From contig CANJII010000021.1 in assembly GCA_947474435.1 (NCBI GenBank), positions 1 to 60,795 on the forward strand: 60,795 nucleotides of DNA, in the 5' to 3' direction. Below the pieces are notes generated by a model. It saw nothing but the letters and a program-made list of their open reading frames with translations. It was not told the DNA's origin and did no database searches. Shown in pieces: positions 1 through 60,795 of this stretch. The position numbers and the translations under genes are program-made. The number at the start of each line of letters is the position of its first letter. Within the stretch, counting starts at the first letter, position 1. The DNA is from Chitinophagaceae bacterium. GTDB lineage: Bacteria > Bacteroidota > Bacteroidia > Chitinophagales > UBA10324.

Positions 1-177
1 AAAGAAAATTTAGCAATTGCAGTTGATCGTTTCAAACTGGGTAGCAGCAATGCGCTTGATTTTAAAAATGCACAGCAATCATTCATTGCACAACAATCCC
101 GGTTATTCAATGCGCGTTTCAACGCAAAAATTTCTGAGATTGAATTGTTATCGTTATCGGGTGGGATTGTGAAATAG
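1..177 (+). CDS. TolC-like outer membrane efflux protein, C-terminal fragment
   Basis: Only the last 58 codons of this gene are inside the window; it is open from base 1 to a TAG at 175-177. The tail contains the pattern VDRFKLGSSNALDFKNAQQS followed by alternating small and charged residues. This resembles the C-terminal helical hairpin of TolC-type outer membrane factors, which form the exit duct of tripartite efflux or type I secretion machines. The call rests on this short stretch only, and partner genes would lie before the window. Confidence 0.65.
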   Translation, partial: KENLAIAVDRFKLGSSNALDFKNAQQSFIAQQSRLFNARFNAKISEIELLSLSGGIVK

Positions 178-303
178 TTATTAATATCTAAAGCCCCGCA
201 TAAAATCCAGTTATGGTAAAATAAATTGTGGTTAGGATTTGACTATTGTTAACTTCTCATTAATATCAGTTAAATCATTACACATTACCTTTGTAAAATA
301 ATT

Positions 304-2490
304 ATGTCAGAAAATAATAAAGAAGAAGTAAAAGTTCCTTCCGCTATAATGGAAGAAGTGATTAAAGTTTTTATGAAGTCGGTTGAACCGAAATTATCGT
401 TCAAGCAAATCAAGAAGAAATTAAAACACAATTACACAGCCGAACAACTGCATGCGGCAGTTGCAATTTTAGTGAGTGAAAACCGATTGAGTAAACGAGG
501 AACAGTGATTTTTCTTTCGAAAGAAAAAAAGAAAGAAACTGAAAATGCAGATGGTGAAAACACAACAGCTCCGCAATCAGGAAATGTATTTGAAGGGGTG
601 ATTGAATTCACGCAGAGTCGCAATGCGTGGGTAATGACTCCTGAAAGTAAAAAAGACATTGCAATAGATTTCCGCAACACCGGAAAAGCATTTGATGGTG
701 ATACAGTAAAAGTCAGGCTGTTTCCTATAAAAAGAAAATCGCGCTTAGAAGGAAAAGTGATTGAAGTGGTAAAGCGTGCGCAGGAAAATTATGCAGGCAC
801 CATTCATTTTGATGAAGGAAAATATTTAATGGTTCCCGACCTGCCGCAGTTTCCGGTTACATTTTTAATTCCTGCCAATAAATTAGAAGGGGCAAAACCA
901 AAAGATAAGGTGTTGGTGCGCATGACCGAATGGGTCACTGGAGCAAAACATCCAACCGGAAATGTTTCACTTGTACTTGGCCCCGCCGGAACCAATGATG
1001 TGGAGATGCATTCCATATTATTAGAGTATGATTTTAAATTAAATTTTACAAAGGAAGTTTTAGCCGAAGCAGCATTGTTGCCTGATAAAATAAGTGAACA
1101 GGAAATTGCAAAGCGCCGTGATTTTAGAAAAATTACCACAGTAACCATTGATCCTGAAGATGCAAAGGATTTTGACGATGCGCTTTCATTTCAAAAATTG
1201 CCAAATGGAAATTATGAAGTAGGTGTGCACATTGCCGATGTATCGCACTACGCCATTCCGGGAACTGAAATGGATAAAGAAGCTTATGCAAGAGCCACTT
1301 CAGTTTACTTAGTTGACAGAACTGTTACCATGTATCCTGAAAGGTTATCAAACGAGTTGTGTTCACTTCGTCCCAATGAAGATAAGTTAAGTTTCTCTGC
1401 TGTGTTTGAAATGACAGAAGGAGCGGAGATTGTAAATGAATGGTACGGAAGAACAGTTATTCATTCCGATAAACGATTCACCTATGAGGAAGCCCAAAAA
1501 GTTTTGGATGGTGAGTTGGAAATATTCTCTCACGAATTAAAAACTTTAAACGCTCTTGCATATAAACTCCGGGATAAAAGATTTAAAAACGGAAGCATCA
1601 ATTTCGATTCAACAGAAATAAAATTTCAACTGGATGCGGATAAAAAACCAATTGGAATAATTATTAAAGAACGGAAAGACACTCACTTGCTTGTTGAAGA
1701 TTTTATGTTGCTCGCCAATAAAAAAGTAGCTGAGTTTGTGAGTAAGAAAAAAGTAAATGGAAAACCTGTTCAGTTTGTTTATCGAATACATGATATACCC
1801 AATGATGAAAAAATAAAAGCATTTGGAGAAACTGCTTTAGCATTCGGACACAAAATGAATCTCAGTACACCAAGTCATATTGCAAAAGCATTTAATAAAT
1901 TACTGGAAGAAATAAAAGGCAAACCAGAACAATACATGCTCGAGAGTTTGGGGATCCGTACCATGGCGAAAGCAATTTATTCATCAGAAAATATCGGGCA
2001 CTATGGTTTAGCGTTTCCGCATTACACGCATTTCACATCACCCATCCGCAGGTATCCCGATGTAATGAGTCATCGCATACTTGCGCAAGTATTGGATGGA
2101 AATTATCACGACGATAAATTACTGGAAGATAAATGCAAGCACAGTTCAGCAATGGAGCGCAATGCATCAGAAGCCGAACGCGCATCAGTTAAATACAAGC
2201 AGGTTGAATTTATGGAAACCAGAGTGGGAAAGGATTTTGATGCGCTTATTACCGGTGTCACCAACTTCGGATTCTTTGCCGAGATCATTGAAACAAAGTG
2301 CGAAGGTTTAATAAAAATTAATTCTATTAAGGGAGATTTTTATTCTTACGATGAAAAGCATCACCAACTGATTGGAAAAAAGTATGGAATTAAATTCCGG
2401 TTAGGCGAAAAAGTTCGGGTGCGATTGTTAAAAACCAATATGGAGAAAAAGCAAATTGACCTGATGGTTTTAACTGATGATATTTATTAA
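304..2490 (+). CDS. rnr: Ribonuclease R (RNB-family 3'-5' exoribonuclease)
   Basis: Processive hydrolytic 3'-to-5' exoribonuclease that degrades structured RNA and takes part in rRNA/tmRNA quality control. The 728 residues show the usual order: an N-terminal winged-helix-like segment (about 10-75), cold-shock-type OB folds (about 95-230), the RNB catalytic domain (about 265-600) and a C-terminal S1 domain (about 640-725, GVTNFGFFAEI). The catalytic acidic cluster TIDPEDAKDFDDALSF is at about 281-296 and is intact, and the second RNB signature, HYTHFTSPIRRYPD, is also present. Length is normal for the family. The ATG at 304 follows a TACCTTTG box by about ten bases, so the leader may be very short. 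The gene stands alone and ends at a hairpin terminator. Confidence 0.96.
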   Translation: MSENNKEEVKVPSAIMEEVIKVFMKSVEPKLSFKQIKKKLKHNYTAEQLHAAVAILVSENRLSKRGTVIFLSKEKKKETENADGENTTAPQSGNVFEGVIEFTQSRNAWVMTPESKKDIAIDFRNTGKAFDGDTVKVRLFPIKRKSRLEGKVIEVVKRAQENYAGTIHFDEGKYLMVPDLPQFPVTFLIPANKLEGAKPKDKVLVRMTEWVTGAKHPTGNVSLVLGPAGTNDVEMHSILLEYDFKLNFTKEVLAEAALLPDKISEQEIAKRRDFRKITTVTIDPEDAKDFDDALSFQKLPNGNYEVGVHIADVSHYAIPGTEMDKEAYARATSVYLVDRTVTMYPERLSNELCSLRPNEDKLSFSAVFEMTEGAEIVNEWYGRTVIHSDKRFTYEEAQKVLDGELEIFSHELKTLNALAYKLRDKRFKNGSINFDSTEIKFQLDADKKPIGIIIKERKDTHLLVEDFMLLANKKVAEFVSKKKVNGKPVQFVYRIHDIPNDEKIKAFGETALAFGHKMNLSTPSHIAKAFNKLLEEIKGKPEQYMLESLGIRTMAKAIYSSENIGHYGLAFPHYTHFTSPIRRYPDVMSHRILAQVLDGNYHDDKLLEDKCKHSSAMERNASEAERASVKYKQVEFMETRVGKDFDALITGVTNFGFFAEIIETKCEGLIKINSIKGDFYSYDEKHHQLIGKKYGIKFRLGEKVRVRLLKTNMEKKQIDLMVLTDDIY

Positions 2491-2511
2491 ACTTCAGTAC
2501 TGCATATAAAG

Positions 2512-2541
2512 ATGCCATTGCTTCAAGCGATGGCATTTTTT
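2512..2541 (+). terminator. Rho-independent terminator after rnr
   Basis: The arms ATGCCAT and ATGGCAT, extended inward by further pairs, form a strong stem directly followed by eight T residues, 22 bases after the rnr stop codon. Confidence 0.8.
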
Positions 2542-2648
2542 TTAGCGCTATCTTCTTTTTTTGCGATAGTATTTTGTTAAAATTTATTTTGAAAGTAAAA
2601 TATTTATTTACCTTCAATGCCATTCACTAACCCCCCCAAATAAAAATT

Positions 2649-3464
2649 ATGGAAAATCAAATTCTTGATGAAAATGTTTCTCAGTCTACCGAAATCAGTT
2701 TCGACGAACGAGTAAAAAATCTATTGACCAATGGCTACAAATTTGACCTTGGTAATTATTTATCTGTCGGATCAAAAATTCTTGGAAAGAACATTGGAGG
2801 ATACATTGGTTTCATCTTTGTTGTTTTCGGAATCAGTATTGCTTGCAGTATGATCCCTGTAATTGGAGCAATAGCTAATTCATTTTTTATTTCGCCTGCT
2901 TTATATGCCGGATTTTTTATTATGGCATTTCAAATTTCAAAAAATAAGAATACCGACTTCGGAAAATTTTTCGGTGGCTTCAAATTTATTGGTCAACTTG
3001 CATTGCTGAATTTATTGCTGATAATTATTTATGCTGCTATAACTATTCCGTATGTTCTGATTGCACTGGGAACTCAGATAAAAGAAATAATGGATTTAGT
3101 TGCTAATTACAGAAACGGAGATGAGGATCCAATTCTTATTCTTCAATTTGTTCTTGGATTCATCGCAAAATTAATTCCTCTGTTTTTCATTATGTTGATT
3201 GTTCAGATCGGATTTTCTTTCAGCCAGTATATTCTGGTGTTCGGAAAGAAAGGGGCTATTGAAGCCATCACCACAAGCTTTAAAATCATCTGGAAAAATT
3301 TTATTTCATTTTTCCTGTTCTTCATTGTGATTTTTCTTATCAATATAGCAGGAGCAATTTGTTTATTGGTTGGATTGCTTTATACCATTCCACTTTCGAT
3401 GTGTGCCATGTATGCTGCGTATGATTCAATTGTAGGAACTAATGCTACAGATATAGAAGATTAA
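2649..3464 (+). CDS. Polytopic inner-membrane protein of unknown function
   Basis: A 271-residue protein with a roughly 45-residue hydrophilic N-terminus and about six hydrophobic segments (around residues 50-75, 80-98, 115-140, 165-195, 215-240 and 240-262). I do not recognise a catalytic or transport signature. The general look (glycine-rich first helix, long amphipathic linkers) is like the integral-membrane families that adjoin DUF975 or the membrane domain of glycerophosphodiester phosphodiesterases, but this is only a resemblance. It is flanked by terminators on both sides and so is probably transcribed alone. Confidence 0.75.
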   Translation: MENQILDENVSQSTEISFDERVKNLLTNGYKFDLGNYLSVGSKILGKNIGGYIGFIFVVFGISIACSMIPVIGAIANSFFISPALYAGFFIMAFQISKNKNTDFGKFFGGFKFIGQLALLNLLLIIIYAAITIPYVLIALGTQIKEIMDLVANYRNGDEDPILILQFVLGFIAKLIPLFFIMLIVQIGFSFSQYILVFGKKGAIEAITTSFKIIWKNFISFFLFFIVIFLINIAGAICLLVGLLYTIPLSMCAMYAAYDSIVGTNATDIED

Positions 3465-3496
3465 AAGTCAGAATGCAGTTCTGCTACTATAAAATT

Positions 3497-3530
3497 AAAA
3501 GCGCTACGGTTTCGGAGCGCTTTTCTTTTT
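3497..3530 (+). terminator. Rho-independent terminator
   Basis: AAAAGCGCT and AGCGCTTTT arms around a ten-base loop, followed by CTTTTT. The A-rich left flank means it could also serve hutI, which converges from the right. Confidence 0.75.
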
Positions 3531-3590
3531 CGTAAACTTTCTAATTAATTAAGGATTGGAAAGTTTTTTATTGCTAATTGCAAATTGACT

Positions 3591-3618
3591 ATTCACCATT
3601 CACCATTCACCATTCACA
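3591..3618. repeat. Tandem heptamer ATTCACC overlapping the hutI stop codon
   Basis: Three exact copies of ATTCACC and a fourth ending in A stand head to tail. The repeat covers the last codons and the stop of the minus-strand hutI gene, so a change in copy number would shift the C-terminal reading frame. Confidence 0.7.
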
Positions 3619-4841
3619 ATCACCTTCTCAATACAATCTCTTCCGAAGAAATAGGGAATGTTTGCGAGTGAAGAAATTTCTTTCGTGATAATCAGGTTTG
3701 CTTTTTTACCAATTGCAATTGATCCGAAATCATTGGAGAGTTCCATAGCAGCTGCTCCGTTTAAAGTAGCAGCATTGATTGCTTCTTCAGGAGTCATTTT
3801 CATTTGAATACAGGCAAGTGAAATCACAAAACTCATTCGTCCGGATGGAGAGGAGCCGGGATTAAAATCAGTAGCAAGTGCAACTGTTAAATTTTCTTCA
3901 ATCATTTTTCGTGCAGGCGGAAAAGGCAATCGCAAAAAGAAAGCTGCTGATGGAAGCAAGGTTGCAATTGTGGTAGAATTTTTTAGAACAGAAATTTCTT
4001 CGTCACCAATATTTTCTAAATGATCAACACTGATTGCATTGTTGCGAACTCCGGCTTGTACTCCTCCGGAAATTGCCAATTGATTTGCATGAATTTTTGG
4101 TTTGAGATTATACTTCCATCCGGTTTGTAATATTTTATCTGTTTCTTCCGGGGTGTAAAAACCATTTTCGCAAAACACATCGCAGTAATCAGCTAATCCT
4201 TCATCAGCAATTCGCGGTAACATTTCTTCAATTATGATTCTGATGTATTCATTGCGATTGTTTTTGTATTCAACGGGAACTGCATGCGCACCTAAGAAAG
4301 TACTTTTTATAGTGAGTGGTGAAAGTGTTTTCAGTTTTCGAATCACCCGAAGCATTTTCAATTCAGCTTCAACCGATAATCCATATCCGCTTTTTATTTC
4401 TATCGAACCTGTTCCTTGTGATTGAACTTCCTGCAATCTTATCAATGCACTTTCAACTAATTCATCTTCTGATGTAACTGAAAGTTTTTTTGCAGAGTTT
4501 AAAATGCCACCGCCTTTCGCTGCTATTTGTTCGTAAGTGAGCCCTGAAATTTTATCAACGAATTCCGATTCTCTTGTTTCAGCAAATACTAAATGTGAAT
4601 GCGAATCACAGAATGCAGGTAAAACAAATTTGCCATTTGCATCCATCTCTATTATTTCGGAAGAAATATTTAAAGATGAAATCTCTTCCATCTTTCCAAA
4701 TGATTTTATTTTATCTCCATCGGTTAAAAGAAAAGCATTTTCAATTGCTGGAAGATTATTCAACTCACTTCCCTTCAAATGCAATTTATCTTTCGGATGA
4801 ATGCCGGCGAGTGCTTTTATATTTTTAATTAATAAACTCAT
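3600..4841 (-). CDS. hutI: Imidazolonepropionase
   Basis: Metal-dependent amidohydrolase of histidine degradation that opens 4-imidazolone-5-propionate to N-formimino-L-glutamate. At 413 residues it has normal family length. Seen in the sequence: the metal-binding DSHSHLVF near residue 80, the substrate-pocket segment KSGYGLS, KIHANQL with a third metal histidine, DHLEN with the next ligand, and ATDFNPGSSPS with the catalytic/metal aspartate. No hutH, hutU or hutG lies beside it, so the pathway genes are scattered here. The last residues (VNGEW) and the stop codon lie inside the ATTCACC tandem repeat, so the very end may vary between strains. Confidence 0.95.
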   Translation of the reverse strand: MSLLIKNIKALAGIHPKDKLHLKGSELNNLPAIENAFLLTDGDKIKSFGKMEEISSLNISSEIIEMDANGKFVLPAFCDSHSHLVFAETRESEFVDKISGLTYEQIAAKGGGILNSAKKLSVTSEDELVESALIRLQEVQSQGTGSIEIKSGYGLSVEAELKMLRVIRKLKTLSPLTIKSTFLGAHAVPVEYKNNRNEYIRIIIEEMLPRIADEGLADYCDVFCENGFYTPEETDKILQTGWKYNLKPKIHANQLAISGGVQAGVRNNAISVDHLENIGDEEISVLKNSTTIATLLPSAAFFLRLPFPPARKMIEENLTVALATDFNPGSSPSGRMSFVISLACIQMKMTPEEAINAATLNGAAAMELSNDFGSIAIGKKANLIITKEISSLANIPYFFGRDCIEKVIVNGEW

Positions 4842-4969
4842 CTTTTAATTTCCGTTTTAGTTTTGCAAAGAAAGAAAAGTTTAATAACAGAAATCTTCTT
4901 TCGTTAAACCTAACCCCTCTCTCAAGGAAAGTGGAATAGTCACGATTAATTATTTCTAAATAAATTCAG

Positions 4970-6049
4970 ATGGCAGGAAACAGCATTGGAGAAATTTTCA
5001 GAGTCACCACTTTCGGTGAATCGCATGGAGTGGCAGTGGGAGCGGTGATTGATGGTTGCCCTGCGGGTTTAGAGATTGATGAAAGTTTTATTCAACATCA
5101 ACTTGACAGAAGAAAACCCGGACAATCTGTTATCACAACACAACGAAACGAAAACGATAATATTCATATTCTTTCTGGAATATTCGAAGGAAAAACATTG
5201 GGCACACCAATTTGCTTGCTCATCAATAACACCGATGCAAAACCACAGGATTATGAAGCGATGAAAAATATTTTTCGTCCTTCGCATGCTGATTATACTT
5301 ATGAAGCAAAGTATGGCATTCGTGATTATCGTGGAGGCGGAAGATCATCGGCGCGTGTAACAGCCGCATCAGTTGCAGCAGGTGCAATAGCACAATTGCT
5401 AGTGCAGCAGGCAGGATTGAGCATCACTGCTTATGTGCAACAGGTTGGAAAAATTAAATTAGAAAAAAAATATACTGAGATTGATTTGAATAATGTAGAT
5501 TCCAATCTGGTTCGTTGTCCGGATGATTTTATTGCGCAACAAATGCAGGAAGAAATTCTTAAAGCAAAAGCGGAAGGGGATTCGCTCGGCGGAATTATTA
5601 ATTGTGTTATTAAAAATGTTCCGGTTGGGTTAGGTGAACCGGTGTTCGATAAACTGCAAGCCGATTTAGCAAAAGCAATTTTCAGTATCAATGCTGTTCA
5701 TGGTTTTGAATATGGAAGCGGGTTCGCAGGTTCAGCCATGAAAGGTTCGGAGCACAACGATGCATTTGAAATGAAATTGGGAATTCCGTTTACCAAAACA
5801 AATTTTTCAGGCGGAATACAAGGCGGTATCAGCAACGGAATGGATATTTATTTCAAAGTTGCTTTTAAACCAACTGCTACCATCAGTAAAGAACAATCAA
5901 CAATCAACTCAAATGGTGAAGAAATTTTATTGGAAGCAAAAGGCCGTCACGATTCATGTGTGTTGCCACGCGCAGTTCCGATTGTGGAGGCGATGACTGC
6001 AATTGTGCTGGCAGATTTTTATTTGCGGAACAGGAACAGTAAAATCTGA
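4970..6049 (+). CDS. aroC: Chorismate synthase
   Basis: Last step of the shikimate pathway: an FMN-dependent anti-1,4-elimination of phosphate from EPSP to give chorismate. The 359 residues include the N-terminal signature [15 protein letters not shown] (about 14-28), the second signature [19 protein letters not shown] (about 122-140) and the C-terminal [17 protein letters not shown] with the basic residues of the flavin/substrate pocket. Length and motif spacing are normal. The ATG at 4970 puts the conserved start (MAGNSIGE) in place. Neighbours are unrelated, so the gene is probably monocistronic. Confidence 0.97.
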
Positions 6050-6179
6050 AAGTATTTCAAAATATTATTGCATTTTTTTTTGCTGCTGCTCACTTGCCAT
6101 GTAGATGCTTTCGCTGAAACCGGAAAAATGCAAAACACTCCTGTATATAAAATCTTGTTAAAACAATAGTGGGGTTTTC

Positions 6180-7265
6180 CTATTCCTTTTTCTTCATTCT
6201 GCAGGTTTCTAAAAACATAACCCCATTTTCATCTAATTCATTTTTTTTGTATCTGAACTTAAGAGCAGTTTCCTGTAATACAGAACCCCAAATTTGATCA
6301 GTATCTATTGAGGGCATTACAATTATTGGAGTTGCAGTATTACCAACAGGGCAAAGATTAAAAGATAATTTATTTGTATGAAAGCTAAGGGTTCCTCTGG
6401 TAAGCAAATTTTTATATTTACTTGAATAAGTCATTTCTGAAACGGAGCACTTTTTATCAAGCCCACCAATCAAGCGGGTGCCTTGTTTTTCAAGACAAAA
6501 AAATTGTTCTGCTGTGCCAAAAATATTTACATTTTTTGATACGAAATGGAACCATGTCCATCCATTTCCCATCTGATCCGGAGATCCTGTAAACCAACCC
6601 TGTTCAAGATATGCTTTGCCTGTTAGCTCAAGTTTTTTCTGCTTTAAATCAAGACTGCAATTAACTTGACCATCTGTAACATGTGCGGCATATCGGTAGG
6701 CGAGTCCTTTTGTTTTATTTTTGAATAGATAAGTTAATGTTGAACTCATGCTGCCTCTTGGAAATGGAGAAAAACCTTTTTCATTAGAACAGATTTTTAT
6801 GTCCCCTTTTATGCTATCTAAAAAGAAATTTACAGTATAGTTCCTACAGTTATTTTCATGAGCCTTTATAATTTCAAAACAAGGAGATTTGATACTGTTT
6901 GTATCATATTGAATTTCGGATACATTAAAAACTTTTCGTTGCGATATTATATCTCCATTGGAATTCATGTAACTTAAATAAAAAAGTGAGTTGTTAGTTG
7001 GCATTTTTTCTACATCATCCCACCATTGATAGGGAGTAAAAAGAATAACCAATACTGAACCATCCTCAAAAACACAATCGTAATACCACCACTGAGTCAC
7101 AACCTTTGAATCAATAAAATTCAGATTTTCAGTATGTTTTATTCTTTTATCCGATTGAATTTTATGAATTTGGCGAAGAGGTGAACAAGAAATAGCCGCA
7201 AATAAAAGTATGTATATAAATAGTTTGAAAACAGCGTTTATTTGAGGTGGATTTGTTTTTTGCAT
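6180..7265 (-). CDS. Lipoprotein resembling the CrtC/AttH lipocalin-like family
   Basis: A 361-residue predicted lipoprotein: a hydrophobic N-terminal segment ends in AAISC, giving a lipobox cysteine at residue 27. The rest is beta-rich with many aromatic residues. The segments QWWYYDC, LEQGWFTGSPDQMGNGWTW and the central RYAAHVTDG resemble the double-lipocalin fold of AttH/CrtC-like proteins (some are hydroxyneurosporene synthases, many are of unknown role). No carotenoid genes are nearby, so I do not propose that reaction. It is likely anchored in a membrane facing the periplasm. Confidence 0.6.
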   Translation of the reverse strand: MQKTNPPQINAVFKLFIYILLFAAISCSPLRQIHKIQSDKRIKHTENLNFIDSKVVTQWWYYDCVFEDGSVLVILFTPYQWWDDVEKMPTNNSLFYLSYMNSNGDIISQRKVFNVSEIQYDTNSIKSPCFEIIKAHENNCRNYTVNFFLDSIKGDIKICSNEKGFSPFPRGSMSSTLTYLFKNKTKGLAYRYAAHVTDGQVNCSLDLKQKKLELTGKAYLEQGWFTGSPDQMGNGWTWFHFVSKNVNIFGTAEQFFCLEKQGTRLIGGLDKKCSVSEMTYSSKYKNLLTRGTLSFHTNKLSFNLCPVGNTATPIIVMPSIDTDQIWGSVLQETALKFRYKKNELDENGVMFLETCRMKKKE

Positions 7266-7336
7266 AATAGATTTATGGTAATAAAAAATTCGATAACAAT
7301 TTCAGAATTTGTTCAGATGATTTTAAAATGAATCAC

Positions 7337-7807
7337 TTAAACTCCCTTCAAATAATCACTAACTACTTTCGGAACATAAGCGCTTACATCACCTTTGTGT
7401 AAAATAATATCGCGGATTATTGTGCTGTTAATGTGATTGTGTTCAGGACGACAAAGCAGTACCAGCGTTTCGAGTGAAGGTTGTAAAGACTGATTCATTT
7501 GTCCGATGGCTTTTTCAAATTCAAAATCAACTGAGGATCGAAGACCACGCAAAATGTATTGCGCTTTTTGTTCCAGGCAAAAATCAACAGTTAATCCTTC
7601 GTAAGCTTTTGCGACAATTTTATTTTTGTCGGCAAAAATTTCTTCAATCCATTTTAACCGCACTTCGTAATCGAACATGCCTTTCTTGGCCGAGTTGTAA
7701 CCGATGGCAACAATAATCTGATCGAACAATGGAAGCGCGCGGCGAATAATATCTTCATGTCCGATTGTAAACGGATCAAACGACCCTGGGAAAACGGCAA
7801 TTTTCAT
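7337..7807 (-). CDS. coaD: Phosphopantetheine adenylyltransferase
   Basis: Penultimate step of coenzyme A synthesis: ATP plus 4'-phosphopantetheine gives dephospho-CoA. The 156-residue protein has the nucleotidyltransferase motif FPGSFDPFTIGHEDII with the T/HxGH-type catalytic site at about 6-21, the substrate-binding RGLRSSVDFEFE, and the second nucleotide motif INSTIIRD near residue 130. Its ATG overlaps the stop of rsmD by four bases, so the two are translationally coupled, an arrangement common in bacteria. Confidence 0.96.
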   Translation of the reverse strand: MKIAVFPGSFDPFTIGHEDIIRRALPLFDQIIVAIGYNSAKKGMFDYEVRLKWIEEIFADKNKIVAKAYEGLTVDFCLEQKAQYILRGLRSSVDFEFEKAIGQMNQSLQPSLETLVLLCRPEHNHINSTIIRDIILHKGDVSAYVPKVVSDYLKGV

Positions 7808-8373
7808 TCTGTTGATTTTATGGTTTGAACAGGAACAGGTTCAGCCGTGAAGATATGAAAATGTATTTCGCCATAATTTTTTACACGAAATAAATTAGGA
7901 TGATTGGTGAATTGATGCCTGTGAGAAGTTTCTAAAATAAACCATCCATCGGGCTTCAGTAATTTTTTAGAGTTCAGGATTAAGTCAGGTAAAGAATCAA
8001 TATTCTCCAATGAATAAGGTGGATCGGCAAAAATCAAATCAAACTTTTCGTTACAGTTATTAATAAACTTAAACACATCCATTTTTATAATATCAATGGG
8101 TAGTTTCCATTCAGTTTTTGTTTGCGATATAAAACCGGCACACTTGTAATCATTTTCAATTGCTACAATTCGTTCGCAACCACGGCTTCCCATTTCATAC
8201 GATATGCTGCCTGTGCCGGCAAACAAATCGAGAAAAGAGATTTCGGTAAAATCAATATTGTTAGTGAGAACATTGAACAAACCTGTTTTTGCAAAATCAG
8301 TTGTTGGTCGTGTAGGAATATTTTGAGGCGGATTTATTCTCCTTCCTTTTAACGAACCGCTGATTACTCTCAT
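7804..8373 (-). CDS. rsmD: 16S rRNA (guanine966-N2)-methyltransferase
   Basis: AdoMet-dependent methylation of G966 in 16S rRNA. The 189 residues begin with the family hallmark MRVISGSLKGRRI and contain the AdoMet-binding FLDLFAGTGSISYE (about 48-61) and the catalytic DPPY near residue 118. It is the middle gene of a three-gene run with four-base overlaps on both sides (the DUF3822 gene upstream, coaD downstream). Confidence 0.95.
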   Translation of the reverse strand: MRVISGSLKGRRINPPQNIPTRPTTDFAKTGLFNVLTNNIDFTEISFLDLFAGTGSISYEMGSRGCERIVAIENDYKCAGFISQTKTEWKLPIDIIKMDVFKFINNCNEKFDLIFADPPYSLENIDSLPDLILNSKKLLKPDGWFILETSHRHQFTNHPNLFRVKNYGEIHFHIFTAEPVPVQTIKSTE

Positions 8374-9236
8374 GTTTCAATACAGAATAAATTAAAATAA
8401 AAATGTCCGGGAAAATTCAACTCCTCAGAACAGTGAACCCATTGCGGGCGCTGTGCAAAATGAATGTTACGGATATACTTGTAAGCGAGTTTGTAAATTC
8501 CGGAATCCATCACTACTTCACCACTGAACAACAAATTAATTTTATCCTGATCGAGTGATAAATGATTCACCACATTCATCAGATAGTAAATGAAATCTTC
8601 AGGCGTTTTGTATTGATAAATGTTGAAGAATTTCAGTTGCGCGTGTTTTACATACGCAATTTGAATGGAAGAAGCCTGCACATAACAATGCAACATTTTA
8701 CCTTCAGCATTTGGCGTAATCCAGGTTTCAATCAATGAAGAAGAAGAGTGACTGATTTTTGCTTTCGAAAAATAACTGTTCAATATATTTTCCGTTTCAA
8801 TGTCAATTCCATAAATAATTATTATTTCTGTTTTAGGAATGGCTTCATGCTTAATATTCATTGTTTGAATATTCTGTTGATTGAATTCCAGTAAATCAGA
8901 TTTTTTTGATTCGTCAAATATCGATTCAGGAACAAGTGTAAAACAATCAGACAATAAATGAATATGGATTTTACCGTAAAGCAATGCAAGTAAATCATCA
9001 CCGGCAATCATTTGTTTCAGAGTGTCATTGTATTCTTCCCTGCTTAAAATGTTAAAGAAGCTATAAGATTTAATGTACAATAATTTACGACTCAGAATAT
9101 CAGTGACACTATAAGCCAACTGATCAGCATTCAAATAAACCGACAAACGAAAATTAGGCGCGAGCTTGGTTTTAAAACTCTTATCGCTGAGAGTAATTCC
9201 GGTTTGAATATGTTTTTTTATTTCGAGCAGTGACAT
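8370..9236 (-). CDS. DUF3822 family protein
   Basis: A 288-residue protein with no signal peptide, belonging to the DUF3822 family found next to rsmD in Bacteroidota. These proteins look like a degenerate actin/ASKHA-type fold of unknown activity. Motifs visible: LSVYLNADQLAYSVTDI near the N-terminus and YYLMNVVNHLSLDQDKINLL with a following LFSGEV. I chose the ATG at 9236 (MSLLEIKKH) over a TTG nine codons upstream. It heads the DUF3822-rsmD-coaD run, with its stop overlapping the rsmD start by four bases. What it does is not known; the coupling suggests a link to ribosome maturation. Confidence 0.8.
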   Translation of the reverse strand: MSLLEIKKHIQTGITLSDKSFKTKLAPNFRLSVYLNADQLAYSVTDILSRKLLYIKSYSFFNILSREEYNDTLKQMIAGDDLLALLYGKIHIHLLSDCFTLVPESIFDESKKSDLLEFNQQNIQTMNIKHEAIPKTEIIIIYGIDIETENILNSYFSKAKISHSSSSLIETWITPNAEGKMLHCYVQASSIQIAYVKHAQLKFFNIYQYKTPEDFIYYLMNVVNHLSLDQDKINLLFSGEVVMDSGIYKLAYKYIRNIHFAQRPQWVHCSEELNFPGHFYFNLFCIET

Positions 9237-9469
9237 AGTTGAATCGCTGCCAAAAATAACCAATGAGATGAAATACTATAACTGCCTTAAATCAGGACCG
9301 TTTAAATTCAGGAAACAAATTGTGTAATTTTATTTAAGCATATTTGTAATGAAGTAATTTACTTTAACCGGAGTTTTGTTTTAAGCATAAAATTTTCATT
9401 CAACATTTTTTTTAATCTTTAAAATATTTTAAACCAGCCGCCGTCTCTTATTTCACAACGAAAACGGAA

Positions 9470-10039
9470 ATGGTTATTTCGCAAAACATGGGTGCTTCGC
9501 GACAACAACAAATTACTGATGCTGTTAAGCAATATAGTCGCAAACTTTTTGGCTTTGTACGCAAGCGTGTAGCTACTGATGAGGATGCTGAAGATCTTGT
9601 GCAGGATGTATTTCAACAAATGATTATAACAAGTTTGAATGAACCAATCGAGCAGGTTTCTGCATGGCTTTATCGGGTAGCCGGAAATAAAGTTATTGAC
9701 TGGTACCGTAAGAAAAAAACCATTCCGCTCGAAAGTTTTGCTGTGGAAACTGATGATGGTGAAATGGTTATCCCCGATTATTTATTTGCTGATAAAGGTG
9801 GATTGCCCGACGATTTGTTGAACCGCCAGATATTCTGGGATATGCTTCACGATGCATTAGCTGAATTACCTGAAGAACAACGCGAAGTTTTTGTTATGCA
9901 TGAACTAGAAGGGCTCAGTTTCAAGCAAATTGAAATTGCAACCGGAGCCAAGCAAAATACTTTGTTATCACGCAAGAGATATGCTGTTGTGCACTTGCGC
10001 CAACGATTGCAGCAGTACTTCAACGAATTTTTTAACTGA
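9470..10039 (+). CDS. ECF-type RNA polymerase sigma factor
   Basis: A 189-residue sigma-70 family factor of the extracytoplasmic-function group. Region 2 is at about 10-80 (DAEDLVQDVFQQMI, then WLYRVAGNKVIDWYRKKK) and region 4 at about 125-175 (LAELPEEQREVFVMHELEGLSFKQIEIATG). No region 3 is present. No recognisable anti-sigma gene adjoins it. The next gene, 14 bases downstream, encodes a small two-helix membrane protein that may form part of its control. Confidence 0.92.
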   Translation: MVISQNMGASRQQQITDAVKQYSRKLFGFVRKRVATDEDAEDLVQDVFQQMIITSLNEPIEQVSAWLYRVAGNKVIDWYRKKKTIPLESFAVETDDGEMVIPDYLFADKGGLPDDLLNRQIFWDMLHDALAELPEEQREVFVMHELEGLSFKQIEIATGAKQNTLLSRKRYAVVHLRQRLQQYFNEFFN

Positions 10040-10053
10040 TAAAATTTAAAATC

Positions 10054-10422
10054 ATGAAAATGTTCTGGATGCAAAAAATACTGAAGGGAATCCTGTTCTT
10101 TGTTGTGTTCGCCACACTTTTTTCTTATGTGGTTATGTGGTTATGGAATCTGATCATTCCCTCAGTAACCGGATGGACGATACTGACTTTCTGGCAAGCG
10201 GCAGGATTGTTATTGCTCAGTAAAATATTATTTGGATTTCGCGGTGGTTGGGGGCGGCATTGGGGAGGTCATCCAAGGCATAATTATTTCTGGAAACAAA
10301 AGTGGGACGATAAATTATCTCATATGACTCCTGAAGAGAAAGAAAACATGAAAAATATGTGGAGCAAACATTTTTGTAATTGGCAGGAAGAACCAAAACA
10401 AAGTTCTGGCGAAAATCAATAG
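10054..10422 (+). CDS. Small membrane protein co-transcribed with the ECF sigma factor
   Basis: A 122-residue protein with two hydrophobic segments (about 9-36 and 42-62), then a glycine/histidine/tryptophan-rich linker (FRGGWGRHWGGHPRHN), then a short charged helix with MTPEEKENMKNMWSKH. The last part resembles the helical repeats of CpxP/Spy-type or metal-sensing proteins, but it is too short for a family call. It starts 14 bases after the sigma factor and is almost certainly in the same transcript. The membrane anchor plus a cytosolic or periplasmic tail would fit a regulator of the sigma factor; that is inference. Confidence 0.7.
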   Translation: MKMFWMQKILKGILFFVVFATLFSYVVMWLWNLIIPSVTGWTILTFWQAAGLLLLSKILFGFRGGWGRHWGGHPRHNYFWKQKWDDKLSHMTPEEKENMKNMWSKHFCNWQEEPKQSSGENQ

Positions 10423-10610
10423 TTATTTTGAAGATGAGCAGATAGCTTATTTCTGTTCCTTCAATTCGCTCAAAGTATTTTAAACGAATATTAGTTATGC
10501 TGTTTTATTATTTTTGATAGGGTAATTATCATTTTGCCCATAACACTTTTCAGTTATTTTTACGCCCCTCATAAAAGCTGCTTTCACTTGCGGCCATTAA
10601 TAAATCACAC

Positions 10611-11351
10611 ATGAAGTTTTTAGTTTGTATAAGTAAAGCTCCCGATACCACAACCAAAATTGCCTTCACCGACAACAATACAAAATTCAATAACGATAAA
10701 GTTGTGTTCATCGTTAACCCGTATGACGAATGGTATGCGCTTGTTCGCGCTCTGGAATTAAAAGAAAAACTTGGAGGCACAGTTACCGTTATTAATGTTG
10801 GTGCTGCTGATACCGATGCAATTATTCGCAAAGCTTTAGCCATTGGAGCTGATGATGCAGTGCGTATTGATGCAGAACCTGGTGATGCCATGTTCGTGGC
10901 TAAACAGATTGCTGAATATGTAAAAGCAAATGCGTACGACATTGTGTTATGTGGAAAGGAAACCATTGATTACAATGGCTCTGAAGTTGGTGGAATGATA
11001 GCTGGTTTACTCGATTGGGGATATGTTTCTCTCGCATCAAGTTTGGAATTAAACGGAAACACTGCAACTCTCAATCGTGAAATTGCAGGAGGTCATGAAA
11101 CGGTGGAAGTAAATATTCCATTTGTATTAAGTGCAGCAAAAGGAATGGCCGAAGCGCGGATTCCAAACATGCGTGGAATAATGGCTGCCCGAACAAAACC
11201 TGTTGCAATTGTTGCCGCAGTTGCAAGTGAAAATTATACTTCTATAATTTCATATGAATTGCCAAAAGAAAAAACAGGTGTGAAACTCGTGAGTGCTGAT
11301 AATGTGGGTGAGTTGGTTTCATTATTACACAACGAAGCAAAAGTTATTTAA
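10611..11351 (+). CDS. etfB: Electron transfer flavoprotein, beta subunit
   Basis: Beta subunit of ETF, which passes electrons from acyl-CoA and other dehydrogenases to ETF:quinone oxidoreductase. The 246 residues open with MKFLVCISKAPDTTTKI and show the AMP-site region VRIDAEPGD and LCGKETIDYNGSEVGGMIA. The recognition-loop segment AAKGMAEARIPNMRGIM near 180-196 is typical of the beta subunit. It is followed after 27 bases by etfA. Confidence 0.96.
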   Translation: MKFLVCISKAPDTTTKIAFTDNNTKFNNDKVVFIVNPYDEWYALVRALELKEKLGGTVTVINVGAADTDAIIRKALAIGADDAVRIDAEPGDAMFVAKQIAEYVKANAYDIVLCGKETIDYNGSEVGGMIAGLLDWGYVSLASSLELNGNTATLNREIAGGHETVEVNIPFVLSAAKGMAEARIPNMRGIMAARTKPVAIVAAVASENYTSIISYELPKEKTGVKLVSADNVGELVSLLHNEAKVI

Positions 11352-11378
11352 TTAATCATTCAATTAATAAAAACAGAA

Positions 11379-12356
11379 ATGCCGGTATTAGTTTTTGCAG
11401 AAAGTGCGAACGGAACTTTTAAGAAATCAAATTTTGAAGCTGTGAGTTATGGAGCTCGTGTTGCGGCCCAATTAAATACTGAAGCTTATGTAATCGATTT
11501 CGAAAACATGAGTGGCGATGTTTTAAAATCGTTGGGAGAATATGGCGCAACAAAAGTTTATCGCGTTGCAAGCGATGCGCTTAAAAATTTTGATGCAGGA
11601 TTGTATGCAAAAGTTTTAAATGATGTTGCACAAAAGTTAAATGCCACTACTGTAATTTTTGCTTTCAACTATTCAGGCAAAGCAATTGCCCCTGTGCTGG
11701 CTGCCAAGATGAATGCAGGATATGTTGCCGGTGCAATTGATATTCCGGTGATGGAAGGGAACACAATTAAGATTCGCAAAAATGTTTTCAGCGGAAAAGC
11801 AATTGCGATGTATGCCATTCATTCTGAAAATAAAATCATTGCATTAACTCCAAATACTGTTGCGCCTGTAAAAACTGAAAATAAATGTTCGGTTGAAAAT
11901 TTAGAAATAGCAATCAATGCAACCGACAGCAAAGTAAAAGTGAAAGAAGTAGTGAAGGCTTCCGGAAAAATTACTTTGAGTGATGCAGATATTGTGGTGT
12001 CAGCAGGTCGTGGATTAAAAGGCCCTGAGAACTGGGGAATGGTGGAAGAAATGGCAAACATACTTGGCGCAGCAACAGCATGCAGTCGTCCGGTGGCCGA
12101 TATTCATTGGCGACCACACGAAGAGCATGTGGGACAAACTGGTTTAACAGTTCGTCCGAATTTGTACATTGCTTTGGGAATAAGCGGAGCCATTCAGCAT
12201 CTGGCCGGAGTAAATGGAAGCAAGGTGATTGTGGTGATTAACAAAGACCCGGAAGCGCCATTTTTTAAAGCAGCAGATTATGGAATTGTGGGCGATGTGT
12301 TTGAAGTTGTTCCTAAATTAAATGAAGCATTTAAAAAGTTTAAAGCAGGAGCTTAA
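11379..12356 (+). CDS. etfA: Electron transfer flavoprotein, alpha subunit
   Basis: FAD-binding alpha subunit of ETF, partner of the gene just upstream. The 325 residues have an N-terminal alpha/beta domain and the C-terminal FAD domain, with the signature running from SRPVADIHWRP through VGQTGLTVRPNLYIALGISG at about 230-270, the segment that holds the flavin. Length is normal. The downstream nuclease gene starts 12 bases after the stop. Confidence 0.96.
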   Translation: MPVLVFAESANGTFKKSNFEAVSYGARVAAQLNTEAYVIDFENMSGDVLKSLGEYGATKVYRVASDALKNFDAGLYAKVLNDVAQKLNATTVIFAFNYSGKAIAPVLAAKMNAGYVAGAIDIPVMEGNTIKIRKNVFSGKAIAMYAIHSENKIIALTPNTVAPVKTENKCSVENLEIAINATDSKVKVKEVVKASGKITLSDADIVVSAGRGLKGPENWGMVEEMANILGAATACSRPVADIHWRPHEEHVGQTGLTVRPNLYIALGISGAIQHLAGVNGSKVIVVINKDPEAPFFKAADYGIVGDVFEVVPKLNEAFKKFKAGA

Positions 12357-12368
12357 TACCTTTCGGCG

Positions 12369-13001
12369 ATGAAAAAAATAGAACTGGAAATAGTAGCACT
12401 CTCTCACAGCATCACACAATCGCATTCGTATGCAGTGGTGTTGGGCGAAGTTGGCGGCATTCGCCGCTTGCCCATTGTGATTGGTGGTTTTGAAGCTCAG
12501 GCAATTGCAGTGGCATTGGAGAAAATGAATCCAAGCAGGCCGCTTACACACGACCTGATGAAAAGTATGTGTACTGCTTTTGCAATTGATTTGAAAGAGA
12601 TAGTGATTAATAATCTGGTGGATGGAATATTTTTTTCGCAGTTGGTTTGTCAGCGCGATAACGATATGATTGAAATTGATTCGCGCACATCAGATGCCAT
12701 TGCATTGGCTATTCGTTTTGATTGCCCCATTTATACTTATGATTTTATTCTTGATTCAGCCGGTTTAATTATTGAAGAGCAAGACCAGGAACAGGAAGGA
12801 GAAAAAGAAAAATCTAGACCTAAAGAAAAAGGAATTAAGAAAAGCGAACCCAAAATTTCATCGGGTGTAAGCACCGGAGATTTATCAAAAGCATCGTTGG
12901 CCGAGTTGAATGAAATGCTGCAGAAATATATTGAGAAAGAAGATTATGAAAAAGCAATAGCCGTTCGGGATGAAATGGGACGACGAAAGAGTCAATCTTA
13001 G
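12369..13001 (+). CDS. Bifunctional nuclease (BFN) domain protein with UVR motif
   Basis: A 210-residue protein. Residues about 1-135 form the BFN/DUF151 domain (LPIVIGGFEAQAIAVALE; IDSRTSDAIALAIRFDCPIY), a fold shown in plants to act as a DNase/RNase. A basic and acidic linker follows, then a C-terminal UvrB/UvrC-type (UVR) helix pair, LAELNEMLQKYIEKEDYEKA. This BFN-UVR order is common in Bacteroidota, and its role there is not settled. It is the third gene of the etfB-etfA transcript, with no clear functional link to electron transfer. Confidence 0.88.
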   Translation: MKKIELEIVALSHSITQSHSYAVVLGEVGGIRRLPIVIGGFEAQAIAVALEKMNPSRPLTHDLMKSMCTAFAIDLKEIVINNLVDGIFFSQLVCQRDNDMIEIDSRTSDAIALAIRFDCPIYTYDFILDSAGLIIEEQDQEQEGEKEKSRPKEKGIKKSEPKISSGVSTGDLSKASLAELNEMLQKYIEKEDYEKAIAVRDEMGRRKSQS

Positions 13002-13067
13002 GCTGCATTTTTGAATTTAAATTTTTGATTTTGTTTGCATCTATATTTAAATTCAATTTTATAAATC

Positions 13068-13481
13068 ATGGATTTCAAAACAATTCTTTCCGAACTGATT
13101 ATTAAAGCCACACGCAGCAGCGGCAAGGGCGGGCAGAATGTAAACAAAGTAAGTTCGCGAATTCAGTTGTTTTATGATGTGGTAAACAGCAATGGAATTT
13201 CTGACGAAGAAAAAATACTCATTCAACACAAACTGAAAAACAAACTGAGTGACGAAGGAGTGTTGTTGTTAGATGTTCAGGAAGACCGTAGTCAACTATC
13301 CAATAAAAAAATTGCGTTAAAGAAATTAGAAGAAGTGCTTACGAATGCACTAAAGAAAAATAAGAAACGAATTAAAACTTCCGTTTCAGCAGGTGCTAAG
13401 AAAAAAAGATTATCAGGCAAAAAAATTCAAGGCGAGAAAAAGCAACTTCGGCAAAAAAAATATTCCGCAGGTGAAGAATAA
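13068..13481 (+). CDS. arfB: Alternative ribosome-rescue peptidyl-tRNA hydrolase
   Basis: Release-factor-like hydrolase (YaeJ/ArfB, ICT1 family) that frees stalled ribosomes lacking a stop codon. The 137 residues contain the catalytic GGQ within RSSGKGGQNVNKVSSRIQL (about 17-35). A long lysine-rich tail (KKNKKRIKT...KKIQGEKKQLRQKKYS) follows, which in this family enters the empty mRNA channel. There is no codon-recognition domain, so it is not a normal release factor. Confidence 0.92.
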   Translation: MDFKTILSELIIKATRSSGKGGQNVNKVSSRIQLFYDVVNSNGISDEEKILIQHKLKNKLSDEGVLLLDVQEDRSQLSNKKIALKKLEEVLTNALKKNKKRIKTSVSAGAKKKRLSGKKIQGEKKQLRQKKYSAGEE

Positions 13482-13483
13482 TC

Positions 13484-13518
13484 ATTTGTGCGACTTCGTG
13501 TTCTTCGTGTCTTAGTGG
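13484..13518. repeat. Degenerate intergenic CAC-AAG repeat, copy 1
   Basis: Read on the minus strand this is AACCACTAAGACACGAAG followed by AACACGAAG. It shares phase and several blocks with the sequence at 52203-52235. Both lie directly after a coding region. Such short CCAC.AAGA.AC.AAG strings recur between genes in many bacteria; their origin is unclear. Confidence 0.4.
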
Positions 13519-13557
13519 TTAAATATGTTGAATTTGCTGTGACTGCAATTAGAAATA

Positions 13558-14442
13558 ATGATTATTCTTCCTCCATACACCCCAATCATTCAACAAATTG
13601 AATCTTCTCTCACCAAAGAGAAGCAAGTAAATTGGAAAGTCCTTCGCCTGGATTTGATTGATGAAATTACGGGAGGAAATAAATTATTCAAACTCAAATA
13701 CAATCTGCAAGAAGCAAAGAAAACAGGATTACCTGTTCTCACATTCGGCGGCGCATTCAGTAACCACATTATTGCGACTGCAAAAGCATGTTCAATCAAT
13801 ACTATTTCTTGCATCGGAATTATCAGGGGAGAAAAACCAACTGAACTCAATCATGTATTAAAAGCAGCAGAAGAGTTTGGAATGAAACTTCATTTCGTTT
13901 CTCGTGAGGAATACAGAAGGAGAGGAGATGCAGGATATCAAAATGAATTACAGAATAAATTCGGACAACATTTAATTATTCCTGAAGGAGGAGGAAATAA
14001 AATAGGTGTAAAAGGATGTATGGAAATTCTGAAACCGATTGAAGAAGAATTTGATTTCATATTCACTCCCGTTGGCAGCAGTGGAACACTTGCCGGACTT
14101 GCCTTAGCTGCTCCTTCAAAAACAAAAGTAATTGGAATTGCAGTTTTAAAAGGAGAAAATTATTTAGAGCAATCAGTTAAAGATTTAATAGGTAAGAAAC
14201 ATGCAACGCATTGGAGCATCAATCACCATTATCATTTTGGCGGCTATGCAAACTGGAATAATGAGTTGATGGAATTCATAAATAAATTCAAATCATTAAA
14301 TGGTATTCAACTTGAACAAATCTACAGCGGTAAATTATTTTTTGCCGTGAATGATTTGTTAAAGAATAATTTCTTTCCTGCTGAAAGTAAAATAATGTGT
14401 TTGCACACAGGAGGATTATTCAGTTCGAAATATTTGAAATAA
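13558..14442 (+). CDS. Pyridoxal-phosphate enzyme of the ACC deaminase / D-cysteine desulfhydrase family
   Basis: Fold-type II PLP enzyme of 294 residues. The PLP-binding lysine is in GGNKLFKLKYNL near residue 40, followed by the substrate loop TFGGAFSNHIIATA and the phosphate-binding loop TPVGSSGTLAGL at about 165-176. The family includes 1-aminocyclopropane-1-carboxylate deaminases and D-cysteine desulfhydrases, and sequence alone does not tell which. D-cysteine desulfhydrase-like activity is more usual in free-living Bacteroidota (inference). It ends at a bidirectional terminator. Confidence 0.85.
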   Translation: MIILPPYTPIIQQIESSLTKEKQVNWKVLRLDLIDEITGGNKLFKLKYNLQEAKKTGLPVLTFGGAFSNHIIATAKACSINTISCIGIIRGEKPTELNHVLKAAEEFGMKLHFVSREEYRRRGDAGYQNELQNKFGQHLIIPEGGGNKIGVKGCMEILKPIEEEFDFIFTPVGSSGTLAGLALAAPSKTKVIGIAVLKGENYLEQSVKDLIGKKHATHWSINHHYHFGGYANWNNELMEFINKFKSLNGIQLEQIYSGKLFFAVNDLLKNNFFPAESKIMCLHTGGLFSSKYLK

Positions 14443-14443
14443 A

Positions 14444-14474
14444 AAAACCGTGTCTTTTTAAACGACACGGTTTT
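14444..14474. terminator. Bidirectional terminator between convergent genes
   Basis: Arms AAAACCGTGTC and GACACGGTTTT with a nine-base loop, A-run on one side and T-run on the other. It serves both the PLP-enzyme gene (+) and the DUF4412 gene (-). Confidence 0.85.
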
Positions 14475-14499
14475 ATACTTTATAATTTATTCTATTATT

Positions 14500-15156
14500 C
14501 TACATCCCCATTTTAGCAATCTGATCCATGGTCATTTCGGTATAACCGGTTTCAGGAATTGTAAACATATCGTCGCTCACCGGATTCAAATCAACAGAAG
14601 TACAAGTCATGGTCATTGTGTTTCCTTTTTGTTCCATGTTGTATTCAAGCAACACACCATCAATTTTTGAATACGGTCCATCGTAAGTAGTGGTTCCGCC
14701 GCGTTTTAATTCAGTAGTGAAGTATGCGTAAAATGATTCTCCGCTCTTCGTTTTTATAATGGCTTTTTTACAATTGTAACCGGCTATCGTTTTAGTATCA
14801 TCAGTTATAGTAACAGTATAATTATCCGGATTCATTTTTTTTGTTTCATATTGTTTCTTGTCCATGGTCATTTTAAATTTCTGTCCCATCATATCCATCA
14901 GCATCACATATTTATTATCGTCCAGCCGCACGGTTCTTATTTTCATCATTCCCATGTCCATCACTGTCGCGAACTTATCGCTCTTAATAAAAATACTCAG
15001 TACCATGTTTTGCATCATAGCCTGTGCCTGAGGATCCGATACGCCACTCACACTTACTTTGTATTGCAATGTGCCTTCAGTAAAAATCTTTTGTGCGAAA
15101 GTTGATTGTGCCGCTACTAAAAGAAGAACAGTAAAAATTGTTTTAATCCGGTTCAT
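14500..15156 (-). CDS. DUF4412-type secreted protein
   Basis: A 218-residue protein with a clear Sec signal peptide (cleavage expected after about residue 21, QSTFA). The mature part is rich in Met, Lys and Thr. It has the layout of DUF4412 proteins of Bacteroidota: EGTLQYKVSVSG near the start, TVTITDDTKTIAGYNCKKAI in the middle and a C-terminal TIPETGYTEMTMDQI. These are predicted periplasmic or surface beta-sheet proteins of unknown function. No lipobox is present. Confidence 0.75.
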   Translation of the reverse strand: MNRIKTIFTVLLLVAAQSTFAQKIFTEGTLQYKVSVSGVSDPQAQAMMQNMVLSIFIKSDKFATVMDMGMMKIRTVRLDDNKYVMLMDMMGQKFKMTMDKKQYETKKMNPDNYTVTITDDTKTIAGYNCKKAIIKTKSGESFYAYFTTELKRGGTTTYDGPYSKIDGVLLEYNMEQKGNTMTMTCTSVDLNPVSDDMFTIPETGYTEMTMDQIAKMGM

Positions 15157-15196
15157 GTTTTTTGTTTTAATGTGTATGCGAAATTAATTGTTGAGC

Positions 15197-15973
15197 TTAC
15201 CATTGCAAATTCTCTTTTTTCAGAAAAGCGGAAATTCCTTTTTTACAATCATCTGTACCGCGTGCTTTTGCATTCATCTCCGCAGCATAACTTAATGCTT
15301 TCTCCAATGAAAGTTCCTGAACTTTGCCAATCATTTCTTTTGTGAGTGAGAGTGATTGAGCTGAAATTTCAGTACAAAGTGTTGTTGCAAATTCATTAAC
15401 TCTTGTTGCAATTTCTTCTTTTGAAAAAACTGAATTCACAAATCCAAACTGAACGGCTTGTGCTGCATCAATTAACTTTCCGGTGAGCAATAATTCTTTT
15501 GCTTTTGCCTCACCGATTTTCCGTAACAAGAAAATCATTACGATTGCCGGAACAAAACCAATCTTCACTTCAGTATAGCCAAATTTTGCTTCAGGTATTG
15601 AAAAAGTAAAATCGCAAACAGTTGTGAGTCCGCAACCTCCTGCAATGGCTGCTCCTTCCACCTGAGCAATAATAATTTTCGGGTGAGTATATATCAGTTC
15701 AAATAATTCTTTCAGATGAATGCTGTCAGCTAAATTTTCCTCATACGAATTTTTTTGAAGTGTTTGCAAATGTTCCAGATCGGCACCGGCACTGAAAACT
15801 GTTCCGCTGCTTTTTATCACTATCACTTTTGCTTCAGTATCATTCTTCGCTTTCGTTAGCGCTTCCTTCAACGCAGTAATCATTTCAGGATTCAGCGCAT
15901 TGCGTTTATCAGGGCGGTTAAGGGTGAAGTAAGCAATTCGGTTTTCTGTATGATATAAAACAAGATTATTCAT
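15197..15973 (-). CDS. Enoyl-CoA hydratase/isomerase (crotonase) family protein
   Basis: Cytosolic crotonase-fold enzyme of 258 residues. The first oxyanion-hole segment is GTVFSAGADLEHL (about 57-69) and the second is VEGAAIAGGCGLTTVCDF (about 102-119). FGYTEVKIGFVPAI carries one candidate catalytic glutamate, and KIGEAKAKELLLTG follows. This pattern is close to methylglutaconyl-CoA hydratases of leucine breakdown in Bacteroidota, but the substrate cannot be fixed from sequence alone. It lies two bases downstream of the comEC-like gene and may be co-transcribed. The ETF genes about 4 kb away would fit acyl-CoA oxidation. Confidence 0.88.
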   Translation of the reverse strand: MNNLVLYHTENRIAYFTLNRPDKRNALNPEMITALKEALTKAKNDTEAKVIVIKSSGTVFSAGADLEHLQTLQKNSYEENLADSIHLKELFELIYTHPKIIIAQVEGAAIAGGCGLTTVCDFTFSIPEAKFGYTEVKIGFVPAIVMIFLLRKIGEAKAKELLLTGKLIDAAQAVQFGFVNSVFSKEEIATRVNEFATTLCTEISAQSLSLTKEMIGKVQELSLEKALSYAAEMNAKARGTDDCKKGISAFLKKENLQW

Positions 15974-15975
15974 TC

Positions 15976-18078
15976 TTAAAATTCTTTAATCCACGGACCA
16001 TCAATTGGTAGGTAGTGAAGTGGTAAACTTAAAGAAGCACATTCACTTTTTAAGACTTTGAAATTAAAGTTCTTTACATCGCCGTCGGCAATCCATTTTT
16101 CAGGGGCAAAATTATTTTTTATTATAGAGACATTTGATGCATAGAATTTTCCAACCACAAAATCAAGATGGACTGGTGCATTGGAAGCTTTTAAAGATGG
16201 ACCAATTAAAATGCCCTTTATTCCTTTGAAAGAAATAAACCGACCATAACTTTTAAAATCTTTCCATTCAAGCGAAGAAGTATCGTTGATGCGACTAATT
16301 GGAATAATTTGCAAATTTGAAACCGGTGTGTGTTTTAAAAAGCTACTGGTGTATTGAGTGAAATATTCATCATTTAGCAATGTGTCATCTGCTATCATTA
16401 TCCCATTGTTTTTTTCTCTGAAAATATAGACATCGCCTTTTCCAAAATGAAGAAACAGCAATTGTTTTTTAGAGAGATAATTTAAATTGGAAAAAATATT
16501 AATCAGTATCACACCTATCATCGCAGCTAAACTGTAAATTATTTTTCTTGGCGTTTTCCGTTCAATAAAATCTGAAAAGAAATAAAGTGCGATAGCGGTA
16601 AGAAACAAACTGACAATTCCGTATGAAGGGATATTCATTGTTGAAAATGAAAAGGATTGAACCCAATTAATATATCCATCTAATAACCGGGTTGCAATTT
16701 TTAATAACATTCCGGCATATTCTGCAACAATTGTAAATGGCGAAAGAATAAATAAAACCAATCCTCCATAAAGTATTCCGGTAGATAGCGGAACTCCAAT
16801 CACATTTGCCAAAAGAAATAACATCGGGAATTGATTAAAGTAAAAAAGGGTAAGGGGCAACACACCGAGTTGTGCAGCCATGCTTACGGTGCACATTCTC
16901 CAGATAAAATGCAGGATCGGGTTTCGCCATTCAAGCAGTTGGCTGAAGTTCCGTTCCCATAATGCAATTCCAACCAATGCAGTAAACGAAAGCTGGAATC
17001 CCGCATCAATTAAAGTGAAGGGAGAAATTAATAGAATTATAAAGGCGGACGAGCACAGCGAATCAATTATATCCATTCTTCTCGTCAGAAACTTTCCAAT
17101 AATTAACATACTGATCATGGCAGCAGCCCTGACTATGGATCCGCCTAATCCTGTAATCATTGCAAACATCCAGATCAGGCAAAGAATAATTATGAGCTTT
17201 ATAATTTTTGTTGACGCATTTCTGTTTAAAAATTTTAAAAATAATTCGAGCATCATGTATAACAATCCCACATGCATGCCCGACACAGCGAGTATATGTA
17301 TTACTCCAGCCGATGAATAGGATTGCACTACATCCTGCGAAATTTCATCGCGGTAGCCAACCGTTAATGCAGAAACAACTGCTGATTCTTTTTTTGAGTC
17401 AACATATTTTTTAATGCAGTTCACACACCAGTCACGCAGATTGTAGGCGACGCGAAGAAGCGTGTAACCATGATTTATATGCAACGGAATAAATTCTTTT
17501 TTTCGTGGGAATAAAGTGAAATGAATGTTTCGTTTATCAAGGTAGCCTTTGTAATCATATTGGTATGGAATAGTTGGCGCATCAAGGGCAGATGGTTTGT
17601 TTTTTACCAGTACCACATCACCGTATTTAAAATTCTTTGATTCAGCGGTGATGCTGAAGTAAGCAACTGCATTGCCTGATGCGCGGTGAAATTTATTTTC
17701 AGTCCCTGATTGTTCAGCTTTAACAATGCACCTTACAAATTTCTCTTTGAATACTGGAGGCTCATTAATTTTAACAATCAGGTAATTATCATTTTTATAA
17801 TTGATAAAATGATTAGCGTGATGTAAATCATATTCGTTGTAAAAAAGTGAATAACCCGCAACGAACAAAAACACATTAACGCATAAACCATAAACCCATG
17901 CATAGCGAATAGTGTACATATATTTTTTATGAATGAGAAAAAAAACAGATGCCATTAAAAACAACGAAGCACTTAGAAACCAAAACGAAAAATTTATTCC
18001 GAGAATATAAGCTGCAAGCATTCCACCCGCAAATGGAATAATGAGTATAAGAAATATCCGTTGCTTGTTCTTGTGCAT
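15976..18078 (-). CDS. ComEC/Rec2-type DNA uptake channel
   Basis: Predicted inner-membrane channel for transport of single-stranded DNA during natural transformation. I use the ATG at 18078 rather than the TTG one codon before (700 residues). It shows N-terminal helices, an OB-like DUF4131 region (about 95-200), then the competence domain with AVSGMHVGLLYMM near 268-280 and about eight further helices. After about residue 520 a region follows that keeps the outline of a metallo-beta-lactamase domain (LLFLHFGKGDVYIF) but lacks the HxHxDH metal site. Such degenerate tails are common in this phylum. No other competence gene is in the window. Confidence 0.88.
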   Translation of the reverse strand: MHKNKQRIFLILIIPFAGGMLAAYILGINFSFWFLSASLFLMASVFFLIHKKYMYTIRYAWVYGLCVNVFLFVAGYSLFYNEYDLHHANHFINYKNDNYLIVKINEPPVFKEKFVRCIVKAEQSGTENKFHRASGNAVAYFSITAESKNFKYGDVVLVKNKPSALDAPTIPYQYDYKGYLDKRNIHFTLFPRKKEFIPLHINHGYTLLRVAYNLRDWCVNCIKKYVDSKKESAVVSALTVGYRDEISQDVVQSYSSAGVIHILAVSGMHVGLLYMMLELFLKFLNRNASTKIIKLIIILCLIWMFAMITGLGGSIVRAAAMISMLIIGKFLTRRMDIIDSLCSSAFIILLISPFTLIDAGFQLSFTALVGIALWERNFSQLLEWRNPILHFIWRMCTVSMAAQLGVLPLTLFYFNQFPMLFLLANVIGVPLSTGILYGGLVLFILSPFTIVAEYAGMLLKIATRLLDGYINWVQSFSFSTMNIPSYGIVSLFLTAIALYFFSDFIERKTPRKIIYSLAAMIGVILINIFSNLNYLSKKQLLFLHFGKGDVYIFREKNNGIMIADDTLLNDEYFTQYTSSFLKHTPVSNLQIIPISRINDTSSLEWKDFKSYGRFISFKGIKGILIGPSLKASNAPVHLDFVVGKFYASNVSIIKNNFAPEKWIADGDVKNFNFKVLKSECASLSLPLHYLPIDGPWIKEF

Positions 18079-18138
18079 CAAAGAAATATTCTTCGAACAA
18101 GGTAAAGGAATAATTTAATTCAGGAAAGGGAAAAGCAT

Positions 18139-18762
18139 TTACTCATAAAATGTAACCTGCCCTGTATCCAAATCATAAAGTCCACCGATAATTTTAATTT
18201 GTTTTAATTTTTCTAATTCATTCAGAATAGAACTTTGCTCTTTTATTTTTTGAACAGTCAGCGAAACATTATTAATTGTAACCTTCTCTACAAATTTTTT
18301 ATTGCTGGCATTTCGTGCAATCGCAGTTTCGTTTTCAAGTTCAATGGCTGGTTTTATTTTATTCAATAGTGTTGTGATATTTCCCATTTCAATATTATTA
18401 CATGCACCTTCAATGGCACTGCACTTTGTATGACCGAGTACAACTATCAGTTTTGAGCCGGAAATTTTACACGCAAACTCCATGCTTCCTAAAATATCTT
18501 CATTGAGAATATTTCCGGCAATCCTGATACTGAAAATATCACCCAATCCAAGATCAAAAATTAATTCAGCTGATGTTCGCGAATCAATGCAACTTAATAT
18601 GGCAGCAAAAGGAAATTGACCAGACGAAGATTCATTTACCTGTTCTAATAAGTTACGATGCGCTTTAATATTTTTAACGAATCGAAGGTTTCCTTCTTTT
18701 AATATTTCAAGCGCTAATTCAGGTGTTAAATCACCTTGTGTCTCTTTAGTTTGTACTCTCAT
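18139..18762 (-). CDS. Beta-class carbonic anhydrase
   Basis: Zinc enzyme that interconverts CO2 and bicarbonate, 207 residues. The zinc ligands and dyad are visible: SCIDSRTSAELIFDLGLGD gives the C-x-D-x-R motif (about 58-63), and VLGHTKCSAIEGA gives the H-x-x-C pair (about 113-116). There is no signal peptide, so it is cytosolic. Length is typical for a bacterial beta-CA. Its neighbours are unrelated. Confidence 0.93.
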   Translation of the reverse strand: MRVQTKETQGDLTPELALEILKEGNLRFVKNIKAHRNLLEQVNESSSGQFPFAAILSCIDSRTSAELIFDLGLGDIFSIRIAGNILNEDILGSMEFACKISGSKLIVVLGHTKCSAIEGACNNIEMGNITTLLNKIKPAIELENETAIARNASNKKFVEKVTINNVSLTVQKIKEQSSILNELEKLKQIKIIGGLYDLDTGQVTFYE

Positions 18763-18891
18763 TGCACAGAATTAAATATATTTCAAACCGTTAAAATAGT
18801 TTTGTTTTTGAGTTCTGCAATATTGTATAGAAGAGTTTATATAGGTTAAATAGAATGAAACAAAATTTGAGTGGAAGATTTGCTAAATAAA

Positions 18892-19467
18892 TTAATATAG
18901 CAATTTAATATTTGATAGAAGAAGTTCCATGGTTAATAAATAATTTTCATTATTATCTTTTGCTACTATGGTAACAACTCTATTATTGATTATTAGAATA
19001 TTTACCATGTAGTAAACACTTTGTTTTTTATTCCTGTATTTCAAAAGAGCACTTTCTAATGAATAATTTTGAAGAAACTGTTTTTTGATTGATACTTTAT
19101 CAATAATTATTTTTTCAAATTCTTTTTGACCGATCATCTTTTCTGCAATATCGAGGGGCGAAAGTAGAGAAGGATCTAACTCTTCAGAAGATATATAGAA
19201 CAAAGGCAGGAAGTTTTTAGTATCGGGGATAATTGCGAAGGTTGAATCATGTGAAAATAAATATTCACTATTTACTGAAATGGTTTTGGCTGTATCTGAT
19301 TTTGCAATATTCAAAATAGTTGAAGCTGGTATTTGCATTTGTATAAATGAATTATTTACATCAAGGCAATTAAAATTAATGGTGATTTCCTGACTTAAAA
19401 TTTGATTTGCAAAAAATAATTTAATCAATAAAGTGAGTATGCAATATTTATTCAAAATAGAATTCAT
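18892..19467 (-). CDS. Secreted protein of unknown function
   Basis: A 191-residue protein with an N-terminal signal peptide (hydrophobic core about 8-20, cleavage likely near QILSQ). No domain is recognised. The mature part is short, hydrophilic and very rich in Asn, Ile and Lys, and its base composition is even more AT-rich than its neighbours. It has its own long AT-rich upstream region. It could be a recently formed or fast-evolving lineage-specific gene. Confidence 0.6.
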   Translation of the reverse strand: MNSILNKYCILTLLIKLFFANQILSQEITINFNCLDVNNSFIQMQIPASTILNIAKSDTAKTISVNSEYLFSHDSTFAIIPDTKNFLPLFYISSEELDPSLLSPLDIAEKMIGQKEFEKIIIDKVSIKKQFLQNYSLESALLKYRNKKQSVYYMVNILIINNRVVTIVAKDNNENYLLTMELLLSNIKLLY

Positions 19468-19639
19468 TTTAAACAGATTGATAATTTAATTTCATTTTAT
19501 TTCGATTATTACTTTAATCTTAATCAAGTCATTTTGAAAATTAGTATTTTATTTATTCAATTAAATTTGTTTTAAACCAACGGTAATAAATGAGTTTATC
19601 ATTTATGTTTTGAGTTAATTTTACTATTAAAAAAAATTG

Positions 19640-20035
19640 ATGAATACTGAAATAAAAGTCAGGCTGGATAAATATTTATGGTCTATCAGAATTTATAAAA
19701 CCCGTTCGCAAGCCGGCAATGCCATTGACTCGGGCAAAGTAAAAATGAACGGAAATTCATTGAAGGCTTCTCATATTGTAAAACCAGAAGAAGAATATTT
19801 TATCAATACAAAAGAAAAAAAATGGAAGATTAAAGTAATTGCCGTTCTGGAAAAACGAATGAAAGCAACAGATGTGGCACCATTCTATAAAGACCTTACA
19901 CCGCCCGAAGAAATCGAAAGAATAAAAATGAAGTCCTTGACATTTTATAATTCAGCTAATAAGTATGAGGATAAATCTGGTCGCCCTACCAAAAAAAACA
20001 GAAGGATGCTGGACGATATAATTGACCAGAATTGA
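19640..20035 (+). CDS. RNA-binding S4-domain protein (HslR-like)
   Basis: A 131-residue protein with an S4 domain at about 4-50 (VRLDKYLWSIRIYKTRSQAG, then SGKVKMNGN) and a basic tail (RPTKKNRRMLDD). This is the size and layout of Hsp15/HslR, which binds stalled 50S subunits carrying peptidyl-tRNA. I take the ATG at 19640; the TTG just before it is an unlikely start. It ends at a strong bidirectional hairpin. Confidence 0.88.
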   Translation: MNTEIKVRLDKYLWSIRIYKTRSQAGNAIDSGKVKMNGNSLKASHIVKPEEEYFINTKEKKWKIKVIAVLEKRMKATDVAPFYKDLTPPEEIERIKMKSLTFYNSANKYEDKSGRPTKKNRRMLDDIIDQN

Positions 20036-20054
20036 ATTCGAAAAACTAAAATTA

Positions 20055-20087
20055 AAAAGCGACTTCAGAATTGCTGAAGTCGCTTTT
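20055..20087. terminator. Bidirectional terminator
   Basis: Fourteen-base arms AAAAGCGACTTCAG and CTGAAGTCGCTTTT with a five-base loop, between the convergent S4 gene and the alpha/beta-hydrolase gene. Confidence 0.88.
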
Positions 20088-20134
20088 GTTTATTTAAAGC
20101 AGTACAACTATTTTTTATTCAAAAAAAAACAGAT

Positions 20135-20959
20135 TTATGCACCATGCGCATCTATAAATTTCTTGATGTGATCGAAGTAAACATTTTTATTGGTGGTGAA
20201 ATTTTCAGCACTCTCAACACCAGGCACTATATAAACTTCAGTATTTTTAGGATGTACTTTTTGTAAAAGTTTTGCTTCAACCGGTCCGAACACATCATCT
20301 GTTTCACCAACAATATACAGAATACCATAGAGGTGTGTTCCTTTATCCACCAAAGCATATTTAGGTTCCATAAATAATTTATCATAGACAAGGGGCATCA
20401 TAATCTGAACATTTAGCTTGTCGTACATTCTTGCTTTTGTTTCTTCAAAAGTTGAATAAGGAGCATCAGCAATAATGCGTTTTACTTCAATTCTGTTTGC
20501 GCCAATGGCCAACGAAAGTCCGGCGCCAATTCCAATTCCATACATATCCATCACAGTAGTATAATACTTGCGAGTGTATTCTACTACTCCAAGTACATCC
20601 TTGGTGAATTGCGGATAAATGAAAAAGTTTTTGTTGATTTCAAAATCATCACTCTTGCCAAATCCACGATAATCATAAGTAATTACATTGTACCCGACTG
20701 AAAGAAATTGTGCTACCAATTCAATGTTATCGGCCATGTTTCCATTTCCATCATCACTTATAATTATAAATTTCTTTGATTCGCTTGCAGGCTTAAAAAT
20801 CCAGGCTGCCAGTTTTACATCGTCGGTAGCTGAAATAATTACTTCTTTATAATCCATTCCGAAATCGCTTGGTTTTATTGCGTATTCGCGCGAAGGATTT
20901 AAGGCAAAAACATTTGTTGTTAATACAATGGCAAGAACCAGCGTTACAATTTTCTTCAT
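20135..20959 (-). CDS. Secreted alpha/beta-hydrolase-fold protein lacking the nucleophilic serine
   Basis: I use the ATG at 20959 (MKKIVTLVLAIV), which gives 274 residues with a clean Sec signal peptide ending near VFA. An upstream in-frame extension would place 24 non-signal residues first. The fold is that of alpha/beta-hydrolases of the dienelactone/serine-aminopeptidase type: an oxyanion loop FIIISDDGNGN, VITYDYRGFGKSDD, then the strand-turn-helix YGIGIGAGLSLAIG. In active members this last segment reads GxSxG; here the serine position is glycine (G-I-G-I-G). Acid (VGETDDVFGP) and C-terminal histidine positions remain. It may bind rather than cleave its ligand. Confidence 0.82.
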   Translation of the reverse strand: MKKIVTLVLAIVLTTNVFALNPSREYAIKPSDFGMDYKEVIISATDDVKLAAWIFKPASESKKFIIISDDGNGNMADNIELVAQFLSVGYNVITYDYRGFGKSDDFEINKNFFIYPQFTKDVLGVVEYTRKYYTTVMDMYGIGIGAGLSLAIGANRIEVKRIIADAPYSTFEETKARMYDKLNVQIMMPLVYDKLFMEPKYALVDKGTHLYGILYIVGETDDVFGPVEAKLLQKVHPKNTEVYIVPGVESAENFTTNKNVYFDHIKKFIDAHGA

Positions 20960-21047
20960 TTGAGTTTTAGTTTGTGAGAGCTCCAAAAATATAATTCCAC
21001 CAGTTATTGGCAAGCAGTAAGTTTTACACATTTTGTAAAAGGAAATA

Positions 21048-22382
21048 TCAGTAGGTAATTTCTTTATTCTTTAGCAGGAAATGAAATAGTTTATAGAGAA
21101 GAAATCCGAAAGCAAACACGAACAAACCGTATAGTGAACGAAGTGGATCATCTTTAATAACGCTGATGGTGACAAAACAAATAGTGATAATAAATACAAT
21201 TGGAAAAATTGAACTTCTTACTTTAAATCCTGTGTAATTGGTTTGTTGTTTTCTTCTTAAAATAAATAGGCAATACGCGGCAGTTGCCAATGAAATAGTA
21301 TCGGTGAACATTACATAACTTAAAAGTTTTTCAAAGGTTCCGAGTGCAAAAAACATAATGAGAATCAAAATGGTGAAAAGTGTGAGCGAAAATTCCTGCA
21401 CCTGTCGTTTTTGATTTATCTGTTTAAAAATTTTGGGGAGAATTTTATCATCAGCCATTGCATACCAGATTCGCGGATTGTACATCAATGCAGAATTTAA
21501 AAATCCGAGAACAGAAATAAAAATGGCAACCGAAGTAAATGCTGCTCCGGTTTTTCCCATCATTTGTTTTGCCAGGGCGGCGGCAACAAGTGGTGATGCT
21601 TTTACATTATCAAAACCAAGAACTAAAACATAACTGATATTAATGCTGATGTAAAGTATAAGTATGATTGCCATTGATAAAAAAATTGCTCGCGGAATAT
21701 TCCGCTGTGGCTCTTGAATGTCTTCGCCAAAGTTGATTGTGTTCTGATAGCCTCCATAAGTAAAGAAAACAGAAATTAAACCGGCACCAAATGCAAAAAA
21801 TAAATTGGTTGATGAACTTGTTTCCAAACTTGATGATAAATTAATTTCAGTTGCACTTAATTGAACAGCAAAAAACAGTGCAGTAGAAAAAAATAAAATC
21901 AGCACAATTTTTAATCCGCTTAAAACATTTTGAACCCCTGCACCCGATCGTATTCCTAACATGTTTATTCCATACAAAAGCAAAACAATTCCCACAACTA
22001 AAAATTGAATATTCATTTGCGAAAAAGGAGAGGGGAAAATTAGTGGGGCTAAATATTCAGCTCCGATTAATGCAACACTGGCCGCACTTGATGCATTGAT
22101 TATTACCAGCGACCAATTGAGCATAAATGCAAATGCAGGATTATAACAGAAAGAAAATATTTTATAAAAACCACCTGCAACCGGATAGCGCGCACCAATT
22201 TCTGCAAATGTTAATGCACCGAATACAGATATTACTGCACCAATAATCCACGCTGCAAAAAACAATTCTACTGTTCCGGATTTTTGTGCAACAATTTGTG
22301 GAGTACGGAATATTCCAATACCAATCACCATTGAAATGATGAGCATTGATAAATCAAAAAATCCTAAACGGGGTTTTATCAT
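21048..22382 (-). CDS. APC-superfamily amino-acid permease
   Basis: An inner-membrane transporter of 444 residues with about twelve helices. The first helix has the unwound substrate-binding motif MVIGIGIFRTPQIVA (about 18-32), typical of APC/LAT-type permeases. Further family marks are FFTYGGYQNTINFGEDIQEP and the NPRIWYAMADDKILPKIF loop. The substrate is not determined; polar amino acids are usual for this branch. Confidence 0.88.
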   Translation of the reverse strand: MIKPRLGFFDLSMLIISMVIGIGIFRTPQIVAQKSGTVELFFAAWIIGAVISVFGALTFAEIGARYPVAGGFYKIFSFCYNPAFAFMLNWSLVIINASSAASVALIGAEYLAPLIFPSPFSQMNIQFLVVGIVLLLYGINMLGIRSGAGVQNVLSGLKIVLILFFSTALFFAVQLSATEINLSSSLETSSSTNLFFAFGAGLISVFFTYGGYQNTINFGEDIQEPQRNIPRAIFLSMAIILILYISINISYVLVLGFDNVKASPLVAAALAKQMMGKTGAAFTSVAIFISVLGFLNSALMYNPRIWYAMADDKILPKIFKQINQKRQVQEFSLTLFTILILIMFFALGTFEKLLSYVMFTDTISLATAAYCLFILRRKQQTNYTGFKVRSSIFPIVFIITICFVTISVIKDDPLRSLYGLFVFAFGFLLYKLFHFLLKNKEITY

Positions 22383-22421
22383 TTGATGAAGATAAAAACC
22401 GAAACGAGAAAAAATATTATT

Positions 22422-22911
22422 TCATTTCAATGATTCAATAAAATTTTCAGGTTCATCCGGGGTAATCACAATTTATTTTCCGTTTATTTTTTCAATCACC
22501 ACATATTTTTTTCGCTGAGTGGCAAACCAAAGCAAGGTTCCGAATTTTGCATTTCGGTAATAACCGGTGTAACCCCAAAAACCACCATTGGCAAATGCTC
22601 TGAACACACCCGACATTTCATCTTTTGAAGCCATAGCACATTTTACAATTTCATTTCTTTTAATTTTAAAAGGATACCATGGACGGTTGATTGTAATATC
22701 ACTTTCAGTAACAGTATAATTCAATGGACCGAAAAGAAAAACAAGGATTAAGACCAGTAAGGAAACATAAAGTCCTATGGCAGATGCAGAAAAGGGGGTT
22801 GAAAAAAACGGCCTGAATTAAAGTTTTAAAATATCAAAAAATGATCAAGCCCAAAATTGCAGGAGAAGATAGTTTTGAAAAATTATCGAGTGATGCTTTA
22901 AATGTTTTCAT
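22422..22911 (-). pseudogene. Broken PH-domain membrane protein gene (three lesions)
   Basis: The remains of one gene can be followed through 490 bases. It starts at ATG 22911 (MKTFKASLDNFSKLSS), hits TGA at 22834-22836, resumes as YFKTLIQAVFF, changes frame in the T7 run near 22802-22808, and continues STPFSASAIGLYVSLLVLI into a transmembrane helix. A bacterial PH domain follows (TVTESDITINRPW; GGFWGYTGYYRN). TAA at 22473-22475 then cuts off IVITPDEPENFIESLK, which reads on in the same frame to a TGA at 22422. An 83-codon open frame (22473-22724, from a TTG) survives in the middle. I infer decay of a two-part PH-domain protein. Confidence 0.7.
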
Positions 22912-22938
22912 AAAGATGAAATGTAAATTAAAAAATAA

Positions 22939-24852
22939 TCACATTTCCTGCAAAGCCATTTTTGCTTTTTCGTTTTCAGGTTCAATAATAAGAACCTGTT
23001 GTATTATTTTTTTTGCCTCTGATTTTTTATCAGTTGAAATAAGTATGGCTGCTTTATTCATCAGCGCTTCAACATAATCAGGGTCGAGTGAAAGAGCATT
23101 ATTTACCAACTGTAATGAATATTTCCAATCAGCTCGCAGCATATAGATATATGCGAGATTGGATAAAGCAGGGGCATACTTGGGTTGCAACGAAATTATT
23201 TTTTCAAAAGAAGATTTTGCTTCATCCTGTTTTCCATTGGTAAGTTGCGATACCCCTAATTTGTTAATGAATTGTAATTCTTCCGGTTTTTGTTTAACAG
23301 CTTTCGTAAAAAATTCTTCCGCGGTTTTGCTTTGCTGCTTGTGAAGATAGGCTTCACCAATCCGGTAATTGGTCCACGCATCCAATGAATCGTTTGATGA
23401 AAATTTTTGCGCCAATATAATTTCTGAAACAAAATCGCGCTTCAGGAAATAATATTGAACGAATGTTTTCTTAAACAACAAAGTGTTTTTAACTTTTTCT
23501 TTCTGCAGAAAATAAAATGCTGAATCCAATAAAAAAGATTTTGAAGTGAATGATTCATACATCGCTAAATAGCCTTGTGCCATCAGTAGTGCTGAAGGGT
23601 TTTTAGTTGTCATGCATTCAAGTCCGATAAATCGTTTTATACTTTCCACTTCTGTTTTCTCAATAGGAATTTGAATACGATGGTCGTGAATTGTTACATG
23701 TGGAATATCCATGGTTGATGAAACCGGAAGGTGGCAATAAACACAATTATCACTTTGATCCATTCGTTTTGATAAATCTTCCGAACAAGTTTTTGCTGAA
23801 TTACCATGACAACTTTTGCAATCATCGTTAAATTTTTCCTGAGCAGTTACTTTAATACTTAGGTGCGGATTGTGGCAGGTAAGGCAGCTCATGGTTTTTG
23901 ATTCAATGAAGCATTTGCTCTGCTTCATTCTATCAGCATGTGAAGCCATAATGAAAGTTTCTTTACCGCCGGTATAGCGAGGCATAAAAACATTTTCAAT
24001 TTCATTTAAAAATAGTCCTGGTTTAAAATCAAAAAAAGATTTTCCTTCATTCAAAACACTGATACCTTGCAAATGACAACGCTGACATAATTCTGTTTGT
24101 AACTCTACTGAAAGTCTTCGTGGATTTACAATGGAGCGATCAGCTTCTTTTGAAGTATCAATTATAATCCCGGTGAGTTTTTCAGCTGCATGAATAGAAC
24201 CCGGTCCATGACAGCGCTCACATTCAAGCCCTGTTTTTACCGATTCAAATTTGTTTTCCGCAGTTAAATTAAAATCGGGATACATGTTATGACAGTTCAT
24301 GCACTCGGTAGTAATTGTTCGTGACCATCGGCTGTTTTCACCGTCCTCAAATCCGGGAGGCAAATCCCATATTCCTATTTGAGTATAAAAAGTTAATGGC
24401 GCCTGATAAAGATATCCATTTGAATTCCAGATGTGCGAGTTAGTATGTTGGCCGCTGCCCACTATGAAATCTATTGTTTCAACTCTCTTATAAATGGTGT
24501 CGTTTCCTTTCAGGCGGAATTCTAAAATGTAAAGCGCTGAATCTTTCCAGAAAGGTTGGTAATAAAAGTTTTTGATTTTATCATAAACGATTGCATGCTT
24601 GTCAAATAAAGCCTTCGATTTTTGCCTGGTTGCATGATCCCAGCTTTCGCCCATACCTGTATGCATGAATGTTGAATGAATGGGGGAGTGGCACTGCTTG
24701 CAGGTGCTCATACCAACATAATGTGCCGAGTCGCTGTGATTTCGCCAGTAAAATTCTTTGTTTTCTTTTTTTAGAATTTGTCCACAATAAGAAAATAACG
24801 ATACCACAATTATTAAAAATAAAAAAATAGAGTAGCTGCGGTGAATGTGCAT
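22939..24852 (-). CDS. Multihaem c-type cytochrome lipoprotein with C-terminal TPRs
   Basis: A 637-residue protein whose N-terminal hydrophobic segment ends in FSYC, giving a likely lipobox cysteine at residue 23. Seven CxxCH haem-attachment sites follow in the first 400 residues: CKQCH, CMNCH, CERCH, CQRCH, CLTCH, CKSCH and CVYCH. The layout resembles the cytochrome c554/NrfA-like group (CHGPGSIHA, CHNPH). From about residue 480 there are at least three tetratricopeptide repeats (AWTNYRIGEAYLHKQQSKTA; APALSNLAYIYMLRADWKYS). It should be exported, haem-loaded in the periplasm and membrane-anchored. No catalytic partner or cytochrome maturation gene is adjacent, so its electron acceptor or substrate is unknown. 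Confidence 0.88.
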   Translation of the reverse strand: MHIHRSYSIFLFLIIVVSLFSYCGQILKKENKEFYWRNHSDSAHYVGMSTCKQCHSPIHSTFMHTGMGESWDHATRQKSKALFDKHAIVYDKIKNFYYQPFWKDSALYILEFRLKGNDTIYKRVETIDFIVGSGQHTNSHIWNSNGYLYQAPLTFYTQIGIWDLPPGFEDGENSRWSRTITTECMNCHNMYPDFNLTAENKFESVKTGLECERCHGPGSIHAAEKLTGIIIDTSKEADRSIVNPRRLSVELQTELCQRCHLQGISVLNEGKSFFDFKPGLFLNEIENVFMPRYTGGKETFIMASHADRMKQSKCFIESKTMSCLTCHNPHLSIKVTAQEKFNDDCKSCHGNSAKTCSEDLSKRMDQSDNCVYCHLPVSSTMDIPHVTIHDHRIQIPIEKTEVESIKRFIGLECMTTKNPSALLMAQGYLAMYESFTSKSFLLDSAFYFLQKEKVKNTLLFKKTFVQYYFLKRDFVSEIILAQKFSSNDSLDAWTNYRIGEAYLHKQQSKTAEEFFTKAVKQKPEELQFINKLGVSQLTNGKQDEAKSSFEKIISLQPKYAPALSNLAYIYMLRADWKYSLQLVNNALSLDPDYVEALMNKAAILISTDKKSEAKKIIQQVLIIEPENEKAKMALQEM

Positions 24853-24946
24853 TGCGGATGTTTACTTCTTTATAAATTATTTTGTAAAAACTGAACGAAG
24901 CAATTCAAATTTTATGATTCTGATTTAGCGATATTGATGAAATATT

Positions 24947-25423
24947 TCAAATGAATTCAAAAATAATTTCCGGTTCATGTTCTATTGGAAAATTACATGA
25001 GTTGGCTATAAAACATTTTTCATTTGCCTGATGATGCAGGTCTATTGCTTGTTGTGAGTTGCCGCCTTGTTTAATTGTTACACATGGATGCAATAAAACT
25101 TTTACAAATTTCCCCGGAGATGTTCCTCCTTCTTCCATAAACCCTTCAGGTAAATCTTTATAAGCAACGACTGTTATTCCTGCATCAGCACATAAATGCA
25201 GGTACCAAAGCATGTGGCACGATGCAATTGATGCAACCAATAATTCTTCAGGATTATAAAGTGAAGCATCACCTCTGAAAGCAGGATCAGAAGAAAGTTT
25301 TATGTTTTCAGTTTTATTATCAGCAGATAAATTATGATTTCGATTGTAAGCAGTATAACCTGAGGTGCCGGTTCCGAGATTTCCGGACCAGTTAATTGTG
25401 ACTTTATAATGATGTGTTTTCAT
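24947..25423 (-). CDS. OsmC/Ohr family peroxiredoxin-like protein
   Basis: A 158-residue cytosolic protein of the OsmC family, which reduces organic hydroperoxides with a pair of cysteines. The core ELLVASIASCHMLWYLHLC (about 60-78) carries the first cysteine, and the region before the C-terminus, HHQANEKCFIANSCNFPIE, carries further cysteines including the expected second one. Family length is normal. It lies eight bases downstream of the PspC-like gene and is probably co-transcribed. Confidence 0.87.
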   Translation of the reverse strand: MKTHHYKVTINWSGNLGTGTSGYTAYNRNHNLSADNKTENIKLSSDPAFRGDASLYNPEELLVASIASCHMLWYLHLCADAGITVVAYKDLPEGFMEEGGTSPGKFVKVLLHPCVTIKQGGNSQQAIDLHHQANEKCFIANSCNFPIEHEPEIIFEFI

Positions 25424-25430
25424 TCGACAA

Positions 25431-25646
25431 TTATTCCAAAGTAGGATTGCGATGAGAAGAAATATATTTTTTCAGGTTGAGCCAGAATGCCATTACCAGG
25501 TATACGATGAGCGGACTTGATACATTGATAAATGTGGTATAAATAAAATACAGCCGTACGGTTGAAGGGGCAATTCCTATAAGCTCACCAATATTGGAGC
25601 AAACACCAAATATTTTTTGTTCAATTAAAAATTTAATTCGTTCCAT
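25431..25646 (-). CDS. PspC-domain membrane protein
   Basis: A 71-residue protein with the PspC pattern: KIFGVCSNIGELIGIAPSTV at about 11-30, then VRLYFIYTTF and one transmembrane segment (SSPLIVYLVMAFWL). PspC proteins sense or respond to membrane stress, but short stand-alone copies such as this have no known regulator nearby. It is followed at once by the OsmC-type gene. Confidence 0.85.
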   Translation of the reverse strand: MERIKFLIEQKIFGVCSNIGELIGIAPSTVRLYFIYTTFINVSSPLIVYLVMAFWLNLKKYISSHRNPTLE

Positions 25647-25694
25647 GTTTCAAAAGTAAGTATTTGAAAATTCAAATAACAAATTCACTTTTCA

Positions 25695-26966
25695 CTATTG
25701 CTTAAGAATTGAATGTCCGATTGCACAATTCAAACACAATTTTTTGTCGCAATAAAATTTCCGAAGCTGAAGCAGCGCTTGTGAATCGAAGGCGGATTTG
25801 CTTTTTATTCTGGCTTCCTTCCAGTTCTTGATTATGAAATTATTTTCTGATGGAATTTCTTCCAACCAATTCATTGCTTTTGACTGAATGTTTTCGTCAC
25901 CTTTTTCTTTACCATATAAAAACACAATCGGAATTACTGTATTGATTAAAAGAAGGTTGATAAAACTTATACTCAATGATGTTTCGTGACTGGCTACTTT
26001 TTTATCAGGTAAATAATGTGTGCTCCAATATTCATTGCAATCTGATTGAAATAATTTTGCAAGGTCAGAAACTTTATTTGTTTCTAAAATCTTACTGAAC
26101 AGATGTGTTGACTGATGTACCAATCCTGCAAGTTGCACCAAACGGAGCGAAGGAAATGAGGCGGGTCTTATTCTTAATAATTTCCAATGGTATTTTTCAA
26201 CCGGAATGAGGTGATATTTATTTTGTTGGAATGAGAATTCACTCTTCAATTGTTGCATGTAGTCATCTTCAAAAGAATTATTCAACCAACCCGCACAACC
26301 AAGAAAAAGTGATTCGAGAATTAATTTGTTCTTTTTGTTTTTTGCTATAACCTGCAACGGCAATGATTCAGCAGTTAAATGAAAAGTGCCAGCGTTCAAT
26401 CTGGTGCCGAATGCGCGAGCAAGTAAATGATAGAAAGTTAATTCCCAATCGCCTTTGTTTTTATCCAGTAAAGCAGATGCAAATTTTGTTTTTTCTTCTA
26501 ATCGCTCAATCAAAACCCGTTGCAGCCATGTGTTGATTGTAATATCCATTACCGAGGAAATTAAATTTGAACATGGTATAGGTTGCGGTGACAATTGTAA
26601 ACTTTCATACCGCTGAAATAATTTTTTATCAAACAAGCCTTTCACTTCCATTGCCGGAAGTATTGATCCTTTTTTTGTTTTTACCTCCGCATTGTTTTCA
26701 TATACCACATGTAGAATTACATTTTCATAAGCTGCATCATGCTGGTGTTTGTGTTGATTCCATTCATTTGATTGAACATGAATTTCGATGTTCCCGGCCC
26801 AAGTGGTGTTTCCAATTCTGATTTTTGCATTTAAAAAATCAGGCCCTGAGTCGGAATTGTGTTCTCCGGGTTTTAAAACAGTAACTATTTCTCCATTGGT
26901 TGTACGCAGCTGTTGCATATCATACAATTTCATTTTCCATAAATAGTGAAGAAAAGATTCGGTCAT
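25695..26966 (-). CDS. DUF2851 family protein
   Basis: A 423-residue cytosolic protein of the DUF2851 family, found widely in Bacteroidota and of unknown activity. Family marks near the N-terminus are TESFLHYLWKMKLYD and GEHNSDSGPDFLNAKIRIG, followed by GNIEIHVQSNEWNQHKHQHD. This histidine- and acid-rich pattern recalls PD-(D/E)xK-like nucleases (inference only). A C-terminal CDKKLCLNCAIGHSIL has clustered cysteines that may bind metal. Confidence 0.85.
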   Translation of the reverse strand: MTESFLHYLWKMKLYDMQQLRTTNGEIVTVLKPGEHNSDSGPDFLNAKIRIGNTTWAGNIEIHVQSNEWNQHKHQHDAAYENVILHVVYENNAEVKTKKGSILPAMEVKGLFDKKLFQRYESLQLSPQPIPCSNLISSVMDITINTWLQRVLIERLEEKTKFASALLDKNKGDWELTFYHLLARAFGTRLNAGTFHLTAESLPLQVIAKNKKNKLILESLFLGCAGWLNNSFEDDYMQQLKSEFSFQQNKYHLIPVEKYHWKLLRIRPASFPSLRLVQLAGLVHQSTHLFSKILETNKVSDLAKLFQSDCNEYWSTHYLPDKKVASHETSLSISFINLLLINTVIPIVFLYGKEKGDENIQSKAMNWLEEIPSENNFIIKNWKEARIKSKSAFDSQALLQLRKFYCDKKLCLNCAIGHSILKQ

Positions 26967-27100
26967 TGTTTAAACTGGTAACAGCTTAATTTAAATTGCT
27001 TATTAAAAATATTTTCATAAATGTAAGTGAGGTCAAAGTATTTTAAGTTTCTTTTTTAAATCAATATTATTCATTTTTAATTTTTTAAAATAATATCGAA

Positions 27101-27727
27101 ATGACCTTACTGAAAAAATTTCAATACTGGAAGTTAAATAAGGGCAGAACAGAAGCTTTCAGCGATGGTGTTTTTGCTATCATTATCACGCTGCTTATTC
27201 TTGAAATTAAAATTCCGCACCTGACGAATAAAACAAGCAGCAATGAATTAATGTGGGCTTTAATAAATCTCGCTCCAAAGATTATGAGTTGGGCTGTTAG
27301 TTTTTTTTTCATTGCGGTTTTTTGGGTGCAGCACCACAACCTTTTCCGGTTAGCTGATAAAATTGATTATGCGTTTGTGTGGTTAAATAATTTCACCTTG
27401 CTTTTTATCTGTTTTGTTCCTTTTCCTACAGCAATTATGGGCGAATATCCCGAGAATAGAATGGCTGTTTTATTTTTTGGTGCTGTAGTGACTATAGCGT
27501 CTTTTTTGCAAACCTGCATGTATTATTATTTAACTAAGCATTACCTCGTTGCTGAGTATGATAAGGTTTCAGTCAGCAAAAATGTGCGACGGTCATTTAT
27601 GCTTGCACCGCTGCTGCTGATTATAGCCACAGGGGTTTCTTTCATACATATTTTGCTTCCGTACTTAATTTATGCAGTTGTTCCTTTTTTCTTTTTGCTT
27701 CCTTTTGATAAAGAGAAGGGGCAGTAA
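27101..27727 (+). CDS. TMEM175/DUF1211-type channel protein
   Basis: A 208-residue inner-membrane protein. The first helix carries the family hallmark RTEAFSDGVFAIIITLLILE (about 17-36), whose RxxxFSD forms the conserved core of bacterial TMEM175 potassium channels. Five further hydrophobic segments follow, including SWAVSFFFIAVFWVQHHNLF. Bacterial members have one such six-helix unit and assemble as tetramers. Transcribed alone upstream of pyk. Confidence 0.87.
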   Translation: MTLLKKFQYWKLNKGRTEAFSDGVFAIIITLLILEIKIPHLTNKTSSNELMWALINLAPKIMSWAVSFFFIAVFWVQHHNLFRLADKIDYAFVWLNNFTLLFICFVPFPTAIMGEYPENRMAVLFFGAVVTIASFLQTCMYYYLTKHYLVAEYDKVSVSKNVRRSFMLAPLLLIIATGVSFIHILLPYLIYAVVPFFFLLPFDKEKGQ

Positions 27728-27817
27728 AAAGTGGATTGGACATTTTGTTATGCAACGAATAAAAGTTAATTGCAAATTCAGATTTTGAATATGCATTTTT
27801 GATTTTTAATTATTTAA

Positions 27818-29248
27818 ATGGAATCAAGAATTACAAGAACTAAAATTATTGCCACTGTTGGTCCGGCATCGTCTTCTTATGCTATGCTGAAAAAATTAAC
27901 TGTAGCCGGAGTGAATACTTTCCGCTTAAATTTTTCGCACGGTTCGCATGCCACACATAAAGCGGTTATTGATTCAATAAAAAAAATAAGAACGGAACTT
28001 AAAACTCACATTGGGATACTTGCAGATTTGCAAGGACCAAAAATCAGGATTGGTGAAGTGGCTGGTGCTCCGGTTTATTTAACTGATGGTAAAGAAATTA
28101 TTCTTTCTACTATTAAAGCAAATTCAGATTCGAGAAATGTTTTTGTCAATTACAGCAAATTTGCTTCTGATGTAAAGGTGGGCGATGCTGTGTTGATTGA
28201 TGATGGTCAGTTGGAGCTAAAAGTTATTTCAACAAACAATACTGATACGGTTAAATGCAAAGTGATTCATGGTGGTGCCCTGAACAGCCGTAAAGGAGTT
28301 AATCTTCCAAACTCTGAAACATCGCTTCCGTCTCTCACGAAAAAAGACCTGAAAGATTTGAAATTTATTTTGGATGAAGGCGTAAACTGGATTGCTCTTT
28401 CATTTGTGCGAAATGCAAAAGATATTATTCACCTGAAAAAAATAATAGCAAAAAGCGGAAAGAAAATTAAAGTGATAGCAAAAATTGAAAAGCCACAAGC
28501 TGTAAATAACATTGATGACATTATTCGCGAGAGTGATGCAATTATGATTGCAAGAGGAGATTTGGGAGTTGAAATGCCACAACAGGATATTCCGATTACT
28601 CAAAAACTGGTGATTTCAAAGTGTATTAAGGAAGCCAAACCGGTAATTATTGCCACTCAAATAATGCAGAGCATGGTTGACAATGCACGACCAACACGAG
28701 CAGAAATTAATGATGTTGCAAATGGAATTTTTGACGGAGCTGATGCTTTAATGCTGAGTGCTGAAACAGCCACCGGGAAATTTCCGGTTTTGGTGATTGA
28801 AACCATAAAAGACATTGCATTAAATATTGAAAAGCAGGAAATAATTTTTAATAAAAAGCAAACTGCTGATATGCATTCAAAAACTTATTTGTCTGATGCC
28901 ATATGTTACAATGCGTGTAAAATAGCAGGTGATGTTAATGCAAAAGGAATAATAAGTATGACCCGTAGCGGTTACACTGCATTTATGATTTCGAGTTACC
29001 GACCAAAAGCGCGCATACTAATTTTTATGGAAGACAAAAATCTGCTCGATACTTTGAGTATTGTTTGGGGAGTAGAAACATTTGTTTACAAAAAATTTGC
29101 CTCAACAGATAAAACCATTGACGATGTAAAGAAGATTGTGAAAAAATTTGGAAGGGTGATCAAGGGAGATATTGTAATTAATACTGCTGCCATGCCTGTG
29201 CATTGGATAGGAACCACCAACATGTTAAAAATAAGTGTGATTGATTGA
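27818..29248 (+). CDS. pyk: Pyruvate kinase
   Basis: Last step of glycolysis: PEP plus ADP gives pyruvate plus ATP. The 476 residues open with RTKIIATVGPASSSY and RLNFSHGSH (substrate/K+ site) and contain VIAKIEKPQAVNNID with the catalytic lysine, MIARGDLGVEMP with a metal ligand, and ADALMLSAETATGKFPV. The C-terminal allosteric domain is present but has no extra PEP-utiliser domain. The next gene begins inside its stop codon (TGATG), so the two are translationally coupled. Confidence 0.97.
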   Translation: MESRITRTKIIATVGPASSSYAMLKKLTVAGVNTFRLNFSHGSHATHKAVIDSIKKIRTELKTHIGILADLQGPKIRIGEVAGAPVYLTDGKEIILSTIKANSDSRNVFVNYSKFASDVKVGDAVLIDDGQLELKVISTNNTDTVKCKVIHGGALNSRKGVNLPNSETSLPSLTKKDLKDLKFILDEGVNWIALSFVRNAKDIIHLKKIIAKSGKKIKVIAKIEKPQAVNNIDDIIRESDAIMIARGDLGVEMPQQDIPITQKLVISKCIKEAKPVIIATQIMQSMVDNARPTRAEINDVANGIFDGADALMLSAETATGKFPVLVIETIKDIALNIEKQEIIFNKKQTADMHSKTYLSDAICYNACKIAGDVNAKGIISMTRSGYTAFMISSYRPKARILIFMEDKNLLDTLSIVWGVETFVYKKFASTDKTIDDVKKIVKKFGRVIKGDIVINTAAMPVHWIGTTNMLKISVID

Positions 29249-30342
29249 TGATTAATAATTCAAGTGAAAGCAATAAGCCGGAAAATTATTTTCGTGCTTT
29301 AACCGGTATCAGAGCCATTGCTGCTTTCATTGTTTTCTTTCACCATTTTAATCCGGTGTCTAAAAATATTTTTTCAGGCGAATTGTATAATTTCATAAAA
29401 GAGTTTCACATGGGGGTTACCGTTTTTTTTGTGCTAAGCGGTTTTTTAATCGCATTCAGATACATGGATGTTGGAAAATTAAACTTCAGGAAATACATGA
29501 TCAACCGTATTGCGCGTATTTATCCAATGTATTTTCTTTTGACCACTTTCACCTTCATCATTTTTTATTTCTTTCAGCAGAAAAACACAGCGAATGATTT
29601 AGCGCTGTATTTTTATAACATAACTTTTCTAAAAGGATTTTTTGCTGATTTGAAATTTACCGGTATTGCGCAAGGGTGGTCGCTTACTGTGGAAGAACTT
29701 TTTTATATAACTGCTCCGTTAATTTTTATCGCCATCAGAAAAAATAAATTAAACCTGATTTTGTTGCCAATGGCAATAACAGGTTTTGGGTTATTGATTG
29801 TTTTAATCGCAGGCAAAATTGACTATCAGGGATTTTTTAAATCCAATAATTTTATGTTTATCTATACTTTTTTTGGAAGGTGCAGTGAGTTTTTTATTGG
29901 TATTGCCTTATCAATTTTTTATAAAAAATACAAGAATCGAATAAATACAAATTGGTCAACCTATTCGGCCATCGTTATAATAATACTATGCATATTGGAA
30001 ATGAGTTTGCAAAAAAAAGGATTTATTGGTGGTATTCCTCCATCAGGAATTTTGATTAATAATCTGATTCTTCCGTTCTTTGGAATTGCACTATTGTTCT
30101 GGGGATTACTTACTGAAAAAACAATCGTTCAAAAATTGTTAAGTTCAGATTTGTTTGTGCTGCTGGGCAAAAGTTCTTATATCTTTTATCTCATTCACCT
30201 TGGAGTTATTCAATTAGTAATTACAAATAGAATTTCAGGAAACTATTTTGTCCTGTTTGTTTTGATAAATATTATCTCCATTCTTCTTTTTAAAATGCTG
30301 GAAGAACCAATCAATTTATACTTAAGGAAAAAACTGAGTTAA
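29248..30342 (+). CDS. Acyltransferase-3 family membrane protein
   Basis: A 364-residue membrane protein of the acyltransferase-3 (OafA/NodX) type, which transfers acetyl or other acyl groups to surface sugars. Near the N-terminus is RALTGIRAIAAFIVFFHHF with the conserved histidine pair, then GVTVFFVLSGFLIAFRYMD, RIARIYPMYFL and QGWSLTVEELFY. About ten helices. The ATG at 29248 overlaps the pyk stop by one base; a TTG just before is less likely. Its stop codon directly abuts the stop of the convergent GH92 gene. Confidence 0.88.
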   Translation: MINNSSESNKPENYFRALTGIRAIAAFIVFFHHFNPVSKNIFSGELYNFIKEFHMGVTVFFVLSGFLIAFRYMDVGKLNFRKYMINRIARIYPMYFLLTTFTFIIFYFFQQKNTANDLALYFYNITFLKGFFADLKFTGIAQGWSLTVEELFYITAPLIFIAIRKNKLNLILLPMAITGFGLLIVLIAGKIDYQGFFKSNNFMFIYTFFGRCSEFFIGIALSIFYKKYKNRINTNWSTYSAIVIIILCILEMSLQKKGFIGGIPPSGILINNLILPFFGIALLFWGLLTEKTIVQKLLSSDLFVLLGKSSYIFYLIHLGVIQLVITNRISGNYFVLFVLINIISILLFKMLEEPINLYLRKKLS

Positions 30343-33285
30343 TTAATCAATTTGTATCTCATCAATAAACAACCAGCTCGGTTCGCCTTTTCCAAGATGC
30401 CACTGCGGACATTTTTGAATTGATTTTGCAAATACTTTTAAATAACGCGCATGTAATGGATTGAATGAACATTCCAGTGCAGGTGAAATCATTATTCCGT
30501 TTGCATCGTGTTCTTCAACAACCATGTCGATTGATGAAACTTGTTTCCAATTTATGTTATCATCTGAAAGGAAGTATTGAACTTTTGTTGGATTAAAAAT
30601 CCATGCATCTCTTTTATTCAACCAATCGGTTTGAATGTGCTTGATTGTTCGTTTCTCACCTAAATCAACAGTTGCTTCAAAATCAGTTCCGTGAAAACCC
30701 TGCCATGCACCGAATGAATTTGTTTCGCCTAATACTTCATCCACCAAACCCATTTCACCATCAGCAGTATATTGATAACTGTAAGGAAATTTATAGTTAA
30801 CTGTTTTTTGAAAAGAGATTTTTTTGAAGTCAACTGACTCAGCATTTTTTGCAGCAAAAAAAAATTTGCTGCTAAGGATTTCATTTTGCTTTGTCGAATA
30901 AGCCGTCATTTTATTCCCCGAGTTTAAGTAAAACGCTCCAGCATATTTTATGGCTTTAGTAACAAGGGGACTCTCCTCACCAATGAAGTAATAGAGATCA
31001 GCATTTGATTCGATTGTGTTAATTGAAATTAAAATTGAGTCAACAAATGTTCGCGAATCATACTTGAAGTAAGGTACAGGAGTCGATTTGTTTTCGAGGA
31101 TAGAATTTTTCTCCAAAAAAGATTTTGTATCCGAATTAGTTGCCTGACTACTTATGGTCAACTTCAATTCTTCTCCATGTAAAATATCATCATGAGAAAT
31201 AAAGCACGGAAGAAATTCTTCCTTCCTGTTTTTCAATTCTGATTTGCTTACATAAATATTTTGCTCCGAATGATTTTCAGCTTTGATGATAAAAGTTTTT
31301 CCACCATCCAAATGAATTTTTACTTCTGAAAATAATGGTGAACCCAGCGCATAATAATTTGAACCTGGGCAAACAGGATAAAATCCCATAGCACTGAAAA
31401 TATACCATGCGCTCATTTGTCCGCAATCATCGTTACCTATTAAACCATTTCTTCCGGTGTGATAAAAATTCTCAAGTATGTAGCGCACCTTGTCAATGCT
31501 CTTTGCAGGTTTACCAATGTAATTGTAGAGCCACGCGAAATGATGACTTGGTTCATTGCCGTGCGCATACTGCCCGAGTAAGCCACTGATGTCCGGTTGC
31601 TCACGACCTTTCAATTCAGAGTGCGCAGTGAAAAGTGAATCGAGTTTGTATTCGAAGTTTTCATTTCCTCCCATCAACTGAATGAGACCTGGTATATCCT
31701 GCGCCACTGCAAATAAATATTGCCATGCATTTGCTTCTGTGTAATTCGCGTTCACTTCAAACGGATCGAATGGCGAAATCCATTTTCCATACTTGCGAGC
31801 TGTAAAAAATTTAGCTTCCGGATTCCAGAGATTCTGATAATAAGAACTGCGCTCATAAAACTTTTGCACGATTGTATCATTCCAATTCATCTGCTGCGCC
31901 ATTCGAGCAATGCAATAATCATCGTAAGCATACTCCATTGTTTTGCTCACGCTTTCATTTTCTTTATCACTCGGTATGTATCCTTTCTCCTGATAATAAC
32001 CGAGACCACTGCGCGTATCAATCGCACTCTTAATCATGGCGCGCAAGGCAAGCGTGGTGTCAAAATCTTTTATGCCCTTCATAAATGCATCGGCAATCAC
32101 CGGAATGGAATGATAGCCAATCATGCAATCAGTTTCGTTGCTGCACAATTCCCAAACTGGCAAGCGACCGCTCTCATTAAATTTATTCAGCAGCGAGCGG
32201 ATGAAATCATTGTCGCGCTTCGGGTCAATAATCGTCATGAGCGGATGCAGCGCACGATAAGTATCCCACAACGAAAAAATATGATACTGATGATGACCTG
32301 CATCAACGGTATGAATGCTGTCATCCATTCCTCTGTATCTGCCGTCCACATCATCTTCGAGCGAAGGATGAATCATGCAGTGATAAAGTGAAGTGTAAAA
32401 ATTAGTGCGCTGTTCTTCGGTTCCACCTTTCACTTCAATCTTTGAAAGTGCGCGCTGCCATTTTGCTTTTGCTGAATCTTTAATAGCCTCAAAGGATTTT
32501 CCCATTGCCTCCGCTTCTAAATTTTTTTCAGCCCCTTCAATTGATGTATAAGAAATTGCAACCTTGATTAAAACATCTTTTGATTTTTCGAAATGAAGAA
32601 TTGCTCTTCCGTTTGTTGTTGTATCAATTTTTGAAATGTGATTTGAAAAAGTGGAAGCAAAAAATATTTTTTCATTCGAAGCCCAGCCAGATGAAAAGCG
32701 ATACCCAATAATTGTTGAATCATTTTTTTGTTGAAGAAAAGTTTTAGTTGCGTTGTCATTTACTCCATGCACCAAATCAATTAGCACAAAATTTTCTTTC
32801 TCTTCCGGAAAAACATAATGATGAAATCCGCATCGCTCTGTTGCTGTTAATTCAACTTCAATTCCATTATCAAACTTTACTGAATAAAATCCTGCTTCAG
32901 CTTTTTCGTTTTCGTGTTTGAAAGATTGATGAATGAGCGAATCCTTTTCTTTTTCGAGATATGGCTGAAACAAAATATCTCCCAAATCACCACAACCGGT
33001 TCCACTTAAATGTGTGTGACTGAATCCCTGAATAGTTGAATCATCTGAATGATATCCGCTGCAATGTTCCCATCCTGTTGTTTTTGTATCGGGTGAAAGT
33101 TGCACCATTCCAAACGGAACACATGCGCCGGGAAAGGTGTGTCCGGTTCCTGCCGTGCCAATGAAAGGATCAACAGATTCAACCGGTGATTTTTCTTTTG
33201 AGCAGGAAAAAAATAAAATGGAAAGTAGAAGTAAAAAAGTTGTTGATGAAAACACAAACAACAAACGGCAATTAAATATTTTCAT
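30343..33285 (-). CDS. GH92 family alpha-mannosidase lipoprotein
   Basis: A 980-residue exported glycosidase of family GH92, the calcium-dependent exo-alpha-mannosidases prominent in Bacteroidota. The signal segment ends in FFSC (lipid cysteine near 28). It is followed by VDPFIGTAGTGHTFPGACVP and SPDTKTTGWEHCSGYH, both highly typical. The catalytic region contains DTYRALHPLMTI, GYHSIPVIADA and HGNEPSHHFAWLYNY, then GNDDCGQMSAWYIFSAMGFY, the general base/metal zone. The C-terminal 200 residues add a beta-rich region and an F5/8-type carbohydrate-binding domain (WQGFHGTDFEATVDLGEKRT). It is not next to a SusC/SusD pair, so this is not a classic polysaccharide locus. Confidence 0.93.
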   Translation of the reverse strand: MKIFNCRLLFVFSSTTFLLLLSILFFSCSKEKSPVESVDPFIGTAGTGHTFPGACVPFGMVQLSPDTKTTGWEHCSGYHSDDSTIQGFSHTHLSGTGCGDLGDILFQPYLEKEKDSLIHQSFKHENEKAEAGFYSVKFDNGIEVELTATERCGFHHYVFPEEKENFVLIDLVHGVNDNATKTFLQQKNDSTIIGYRFSSGWASNEKIFFASTFSNHISKIDTTTNGRAILHFEKSKDVLIKVAISYTSIEGAEKNLEAEAMGKSFEAIKDSAKAKWQRALSKIEVKGGTEEQRTNFYTSLYHCMIHPSLEDDVDGRYRGMDDSIHTVDAGHHQYHIFSLWDTYRALHPLMTIIDPKRDNDFIRSLLNKFNESGRLPVWELCSNETDCMIGYHSIPVIADAFMKGIKDFDTTLALRAMIKSAIDTRSGLGYYQEKGYIPSDKENESVSKTMEYAYDDYCIARMAQQMNWNDTIVQKFYERSSYYQNLWNPEAKFFTARKYGKWISPFDPFEVNANYTEANAWQYLFAVAQDIPGLIQLMGGNENFEYKLDSLFTAHSELKGREQPDISGLLGQYAHGNEPSHHFAWLYNYIGKPAKSIDKVRYILENFYHTGRNGLIGNDDCGQMSAWYIFSAMGFYPVCPGSNYYALGSPLFSEVKIHLDGGKTFIIKAENHSEQNIYVSKSELKNRKEEFLPCFISHDDILHGEELKLTISSQATNSDTKSFLEKNSILENKSTPVPYFKYDSRTFVDSILISINTIESNADLYYFIGEESPLVTKAIKYAGAFYLNSGNKMTAYSTKQNEILSSKFFFAAKNAESVDFKKISFQKTVNYKFPYSYQYTADGEMGLVDEVLGETNSFGAWQGFHGTDFEATVDLGEKRTIKHIQTDWLNKRDAWIFNPTKVQYFLSDDNINWKQVSSIDMVVEEHDANGIMISPALECSFNPLHARYLKVFAKSIQKCPQWHLGKGEPSWLFIDEIQID

Positions 33286-33389
33286 TTTCTTTCAATTAAG
33301 TGAAGCGAACCTAATTTCTTTTTTTGAAAATGACATTCTCAATTTTTGAAAAAGGAATTGCATGGTTATTTTGCGCAAAAAAATAATAT

Positions 33390-34894
33390 ATGAAGTCTAA
33401 TTTTATTTTCTTTTTTCTTTTTATCCTTTCAATAAAAATTGAAGCACAAACTATTTCTGTCAATTACTCGCCAGTAATAGAAGGCATTGATCAAAAGTAT
33501 GGTCGTGTAATATGGCTGAGTAATGGTCAGGATTTAAATTACATCGGCAGTCAAGGATTAAGTATAAAAAATGCAACTACAGTTACCGAAGTAAAAAGTG
33601 ATATGACAATTGGTAATAAAACCGCATTCGGATTAATCGGAATCAATGATGCGGGATTTACAAGGTTGTGGAATATAAAAAATATAGCCATTGGTTTTAG
33701 TGCTTATACCTCCATCTATAGCGGAGGCGATGACATGACTTTTAAAAGTATTCAATTAAATAACAAGGGAGAACTTGAAAAAGAAGTGGAAGAAATTGGT
33801 TTATATCCATCAGCAGCTTTTGGTGCAACAGCAATACAACTTCAAGCCCCGATGGCAATTACACACTTTATTATAACAAGCCGGGATTTGTAAATAGTAA
33901 TTACGGATTCGTTGTTATTGAAGGAACAAATCATGAAGTACGGAATTTCTCTATGCCAACAGGGTATTCTTATAGCACTTACAAAATGATAAATGCGGTG
34001 ATTGATAATGCAGGAAACATTTTAGTGCTGTCAACCATGAAACAATCAACAAGCTCATACGGTTATCAATTAAAATTATTTGCAGGCGATGATAATACGG
34101 GCGTGGAAGTGCCGATTGCCACACTTGAAAAATTAAAATATGTGGATGATTTATTTCTGGTGTGTGATACAAAGGGGGTAACCTATTTGACCGGAAGATA
34201 TTTGGAAAGCAAGGACCAGAATTTTAATGCTGAAGGATTTTTTATTCAGAAAATAAATACTTCCACGGCCAAAGCAGAAATATGGATGAATGCAAATTTT
34301 AAAACTGACGCACAGGATTTAAAAGTTTTAAATCGAACTATGCGCGTTGATAAAATTGTATGCCTGCCTGATGGAAGTTTTGGAATGATGGGTGAATGTA
34401 CTTTTAACACCAACACAGGATATACCGCTGATTATTTAAATGACCGGGTATATGAATGGATGGAAAGTGTTTTGATCATGAAAGTGAGCGCGACCGGAAA
34501 AATTATTTCTTCAAAAATTATTGACCGCACTCAGAATATTGTTGACCCTGTAAAGAGGATTTATTGTGGTTCAGTTTTTTTGGTAAAGGGAACCAAGTGC
34601 TACCTGGTTTATAACGATAATCTTGGAAACATTGAAAAAAGAAAAGCAAGTGATAAGCCGGGAAATTATTCAGCTTATCGCGATAATTCTTCAATGATTC
34701 TTGCTGAAATTGATTTGGCGAATTGTTCTTACATCGAAAAATACATTGCGGATATAAAGCCTTGCACTGATAAATTAAAACCTATTCTGATTCCTGAATT
34801 CGGGCAGTTGTGTAATGATGATAAAACCATTGCAGTGAAATTGGATATAGGAGTGAAGGGAAGTTGCCGATATGTTTTTGTGAATGTAGAATAA
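33390..34894 (+). pseudogene. Secreted protein gene interrupted by a frameshift
   Basis: Two adjacent open frames (33390-33893 and a second with its first ATG at 33953, ending at 34894) appear to be one gene. The first starts with a Sec signal peptide (FFFLFILSIKIEAQ). The second frame is open well upstream of its first ATG, and reads SPDGNYTLYYNKPGFVNSNY where the first frame reads LQAPMAITHF. A one-base shift near 33836-33845 (codons for ATAIQ into TSSPDGNYT) restores a protein of about 500 residues with repeated beta-propeller-like segments. No family is recognised. It is either a real lesion or a sequence error. Confidence 0.6.
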
Positions 34895-34915
34895 GAAATT
34901 ATTCACCAAGGTGAA

Positions 34916-36097
34916 TTAATTTATTTCACTATCAATTGGTTTAAATAATTTTTCAAAAAATTTTGCAGGTAAAGTCAAACTCATCTTATCAATGGTGATG
35001 GACATTAACCATGATGCAATAAAAATAAGCAGTAGCGAAAGCGACAGCACAAGAATCACTGAATTATTATAATACTGCTGATAATCCAGCTGTAATAGCA
35101 GCCAACTTGAAAAGGAACCAATAACAATTGGATGCAGCAGATATAAGCTGAAAGAGAGTTTCCCTAAAAATGAAATTGGCTTTATACTTAAAACTGTAAT
35201 AAGCAATGGTGATAAAATTATCCCACATACTAAAAAAGCCGAACCATAAAAGTGAAAGGATTCACGGTTATGCAATACAAATTTTACAATGAGTTTCTCA
35301 TAGATAGTTCCGGAAATATCCTGACTGGAAAAAAAACCGCCAAATAAAATTCCAACTACCAGCAAAAAGATTTTTACAGGAATGCTCCATTTCCTTTTTC
35401 CAAAATCAATTAATTGCGGATAATAATTACTCAGAAGAATTCCAACAACAAATGATGCATAAAAAAAATTTTCTGTTTTTATAAACAGGAATAAAAATAC
35501 AGGGTAGATGATCCATCGATTGCGTAAGTTATGTGTGAGCGCCAACAAAGCAAACACCAACATTGAACCAAACAACTCAATGGACATGGTCCAGTACACT
35601 GTGTTGTACTTATTGTTGCCATAGTAAAACACTTCAATAAAACCATTGTACAGCCAATCATTTATATCAGGATTAAACTGCCAGAAAGTTCCAAGCCACC
35701 AGTCTGATTTCGAAACCTGAGAAGCCGACACATTATAAAATATATGAAGTTTTAAAAATATAAATGCAATGGTTACAGTAAAAAACACCGGAATAAATAA
35801 CCTGAAATATCTTTTTACTGCTGAAGTAATAAGCAATGACGAATCATTTGTTCTGAAATATTTTTGACTAAGTACAAATCCGCTCAACACAAAAAAAATA
35901 TAGACTGCAAAATTTCCATTTGTAAAAACACTGAGCGGAGAATAACTGTACCAGACTTCCAGCTTCCCATCACCAAAATGTGTTTGCGAAAAATCTCCTG
36001 AATAAGTTGCCGGATAAAATGCAACTAATAAATGATGCATGACCACCATCAAAGCCGCTAACCCTCTGAGCCCATCTAAATATTTTATTTTATTCAA
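34916..36097 (-). CDS. Acyltransferase-3 family membrane protein
   Basis: A 393-residue paralogue-type relative of the acyltransferase at 29248. It has KYLDGLRGLAALMVVMHHLL at the N-terminus, FAVYIFFVLSGFVLSQKYF, RYFRLFIPVFFTV and TVYWTMSIELFGSMLVF, with about ten helices. The start appears to be TTG at 36097, since no ATG or GTG lies upstream in frame and the next ATG falls inside the first helix. Its substrate is unknown; no glycan cluster is nearby. Confidence 0.86.
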   Translation of the reverse strand: MNKIKYLDGLRGLAALMVVMHHLLVAFYPATYSGDFSQTHFGDGKLEVWYSYSPLSVFTNGNFAVYIFFVLSGFVLSQKYFRTNDSSLLITSAVKRYFRLFIPVFFTVTIAFIFLKLHIFYNVSASQVSKSDWWLGTFWQFNPDINDWLYNGFIEVFYYGNNKYNTVYWTMSIELFGSMLVFALLALTHNLRNRWIIYPVFLFLFIKTENFFYASFVVGILLSNYYPQLIDFGKRKWSIPVKIFLLVVGILFGGFFSSQDISGTIYEKLIVKFVLHNRESFHFYGSAFLVCGIILSPLLITVLSIKPISFLGKLSFSLYLLHPIVIGSFSSWLLLQLDYQQYYNNSVILVLSLSLLLIFIASWLMSITIDKMSLTLPAKFFEKLFKPIDSEIN

Positions 36098-36167
36098 TGA
36101 AAATATTTTTTGTTCGAACTTAATAATATTGATAAATGAATTTTAGTATATCTGTTATGATTATTTA

Positions 36168-37139
36168 TTATTCAGTAAAGTAGGAGGCATCCGTTAATGC
36201 AAATCCTTGGGTATTGTAGTGCGCATAATTAAATCCTTTGTGCAAACCATAACCGCCGTACTCGCCTGCTTTGTTAATGGCAATAAAAGCAACTTGAATG
36301 TCTTTTACTTTTTCAGGATATTTTTTTGCTACCCGATTCACCACTTCCTTGCACGCTTCAACCGGAGATTTTCCTTGTCGCATCATTTCAACCACCATTG
36401 CACTGCCTGCAGTTTTAATCACAAACTCGCCGTGACCGGTTGCTGTAGCTGCGCCAATTTCATTGTCAACAAATAATCCGGCACCAATAATAGGAGAGTC
36501 GCCAACACGACCGTGCATTTTGTAAGCGAGTCCACTTGTGGTGCATGCGCCTGATAAATTTCCATTTGCATCCATTGCAATCATTCCGATGGTATCATGA
36601 TTTTCGAAATTGATTACCGGTGCGTACTTACTGGTCTTTAACCATTCTTTCCATGCAGCTTCCGATTCCGGAGTCAATAAATTTTCTTTCTTGAATCCGT
36701 TGTCCAATGCAAATTTCAATGCGCCTTCACCAACTAAAATTACATGTGGCGTTTTTTCCATTACCATTCGCGCAACCGAAACCGGATGTACAATGTGTTC
36801 AAGACAACAAACTGAACCTGCCTGGCCATTCTCATCCATGATGCAGGAGTCGAGAGTAACTAAGCCGTCACGATCCGGCAATCCCCCCAAACCAACCGAA
36901 GTTACTTTCGGATCTGCTTCCGGAACTTTCACTCCTGCCTCAACAGCATCCAATGCGCGACCACCTGTACTTAAAATTTTCCATGCAGCTTCATTTGCCG
37001 CAACTCCGAAATTCCAGGTGGAAAGCACCAAAGGTTTTCCGGTTATCATTTTTCCTGAAAAGGAATTTGAATCAAATGGAATGGCAAGTGCCGCTGCACC
37101 TGCTGAAGTTTGAGTAATAAATTTTCGTCGTGAAAGCAT
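36168..37139 (-). CDS. Glycosylasparaginase (N4-(beta-GlcNAc)-L-asparaginase)
   Basis: Ntn-hydrolase of 323 residues that cleaves the GlcNAc-Asn bond of N-linked glycopeptides. A twin-arginine-like signal (SRRKFITQTSAGAAALAIP) suggests export after folding. The autocleavage site is NHDTIGMIAMDANG: cleavage before the Thr of HDT-I-G creates the N-terminal nucleophile. HGRVGDSPIIGAGLFVDNE and ATGHGEFVIK form the substrate pocket. The GH92 mannosidase lies about 2.9 kb away in the same direction, and both could act on host or algal N-glycans (inference). Confidence 0.92.
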   Translation of the reverse strand: MLSRRKFITQTSAGAAALAIPFDSNSFSGKMITGKPLVLSTWNFGVAANEAAWKILSTGGRALDAVEAGVKVPEADPKVTSVGLGGLPDRDGLVTLDSCIMDENGQAGSVCCLEHIVHPVSVARMVMEKTPHVILVGEGALKFALDNGFKKENLLTPESEAAWKEWLKTSKYAPVINFENHDTIGMIAMDANGNLSGACTTSGLAYKMHGRVGDSPIIGAGLFVDNEIGAATATGHGEFVIKTAGSAMVVEMMRQGKSPVEACKEVVNRVAKKYPEKVKDIQVAFIAINKAGEYGGYGLHKGFNYAHYNTQGFALTDASYFTE

Positions 37140-37323
37140 GAATCAAAAATGAAAAAATAAAATTGATTAGTTGAAAAATATTCAATGTTGAAAAATCAAT
37201 TGAAAATTTTGATTCGTTTTATCATCATTAAAAACGGACAACACAATTCAGGCAAGTGATACTGCATACTGTAAACTGCCTACTGTCTATTGAAGATCCT
37301 GGACATCAAAGTCGGGACTGACC

Positions 37324-38577
37324 TCATCCCATCAATATCCCCGCAATAGTTGCTGATAAATAAGAGGCCAGAGTTCCGCAGAGCAATGCGCGCATTCCTA
37401 ATTTTGCTAAATCAGTTCTGCGTTCGGGAGCCAAAGCGCCAATGCCGCCAATCTGCATTCCAACAGAACTGAAATTGGCGAAACCACAAATGGCAAAACT
37501 CACAATCATCAATGCTTTCGGACTCAATGTTTCTGAAACACCGTGAGTGAGATTAAAGAACGCAACAAATTCGTTAATGGTAATTTTTGTTCCCATCAGT
37601 GTGGCAACTGCGCTTACATCTTTTGAAGGTACACCCATTGCCCAAGCCATCGGATAAAATAATTTTCCGAAAATCCAATCGAGTGATAGAACAAAATCCA
37701 TGTGCGTCCACACACCTACTTTTCCTAAAATAAAATCAAGCATAGCAATCACTGCTACGAAACCAATAATCATAGCAATTACATTCATTGCAATTTTAAA
37801 TCCGTCGCCGGCACCGTGTGATATAGCATCAATCACATTGCTGTAGGGCGATTTAACTTCCAGTTTCACTTTGCCCATTGTCTGACTTTCTTCTGTTTCG
37901 GGCCACACAATTTTCGAAATCACCAATGCACCGGGAGCTGCCATTAAACTTGCAGTTAATAAATATTCCGGACTCGCACCGAAGTTCACATACACAATTA
38001 ATATTCCACCGGCAATGCACGCCAGACTTCCACTCATGCTCGCAAGCAGTTCGCTCATCGTCATTCCTTTTAAGTACGGTTGAATCATTACCTGCGCTTC
38101 CACCTGCCCCACAAAAGCGCTCGCCACATTACTCAAGGCTTCAGCACCGCTCACCCTCATTACCCAGTTCATGGCAAATGCAATTACAGAAACTATTTTT
38201 TGCATGATGCCGAAATGATAAAAGATAGCTACCAGCGCGCACACCAAAATTATGGTGGCTGTTACACTGAACCCGAATATGAACATGTGTTCAGCACCGT
38301 AAGGCGAAGAGCCGCCCGCATGATTGTCTACCATAATGCCACCGTAAACAAACGAAGCGCCCTGCTTGGCAAATTGTTCAATGTGCCCGATTTGATTGCC
38401 AATCCATTTAAAAAAATTGGTAACAGGTGTAACTTTTAAAACTAAAAAAGCAATCGTTATCTGCAATAAGATTCCACTAATAACAAGCCGGTAATTAATC
38501 CGTCGCTTGTTGTTCGATGCCAGAAAGGCAATACCGAGAATTAAAATAATTCCAATCAATCCCTGAAATCTTTCCAT
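37324..38577 (-). CDS. Concentrative nucleoside transporter (NupC/CNT family)
   Basis: A 417-residue inner-membrane symporter. Family marks are GFVYGGIM and FGFSVTATIILVCALVAIFYHFG, then SGAEALSNVASAFVGQVEA (substrate site, about 142-160), GGILIVYVNFG and ISFAICGFANFSSVGMQIGG (about 378-397). It imports nucleosides with sodium or protons. Length is normal. It ends close to a short intergenic stretch with imperfect ACTG-rich repeats and no gene. Confidence 0.93.
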   Translation of the reverse strand: MERFQGLIGIILILGIAFLASNNKRRINYRLVISGILLQITIAFLVLKVTPVTNFFKWIGNQIGHIEQFAKQGASFVYGGIMVDNHAGGSSPYGAEHMFIFGFSVTATIILVCALVAIFYHFGIMQKIVSVIAFAMNWVMRVSGAEALSNVASAFVGQVEAQVMIQPYLKGMTMSELLASMSGSLACIAGGILIVYVNFGASPEYLLTASLMAAPGALVISKIVWPETEESQTMGKVKLEVKSPYSNVIDAISHGAGDGFKIAMNVIAMIIGFVAVIAMLDFILGKVGVWTHMDFVLSLDWIFGKLFYPMAWAMGVPSKDVSAVATLMGTKITINEFVAFFNLTHGVSETLSPKALMIVSFAICGFANFSSVGMQIGGIGALAPERRTDLAKLGMRALLCGTLASYLSATIAGILMG

Positions 38578-38653
38578 ACTGATTTTCTTTTCGCTAAAGA
38601 TGAAGAAGAATATTTAATCTCCAACTCTGAACTATTAACTAAAAATTTTGAAT

Positions 38654-39724
38654 CTATTTTACCCAATCAGTCACGAAAATATTTGTATCGTGTCCGCCGC
38701 CGTTGTGGCGGTTGCTGCAGAAAACCAATTTCTTTCCATCGGGTGAAAACATGGCGAAAGCATCGAAGGTGTTGGAATAAGAAATTTTTTCTAAACCGGT
38801 TCCATCAACATTGATGATATATAAATTGAAAGGAAAACCTTTAGCATGTTCGTAGTTACTTGAGAAAATAATTTTCTTTCCATCGGGTGTAAAACTCGGC
38901 GCCCAGTTTGCGCCCGGCATATCAGTTACTTGGTGAACATCAGAACCATCAGCATTCGCGATAAATACCTCCATTTTAGATGGAGCTACTAAACCTTGTG
39001 AAAGCAACGATTTATATTCTTCCACCTCGGCTTCAGAAGTTGGTCGCGATGCACGCCACACAATTTTTTTTCCGTCCGGTGAAAACCATGCACCACCATC
39101 GTAACCAAGTGTGTTGGTGATTTGTTTTACATCTGAGCCATCAAGATTCATGGTGTATAATTCCAAATCACCACAGCGGTCGCTGGTAAAAACCATTCGG
39201 TCGCCCTTCGGAGAAATGGTTGCCTCTGCATCGTAAAAATTATTTGAAGTCAGTTGCTTGCGGATGTTTCCTTTTAAATCAGTGGAATAAATTTCAAATG
39301 TGTTGTAAACGGGCCACACATATTTTTTCAATTTAACTTTATCGGGTGTTGGCGGGCACGAATCAGCATTTGCATGCGTGCTTGCAAAAAGCATCAACGA
39401 ATCTCCGGGAAGAAAATAAGCGCAGGTGGTTCTTCCTTTTCCGGTACTAACCATATGTGAATTAAATTTTTTCTTTCCCGATGGAACCGTTCCAACAAAA
39501 ATCTGGTCGCACATAATATCCTTGTGATTGGTGAACTGATAAACCAGTTTCCTTCCGTCGAAACTCCAGTAAGCCTCTGCATTGTCGCCACCAAAAGTTA
39601 ATTGCTTCACATTTTTAAAATGTTTTTCACCTGCGAAAATCAGTGAATCAGACGATGCAGTTGATTGGGCAAAAAGATTATTCGAAAGAATAATAAAAAG
39701 AAATGGTAACAGGGAATTTTTCAT
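38654..39724 (-). CDS. TolB-like beta-propeller exported protein
   Basis: I use the ATG at 39724 (MKNSLLPFLFIILS), giving 356 residues with a Sec signal peptide; a TTG four codons before is less likely. The mature part has at least five WD40-like/TolB propeller units, each with the F-S-P-D-G-K-K turn (AWFSPDGKKIVWRASR; SFTPDGKKIIFSSNY; MFSPDGKKLVFCSNRHNGGG). Such propellers are often binding platforms. No Tol-Pal genes are near, so it is not the canonical TolB. Confidence 0.86.
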   Translation of the reverse strand: MKNSLLPFLFIILSNNLFAQSTASSDSLIFAGEKHFKNVKQLTFGGDNAEAYWSFDGRKLVYQFTNHKDIMCDQIFVGTVPSGKKKFNSHMVSTGKGRTTCAYFLPGDSLMLFASTHANADSCPPTPDKVKLKKYVWPVYNTFEIYSTDLKGNIRKQLTSNNFYDAEATISPKGDRMVFTSDRCGDLELYTMNLDGSDVKQITNTLGYDGGAWFSPDGKKIVWRASRPTSEAEVEEYKSLLSQGLVAPSKMEVFIANADGSDVHQVTDMPGANWAPSFTPDGKKIIFSSNYEHAKGFPFNLYIINVDGTGLEKISYSNTFDAFAMFSPDGKKLVFCSNRHNGGGHDTNIFVTDWVK

Positions 39725-39890
39725 ACGGGGCGGCAAACTTAACAGAAATTAGAAATTCTAAAAACTGATTTATGTTATTTGATTATTTCAAAATAAATAA
39801 ATGTAATTTTTCCGAAATGAATTGTTGTGCACTTTAATTTCCCGCACACAATATTTTATCTTTTAATTCGATATTCACCTAAACTATTTC

Positions 39891-40625
39891 ATGAAATTAA
39901 AATCGCTTTTTGTTTTACTGATTTTTTCCATTCAATCATTCAGTTGTAAAAAAGATAAGCCACTACCGGATATTGCCAATGGATTGGTTGCCTTTTTTCC
40001 ATTAAATGGAGTCGCATATGATTCGGTAAATAATGCTTATGGAATTATTCATTCAGTCACATCAACCAAGAACCGTAACAACATAAATGGAATGGCAATG
40101 AATTTTTCGCGTACCGATTCTTCGTTCATCAATTTTAATGACCATATAAATTATTCGCTCATTTCAAAAGTGTTCACCATTAATTGCTGGGTAAATCCGA
40201 TTGATTCTATTGAAACCGGCGCTGTATTGAGTAAGCGAAATCCGGGTGGCCCGTTTGAATACAGTTTGGATAATCATTTCAGTCATTCAGTTTTCAATTT
40301 CGATAACTGGCCTTATGATGGAAACGGAAGTGTGTATGGCATTGACCCGCTCAAAGCATCATCAACTTTAAAATTAAATGAGTGGCATATGATAACTTAT
40401 GTAGCTGATGGTTCTTCATTAAAAGTTTATACTGATGGAATTCTGCAAACAGGAATTGATAATTACAATGCAGGAAAAGATTTTAACGACACCGATGCAC
40501 CGTTCATGATAGGAGTTGGCGGACCGTGGGGAGTAAATTTTTATTTCAATGGTGCTATTGATGATGTGAAAATTTACAATCGCGTTTTATCAGAAGAGCA
40601 AGTGAAATATTTAATGCAGAAATAA
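39891..40625 (+). CDS. LamG-domain lipoprotein
   Basis: A 244-residue lipoprotein with lipobox cysteine at residue 19 (SFSC) followed by KKDKPLPDI. Residues about 30-240 form one concanavalin/LamG-like domain: NGLVAFFPLNGVAYDSVNN, NINGMAMNFSRTDSSFINF, LNEWHMITYVADGSSLKVY and the terminal GAIDDVKIYNRVLSEEQV, the classic LamG end. It is a probable surface carbohydrate- or protein-binding module. Confidence 0.87.
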   Translation: MKLKSLFVLLIFSIQSFSCKKDKPLPDIANGLVAFFPLNGVAYDSVNNAYGIIHSVTSTKNRNNINGMAMNFSRTDSSFINFNDHINYSLISKVFTINCWVNPIDSIETGAVLSKRNPGGPFEYSLDNHFSHSVFNFDNWPYDGNGSVYGIDPLKASSTLKLNEWHMITYVADGSSLKVYTDGILQTGIDNYNAGKDFNDTDAPFMIGVGGPWGVNFYFNGAIDDVKIYNRVLSEEQVKYLMQK

Positions 40626-40708
40626 TTTTTATTCTATTTGAAGTTTTTCGTTAGTAAATAATAATCTTCAACCCAAACATCGAAATTGAATTATTTACTT
40701 TTGTCGAG

Positions 40709-41785
40709 ATGTTAAAACACATTTCAATTTTTCTTTTCATCGCAGTTGGAATTTTTTCCTCCATTCATTTTTCTTCATGCAGTTGCAATCATACTGTTGA
40801 CCCGCACGAAGACAGTTTAACTGCAGTGGTTCAAGGCAACCGCCAATTAATGGACTTAACGGTTCAGATAAGTGATGACCCGAAGAATTCAGATTTATAT
40901 TATCAGCGCAGTAAAGCGTTTGTGCAGATTGATAGTCTTCGGTTTGCTTATGATGATATTGAAAAGGCCATTGAGCTGGATTCAACCAATGTGAAGTATC
41001 ATTTCCTGTTGACCGATATTTTTTTACAAGGCAGTTATGCCGATGGAGCCATTGGCGAATTACAAACCATTATAAAATTGCACCCCGATAATTTTATTGC
41101 GCGAGCCAAGCTGGCGAAAGTTTATCTCTTCGTAAAGGATCATCAGAGTTCATTGGCGCAGATTGAAGAGTTATTGAAATCAAATGAAAACAATCCGGAT
41201 GCTTATTTTTTAATGGGAATGAATTACAAAGAACTAAAAGATACCACTCGTGCCATTGCTGCTTTTCAAAAATGTGTGCAGTACAAACAGGATTTTTATG
41301 ATGCGTTTATGCAATTGGGTTTATTGAATTCAGCGCAAAATAAAAAGCTGGCTCCTTCATATTTCGATAATGCTATTCGCTTAGACAGTAGTAAAACTGA
41401 AGCGTGGTATGCAAAAGCAAAATATTATCAGGACCAGGCGGATGCTGCGGATAAAAAGAAAAACAATATAGAAGCAAAAACCAATTATGAAGCAGCAAAA
41501 AAAACATATCGTGAATTGATAGTTAAAAATCCGCAGTACGAGTTTGCTTATTTTAATCTCGGCTTTATTTATTTGCAACAGGATTCAATTGATAAAGCAT
41601 TGCGTCATTTTGATTTGGCAACAAAAGTTTCTCCGCAATATGCAGAAGCATATTACTACAGAGGTTTGTGCGAATTAATGAAAGGTCAAAAAGAACAAGC
41701 TGAAGTTGATTTTCAACAAACATTAAATCTGAAACCTGATTACTCAGCTGCGCAGGATGAATTGGATAAGTTGAATATGAAATAA
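40709..41785 (+). CDS. TPR-repeat lipoprotein
   Basis: A 358-residue protein with a signal segment ending in HFSSC (lipid cysteine near 24) and then about seven tetratricopeptide repeats. Examples: DLYYQRSKAFVQIDSLRFAY, PDAYFLMGMNYKELKDTTRA, FAYFNLGFIYLQQDSIDKA and AEAYYYRGLCELMKGQKEQA. TPR arrays bind partner proteins; no specific one can be named. It stands alone upstream of thrS. Confidence 0.88.
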   Translation: MLKHISIFLFIAVGIFSSIHFSSCSCNHTVDPHEDSLTAVVQGNRQLMDLTVQISDDPKNSDLYYQRSKAFVQIDSLRFAYDDIEKAIELDSTNVKYHFLLTDIFLQGSYADGAIGELQTIIKLHPDNFIARAKLAKVYLFVKDHQSSLAQIEELLKSNENNPDAYFLMGMNYKELKDTTRAIAAFQKCVQYKQDFYDAFMQLGLLNSAQNKKLAPSYFDNAIRLDSSKTEAWYAKAKYYQDQADAADKKKNNIEAKTNYEAAKKTYRELIVKNPQYEFAYFNLGFIYLQQDSIDKALRHFDLATKVSPQYAEAYYYRGLCELMKGQKEQAEVDFQQTLNLKPDYSAAQDELDKLNMK

Positions 41786-41939
41786 TTCTAAATGATTAGA
41801 AGGTCTCGCAATTTTTAATTTTGAAGAATCACTATGAACACCTCTGATAATTTTATTTCATTTTGATGAAAAGAATATTGTTGAATCTTCTCACTCAAAA
41901 TATTTTATTTGCACCCCAAAATCTGACTGACAAACACTG

Positions 41940-43868
41940 ATGATAAAAATTACATTTCCCGATGGAGCGCAACGGGAGTATCCGAAAGGAACAAGCGCTT
42001 TAGATATTGCAAAAAGTATCAGCGAAGGATTGGCCCGCCGCATATTAGCTGCGAAAGTCAACGATGAAGTGCGCGATTTACTTCGACCGATTAATGAAGA
42101 TGCAACACTGAATTTTTTAGCCTGGGACGATAAAGAAGGCAAGAGCACCTTCTGGCACAGCAGCGCACACTTGTTTGCCGAAGCATTGGAGTCCATGTTT
42201 CCGGGGGCTAAATTCGGAATTGGTCCTGCCATTGACAATGGATTTTATTACGATGTTGATTTAGGTGGAACAGCATTAACACACGAAGACCTCATTGTGC
42301 TGGAGAAAAAAATGAGCGAACTCGCAGCGAATAATTCCACATACAATCGAACTGAAGTTTCAAAATCCGATGCACTTAAATATTTTACCGAGAAAGGTGA
42401 TGAGTACAAATTGGAGCTCATCAGCAATTTGAATGATGGTGAAATAACTTTTTATCAGCAGGGAAATTTTACCGACCTGTGTCGTGGTCCGCACTTACCG
42501 AATACATCTTTCATCAAAGCAATTAAGTTAACAAACATTGCAGGTGCATACTGGCGCGGCGATTCCAACAACAAGCAAATGACGCGCGTTTATGGAATCA
42601 CTTTTCCAAAACAAAAAGAATTAGATGAGTACCTCGCCATGGTCGAAGAAGCACGAAAGCGCGACCACCGAAAGATTGGAAAAGAGATGGAGATATTCAC
42701 TTTTGACGATGACATTGGGCAAGGTTTACCACTATGGATGCCAAATGGCGGAGCTATGATTGAAGAGTTGGAAAAATTAGCAAAGACCACCGAATTCCGT
42801 GGCGGATATTCCCGTGTGAAATCTCCGCACATCGCCAAAGAAAATTTATATCTCACTTCAGGTCACTTGCCATACTATGCTGAAAGCATGTTTCCTCCAA
42901 TGGAAATTGAAGGAACAAAATATTATCTGAAGGCGATGAACTGTCCGCATCACCACAAAATATTTTCTGCTTCACCCAAAAGTTATAAAGATTTACCCAT
43001 CCGTTTTGCTGAGTACGGAACCTGTTATCGCTACGAACAATCCGGTGAATTATTCGGACTCATGCGTGTGCGAAGTATGAACATGAACGATGCACATATT
43101 TATTGTACTGAAGAACAATTTGAACAAGAATTTCGCGCAGTGAATGAAATGTATCTGAAGTATTTTAAAATTTTCGGTATTGATAAATACATCATGCGCT
43201 TCAGCACACACGACCCGGCAAAGCGCGGAAAAAAATATTTAGACATGCCTGAGTTGTGGAAGAAAACCGAAGACATGGTTCGCCGCGTTTTAATTTCTTC
43301 CGACATTCCGTACATCGAAGTGAGTGACGAAGCAGCTTTCTACGGGCCAAAAATTGATGTGCAGATTTACAGTGCCATCGGTCGTGAGTTTACACTTGCT
43401 ACCAACCAGGTTGACTTCGGACAACCCGCACGATTCGGTTTAACATTTCAGAATAAACACAACCAACCCGAAACACCAATCTGTATTCACCGCGCACCAC
43501 TTGGAACACACGAGCGCTTCATTGGATTTTTGATTGAACACTATGCCGGAAAATTTCCGATGTGGCTTTCACCTTTGCAGGTAACTGTACTTCCTGTGGG
43601 AGAAAAATTTATTCCGTATGCAGAAATCGTGAAAGAGAAATTAAAAAATGCTGATATTCGCGTCACTGTTGATGAGCGCAATGAGAAGATAGGAAAAAAA
43701 ATACGCGATGCTGAAATAAAGAAAGTACCTTGCATGCTTGTAGTTGGCGAAAAAGAAGAAGCCAACCACCAAATTAGTTTCAGAAAACAAGGCGCAGGCG
43801 ATCAGGGAATCATGGGCATCGACCAGTTCATTTCGTTTGCAAAAGAAGAAATAGAAAATTACCGTTAA
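41940..43868 (+). CDS. thrS: Threonyl-tRNA synthetase
   Basis: Class II synthetase charging tRNA-Thr. The 642 residues contain the N-terminal TGS domain (about 1-62), the editing domain (WHSSAHLFAEALE with its catalytic histidines, about 70-220), the class II core with the zinc ligands (AMNCPHH and following), and the C-terminal anticodon-binding domain (SPLQVTVLPVGEKF onwards). Length is standard. infC starts 17 bases after its stop, so they form one unit. Two of the cognate tRNA-Thr genes lie in the tuf cluster. Confidence 0.97.
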   Translation: MIKITFPDGAQREYPKGTSALDIAKSISEGLARRILAAKVNDEVRDLLRPINEDATLNFLAWDDKEGKSTFWHSSAHLFAEALESMFPGAKFGIGPAIDNGFYYDVDLGGTALTHEDLIVLEKKMSELAANNSTYNRTEVSKSDALKYFTEKGDEYKLELISNLNDGEITFYQQGNFTDLCRGPHLPNTSFIKAIKLTNIAGAYWRGDSNNKQMTRVYGITFPKQKELDEYLAMVEEARKRDHRKIGKEMEIFTFDDDIGQGLPLWMPNGGAMIEELEKLAKTTEFRGGYSRVKSPHIAKENLYLTSGHLPYYAESMFPPMEIEGTKYYLKAMNCPHHHKIFSASPKSYKDLPIRFAEYGTCYRYEQSGELFGLMRVRSMNMNDAHIYCTEEQFEQEFRAVNEMYLKYFKIFGIDKYIMRFSTHDPAKRGKKYLDMPELWKKTEDMVRRVLISSDIPYIEVSDEAAFYGPKIDVQIYSAIGREFTLATNQVDFGQPARFGLTFQNKHNQPETPICIHRAPLGTHERFIGFLIEHYAGKFPMWLSPLQVTVLPVGEKFIPYAEIVKEKLKNADIRVTVDERNEKIGKKIRDAEIKKVPCMLVVGEKEEANHQISFRKQGAGDQGIMGIDQFISFAKEEIENYR

Positions 43869-43885
43869 ACCTAAAATCAAATACC

Positions 43886-44449
43886 ATAGCACAGCCCTAC
43901 TACCGTCCTCAGCCGTTCCAGAGAAAGAAAGCCAGAGAACATCGTATCAACGAAGAAATCACCGCACAAAAAGTCAGAGTCAGCGGCGAAAATATTGAAG
44001 CAGGTGTATACGACACCCGCGATGCCATTAAGATGGCCAAAGATTTAGAAATAGATCTGGTTGAAATTACACCCGGTGCTGATCCTCCCGTTTGCCGCAT
44101 CATTGATTACAGCAAGTTTCTGTATGAGAAGAAGCGTAAGGAAAAGGAAATGAAATCGAAGCAGCAGAAAAATGTGATGAAGGAAATTCGCTTCACACCA
44201 AACACTGACGATCACGATTTCGAATTCAAAACCAAGCACGCCGAAAAATTTTTAGCCGAAGGCGCAAAGGTGAAAGCCTATGTGCAGTTCCGCGGCCGCA
44301 GCATTGTATTCAAAGACCGAGGCGAATTATTATTGTTGAAATTCATTGAGCGCTTAGTGGAATCCGGTTCAGTAGAAGCCCTTCCAAAATTAGAAGGCAA
44401 CCGAATGCACATCATCATCAACCCGAAAGGCGCGAAGAAGAAAGCATAG
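43886..44449 (+). CDS. infC: Translation initiation factor IF-3 with AUA start codon
   Basis: IF-3 monitors start-codon choice on the 30S subunit. In this frame the conserved N-terminal domain (EHRINEEITAQKVRVSG, YDTRDAIKMAKDLEIDLVEI) continues far upstream of the first ATG at 44033. There is no ATG, GTG, TTG or CTG between the thrS stop and 44033. The best start is ATA at 43886, giving (M)AQPYYRPQPFQRKKARE and 187 residues, normal for IF-3. E. coli infC is known to use AUU so that IF-3 limits its own synthesis; AUA here would serve the same feedback (inference). The C-terminal domain (RFTPNTDDHDFEFKTKHAEK) is complete. The gene ends at a terminator with no rpmI-rplT behind it. Confidence 0.9.
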   Translation: MAQPYYRPQPFQRKKAREHRINEEITAQKVRVSGENIEAGVYDTRDAIKMAKDLEIDLVEITPGADPPVCRIIDYSKFLYEKKRKEKEMKSKQQKNVMKEIRFTPNTDDHDFEFKTKHAEKFLAEGAKVKAYVQFRGRSIVFKDRGELLLLKFIERLVESGSVEALPKLEGNRMHIIINPKGAKKKA

Positions 44450-44541
44450 ACGGAAAATATTGACTGGAAAAATCGATGTAATAAGTTTTTAAATACTTAT
44501 TAATCTCCGACTATATAAAAATAATTTGAATTGTTTATTTC

Positions 44542-44577
44542 AAAAGCTGATTGATTATACATTAATCAGCTTTTTTT
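44542..44577. terminator. Terminator between infC and the convergent response regulator
   Basis: Arms AAAAGCTGATT and AATCAGCTTTT with an eleven-base loop, then a T-run; A-rich on the other side, so probably active in both directions. It ends the thrS-infC unit about 90 bases after infC. Confidence 0.85.
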
Positions 44578-45004
44578 ATTCTTCAAAAAGAAAATAAGCC
44601 TTCTCTATTCCGTGTAGTGATTTCAATTTATCCGGTGTTAGCGGTTTCGTAATAAAATTAGAAATCATATAGTATGAAATTGATTTTTGTATATCAGTAA
44701 TATCAATTGAAGACGACAGCATTACTACTTTACATTTAGCAAAATCAATATCACCAATCGAAAGTAACTCTTCCAGAAATTTCCACCCATCCATTTCCGG
44801 CATGTTTATGTCCAGAAAAATCAGATCCGGCATATTTATTCTGTTTGATGAATTAACATTTTGTTTGAGGTCATTCAATGCAATAGAAGCATCAGTGTAT
44901 TTATAAACAGTATGTGCTACTTCATGCTTCAATAAAATTTTTTCATTTAAAAGATTCGTTATAGAATCATCATCAATCAGCAACACAGTTTTATAAATGC
45001 TCAT
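44576..45004 (-). CDS. Receiver-only response regulator
   Basis: A 142-residue CheY-like receiver with no output domain. I start at ATG 45004 (MSIYKTVLLIDDDS), which places the acidic pair near residue 11. An upstream in-frame ATG at 45079 would add 25 residues that overlap the kinase gene. The phospho-acceptor aspartate is in LIFLDINMPEMDGW, the conserved Ser is in VVMLSSS, and the Lys is in FITKPLTP. It follows the histidine kinase by 34 bases and is its likely partner. Confidence 0.88.
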   Translation of the reverse strand: MSIYKTVLLIDDDSITNLLNEKILLKHEVAHTVYKYTDASIALNDLKQNVNSSNRINMPDLIFLDINMPEMDGWKFLEELLSIGDIDFAKCKVVMLSSSIDITDIQKSISYYMISNFITKPLTPDKLKSLHGIEKAYFLFEE

Positions 45005-45038
45005 GAATACGGGCGATTTTAAATTTGAGAATCCTGAA

Positions 45039-45803
45039 TTAATATTTCGGAAAATATATTTTGAAAGTGGTTCCTTCATTTACTTCACTTTCAATCTGAA
45101 TATTTCCGCCAAGCGATTCAGTTTCTGCTTTCACCAAGTACAAACCGGTTCCTTTCCCTTTTACATGATCATGAAAACGATTGTATAAACCGAAAATCCG
45201 AGTACGGTATTTTTTCAAATCAATACCTAATCCATTATCCTGAATCAATAAGCATGAAAAATTTCCTTCTTCAAATGATTGAATTGTAATGACCAGTTGC
45301 CGTTCGGGTGAACGATATTTAATAGCATTTGAAATTAATTTTTGCATCAGGTGCAACACATATTCTTTCACAGTGAATACTCCGCGGGTATCAGTGAATT
45401 CAGATTTAATAATGGCATTGCTTTCCCTAATTTCTTTATTAAGAATTACACAGGTTTCATTCAATTTCTTTTTAAGGTTTACATATTTTTTTATTTCCTG
45501 TTTTGAATACACTTCCAGAATTTTATTGAGGTCATAAATTATTTCATCCAGTTTATCGGCTTCAGTCGAAACATTATCGAGCAGGTTTTGCGTGGTTTCA
45601 TTTCCATAAAACACTTCATCACTTTTAATGTGATTCATGATGCTTTTTATTTTAACAATGGGAGATCGCAGGTAATGTGATACAATTTGTGAAAACTGCA
45701 ACAACTCATTGTTATGAATTAAATCTTTGTTGGCCAATTCTTTTGATTTATGAATTTCAGCTTTGATGCTGTTGTGTTTTTTTAATTGCCCTGTACTACT
45801 CAT
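45039..45803 (-). CDS. Histidine kinase without sensory domain
   Basis: A 254-residue cytosolic kinase from the ATG at 45803 (a GTG lies one codon upstream). The H-box is FSQIVSHYLRSPIVKIKSIM near residue 40, with SHYLRSP where SHELRTP is usual; the phospho-acceptor histidine is kept. The HATPase domain has an N-box (KLISNAIKYRSPE), a G1 box (IQDNGLGIDL) and an F/G2 region (GLYNRFHDHVKGKGTGLYLV). There is no transmembrane or PAS segment, so its signal must come through another protein. It is followed by a receiver-only gene. Confidence 0.88.
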   Translation of the reverse strand: MSSTGQLKKHNSIKAEIHKSKELANKDLIHNNELLQFSQIVSHYLRSPIVKIKSIMNHIKSDEVFYGNETTQNLLDNVSTEADKLDEIIYDLNKILEVYSKQEIKKYVNLKKKLNETCVILNKEIRESNAIIKSEFTDTRGVFTVKEYVLHLMQKLISNAIKYRSPERQLVITIQSFEEGNFSCLLIQDNGLGIDLKKYRTRIFGLYNRFHDHVKGKGTGLYLVKAETESLGGNIQIESEVNEGTTFKIYFPKY

Positions 45804-45963
45804 CACAATTGGTTGGTTTGGAATTATAAACTTAACTGAACCTCCATCTTCTATCCAAGTAATACTCAGCAGAAACCATTCGGAAAAGTTTGAACAGGCA
45901 TAATCAACTGTTCAATGAGAAACGCACTTGAAAATTTGTTGGTTAATATGATTATATAATTTT

Positions 45964-47295
45964 TCAAATTGCTTTTTTCCAGCGACCATACTTTAAAAAG
46001 AGCAAACCCATAATGATGGCGCAGAGCCAGTAAATAATTTCTGCACCCCAAATGATTTTTAATGAGCTCATAAATATTTTTGCAGTTACATAAGCATAAA
46101 CGAGATAAAGTGTTATTGAAATTAACTCCATTATTAATGCAAAGCGAGACGATCCTGTTCCTGTAACAGTTAAAATAATTATTAAAGCTATTGAAAACAG
46201 TAAGCTCGCAACAATAATCACAGGAATAATTTCCATACTGCTTTTTATCAGAATTACATCATCGGTATAAATGCTTATGATTGCCGCAGGAAATAGAAGT
46301 AATCCCAAACACATAGCCAGTGAAATCAGAAAATTAATTCCACAGATTTTTTTCAGAAGATAAAATACTTTATCCGACTTTCCCTGTCCGATTATATTAC
46401 TGGTCATTGCATTGGCTGTTGATGCAAATGCAAAGGTTGGTATAGCCCAAAATATGTACAGGCTTTTTATGATGTTTGAAACTGCCAACGATGTTTCTCC
46501 TCTGTGCTCTATCAGCAAAAAGAAAATGAACCAGGTGAAAATGCTGATGACCTGTTGAACAACCAAGGGCAGTGAAAGAGAGACCATGCCGCCAATGAGT
46601 TTGAAATCCGGTTTACTAAAACCAAAAAGATTATATTGCTTTGGAAACTTGCGTTGATATAAAACAATAATGTAAACCAACATCACAACAGCTTCAGCAA
46701 TAGTTGAAGCAAGTGCCGCTCCGCCGATTCCCATTTTCGGAAAACCATAATGACCAAAAATTAATAGATAGGCAAGAATAATATTTGTTACAGCCAGCAC
46801 TACTGTAGAAAAATTGATGATGGAAGTTTTTCCGATTCCAATAAAAAATTGTTGAAGGCATGAATTGAATAATCCGAAAAAAATTCCGAATGCACGGAAG
46901 CTTAAGAATGCAACTGTTGCATTTAATATTTCTTTTGATTGAATGAACGGTGCTAGTAATAACGGGCTTAGAAAATATAAAAAGACAAATTCAAAAATGG
47001 CAATGAAAATCAACAGATATAATTCATGGTCAACTATGTTTCCAACTTCACTTTCTTTTCCTTCTCCCATTCTTCGGCTGATGATTATCTGCATACCGTT
47101 ATTGAATGCATAACCAACCATAAACAACACGAAATAAAAAATACCTGCCAATGCACCTGCACCCAATTCAACATGACCAACTCGTCCTAAAAAACCGGTG
47201 TCAATCAGATTAATAATGTTTTGACCCAATGAACCAAGCATAATAGGGTAAGCAATGGTTATTATATTCTTATAAGATAAATAACTGTTCTTCAT
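45964..47295 (-). CDS. MATE-family multidrug/organic cation antiporter
   Basis: A 443-residue inner-membrane protein with about twelve helices in two homologous halves, as in MATE efflux proteins. Family marks include IAYPIMLGSLGQNIINLIDT in helix 1, GYAFNNGMQIIISRRMGEGK at the helix 2/loop, and SLPLVVQQVISIFTWFIFF opening the second half. It exchanges Na+ or H+ for drugs or metabolites; the substrate is not inferable. Neighbours are unrelated. Confidence 0.88.
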   Translation of the reverse strand: MKNSYLSYKNIITIAYPIMLGSLGQNIINLIDTGFLGRVGHVELGAGALAGIFYFVLFMVGYAFNNGMQIIISRRMGEGKESEVGNIVDHELYLLIFIAIFEFVFLYFLSPLLLAPFIQSKEILNATVAFLSFRAFGIFFGLFNSCLQQFFIGIGKTSIINFSTVVLAVTNIILAYLLIFGHYGFPKMGIGGAALASTIAEAVVMLVYIIVLYQRKFPKQYNLFGFSKPDFKLIGGMVSLSLPLVVQQVISIFTWFIFFLLIEHRGETSLAVSNIIKSLYIFWAIPTFAFASTANAMTSNIIGQGKSDKVFYLLKKICGINFLISLAMCLGLLLFPAAIISIYTDDVILIKSSMEIIPVIIVASLLFSIALIIILTVTGTGSSRFALIMELISITLYLVYAYVTAKIFMSSLKIIWGAEIIYWLCAIIMGLLFLKYGRWKKAI

Positions 47296-47350
47296 CTATG
47301 CTGTTTACAAAAACAAATTACTGAACGGAATAAAATTTTAGAATTAATAA

Positions 47351-47385
47351 AAAAAAAGAAGGTTGCTCATTGCTGAACAACCTTC
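47351..47385 (-). terminator. Terminator of the tRNA-His gene
   Basis: On the minus strand GAAGGTTG and CAACCTTC form a stem five bases past the tRNA 3' end, followed by a run of nine T. Confidence 0.82.
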
Positions 47386-47389
47386 GATG

Positions 47390-47462
47390 GGTGGTCGATG
47401 GGTTTTGAACCCACTGCCCTCAGATCCACAAACTGATGCTCTACCAATTGAGCTACGACCAC
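47390..47462 (-). tRNA. tRNA-His (GTG)
   Basis: The minus strand folds as a full cloverleaf: acceptor GTGGTCG/CGACCAC, D arm GCTC/GAGC, anticodon loop TTGTGGA, T arm GTGGG/CCCAT with loop TTCAAAA. The position after base 72 is C, and a G stands at -1 (47463), the pair that marks tRNA-His. The CCA end is not fully encoded. This tRNA and its signals fill the 47296-47621 gap between genes. Confidence 0.95.
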
Positions 47463-47475
47463 CATTTTGAGTTCG

Positions 47476-47483
47476 CAAAAATA
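47476..47483 (-). promoter_or_regulatory. Probable -7 promoter box of tRNA-His
   Basis: TATTTTTG on the minus strand matches the Bacteroidota TAnnTTTG box, 13 bases before the tRNA 5' end. No good TTTG is seen 19 bases upstream. Confidence 0.5.
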
Positions 47484-47621
47484 GAATTCTGAAGCGAACG
47501 AGAAAGTAAATTCTAAAAACTCTTCAATAAATTTTCGGTTGCCCCTGAATAAAAGGTTTCCCGTTAAAAAAAGTATAAAATATGTGCTGAATTTCTTTCA
47601 GGTTTATTTTCAGGCTGACAC

Positions 47622-47993
47622 CTAATGGTTCACCACACTCTTCACTAAATCAAATAGAATTGGAATGTGAACGGGCTTTGAAAGATATTTTATTGCACCA
47701 GCATCCAATGAACTCAATGCAAGATAATCGTCGTTTGAAGCGCTTAAAAAAATGACCGGAATATTTTTATACCGATCATCGGCTTTTAATAATCGGCACA
47801 TTTTTATTCCGCTGGTATTTGGCATCAGAATATCTGTGACAATTATATCAGGGTGAAAAATGGCAACTTCAATTATTGCTTCGTTACCATCCAAAGCAGT
47901 ATGTACTTCGTATCCCTGCTTCTTAAAATTATAACTGAGCAAATCCAGAATATCCTGCTCATCATCGACCAATAAAATTTTTGTTGTAGCCAT
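47622..47993 (-). CDS. Receiver-only response regulator
   Basis: A 123-residue CheY-like receiver: KILLVDDEQDILDLLSYNFK carries the acidic pair, PDIIVTDILMPNTSGIKMCR the phospho-acceptor aspartate near 54, PVIFLSAS the conserved Ser and KYLSKPVHIP the Lys. There is no output domain and no kinase beside it, so it is an orphan. It is the opposite arrangement to the kinase/receiver pair at 44.6-45.8 kb. Confidence 0.9.
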   Translation of the reverse strand: MATTKILLVDDEQDILDLLSYNFKKQGYEVHTALDGNEAIIEVAIFHPDIIVTDILMPNTSGIKMCRLLKADDRYKNIPVIFLSASNDDYLALSSLDAGAIKYLSKPVHIPILFDLVKSVVNH

Positions 47994-48083
47994 CTGCGAT
48001 TTTTATTCTTCGCAAATGTTCCATCATGAAAGTTATGGGATAGTTGTGCTGATGTTAAGTAAGTGTTAAACTTTTACTGGAAA

Positions 48084-50924
48084 TTATCTTTCAACAATTA
48101 CTCTTTTGGTTTCCACTCTGTATTCATCTTTGTAAATCAGGAAATAAATTCCTGCAGCTTCATTGCTTAAATCAAAATTTTGTTGGTTATCCATTGATTC
48201 AATGTGCCGGATTTTTTCACCCAGAATATTCACAACTTCCAGAGAATAATTAAATGATGTATTAATTAATTCTACCATAAAAATCCCTGTAGTAGGGTTA
48301 GGGAAAACAATTAAATTAAATAGATCATCAGTACTGTTTTCATTTTTCAAAACCGGAGTGATGAAATTCTGAATTGTACTGTAGGTTGATGAACCTCCGG
48401 AGCAGATTGCTTTTATTTTAATCTCATAAGTGGTTGAAGGCTGAAGGCTGGAAAGTGTTGCAGTTGCAATTGTGGTTGTAACCTGCTGCCATTGGGTAGT
48501 TCCAACCTTACGATAAATAATCTGAAAATTAGTTGATGAACACAAGGCTGTCCATGAAACTGAAACTGAAGTTGAACTGATTGATGAAACTGAAATGTTT
48601 ACAGGAGTAGTACATGTTTTTGTTGTAGTAGCTTTTGCACTCCAACCGCCTGTTGCATTGTTTGAACAATAAGCAGAAACCTGAAACTGATAATTTATTG
48701 CTGCATTCAAACCCGTAAAATCATAAAATAAAGTTGAACCAATATTCACTGGTACTGACCAGGTAGTAGTACCAGTCTGGCGGAATCTGATTTTATAATA
48801 ACTCATATTTGGAACAGCACTCCAGTTCAATCTTGCACTGCATGAAGTTAAATTGTTGACTAAAAGATTTTGTGGTTTAGGTAATAATGCCTGTGCCACT
48901 GAAATTGAATTGACTGAACTGCATCCATTTCCGATAACTGTTATAGTATAATTTCCTGCAGTCAAACCTGAAACATCTTCGGTAGTTGCACCAGTACTCC
49001 ATAAAAAAGTATAAGTACCTGAATTCATTCCAATATCAATTGCCCCGGTGCCGGGACATTGTGCATCAGTAATAATTGTTGATGCAATTGCCGGAAGGCC
49101 ATTCACAATTACAGAAAAAAATCGGCTTGCTACACATCCATTAATATCAGTTCCGGCAACAGTGTAATTTGTTGTGATGGTTGGTGAGGCAACTACAGTA
49201 GAACCAAAAGTTGTATTCAATCCTGTGCTCGGATACCAACTGTAATTGATAGAACCACTTGCAGTAATTGTAACTGATGAACCTGCACAAATTGTTGGTT
49301 GCAATGGAGAAATATTCGGTGGAGTGGTAGGCGGATAAACTGTTACAACTATCTGATCGTTCGCTGTGCATCCTGTTGCATTGGTTACTGTAACAGTGTA
49401 TGTTGTGGTTGTTGATACAAAACAAATCGGATTAAAAACAGTTGGTGATGACAAACCTGTTGATGGTGACCAGAAATAGCTTATTCCTCCACTGGCATTT
49501 AAATGTGTGGAACTGTTTGAACAAATAAATACATCTGTTCCGGCATTTGCGATTGGTGCCGAAAGTATTTGAACCGAAACAGTATCGCTCGCAATACAGC
49601 TGTGATCATCAGTAACTGAAACAGTAAAAGTTGTGTTCACTGAAACAGTTGCAGTTGGATTGCTGATTGCTGAATTCGATAGTCCATTTGATGGCGACCA
49701 GAAATAAGCTACCCCACCGCTTGCATTCAATTGCACAGAACCACCCGCACAAACATTTTGACTTGCACCTGCATTTGCATTCGGTACTGAATAAACATTT
49801 ACTATAACTGCATCGCTCGATGTACATCCAAGTGCGGTGCTTGCAACAATGGTGAATGTTGTTATTGCGGTTGGCGAAGCAGTTGGAGTGAGTGAAGTAT
49901 TATTATTTAATCCGGTTGAAGGTGACCATAAATAAGTGTTGCCTGTTCCCGTTCCGTTTAAAATGGTTGATGTTGCGGGGCAAATAAATTTATCGGCTCC
50001 TGCATTTACAGTTGGCAATGGATTAACAGAAATTTTTACAACGGAAGTATCTGAACAGCCTGTGCTGTTGGTTGCAGTTAAAGTGTATGTAGTATTAACT
50101 GTTGGCGAAGCTATTGGGTTGGCTATTGTTGAATTGGATAAACCGGTTGATGGCGACCAGGAATAGGTTGTGCCTCCGGTTGCATTCAGTTGAATTCCGC
50201 TTCCCTGACAAACAGATAAATTGTTTCCTGCATCGGCAAAATCAATACTTACGGTTTGAATGTTGTAATACGCACCTGTTCCGCCACCGAACCCCCAGTA
50301 AACATTCGGATTGCCGGCAAAATAATTTGTAATAATATTATTCAGGTAGGTCAAACGCAATGTGCCATCAAAATAAATTCTCAATCGGTTGAGTGATGGA
50401 GTCCACTGAATTCTTCCTTTGTGGCAAACACAATCTTCAACATTTGCCTGAGTAGGTGAAATCTGGACAGGACCAGCCTGATTAACCGTTAGATCTCCGT
50501 CCTTTATTATAGCAATATGATCATAAGCCGGATCGGGCCAACCTTCAAAAGTATTGGGGTTGGTGTCAAACTCAACAGCCAGCGATGGAGTAATGATTGA
50601 ACTGCCGGTGTACCCCATTCCTGCGCCTATGCCACCCAAAGCACCTGCACCGTAGGTTGAATTTTGTAAAATGAATGCAATACCATCTGCACCTAAAACA
50701 TCATTGCAACCTAAGTTCATAAAAAAATTTATGTCGAAAGGATTATTGAGGTTTATCTGTGTAGTTGTAAAAAAATTCCCACCTGCTAACAATGTTGAAT
50801 CGGTCAGTCGAAAACACCGTGGTGTTACTTGCACGCAACTTCCATTTGTTTGATACGGTTGAGATTGACTGAAGAGCGAAAATGAAAACAAAAAGACTGC
50901 AGCAACTAAAATGTTTTTCTTCAT
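48084..50924 (-). CDS. Giant T9SS-exported protein: L-type lectin, Ig-like repeats, FN3, sorting domain
   Basis: A 946-residue secreted protein. After a Sec signal (about 1-20) comes an L-type lectin-like domain (about 25-235; DGIAFILQNSTYGAG, SLAVEFDTNPNTFEGWPDPA). Five repeats of about 76-80 residues follow, each with a YxWSPSTGL and a closing TYTLTATNSTGC-type strand. Then there is a SprB-like segment (YTFLWSTGATTEDVSGLTAG) and two FN3 domains. The end is a type IX sorting domain (LIVFPNPTTGIFMVEL ... GIYFLIYKDEYRVETKRVIV). It should be exported through the outer membrane and anchored or released. No lectin ligand can be named. Confidence 0.9.
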   Translation of the reverse strand: MKKNILVAAVFLFSFSLFSQSQPYQTNGSCVQVTPRCFRLTDSTLLAGGNFFTTTQINLNNPFDINFFMNLGCNDVLGADGIAFILQNSTYGAGALGGIGAGMGYTGSSIITPSLAVEFDTNPNTFEGWPDPAYDHIAIIKDGDLTVNQAGPVQISPTQANVEDCVCHKGRIQWTPSLNRLRIYFDGTLRLTYLNNIITNYFAGNPNVYWGFGGGTGAYYNIQTVSIDFADAGNNLSVCQGSGIQLNATGGTTYSWSPSTGLSNSTIANPIASPTVNTTYTLTATNSTGCSDTSVVKISVNPLPTVNAGADKFICPATSTILNGTGTGNTYLWSPSTGLNNNTSLTPTASPTAITTFTIVASTALGCTSSDAVIVNVYSVPNANAGASQNVCAGGSVQLNASGGVAYFWSPSNGLSNSAISNPTATVSVNTTFTVSVTDDHSCIASDTVSVQILSAPIANAGTDVFICSNSSTHLNASGGISYFWSPSTGLSSPTVFNPICFVSTTTTYTVTVTNATGCTANDQIVVTVYPPTTPPNISPLQPTICAGSSVTITASGSINYSWYPSTGLNTTFGSTVVASPTITTNYTVAGTDINGCVASRFFSVIVNGLPAIASTIITDAQCPGTGAIDIGMNSGTYTFLWSTGATTEDVSGLTAGNYTITVIGNGCSSVNSISVAQALLPKPQNLLVNNLTSCSARLNWSAVPNMSYYKIRFRQTGTTTWSVPVNIGSTLFYDFTGLNAAINYQFQVSAYCSNNATGGWSAKATTTKTCTTPVNISVSSISSTSVSVSWTALCSSTNFQIIYRKVGTTQWQQVTTTIATATLSSLQPSTTYEIKIKAICSGGSSTYSTIQNFITPVLKNENSTDDLFNLIVFPNPTTGIFMVELINTSFNYSLEVVNILGEKIRHIESMDNQQNFDLSNEAAGIYFLIYKDEYRVETKRVIVER

Positions 50925-51077
50925 GAGTTAATTTAAAAGGTTGGCTAAAATAATTCATTATGCTATTTGATATGAAATAGAAAAAAATATTCGGAAAATT
51001 TCTTACTCCTGAAACCAATGCTGAATAAATAGGCAATCAAAGTATGTTTATCCCGCAAAAATTTATCTGCATTCAAA

Positions 51078-51593
51078 ATGAAAGAAGAACAGATACTGGA
51101 TGAATTACTTTCGCACGAAAATGGATTTCGGTTAGATCAGGGATTTTGTTATTTCGCACCAACAGGTTTAGATATCCGCAACAACCGTTTTTCATTTTCA
51201 ACAAAACACAAGGCAAGTTTCAGCCAATGGTTCATTGGAATTATTCTTCCGGTAATATTGGTGGTCGGAAACAGCTGGTTGGCTTACAAGGGTTTTTTAC
51301 ATAATAGAAATATCAGTTTGTATGTGACCATCTGCTGCTGGGTACTGTATGTTTTTTTTATAAGAATTGCATTGCGACCACCAAAAATTTTTATAGAACG
51401 GAATTCAATCATCGGAATAAAACACGCACATGCCATTCGTTTTTTTTCTAAAGGATATTTTATTATTCGTTATTTGAATATTGGAAAAGAAAAAAAATCA
51501 ATAATAATTCTCCCCGGAGTATTAAATAATGATCTTGCAGAAACTGAAAAAGCAGTTCGATTATTAAAAGAAAATAATTACACAGTTGAATGA
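51078..51593 (+). CDS. Two-helix membrane protein of unknown function
   Basis: A 171-residue protein with a polar N-terminal third (about 1-45), two hydrophobic segments (about 50-72 and 80-102) and a C-terminal region of about 70 residues with a PH-like strand pattern (PPKIFIERNSIIGIKHAHAI). No family is recognised. Its stop overlaps the start of the beta-helix transferase gene by four bases, so the two are coupled. Confidence 0.72.
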   Translation: MKEEQILDELLSHENGFRLDQGFCYFAPTGLDIRNNRFSFSTKHKASFSQWFIGIILPVILVVGNSWLAYKGFLHNRNISLYVTICCWVLYVFFIRIALRPPKIFIERNSIIGIKHAHAIRFFSKGYFIIRYLNIGKEKKSIIILPGVLNNDLAETEKAVRLLKENNYTVE

Positions 51594-52198
51594 TGAACTT
51601 GAATGAATTGATAATTGGTTTCACAGAAGTGTTTTCAGATGAATCAAAATTGTTTCCTTGGGAAATAACAGGAAAACTGAAATTGATTTTAGAAAAATAT
51701 ATATTGAAGCTGAATGCTGATTATAAAATTGAAAAAGGAATTGCCATTCATACATCTGCTATAGTAGAACAGGGCGTAGTTTTAAAAGCTCCAATTATTA
51801 TTTCAGAAAACTGTTTTGTTGGTGCGAATGCATATTTTCGATCAGGAGTTTTTTTAGCTGAATCTGTTACAGTTGGTCCGGCTTGCGAAATAAAATCGAG
51901 CATCATTTTCACGAACACTACCATTGCACATTTCAGTTTTATCGGCGACAGCATCATTGGCAATCATGTAAACTTTGAAGCCGGAGCACACACCGCCAAT
52001 CATTACAACGAGCGAACCAATAAGCGAATTCCTGTTTTCTATAATGGAAAAATATTTGAAACCAACACCGAAAAATTCGGCGCATTGGTTGGCGATAATT
52101 CCAAAATTGGAGCGAATGCAGTTTTATCTCCCGGGACTCTTCTTCCTAGAAATTCAATTGTGAAACGATTGGAATTGGTGGATCAGATACCTACTTGA
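51590..52198 (+). CDS. Left-handed beta-helix (LpxA-like) transferase
   Basis: A 202-residue cytosolic protein. Residues about 55-190 show hexapeptide-type turns of a left-handed beta-helix (IHTSAIVEQGVVLKAPIIIS; GVFLAESVTVGPACEIKSSI; ISFIGD-type turns; VGDNSKIGANAVLSPGTLLP). The pattern is like the C-terminal acyltransferase part of GlmU and other LpxA-family proteins, without the uridylyltransferase domain. The histidine-rich loop FEAGAHTANHYNERTNK may hold catalytic residues. The acceptor is unknown; its membrane-protein partner upstream suggests a cell-envelope product. Confidence 0.82.
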   Translation: MMNLNELIIGFTEVFSDESKLFPWEITGKLKLILEKYILKLNADYKIEKGIAIHTSAIVEQGVVLKAPIIISENCFVGANAYFRSGVFLAESVTVGPACEIKSSIIFTNTTIAHFSFIGDSIIGNHVNFEAGAHTANHYNERTNKRIPVFYNGKIFETNTEKFGALVGDNSKIGANAVLSPGTLLPRNSIVKRLELVDQIPT

Positions 52199-52594
52199 TT
52201 ATAGCCACAAAGAAGCAAATGCACAAAGAGCAACCAAAACAATTTAATATGCAACAATTGTCATAACACTCACAAGAAAATTATATAAACGAAAGACCAA
52301 TCACATTTCTGAAAAGGAAATGATAGCAGTGCTGCAAAATATCCTGAAGAAAAATTCTGTATGAACTAAGTTGTTCTTGATTTGAATTTCAGGTTGTCGG
52401 TGTTTATAGCAAAAAAAAATTCTCTTTTACTCCGTACAATCGAAAAACATGAATTGGAAATTTATTCATGCACTGAATTTTGAAACGACTTTCAATCAGT
52501 ATTTAATGATATATAAATTGAGGTAATTATTTTAATTTTCATTCCTATAAATAGTTTAAATCAAAATCGAATTTGTTTATTACTCATGAGCGGT
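52199..52594. other. Long intergenic region without a convincing gene
   Basis: About 400 AT-rich bases. It starts with a degenerate CAC-AAG repeat, then holds an open stretch reading RKLYKRKTNHISEKEMIAVL to a TGA near 52365 that has no start codon near its beginning, and a 25-codon ATG frame at 52449-52526. Neither looks like a real gene. The right end becomes the rpsU promoter. Confidence 0.6.
52203..52235. repeat. Degenerate intergenic CAC-AAG repeat, copy 2
   Basis: AGCCACAAAGAAGCAAATG followed by CACAAAGAGCAACC, in phase with the string at 13484-13518 on its minus strand. It lies directly after a stop codon. Confidence 0.4.
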
Positions 52595-52602
52595 TATTTT
52601 TG
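52572..52602 (+). promoter_or_regulatory. rpsU promoter, perfect Bacteroidota consensus
   Basis: TTTG at 52572-52575, a spacer of exactly 19 bases, then TATTTTTG at 52595-52602. This matches TTTG-N19-TAnnTTTG without a mismatch. Transcription would start about 52608, leaving a leader of some 20 bases. Confidence 0.8.
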
Positions 52603-52610
52603 TCGCCCTT

Positions 52611-52618
52611 AAAGGAGG
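52611..52618 (+). promoter_or_regulatory. Strong Shine-Dalgarno sequence of rpsU
   Basis: AAAGGAGG, eight bases before the ATG, is a near-complete complement to the 16S rRNA 3' end. Other starts in the window lack such a site. In Bacteroidota bS21 helps hide the anti-SD, so ribosomes lacking bS21 should favour this mRNA: a feedback circuit. Confidence 0.85.
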
Positions 52619-52626
52619 TAAAATAA

Positions 52627-52827
52627 ATGTTAATCATCGACACACGCGAAAGCGATTCATTAGACAAAGCTTTAAAAAAGTATAAAAAGAAATTTGAAAA
52701 GACCCAGACCATCAAGGAATTGAGAAGTCGTCAGGCTTTTACAAAAAAATCTGTAGTGGCCCGTACACAGGTTAAAAAGGCTGTATATCGCGACAAAATG
52801 ATTCGCGATGCTGAAAGCGGCGCATAG
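52627..52827 (+). CDS. rpsU: Small ribosomal subunit protein bS21
   Basis: A 66-residue basic 30S protein (ESDSLDKALKKYKKKFEKTQ; ELRSRQAFTKKSVVARTQ), standard length for bS21 with the usual arginine/lysine-rich C-terminal helix. It sits near the anti-SD on the 30S platform. It is the first gene of the translation block, and the recombinase gene follows after about 110 bases. Its promoter and SD are described in their own entries and are both exceptionally good. Confidence 0.96.
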   Translation: MLIIDTRESDSLDKALKKYKKKFEKTQTIKELRSRQAFTKKSVVARTQVKKAVYRDKMIRDAESGA

Positions 52828-52940
52828 TTTCCAACTTTAACTTTCTGTTTTATAAAATAGTCAGAAAGAATTGCCGTTATTAAAAACAGTTTCAGTTTAA
52901 TAAATTGAAATGTTAAATTTGATTCAGGCAAAAGTGAAGA

Positions 52941-53822
52941 ATGGACTATAGTAATTTCCTCAGTTATTTAAAATTCGAAAAAAGATATTCCAATCACACA
53001 GTTGTTGCGTATCAAAATGATTTGCAACAATTTTCGGATTACTTGAATAAAATTTACGAACTCAATCTTGCAAGCCAGGTGCGGCATACACAAATCCGCA
53101 GCTGGCTTGTTTCGTTAATGGAAGCAAAGATTGATGCGCGAAGTATCAACCGGAAAATATCGACTTTAAAATCTTATTTTAAATTTCTGATGAAAACCGG
53201 TTTGTTGGAAAAAGACCCGATGAAAAAAGTACAGTCGCCAAAAATTTCAAAACGACTTCCGGTGTTTGTTGAAGAAAAGAATATTCAGGATTTCATTTCG
53301 TCTTTTGAGTATGCTGAAGATTATGAAGGAATCAGAAACAAAACAATTTTGATTTTATTCTATTCAACCGGAATGCGACTCAATGAATTGGTGAATCTGA
53401 AAATTTCTGATATTGATTTTTACAATCAATCAATAAAAGTTTTAGGTAAGGGAAACAAAGAACGACTTATTCCGTTTGGAAGAGAACTGAATGAATTGCT
53501 GAAGGAATATTTGAAGATGAGGAAAAAGAATTTCAATACTGAAACTGAAATGTTATTGTTGACCGATAAAGGAGAAAATATTTATCACCGTTTGGTTTAC
53601 AGGATTATTAACCAGCAACTGCAAGAACTTACAACTGTCGAAAAAAAGAGTCCGCATGTATTGCGGCATAGTTTCGCCACCCACATGTTAAATCACGGAG
53701 CAGATATAAATTCAATTAAAGAAATACTTGGTCATGCAAATCTTTCTGCTACTCAGGTGTACACACATAATACCATTGACAAATTAAAAAACATTTACAA
53801 GCAGGCACATCCTAAAGCCTGA
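52941..53822 (+). CDS. Tyrosine recombinase, XerC/XerD type
   Basis: A 293-residue site-specific recombinase. An N-terminal SAM-like core-binding domain (about 3-85; FLSYLKFEKRYSNHTVVAYQ) is followed by the catalytic domain. It has the first Arg in FYSTGMRLNELVNL, Lys in LGKGNKERLIPF, His-x-x-Arg in PHVLRHSFATHML, His in EILGHANLS and the nucleophile Tyr in TQVYTH. Size and order fit chromosome-dimer resolution enzymes. The location between rpsU and hpf is conserved in Bacteroidota, so it is not a mobile-element integrase. Confidence 0.93.
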   Translation: MDYSNFLSYLKFEKRYSNHTVVAYQNDLQQFSDYLNKIYELNLASQVRHTQIRSWLVSLMEAKIDARSINRKISTLKSYFKFLMKTGLLEKDPMKKVQSPKISKRLPVFVEEKNIQDFISSFEYAEDYEGIRNKTILILFYSTGMRLNELVNLKISDIDFYNQSIKVLGKGNKERLIPFGRELNELLKEYLKMRKKNFNTETEMLLLTDKGENIYHRLVYRIINQQLQELTTVEKKSPHVLRHSFATHMLNHGADINSIKEILGHANLSATQVYTHNTIDKLKNIYKQAHPKA

Positions 53823-53856
53823 TATTTTTTTTCATAAAATAAAACCACCTAATAAT

Positions 53857-54156
53857 ATGAACATCAAAATTCATTCAATCCATTTCGATGCTGATTCAAA
53901 ATTGTTGGAATTCATCAATAAGAAATTAAGTCGGATGGAAAATTTTTTCGACAAAATAATCGGAGCCGAAGTTTTTCTGAAACTGGAAGGCAATGGTCAG
54001 GTAAGCGATAAAGTTGCAGAGATAAAAGTCAGTATTCCGGGGAAGGTTTTGTTTTCTGAAGAAACGAGTAAGGCATTTGAAGAATCAGTTGATTCTGCTT
54101 TTGAAAACATACTTCGCCAGATAAAAAGACACAAGGAAAAAGAAACTCACGAATAA
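53857..54156 (+). CDS. hpf: Ribosome hibernation-promoting factor (HPF/RaiA family)
   Basis: A 99-residue short-form HPF/YfiA protein that binds the 30S decoding region and helps form inactive ribosomes in stationary phase. Family marks are IKIHSIHFDADSKLLEFINK, the central EVFLKLEGNGQVSDKVAEIK and the basic C-terminal ILRQIKRHKEKE. It lacks the long C-terminal dimerisation domain. It lies 34 bases after the recombinase gene and before the tRNA cluster. Confidence 0.93.
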   Translation: MNIKIHSIHFDADSKLLEFINKKLSRMENFFDKIIGAEVFLKLEGNGQVSDKVAEIKVSIPGKVLFSEETSKAFEESVDSAFENILRQIKRHKEKETHE

Positions 54157-54163
54157 ATATTCC

Positions 54164-54200
54164 ATTCCACTTTTATATGTAGAGTGGAATATTATATTTG
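54164..54200 (+). promoter_or_regulatory. Inverted repeat and promoter of the tRNA-tuf unit
   Basis: ATTCCACTTT and AGAGTGGAAT form a ten-base-pair inverted repeat (54164-54190, seven-base loop), followed at once by TATATTTG (54193-54200), a perfect TAnnTTTG box. TTTT at 54171 is a possible -33 element. The repeat may be the hpf terminator stem (its T-run is poor) or an operator inside the promoter. Confidence 0.55.
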
Positions 54201-54274
54201 CACACCTTTTTAAATCAGGGATGAGAATTGGTGTGTTCTTTTTCATTTTTCAATCTCAAATTTCATTGGGAAAA

Positions 54275-54348
54275 GCCGATGTAGCTCAGTTGGCCAGAGC
54301 TACTGATTTGTAATCAGTGGGTCGGGGGTTCGAATCCCTCCATCGGCT
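54275..54348 (+). tRNA. tRNA-Thr (TGT)
   Basis: Acceptor GCCGATG/CATCGGC, D arm GCTC/GAGC, anticodon stem ACTGA/TCAGT with loop TTTGTAA, T arm GGGGG/CCCTC with loop TTCGAAT. First of four normal tRNAs upstream of tuf, in the same order as thrU-tyrU-glyT-thrT in E. coli. Confidence 0.95.
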
Positions 54349-54362
54349 CATTGAAATAGGAT

Positions 54363-54445
54363 GGGGAGATTCCAGAGTGGCCAAATGGGGCAGACTGTAA
54401 ATCTGTTGTCTTACGACTTCGAAAGTTCAAATCTTTCTCTCCCCA
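54363..54445 (+). tRNA. tRNA-Tyr (GTA)
   Basis: Acceptor GGGGAGA/TCTCCCC, anticodon loop CTGTAAA, and a long class II variable arm (about 54397-54415). Discriminator A. 14 bases after tRNA-Thr. Confidence 0.95.
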
Positions 54446-54582
54446 CAAATTTATGAGAGAGTAGTTTTTTACTTTTAGTAAATCAGTTCTTTGAAAACGA
54501 AGTGAATAAAATTATTTGCTTCTTTTGAAAAATTAAAAAAAGAAAATCATTCTCGTGATTTCTTTTGGATGAAAATTATCAG

Positions 54583-54655
54583 GCGGGAGTAGCTCAGTTG
54601 GTAGAGCATCAGCCTTCCAAGCTGAGGGTCGCGGGTTCGAGTCTCGTCTCCCGCT
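54583..54655 (+). tRNA. tRNA-Gly (TCC)
   Basis: Acceptor GCGGGAG/CTCCCGC, D arm GCTC/GAGC, anticodon stem CAGCC with loop TTCCAAG, T loop TTCGAGT. It follows a 137-base AT-rich spacer with no other feature. Confidence 0.95.
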
Positions 54656-54667
54656 CTAATTTTTTAA

Positions 54668-54740
54668 GCCAATGTAGCTCAGTTGGTAGAGCACATCCTT
54701 GGTAGGGATGAGGTCACCGGTTCGATTCTGGTCATTGGCT
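54668..54740 (+). tRNA. tRNA-Thr (GGT)
   Basis: Acceptor GCCAATG/CATTGGC, D arm GCTC/GAGC, anticodon stem CATCC/GGATG with loop TTGGTAG, T arm ACCGG/CTGGT with loop TTCGATT. 12 bases after tRNA-Gly. Confidence 0.95.
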
Positions 54741-54762
54741 CATCAGCGAGAAATCGGAAAAT

Positions 54763-54839
54763 GTTAATGTAGCTCAGTGGAAGAGCATACTTAGTTGAAA
54801 GATTAAGAAGGATTGCCGGTTCGAATCCGGTTATTAACG
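54763..54839 (+). ncRNA. tRNA-like element in the tuf leader with aberrant anticodon arm
   Basis: A fifth cloverleaf-like element lies between tRNA-Thr(GGT) and tuf. Intact parts: acceptor GTTAATG (54763-54769) with TATTAAC (54832-54838), D stem GCTC/GAGC (54772-54775 and 54783-54786) with GG in the loop, T stem GCCGG/CCGGT with loop TTCGAAT (54815-54831). Between D and T stems there are 28 bases instead of about 23. The best fold is CTTAGTT/GATTAAG around GAAA, or a five-pair stem with an eight-base loop TTGAAAGA, so there is no standard anticodon loop. The 3' end is GCAA, not CCA. It could be a decayed tRNA, a processing signal, or an EF-Tu-binding mimic. Confidence 0.65.
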
Positions 54840-54897
54840 CAAGGGTAAAACCTTATTAAATTTTTAAAACAATCACAACAATTTAAACAACACAAGC

Positions 54898-56085
54898 ATG
54901 GCAAAAGAAAAATTCGAACGGACCAAACCCCATGTTAACATCGGTACAATCGGGCATGTGGATCACGGTAAAACTACCTTGACTGCCGCTATCACGGAAG
55001 TATTAGCTAACAAAGGACTTGCTCAAAAGCGTTCATACGACTCAATTGACTCAGCACCTGAGGAAAAAGAGAGAGGTATTACTATTAATACAGCGCATGT
55101 TGAGTACGAAACGGCCAATCGCCACTATGCGCATGTGGATTGTCCTGGACACGCCGATTACATTAAGAACATGGTTACTGGTGCCGCCCAAATGGATGGT
55201 GCTATCATTGTAATTGCTGCTACTGATGGACCTATGGCTCAAACCCGTGAACACATTTTACTTGCCCGTCAGGTTGGTGTGCCTTCATTGGTTGTATTCT
55301 TAAATAAATGCGATTTAGTTGACGATCCGGAATTACTTGAATTAGTTGAGATGGAAGTTCGTGAATTGCTTAGCTTCTATAAATTCGATGGCGATAAAAT
55401 CAAAATCATTCGTGGTTCTGCTTTGAAAGCATTGAATAAAGATCCTGAAGGAATTAAAGCCATCGAAGATTTAATGGAAGCAGTTGATACTGAAATTCCA
55501 ATTCCTCCACGGGCCAAAGACAAGCCTTTCTTAATGCCGGTTGAAGATGTGTTCTCGATCACAGGTCGTGGAACCGTAGCTACAGGTCGTATTGAAAGAG
55601 GTTCAATTCACACAGGAGATCCTGTTGAAATTGTTGGTCTCATGGATGCTTCTTTAAAATCAACCGTTACTGGTGTTGAGATGTTTCGTAAAATTCTTGA
55701 CGATGGTGAAGCCGGCGATAATGTTGGTTTGCTTCTTCGTGGAGTTGAAAAGGATGACATTCGTCGTGGTATGGTTGTTTGCGCTCCGGGTTCTATTACT
55801 CCTCACACTGATTTCAAATGTGAAGTGTATGTTCTTTCAAAAGAAGAAGGTGGTCGTCATACTCCATTCTTTAACAAGTATCGTCCGCAGTTCTACATGA
55901 GAACTACTGATGTTACAGGAGAATGTGAATTACCGGCAGGAATTGAAATGGTTATGCCTGGCGATAATGTATCAATCATTGTTAAACTCATTACTCCGGT
56001 AGCTATGGAAAAAGGTCTTCGTTTCGCGATTCGTGAAGGAGGTCGTACTGTAGGTGCTGGTCAGGTGACTGAGGTTATTAAATAA
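54898..56085 (+). CDS. tuf: Elongation factor Tu
   Basis: GTPase that carries aminoacyl-tRNA to the ribosome, 395 residues. G1 [11 protein letters not shown] (about 18-28), switch [17 protein letters not shown]3 [12 protein letters not shown] (about 80-91), G4 NKCDLVDD (about 135-142) and G5 GSALKAL are all intact; the domain II and III beta barrels follow. It belongs to a transcript starting with the four tRNAs and the tRNA-like element. Codon use is strongly biased, as expected for one of the most abundant proteins. A 14-base-pair hairpin stands after it. Confidence 0.98.
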
Positions 56086-56106
56086 TAAAAAATTGAAGTT
56101 TAAATT

Positions 56107-56160
56107 TTCGGGTTTAAAGTTCGAAGTTCATCAAAGCTTCTTACTTTAAACCCGAAGGTT
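56107..56160 (+). terminator. Long hairpin between tuf and tRNA-Trp
   Basis: TTCGGGTTTAAAGT (56107-56120) pairs without mismatch with ACTTTAAACCCGAA (56143-56156), with GAAG/CTTC inside. The following GGTTTTAAT is only a weak T-run. It is either a partial terminator (attenuating secE-nusG-rplK relative to tuf) or an RNase III-type processing site. Confidence 0.55.
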
Positions 56161-56234
56161 TTAATGGGGAGTTGAAATTCCTGAAAAAATTTCTGTAAAA
56201 ACCAACTCATTAAAATTTACATTTGAACTCGAAT

Positions 56235-56307
56235 ACGGGTGTAGCTCAATTGGTAGAGTAGCGGTCTCCAAAACCGTTGGCTGGGAGTTCGAGTCTCTCC
56301 ACCCGTG
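56235..56307 (+). tRNA. tRNA-Trp (CCA)
   Basis: Acceptor ACGGGTG/CACCCGT, D arm GCTC with a GAGT partner, anticodon stem GCGGT/ACCGT with loop CTCCAAA, T loop TTCGAGT, discriminator G. Located between tuf and secE as is usual in this phylum. Confidence 0.95.
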
Positions 56308-56321
56308 CAAACTTTAACATC

Positions 56322-56513
56322 ATGAATAAAGTAAGTTTATACATTAAGGAATCATACTCTGAGTTAATGACTAAAGTGTCGTGGCCTACATGGGATGAGT
56401 TAACCAACAGTGCAATTGTAGTCGCAATTGCCTCACTCATTATGGCGTTATTAGTTTTTGGAATGGATAAAATTTCAACCATTGTTCTCGGAACATTTTA
56501 TAAAGCATTTTAA
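56322..56513 (+). CDS. secE: Protein translocase subunit SecE
   Basis: A 63-residue SecE with one transmembrane helix. The amphipathic segment SYSELMTKVSWPTWDELTNS is the conserved SecE signature, followed by AIVVAIASLIMALLVFGMDK. I choose the ATG at 56322; an in-frame frame running back to 56277 would overlap tRNA-Trp. The nusG ATG follows the SecE stop without a gap. Confidence 0.95.
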   Translation: MNKVSLYIKESYSELMTKVSWPTWDELTNSAIVVAIASLIMALLVFGMDKISTIVLGTFYKAF

Positions 56514-57077
56514 ATGACAACCATGACCGACGAAAAGAAGTGGTATGTGATGCGCGTAATCAGTGGCAAGGAGCGCAAAACAAAGGAATACATTGAAGGA
56601 GAAATCAATCGTTCTAAATGGACTGATGTAATTTCTCAGGTGTTGGTTCCGATGGAAAAAATTTATAAAATTAAGGACGGAAAAAAAATTATCAAGGAGC
56701 GGAATTTTTTTCCGGGATATATTTTAATGGAAGCAGATGAAACCCGTTTGACTGGTGAAATGCTTCAGACCATAAGAAACATAACAGGAGTTATAAATTT
56801 TTTAACCGGAAATAATAATAAACCACAAGCGCTTCGCAAACCTGAAGTAAACAGAATATTAGGTAAGGTGGATGAAATGCTTGGAGTTGGCGAAACAACC
56901 GCAGAACCATTTTTAGTGGGTGAAACAGTGAAAATTATTGACGGACCTTTCAACGACTTCATGGGATTGGTAGAAGAGGTGAATGAAGAGAAAAAGAAAT
57001 TGAAAGTAAATGTGAAAATCTTCGGGCGTAAAACTCCTGTTGAATTAAATTATGTGCAAGTAGAAAAACAAGTCTGA
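56514..57077 (+). CDS. nusG: Transcription termination/antitermination protein NusG
   Basis: A 187-residue NusG. The NGN domain (about 5-115) has [20 protein letters not shown] and [12 protein letters not shown]; the C-terminal KOW domain (about 135-185) has [20 protein letters not shown]. It couples RNA polymerase to the ribosome and Rho. Its ATG directly follows the secE stop; an ATG three codons later is a possible alternative. The 124-base gap to rplK holds a nested hairpin. Confidence 0.96.
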
Positions 57078-57084
57078 TTATAAA

Positions 57085-57145
57085 GTTTGATTCGTCAGCT
57101 GAATTCCGAAAGGAGCTTCCTTCAGATGACTTGGCAGCTTCAAAC
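57085..57145 (+). promoter_or_regulatory. Nested hairpin in the rplK leader, candidate r-protein control element
   Basis: Three stacked stems: GTTTGA/TCAAAC (57085-57090 with 57140-57145), GTCA/TGAC (57094-57097 with 57127-57130) and CTGAA/TTCAG (57099-57103 with 57121-57125). They enclose a loop containing AAAGGAG. The asymmetric bulge on the 3' side (57131-57139) recalls binding sites of r-proteins such as L1 on their own mRNA, but the match is structural only. Confidence 0.45.
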
Positions 57146-57201
57146 AAAAAATCAGAAATCATTAATTTTTAATTTTAAAATCTTAAATCTCAAATCAGAA
57201 A

Positions 57202-57642
57202 ATGGCAAAAGAAATTGAAACATATGTAAAGCTGCAGGTGAAAGGCGGACAGGCAAATCCTGCTCCTCCAATCGGGCCGGCGCTTGGTGCGAAGGGTGTT
57301 AACATCATGGAGTTCTGCAAGCAGTTCAATGCTCGCACGCAGGATAAAATGGGAAAAGTTCTTCCGATTGTGTTAACCGTATACAAAGACAAAAGTTTTG
57401 ACTTTGTAATTAAAACACCTCCGGCTGCTGTACAGTTGCTTGAAGCAGCTAAAATTGAAAGTGGCAGTAAAGAATCAAACCGTAATAAAGTTGGAACTGT
57501 AAGTTGGGCGCAAGTTGAAGCAATTGCTAAAGATAAAATGCCTGACCTGAATTGTTTCACCATCGAATCAGCTATGAAAATGGTTGCGGGTACTGCCCGT
57601 AGCATGGGTGTGGTAGTGGATGGTAAAGCTCCATGGGCTTGA
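57202..57642 (+). CDS. rplK: Large ribosomal subunit protein uL11
   Basis: A 146-residue L11. The N-terminal domain has [20 protein letters not shown] and [18 protein letters not shown]; the C-terminal rRNA-binding domain ends with [18 protein letters not shown]. It sits at the GTPase-associated centre contacted by EF-Tu and EF-G. rplA, rplJ, rplL, rpoB and rpoC do not follow: a strong terminator ends the transcript 28 bases after its stop, and an rluD gene comes next. Confidence 0.97.
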
Positions 57643-57670
57643 TCTGCTCAAAGTTTTAAATTTTAATGTT

Positions 57671-57704
57671 CAAAGCCCTCTTGTTTGAGGGCTTTGTTTT
57701 TTTT
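57671..57704 (+). terminator. Strong Rho-independent terminator after rplK
   Basis: Perfect ten-base arms CAAAGCCCTC/GAGGGCTTTG with a six-base loop, directly followed by eight T. Confidence 0.92.
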
Positions 57705-57744
57705 ATGCAATATTCATTGCAAAATAGTTTTAGAAAATAATAAA

Positions 57745-58797
57745 ATGATTGACGAAGAAATAAAAGAAGAGTTAACCGAAGAAGCAGAAGACGGTTTATA
57801 TGAGCATCATCGAATCATAGTTGACAAGGGACAAACTCCTTTGCGCATTGATAAATTTTTATTTAACCGAATAGTTAAAGTGAGTCGCAGCAGGATACAA
57901 CGCGCTGCCGATAGTGGTGGAGTGCTTGTGAATGGTGACTCAGTAAATTCAAATTACAGAGTGCGGCCCGATGATATTATAACCATCATGATGCCTGAAC
58001 CTAAAACGGAGTACGATGTAATTGCCGAAAATATTCCTTTGAATTTTATTTATGAAGATGATGATATTGCAATCGTAAATAAATCTCCGGGACTCGTGGT
58101 TCATCCCGGTGTAGGAAATTCATCGGGCACATTGGTGAATGGATTGTTGTATCATTTCAATCAATTGCCATCAGCAGCGGGTAATGAAGTTCGTCCGGGT
58201 TTGGTGCATCGTATTGATAAGGACACAAGCGGTTTGTTGGTGGTGGCGAAAAATGAATTCGCGTTAAACTTTCTGTCAAAACAATTTGCCGATCACACTA
58301 TTGACAGAAAATACATTGCTCTTGTGTGGGGAAATCTGAAAGAAGATGAAGGAACTGTTACCGGACACATTGGTCGTAACCTGAAAGACCGCAAGAAGAT
58401 GGATATTTTTCCTGAAGGCGATCATGGTAAAGATGCAACTACTCATTACAAAGTGATTGAGCGTTTTCATTACACCACATTAATTGAATGTAAATTGGAA
58501 ACAGGTCGCACACACCAGATTCGTGTGCACATGAAATCAATCGGACATCCGTTGTTTTATGATGAAACTTATGGCGGCAATAAAATTGTGCGTGGTACTA
58601 TTTATAAAAAGTACAAACAGTTTGTTGAGAATTGTTTTGAAGCATGCCCACGACAGGCACTTCATGCTGCATCACTTGGTTTTATTCATCCAACTACTTT
58701 GAAGCGTATTTTTTTCGAACTGGATTTGCCTGATGATATGAAGGACCTGGTTAATCGCTGGCGGAAATATTTTGTGGCAGTGAGCGCGAGGGACTAA
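57745..58797 (+). CDS. rluD: 23S rRNA pseudouridine synthase, RluD type
   Basis: A 350-residue pseudouridine synthase. An acidic N-terminus is followed by an S4 domain (about 30-90; LRIDKFLFNRIVKVSRSRIQ) and the catalytic domain with HRIDKDTSGLLVVAKNEF (about 151-168), whose aspartate is the nucleophile. ETGRTHQIRVHMKSIGHPLF and RQALHAASLGFIHP complete the family pattern. RluD-type enzymes modify helix 69 of 23S rRNA. I use the ATG at 57745; an upstream in-frame extension to 57685 runs into the rplK terminator. Confidence 0.92.
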   Translation: MIDEEIKEELTEEAEDGLYEHHRIIVDKGQTPLRIDKFLFNRIVKVSRSRIQRAADSGGVLVNGDSVNSNYRVRPDDIITIMMPEPKTEYDVIAENIPLNFIYEDDDIAIVNKSPGLVVHPGVGNSSGTLVNGLLYHFNQLPSAAGNEVRPGLVHRIDKDTSGLLVVAKNEFALNFLSKQFADHTIDRKYIALVWGNLKEDEGTVTGHIGRNLKDRKKMDIFPEGDHGKDATTHYKVIERFHYTTLIECKLETGRTHQIRVHMKSIGHPLFYDETYGGNKIVRGTIYKKYKQFVENCFEACPRQALHAASLGFIHPTTLKRIFFELDLPDDMKDLVNRWRKYFVAVSARD

Positions 58798-58902
58798 GAG
58801 ATTATGGATATTGTCTCAATATAAAGTTTTCATTATTTATAGTAGAAAATTTATTTAGCTGAAGGAAATATTTTCATTACCTACTTTTGAATAAAAAAAA
58901 TT

Positions 58903-59106
58903 ATGGACAACAACAAAACTGCTGCCTACATGGCAAACAAAATTTTACAGAGTTATTGTTTAACCATGGCAATGCTTGATGATTATTGCAAGCAAACTGC
59001 GGAAACCACCCGCGAACATCCGGAAAGCATAAAGAAAAGAATAATGGCTACCGGTGAAAAATTAAAAGCAAAATTGATAGAGGAAATTGCTGCATTGAAT
59101 CGGTAG
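58903..59106 (+). CDS. Small helical protein of unknown function
   Basis: A 67-residue protein, predicted mostly alpha-helical (YMANKILQSYCLTMAMLDDY; SIKKRIMATGEKLKAKLIEE). No signal peptide, membrane segment or family is recognised. The length, start codon with an A-rich leader, and ordinary codon use suggest a real gene, but support is modest. Confidence 0.55.
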   Translation: MDNNKTAAYMANKILQSYCLTMAMLDDYCKQTAETTREHPESIKKRIMATGEKLKAKLIEEIAALNR

Positions 59107-59196
59107 TATTATTTAAAAATAGCTGATTTAATAATTCAGATTAGGAAAAAATAAAGAGGAAAAAAGTTCACTACTCACAAGTTTTTTTTAAAACAA

Positions 59197-60795
59197 TCAG
59201 CCTTTAACAAAGTACATATCAATCAGTCCTTTGTTCTTCGCTTCAATTTTACCACGATGTTTGCAGGTGAATTTATCTTTTATTAATTCATAAGTGGCGC
59301 CTGAAATATTTACTTTTTCAATTTGACCGCTGCTTTCCATGCGCGATGCAGTGTTCACAGTATCGCCCCAGATATCGTAAGCGAATTTTTTTATTCCGAC
59401 AATTCCGGCTACTACTGTTCCGGTGTGAATACCTAATCTCAAATCAAAGTAGGGTGCGCCTTTTTTTATTCTTTCTTGTTTGTGAAATATTATGAATTGC
59501 TGCATTTCCAAACCAGCGCGTACCACATCTTCAGCGTGCGTTGCATTTGGCACGGGCAATCCGCCAACACACATGTAACTGTCGCCAATGGTTTTTATTT
59601 TTTCTATTCCGTGTTGGGTTATAATCCGGTCGAACTCGCTATAGCAATAATTTATTTCAGCCACCAATTCATCAGGTGTAAGTATTTCACTTGCCTGTGT
59701 AAAGTTTTTAAAATCAGTAAACATTACAGTTACTGAATCAAAACTTTTTGCTTTGGCTGTTCCGGTTGCTTTTAATTCTTCAGCGGTTTCTTCAGGTAAA
59801 ATGTTCAACAGTAATTCGTCGCTTCGTTTTTTTCCTTCTTTAATTTTATTCCGCTGGCGAAAAAATATTCCTGCAAAAATCAGCACCACTGCAAATCCGC
59901 CAATGAAACTGTTGCGTACAATTTTTTGTCGCCTGATTTCCTGCTCCTGAATTTTTTTATCCTTGGTGAGTAAATTAATTTCTGATTGTTTTTTATGAAT
60001 GTCGAAATCAAACTGAAGCGAACCGAGTTTTTTATCAGTATCAATATTGTAAAGTGTGTCCTTGGTACTTGTTAATAGCAATTGATAAGTAAAAGCATTT
60101 TTATAATCATTCAGTTTGTAATATGAATTTGCAAGACCTTCATAAATTGTTTTCAATTCGTAACTGGCCGAACTGATATCGAGTGAAATGGCTTCAGCAT
60201 TTTTATAATTTGTAACCGACTCTTTATAATTTCCTTCTTCCTGTTGTGCTTTCGCTAAACCCATTAATGACTGTGTCATGTACAACTTCGAATTGTTTTT
60301 TTGAGCCAGGGCAAATGCATCACTGTGATATTTCTCTGCAGTTTTATATTCTTTCCGGTTCAAATAAACCTTGCCGATATCATTCAAGGCATAAGGATAT
60401 GACTCGGTGCCTTCATATGATTTCAATGCCAGTTCAAAATAAAAAAGAGCTGAATCATTGTTTTGTTTGATCAAATAAATTTCACCAATACCAACTGTAA
60501 CTGTTCCCAGAATATCAGCATCACCCAGTTGTTTGCTGTAAGGCAAGGCTTTCATATAATAAATAAGTGCTTTATCAAGTGTTTGTCGTTTGTTTTGATA
60601 CACATTGCCGATATTTATTAAAGCAGTGGTAATTCTTAATGTGTTCTTTATTTCTTCAGCCAGAAAAAGTGATTGCAGATAATATTCAAGTGCCTTAACA
60701 TCCTCACTCTTAACAAAATAGACTGACCCGATGCTATTTGCAATATTCGATTCGCCGGTTTTATCGCCAATTGAATGAAAAATTTCTAGCGATTG
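59197..60795 (-). CDS. TPR-containing class III adenylate cyclase, N-terminus outside the window
   Basis: The frame is open to the right edge of the window, so the first part is missing; the GTG at 60603 is not the real start. The visible part has at least six tetratricopeptide repeats (for example YPYALNDIGKVYLNRKEYKT), a coiled-coil (EINLLTKDKKIQEQEIRRQK), one transmembrane helix (FIGGFAVVLIFAGIFF) and a C-terminal class III cyclase domain. Metal aspartates are in VTVMFTDFKNFT and GDSYMCVGGLP. The Lys in EKIKTIGD and the Asp in YDIWGDTVNTASRME favour ATP over GTP. It is likely a membrane sensor making cAMP. Confidence 0.9.
   Translation of the reverse strand, partial: QSLEIFHSIGDKTGESNIANSIGSVYFVKSEDVKALEYYLQSLFLAEEIKNTLRITTALINIGNVYQNKRQTLDKALIYYMKALPYSKQLGDADILGTVTVGIGEIYLIKQNNDSALFYFELALKSYEGTESYPYALNDIGKVYLNRKEYKTAEKYHSDAFALAQKNNSKLYMTQSLMGLAKAQQEEGNYKESVTNYKNAEAISLDISSASYELKTIYEGLANSYYKLNDYKNAFTYQLLLTSTKDTLYNIDTDKKLGSLQFDFDIHKKQSEINLLTKDKKIQEQEIRRQKIVRNSFIGGFAVVLIFAGIFFRQRNKIKEGKKRSDELLLNILPEETAEELKATGTAKAKSFDSVTVMFTDFKNFTQASEILTPDELVAEINYCYSEFDRIITQHGIEKIKTIGDSYMCVGGLPVPNATHAEDVVRAGLEMQQFIIFHKQERIKKGAPYFDLRLGIHTGTVVAGIVGIKKFAYDIWGDTVNTASRMESSGQIEKVNISGATYELIKDKFTCKHRGKIEAKNKGLIDMYFVKG

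What the first reader, a model, noticed from the sequence alone, without database searches (positions are those of the whole stretch)
54763..54839. A tRNA mimic with a rebuilt anticodon arm sits in the leader of EF-Tu mRNA
Four standard tRNAs precede tuf in an order shared with E. coli (Thr, Tyr, Gly, Thr). Here a fifth element follows, only 58 bases before the tuf ATG. Its acceptor stem (seven pairs), D stem, GG of the D loop, T stem and TTCGAAT loop are all intact. The anticodon region has 28 bases and folds best into a seven-pair hairpin closed by GAAA, with no usable seven-base anticodon loop, and there is no CCA. The acceptor plus T arm is exactly the part of tRNA that EF-Tu holds. The arms of a neutral pseudogene would be expected to decay together, but here only the decoding end is changed. 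Possible roles: EF-Tu feedback on its own mRNA, an RNase P/RNase Z mark that cuts tuf mRNA away from the tRNAs, or a true tRNA with an eight-base loop reading GAA (Phe).
Basis: partly seen in the sequence, partly recalled or inferred. Interest (0 to 1): 0.75.

Follow-up and report, generated by a model that had tools for sequence, protein, structure and literature searches.

The report
tRNA-shaped leader before EF-Tu gene
Just in front of the gene for the protein-making factor EF-Tu, this bacterium keeps a copy of a tRNA that still has the tRNA shape but can no longer read codons; the same arrangement recurs in a second bacterial group, so it is probably a working part of the message (most likely a cutting mark) and not a dead tRNA gene.

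Summary
At 54763-54839, 58 bases before the tuf ATG, lies a tRNA-like structure (TLS; Rfam tRNA 43.8 bits, cut-off 29) with intact acceptor, D and T arms and no decoding loop, derived from the neighbouring tRNA-Thr(GGT). It is not a decaying copy: it is in 10 of 13 readable tuf leaders of its family, its stems show strong compensatory change (10 of 15 pairs change on both sides; 99.2% of cells paired, 79.4% in shuffles), and within the genus it diverges 7% against 33% for the spacer before it. A TLS of the same design precedes tuf in 64 of 64 Chitinophaga leaders read, probably recruited independently, with invariant D stem and hypervariable anticodon region (58 versions in 63). The stacked acceptor-T helix has 12 positions, as 7+5 or 6+6, and a further stem starts 1-3 bases downstream. 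It is not a working tRNA; EF-Tu feedback is weakly supported. Best reading: a bacterial counterpart of plant mitochondrial t-elements, an RNase P/RNase Z processing mark that frees tuf mRNA from the tRNA transcript. Cleavage is untested.

The parts
54193..54200 (+). TATATTTG, promoter-like -7 element (TAnnTTTG type, recalled for Bacteroidota) ahead of the tRNA array
   Evidence: on the + strand the only TAnnTTTG between 52921 and 56218; none lies between the tRNAs and tuf
54275..54349 (+). tRNA-Thr(TGT)
54363..54446 (+). tRNA-Tyr(GTA)
54583..54656 (+). tRNA-Gly(TCC)
54668..54741 (+). tRNA-Thr(GGT), the likely parent of the element
   Evidence: best match of the element among the genome's tRNAs, score 26.0 against 19.0 for the next, tRNA-Thr(TGT)
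54763..54839 (+). tRNA-like structure (TLS) in the tuf leader
   Evidence: present in 10 of 13 family leaders; covariation
54763..54769 (+). acceptor stem, 5' strand (GTTAATG), pairs with 54832-54838
54772..54786 (+). D arm: GCTC, loop AGTGGAA with GG, GAGC
54787..54814 (+). rebuilt anticodon region; hairpin CTTAGTT-GAAA-GATTAAG at 54790-54807
   Evidence: weak covariation in the genus
54815..54831 (+). T arm: GCCGG, loop TTCGAAT, CCGGT
54832..54839 (+). acceptor stem, 3' strand (TATTAAC) and discriminator G; predicted RNase Z site follows 54839
   Evidence: cleavage inferred, not shown
54841..54854 (+). hairpin AAGG-GTAAAA-CCTT that starts one base after the discriminator
   Evidence: the same placement in 10 of 10 family TLSs, with different letters between genera, against 7 of 116 leaders without a TLS
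54855..54897 (+). A-rich remainder of the tuf leader, no structure predicted
54898..56085 (+). tuf, EF-Tu, 395 aa
   Evidence: one match per genome in the genomes where it was found

Best explanation
The element is a tRNA-Thr(GGT)-derived, non-decoding tRNA-like structure that serves as a cis-acting processing mark in the tRNA-tuf transcript, a bacterial counterpart of plant mitochondrial t-elements. Steps: (1) tuf is transcribed from the promoter of the tRNA array [inferred from the lack of a promoter-like site in between]; (2) the TLS folds as a tRNA, with a D-loop/T-loop elbow and a 12-position acceptor-T helix [stems shown by covariation; elbow contact inferred]; (3) RNase P and/or RNase Z recognise elbow plus helix, for which the anticodon arm is not needed (recalled), and cut at its ends [inferred]; (4) this leaves a tuf mRNA with about 58 untranslated bases that begins with C plus a hairpin, a form expected to resist 5'-end-dependent decay [placement of the hairpin shown, protection inferred]. 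Freed from decoding, the anticodon arm may be any hairpin, hence its hypervariability.
For: Present in 10 of 13 readable leaders of the family and 64 of 64 Chitinophaga leaders. Strong stem covariation in the family and in family plus Chitinophaga (93.3% of cells paired against 78.9% in shuffles, 0 of 500 as high; 11 of 16 pairs changed on both sides, 1 of 500 as high). Slow change inside the genus: TLS 7%, the 16 bases after it 2%, Thr-TLS spacer 33%, Tyr-Gly spacer 23%, real tRNAs 0%. The constrained parts (elbow loops, D stem, 12-position stack in 7+5 or 6+6 form) are those used by RNase P and RNase Z (recalled); the free part is the anticodon region, 19-35 bases and 58 versions of 63 in Chitinophaga. 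The TLS 3' end lies at -52 to -61 from the ATG in 9 of 10 family members (-92 in the tenth) and -67 to -81 in 63 Chitinophaga, near where the last tRNA ends in other leaders (median -60 in 97 leaders picked for a gap of 40-95, three of them repeats of TLS genomes; -69 over the 189 leaders outside the 13 family TLS rows). A stem starts 1 base (family, 10 of 10) or 3 bases (Chitinophaga, 63 of 63, though GTTTGT there was part of the search pattern) after the discriminator. RNase P RNA, an RNase Z homologue and RNase E/G are in the genome. Precedent: t-elements define ends of plant mitochondrial transcripts through RNase P and RNase Z and are not aminoacylated (PMC11658184, passages).
Against: No transcript or cleavage data exist for these organisms here. 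tRNA-Thr(GGT) upstream could already free tuf mRNA, and about 80 leaders with at least 80 bases after the last tRNA have no TLS. Three of 13 family members lack it. In Chitinophaga stack pairs 1 and 2 are open in 12 of 30 distinct rows each and pair 7 in 6, and four leaders (L301, L302, L303, L320) pair at only 4 of 7 acceptor positions, which is odd for an exactly cut end. A stem this close to the discriminator could hinder RNase Z as well as follow its cut. The RNase Z homologue scores 281.8 bits, below the curated cut-off of 292.95. RNAfold's single best fold is the cloverleaf for 8 of 10 family TLSs but not for G010 and G013. The short Gly-Thr spacer also changes little where aligned (5.6%, with 68% gaps from one insertion).
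Confidence: 0.5

Rival explanations
1. Uncut structural leader: TLS plus the stem that follows stay on tuf mRNA as a folded 5' domain that stabilises it or sets its translation (perhaps through an elbow-binding protein or the ribosome), without serving as a cleavage signal.
For: A stem 1-3 bases after the discriminator is there in 10 of 10 family TLSs and can form in 63 of 63 Chitinophaga and might block RNase Z; acceptor pairs 1-2 are often open in Chitinophaga; the downstream leader is at least as conserved as the TLS inside the genus.
Against: The full tRNA elbow and a 12-position helix are more than a generic stabiliser needs; host RNase P and RNase Z would be expected to meet a tRNA-shaped substrate.
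Confidence: 0.2
2. EF-Tu feedback: EF-Tu binds the acceptor-T half of the TLS on its own mRNA and represses translation or stability.
For: Position directly before tuf; acceptor and T stems kept by compensation. Autoregulation of tufB is in print for Salmonella (only the title of Brandis 2016, seen in the reference list of PMC6134099).
Against: No free, charged 3' end; in Chitinophaga pairs 1 and 2 are open in 12 of 30 distinct rows each while the D stem, not an EF-Tu contact (recalled), is invariant; outside the two groups no full TLS was found in the tuf leaders sampled, save the poorer one of L235.
Confidence: 0.08
3. Released small RNA: the TLS is cut out and acts in trans, for example as a decoy for a tRNA-binding enzyme; its place before tuf only sets its amount.
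For: tRNA-like fold under constraint; it would be made in step with EF-Tu.
Against: The hypervariable anticodon arm leaves only the general tRNA elbow as a feature, for which any tRNA would do.
Confidence: 0.08
4. Decaying tandem copy of tRNA-Thr(GGT) without function.
For: It plainly derives from tRNA-Thr(GGT); remnants judged by eye exist in other genera (L331, L243, L075; of L331 and L243, the two given to Rfam, only L331 scores there, 25.9 bits); it is absent in G007, G011 and G014.
Against: Compensatory change far above shuffles; fewer broken pairs than random decay, P 0.003-0.03 for each of seven related sequences; 64 of 64 Chitinophaga keep it; slower change than the spacer before it.
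Confidence: 0.06
5. Odd but working tRNA (Phe with an eight-base loop, or a four-base anticodon GAAA).
For: ARAGORN reads gaaa in four of six genus members; Rfam tRNA score 43.8.
Against: tRNA-Phe(GAA) is encoded elsewhere; no shared anticodon in sister genera; in Chitinophaga ARAGORN reads Lys, Leu, Ile, Cys, Phe, Tyr, stop, undefined or nothing.
Confidence: 0.02

Closest known systems
Plant mitochondrial t-elements (for example 5' of cox1, 3' of ccmC)
   Same: tRNA-homologous, non-decoding tRNA-like structures at the end of an mRNA; the known ones are cut by RNase P and RNase Z and not aminoacylated (PMC11658184, passages; PMC8003010, passages)
   Different: Here in free-living bacteria, found before one gene (tuf), with a rebuilt hairpin in place of the anticodon arm and a second stem directly downstream; cleavage not shown
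Enterobacterial tufB operon thrU-tyrU-glyT-thrT-tufB
   Same: Same order of four tRNAs before the EF-Tu gene (PMC6134099, passage)
   Different: No fifth tRNA-like element is mentioned in the passages read
RNase P cuts in bacterial mRNAs at tRNA-like folds (E. coli his, lac and others; recalled, no call)
   Same: tRNA-like fold in a messenger as RNase P substrate
   Different: Those are loose resemblances; here the fold is a true tRNA descendant with covariation
E. coli thrS operator (tRNA-Thr mimic in an mRNA leader; recalled, no call)
   Same: tRNA-Thr mimicry in the leader of a translation gene
   Different: thrS mimics the anticodon arm for its synthetase; here exactly that arm is lost and the rest is kept
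mascRNA/MALAT1 tRNA-like element (Rfam RF01684)
   Same: tRNA-like element used as a processing mark (recalled)
   Different: Eukaryotic, at the 3' end; in 54000-56500 its Rfam model hit only tRNA-Thr(TGT), 16.6 bits against a cut-off of 42.5

Membership tests
tRNA (Rfam RF00005, functional tRNA) | Covariance score above the gathering cut-off | tested here: met
   43.8 against 29 bits
tRNA (Rfam RF00005, functional tRNA) | Seven-base anticodon loop with U33 and a conserved anticodon | tested here: not met
   28-base region, GAAA hairpin; different loops in G010, G006, G013, G008; 58 versions in 63 Chitinophaga
tRNA (Rfam RF00005, functional tRNA) | Needed for the codon set | tested here: not met
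   tRNA-Phe(GAA) elsewhere; 33 other tRNA matches in the genome
tRNA (Rfam RF00005, functional tRNA) | CCA end and aminoacylation | not testable with these tools
   No CCA encoded, but addition after transcription cannot be seen
t-element (tRNA-like mRNA processing signal) | Homologous to a tRNA gene | tested here: met
   Best match tRNA-Thr(GGT) in G000 and in 61 of the 61 Chitinophaga leaders with a tRNA to compare, of 63 (only tRNAs within the 400-base leader were compared)
t-element (tRNA-like mRNA processing signal) | tRNA-like fold kept without decoding ability | tested here: met
t-element (tRNA-like mRNA processing signal) | Directly next to the end of an mRNA | tested here: inconclusive
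   3' end -52 to -61 from the tuf ATG in 9 of 10 family members (-92 in the tenth), -67 to -81 in 63 Chitinophaga; where the mature mRNA begins is not known
t-element (tRNA-like mRNA processing signal) | Cut by RNase P and/or RNase Z in vivo | not testable with these tools
   RNase P RNA and an RNase Z homologue present; no RNA ends available
EF-Tu autoregulatory leader | EF-Tu binds the leader and lowers tuf expression | not testable with these tools
   Conservation pattern argues against it

The most novel reading that the evidence does not exclude
The TLS is a regulatory sensor: by competing with pre-tRNAs for RNase P/RNase Z (or another elbow-binding protein) it couples EF-Tu synthesis to the cell's tRNA-processing load, keeping EF-Tu and tRNA in proportion. 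The device has arisen at least twice, by duplication of tRNA-Thr(GGT) beside tuf, in the window's family and in Chitinophaga.
Probability: 0.12. Interest if true: 0.88.

Novelty: new variant of a known kind. Interest (0 to 1): 0.72.

Why it matters
It is a natural separation of function in tRNA: the decoding arm is discarded and free to vary while the elbow and the acceptor-T helix stay under selection, in the leader of one of the cell's most abundant proteins. It extends the t-element idea from plant mitochondria to free-living bacteria. It is present in the sequenced type strain Chitinophaga pinensis, so it can be tested at once. ARAGORN gives it changing anticodons (stop, Lys, Ile, Tyr and others), so it is also an annotation hazard.

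Tried and rejected
Working tRNA, four-base-anticodon tRNA and decaying copy were considered and rejected. MAFFT of whole TLSs misaligns the distant members, so arms were cut by hand into a structural alignment. Covariation of the GAAA hairpin inside the genus was inconclusive. The sigma-70 promoter scan found one weak site, at the end of tuf, and was set aside for the TAnnTTTG pattern.

Counting rules. In one search, leaders with under 80 bases after the last tRNA were not scanned for a TLS (105 of 205), and 3 of 205 had no tRNA in the stretch. Two scan hits outside the two groups (L245, L263) look unlike the rest and match the chance rate (48 of 2300 letter shuffles; about 1.7 expected among 80). 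One bulged T of G008 was left out before pairing. In one search eight distinct rows (of ten TLSs) and 15 pairs were counted, acceptor pair 7 and its 6+6 counterpart being dropped. L264 is not in the counts (missed by the pattern, found by the scan). The register (7+5 or 6+6) of each Chitinophaga row was chosen by which pairs better, which favours pairing. In one search the -3.4 kcal/mol limit was set from the weakest TLS hairpin, so it is after the fact. The null uses the present tRNA-Thr as ancestor and a transition share of 0.67 of my choosing; G010 was compared there with the tRNAs of G000.

Whether the family TLS and the Chitinophaga TLS share one origin is not settled: inner acceptor pairs follow each group's own tRNA-Thr (AATG in G010 and three of the six genus members, AATT in the other three; GTTG in most Chitinophaga), which favours two origins, but G006 and G013 do not show this, and by eye the leader just after the TLS looks similar in both groups (CAAG..TAAAACC).

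Full report
WHAT IS THERE. Window 54275-54741 carries tRNA-Thr(TGT), Tyr, Gly and Thr(GGT), followed by a 77-base element at 54763-54839 and, 58 bases on, the tuf ATG at 54898. Rfam's tRNA model gives the element 43.8 bits (gathering score 29), the lowest of the 34 tRNA matches found in the genome. It folds with seven acceptor pairs, a four-pair D arm, a seven-pair hairpin on GAAA where the anticodon arm should be, and a five-pair T arm (MFE -19.5 kcal/mol, z -2.07).

SURROUNDINGS. On the + strand the Bacteroidota-type -7 pattern TAnnTTTG (recalled) occurs at 54193, before the tRNA array, and at 56218, before tRNA-Trp, and nowhere in between. By this weak evidence tuf is transcribed with the tRNAs and has to be freed from them. 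The genome has an RNase P RNA (208.2 bits), an RNase Z homologue (281.8 bits, below NCBIfam's cut-off of 292.95) and RNase E/G (434.2 bits).

ORIGIN. Among the other tRNAs of the genome the element is closest to tRNA-Thr(GGT) (score 26.0, next tRNA-Thr(TGT) 19.0); the TLS of the sister genus (G010), compared with the same tRNAs, gives 18.5 against 9.5. It is most simply a tandem copy of its neighbour. A normal tRNA-Phe(GAA) lies elsewhere, so the GAA seen in the loop is not needed for decoding.

THE FAMILY. The order is Chitinophagales: the genus g90 of the same order is Chitinophaga (see below), and related records are titled Chitinophaga pinensis MAG (L047) and Chitinophagaceae bacterium (L048). 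Sixteen genomes of the window's family are held. The tuf leader could be read in 13 (G012 gave no match; the contigs of G009 and G015 end inside tuf). Ten have the element: all six of the genus, G010, G006, G013 and G008; G014, G011 and G007 do not. ARAGORN misses G003, G006, G013 and G008; they were found by eye and by a structural scan that recovers all ten. RNAfold's single best fold is the cloverleaf for 8 of 10, not for G010 and G013. An EF-Tu plus NusG tree places the element in both main branches, absent from the deepest lineage G007 (support 70) and from G014 and G011, which group together with G015 (support 74); this fits one gain and one loss.

CONSTRAINT. Inside the genus, mean pairwise divergence is 0 for tRNA-Gly and tRNA-Thr, 0.074 for the TLS (0.05 in its stems, 0.121 in the anticodon region), 0.021 for the 16 bases after it and 0.053 for the rest up to the ATG, but 0.228 and 0.326 for the Tyr-Gly and Thr-TLS spacers; the short Gly-Thr spacer is an exception, 0.056 where aligned, with 68% gaps because of one insertion. 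Against tRNA-Thr the G000 stems carry seven substitutions and no broken pair (random placement breaks 3.97 on average, P 0.003); G010 carries eleven and one broken pair (P 0.004); the other genus members give P 0.003 to 0.03, and these are not independent. Over eight distinct TLSs of four genera, 10 of 15 pairs change on both sides, 99.2% of cells pair (shuffles 79.4%, 0 of 500 as high), and sliding the partners drops pairing to 30-45%. In G006, G013 and G008 the acceptor stem has six pairs and the T stem six, so the stacked helix stays at 12 (G008 with one bulged base). GG in the D loop and TC in the T loop are present in all ten.

A SECOND GROUP. Sixty more leaders of the order gave the same design in four genomes of one genus, g90. 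That genus is Chitinophaga: its member G437 has a contig of 9,127,347 bases, the published length of C. pinensis UQM 2034T (PMC3035255, passages). Of 64 Chitinophaga leaders read (60 from a genus search plus four others), 64 have a TLS before tuf: 63 by one strict pattern and L264 by the scan. In the 63, the 3' end lies at -67 to -81 from the ATG; 52 pair best as 7+5 and 11 as 6+6; D stems GCTC/GAGC and the D-loop GG are invariant; T loops are TTCAATT, TTCAATC or TTCGATT; the anticodon region is 19-35 bases long with 58 versions, each able to form a hairpin. ARAGORN reads Lys, Leu, Ile, Cys, Phe, Tyr, stop or undefined from it, or nothing. Over Chitinophaga and the family (39 distinct rows), 93.3% of cells pair (shuffles 78.9%) and 11 of 16 pairs change on both sides; for Chitinophaga alone (30 distinct rows) 92.1% against 84.7% and 9 pairs. 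Against a strict reading, stack pairs 1 and 2 are unpaired in 12 of 30 distinct Chitinophaga rows each and pair 7 in 6, and L301, L302, L303 and L320 pair at only 4 of 7 acceptor positions. Rfam's tRNA model scores the TLS of the 12 Chitinophaga leaders given to it (of 64) at 27.6-46.8 bits, two of them, L206 and L208, just under the cut-off of 29. The TLS is closest to the local tRNA-Thr(GGT) in 61 of the 61 leaders where a tRNA was at hand to compare, of 63.

ELSEWHERE. Of the 205 leaders (some genomes appear twice), 17 rows are TLS-positive in the two groups. Of the other 188, three show no tRNA, and 80 have at least 80 bases after the last tRNA; two of these (L245, L263) are scan hits of a chance kind. 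Eight further leaders outside Chitinophaga (L326-L333) have no hit. L235 (G107) has a poorer tRNA-like element with a rebuilt anticodon hairpin at -264 to -190 (ARAGORN undefined; Rfam 34.2 bits). Degraded remnants were judged by eye in L331 (25.9 bits), L243 (no Rfam match beyond its tRNA-Thr) and L075.

THE STEM AFTER THE TLS. In all ten family TLSs the discriminator is followed by one C and then a hairpin, with different letters in the four genera (AAGG/CCTT, AAAGGA/TCCTTT, AGGATC/GATCCT, and a longer one in G008). A hairpin of that placement and strength follows tRNA-Thr in 7 of 116 leaders without a TLS (the limit was chosen after the fact). In Chitinophaga GTTTGT starts three bases after the discriminator (part of the search pattern) and can pair with ACAAAC, which ends 17-19 bases before the ATG in the eight commonest arrangements; both are present in 63 of 63 with nearly invariant letters, so this stem has no covariation support.

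INTERPRETATION. What is kept (elbow loops, D stem, 12-position acceptor-T helix, a place 50-90 bases before the ATG) is what RNase P and RNase Z read on a tRNA precursor (recalled; the place aside). What is lost (decoding loop and, in many Chitinophaga, the paired acceptor end) is what a charged tRNA needs. EF-Tu does not use the D arm and needs a charged 3' end (recalled), so the pattern argues against feedback by EF-Tu binding, though it does not exclude it. The closest working precedent is the t-element of plant mitochondria: tRNA-homologous, at transcript ends, cut by RNase P and RNase Z, CCA-tailed and not aminoacylated (PMC11658184 and PMC8003010, passages). I therefore read the element as a bacterial t-element that frees tuf mRNA with a hairpin at its new 5' end. 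Fold, conservation and recurrence are shown; transcription unit, cleavage and mRNA protection are inferred.

NOVELTY. Ten searches of open-access full text, seen as listings and beginnings of abstracts, with passages of six papers, showed no report of such an element before tuf in bacteria; most subscription papers are not in that library. The kind (a tRNA-like processing element) is known in organelles; the setting, the rebuilt arm and the repeated recruitment beside the EF-Tu gene are new to me.

Noticed in passing
L060, L092, L104, L106, L168, L234, L246, L248, L328 (tuf leaders without a TLS): By eye, a different hairpin of the type CTATGGTCAATGGAC...GTCTGTTGAC recurs shortly before the tuf ATG in several leaders (f20 members G096, G324, G298, G147, G184 and four named records, one titled Chitinophagaceae and one Sediminibacterium); possibly another structured tuf leader element.
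   Followed up: no
L022 (G008), tuf leader upstream of and inside the TLS: CCCGGTT, ending 9 bases upstream of the TLS, is complementary to AACCGGG in its anticodon region, so an alternative fold is possible.
   Followed up: no
L235 (-264 to -190), L331, L243, L075: Partial or degraded tRNA-like copies with a rebuilt anticodon hairpin between tRNA-Thr(GGT) and tuf in other genera (L331, L243, L075 by eye), as if such copies arise and decay repeatedly at this junction.
   Followed up: partly
Chitinophaga tuf leaders, e.g. L294 and L305: ARAGORN calls the TLS a tRNA with changing identity (Ile, stop, Lys, Leu, Cys, Phe, Tyr); automatic annotations of Chitinophaga genomes may count a false tRNA here.
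   Followed up: partly
window 1-60795: TAnnTTTG is rarer than expected in the window (40 against a mean of 90 in shuffles), as if kept away from non-promoter places.
   Followed up: no
window 54164-54190: A terminator-like hairpin directly before the promoter-like TATATTTG of the tRNA array, possibly the end of the upstream gene's transcript.
   Followed up: no
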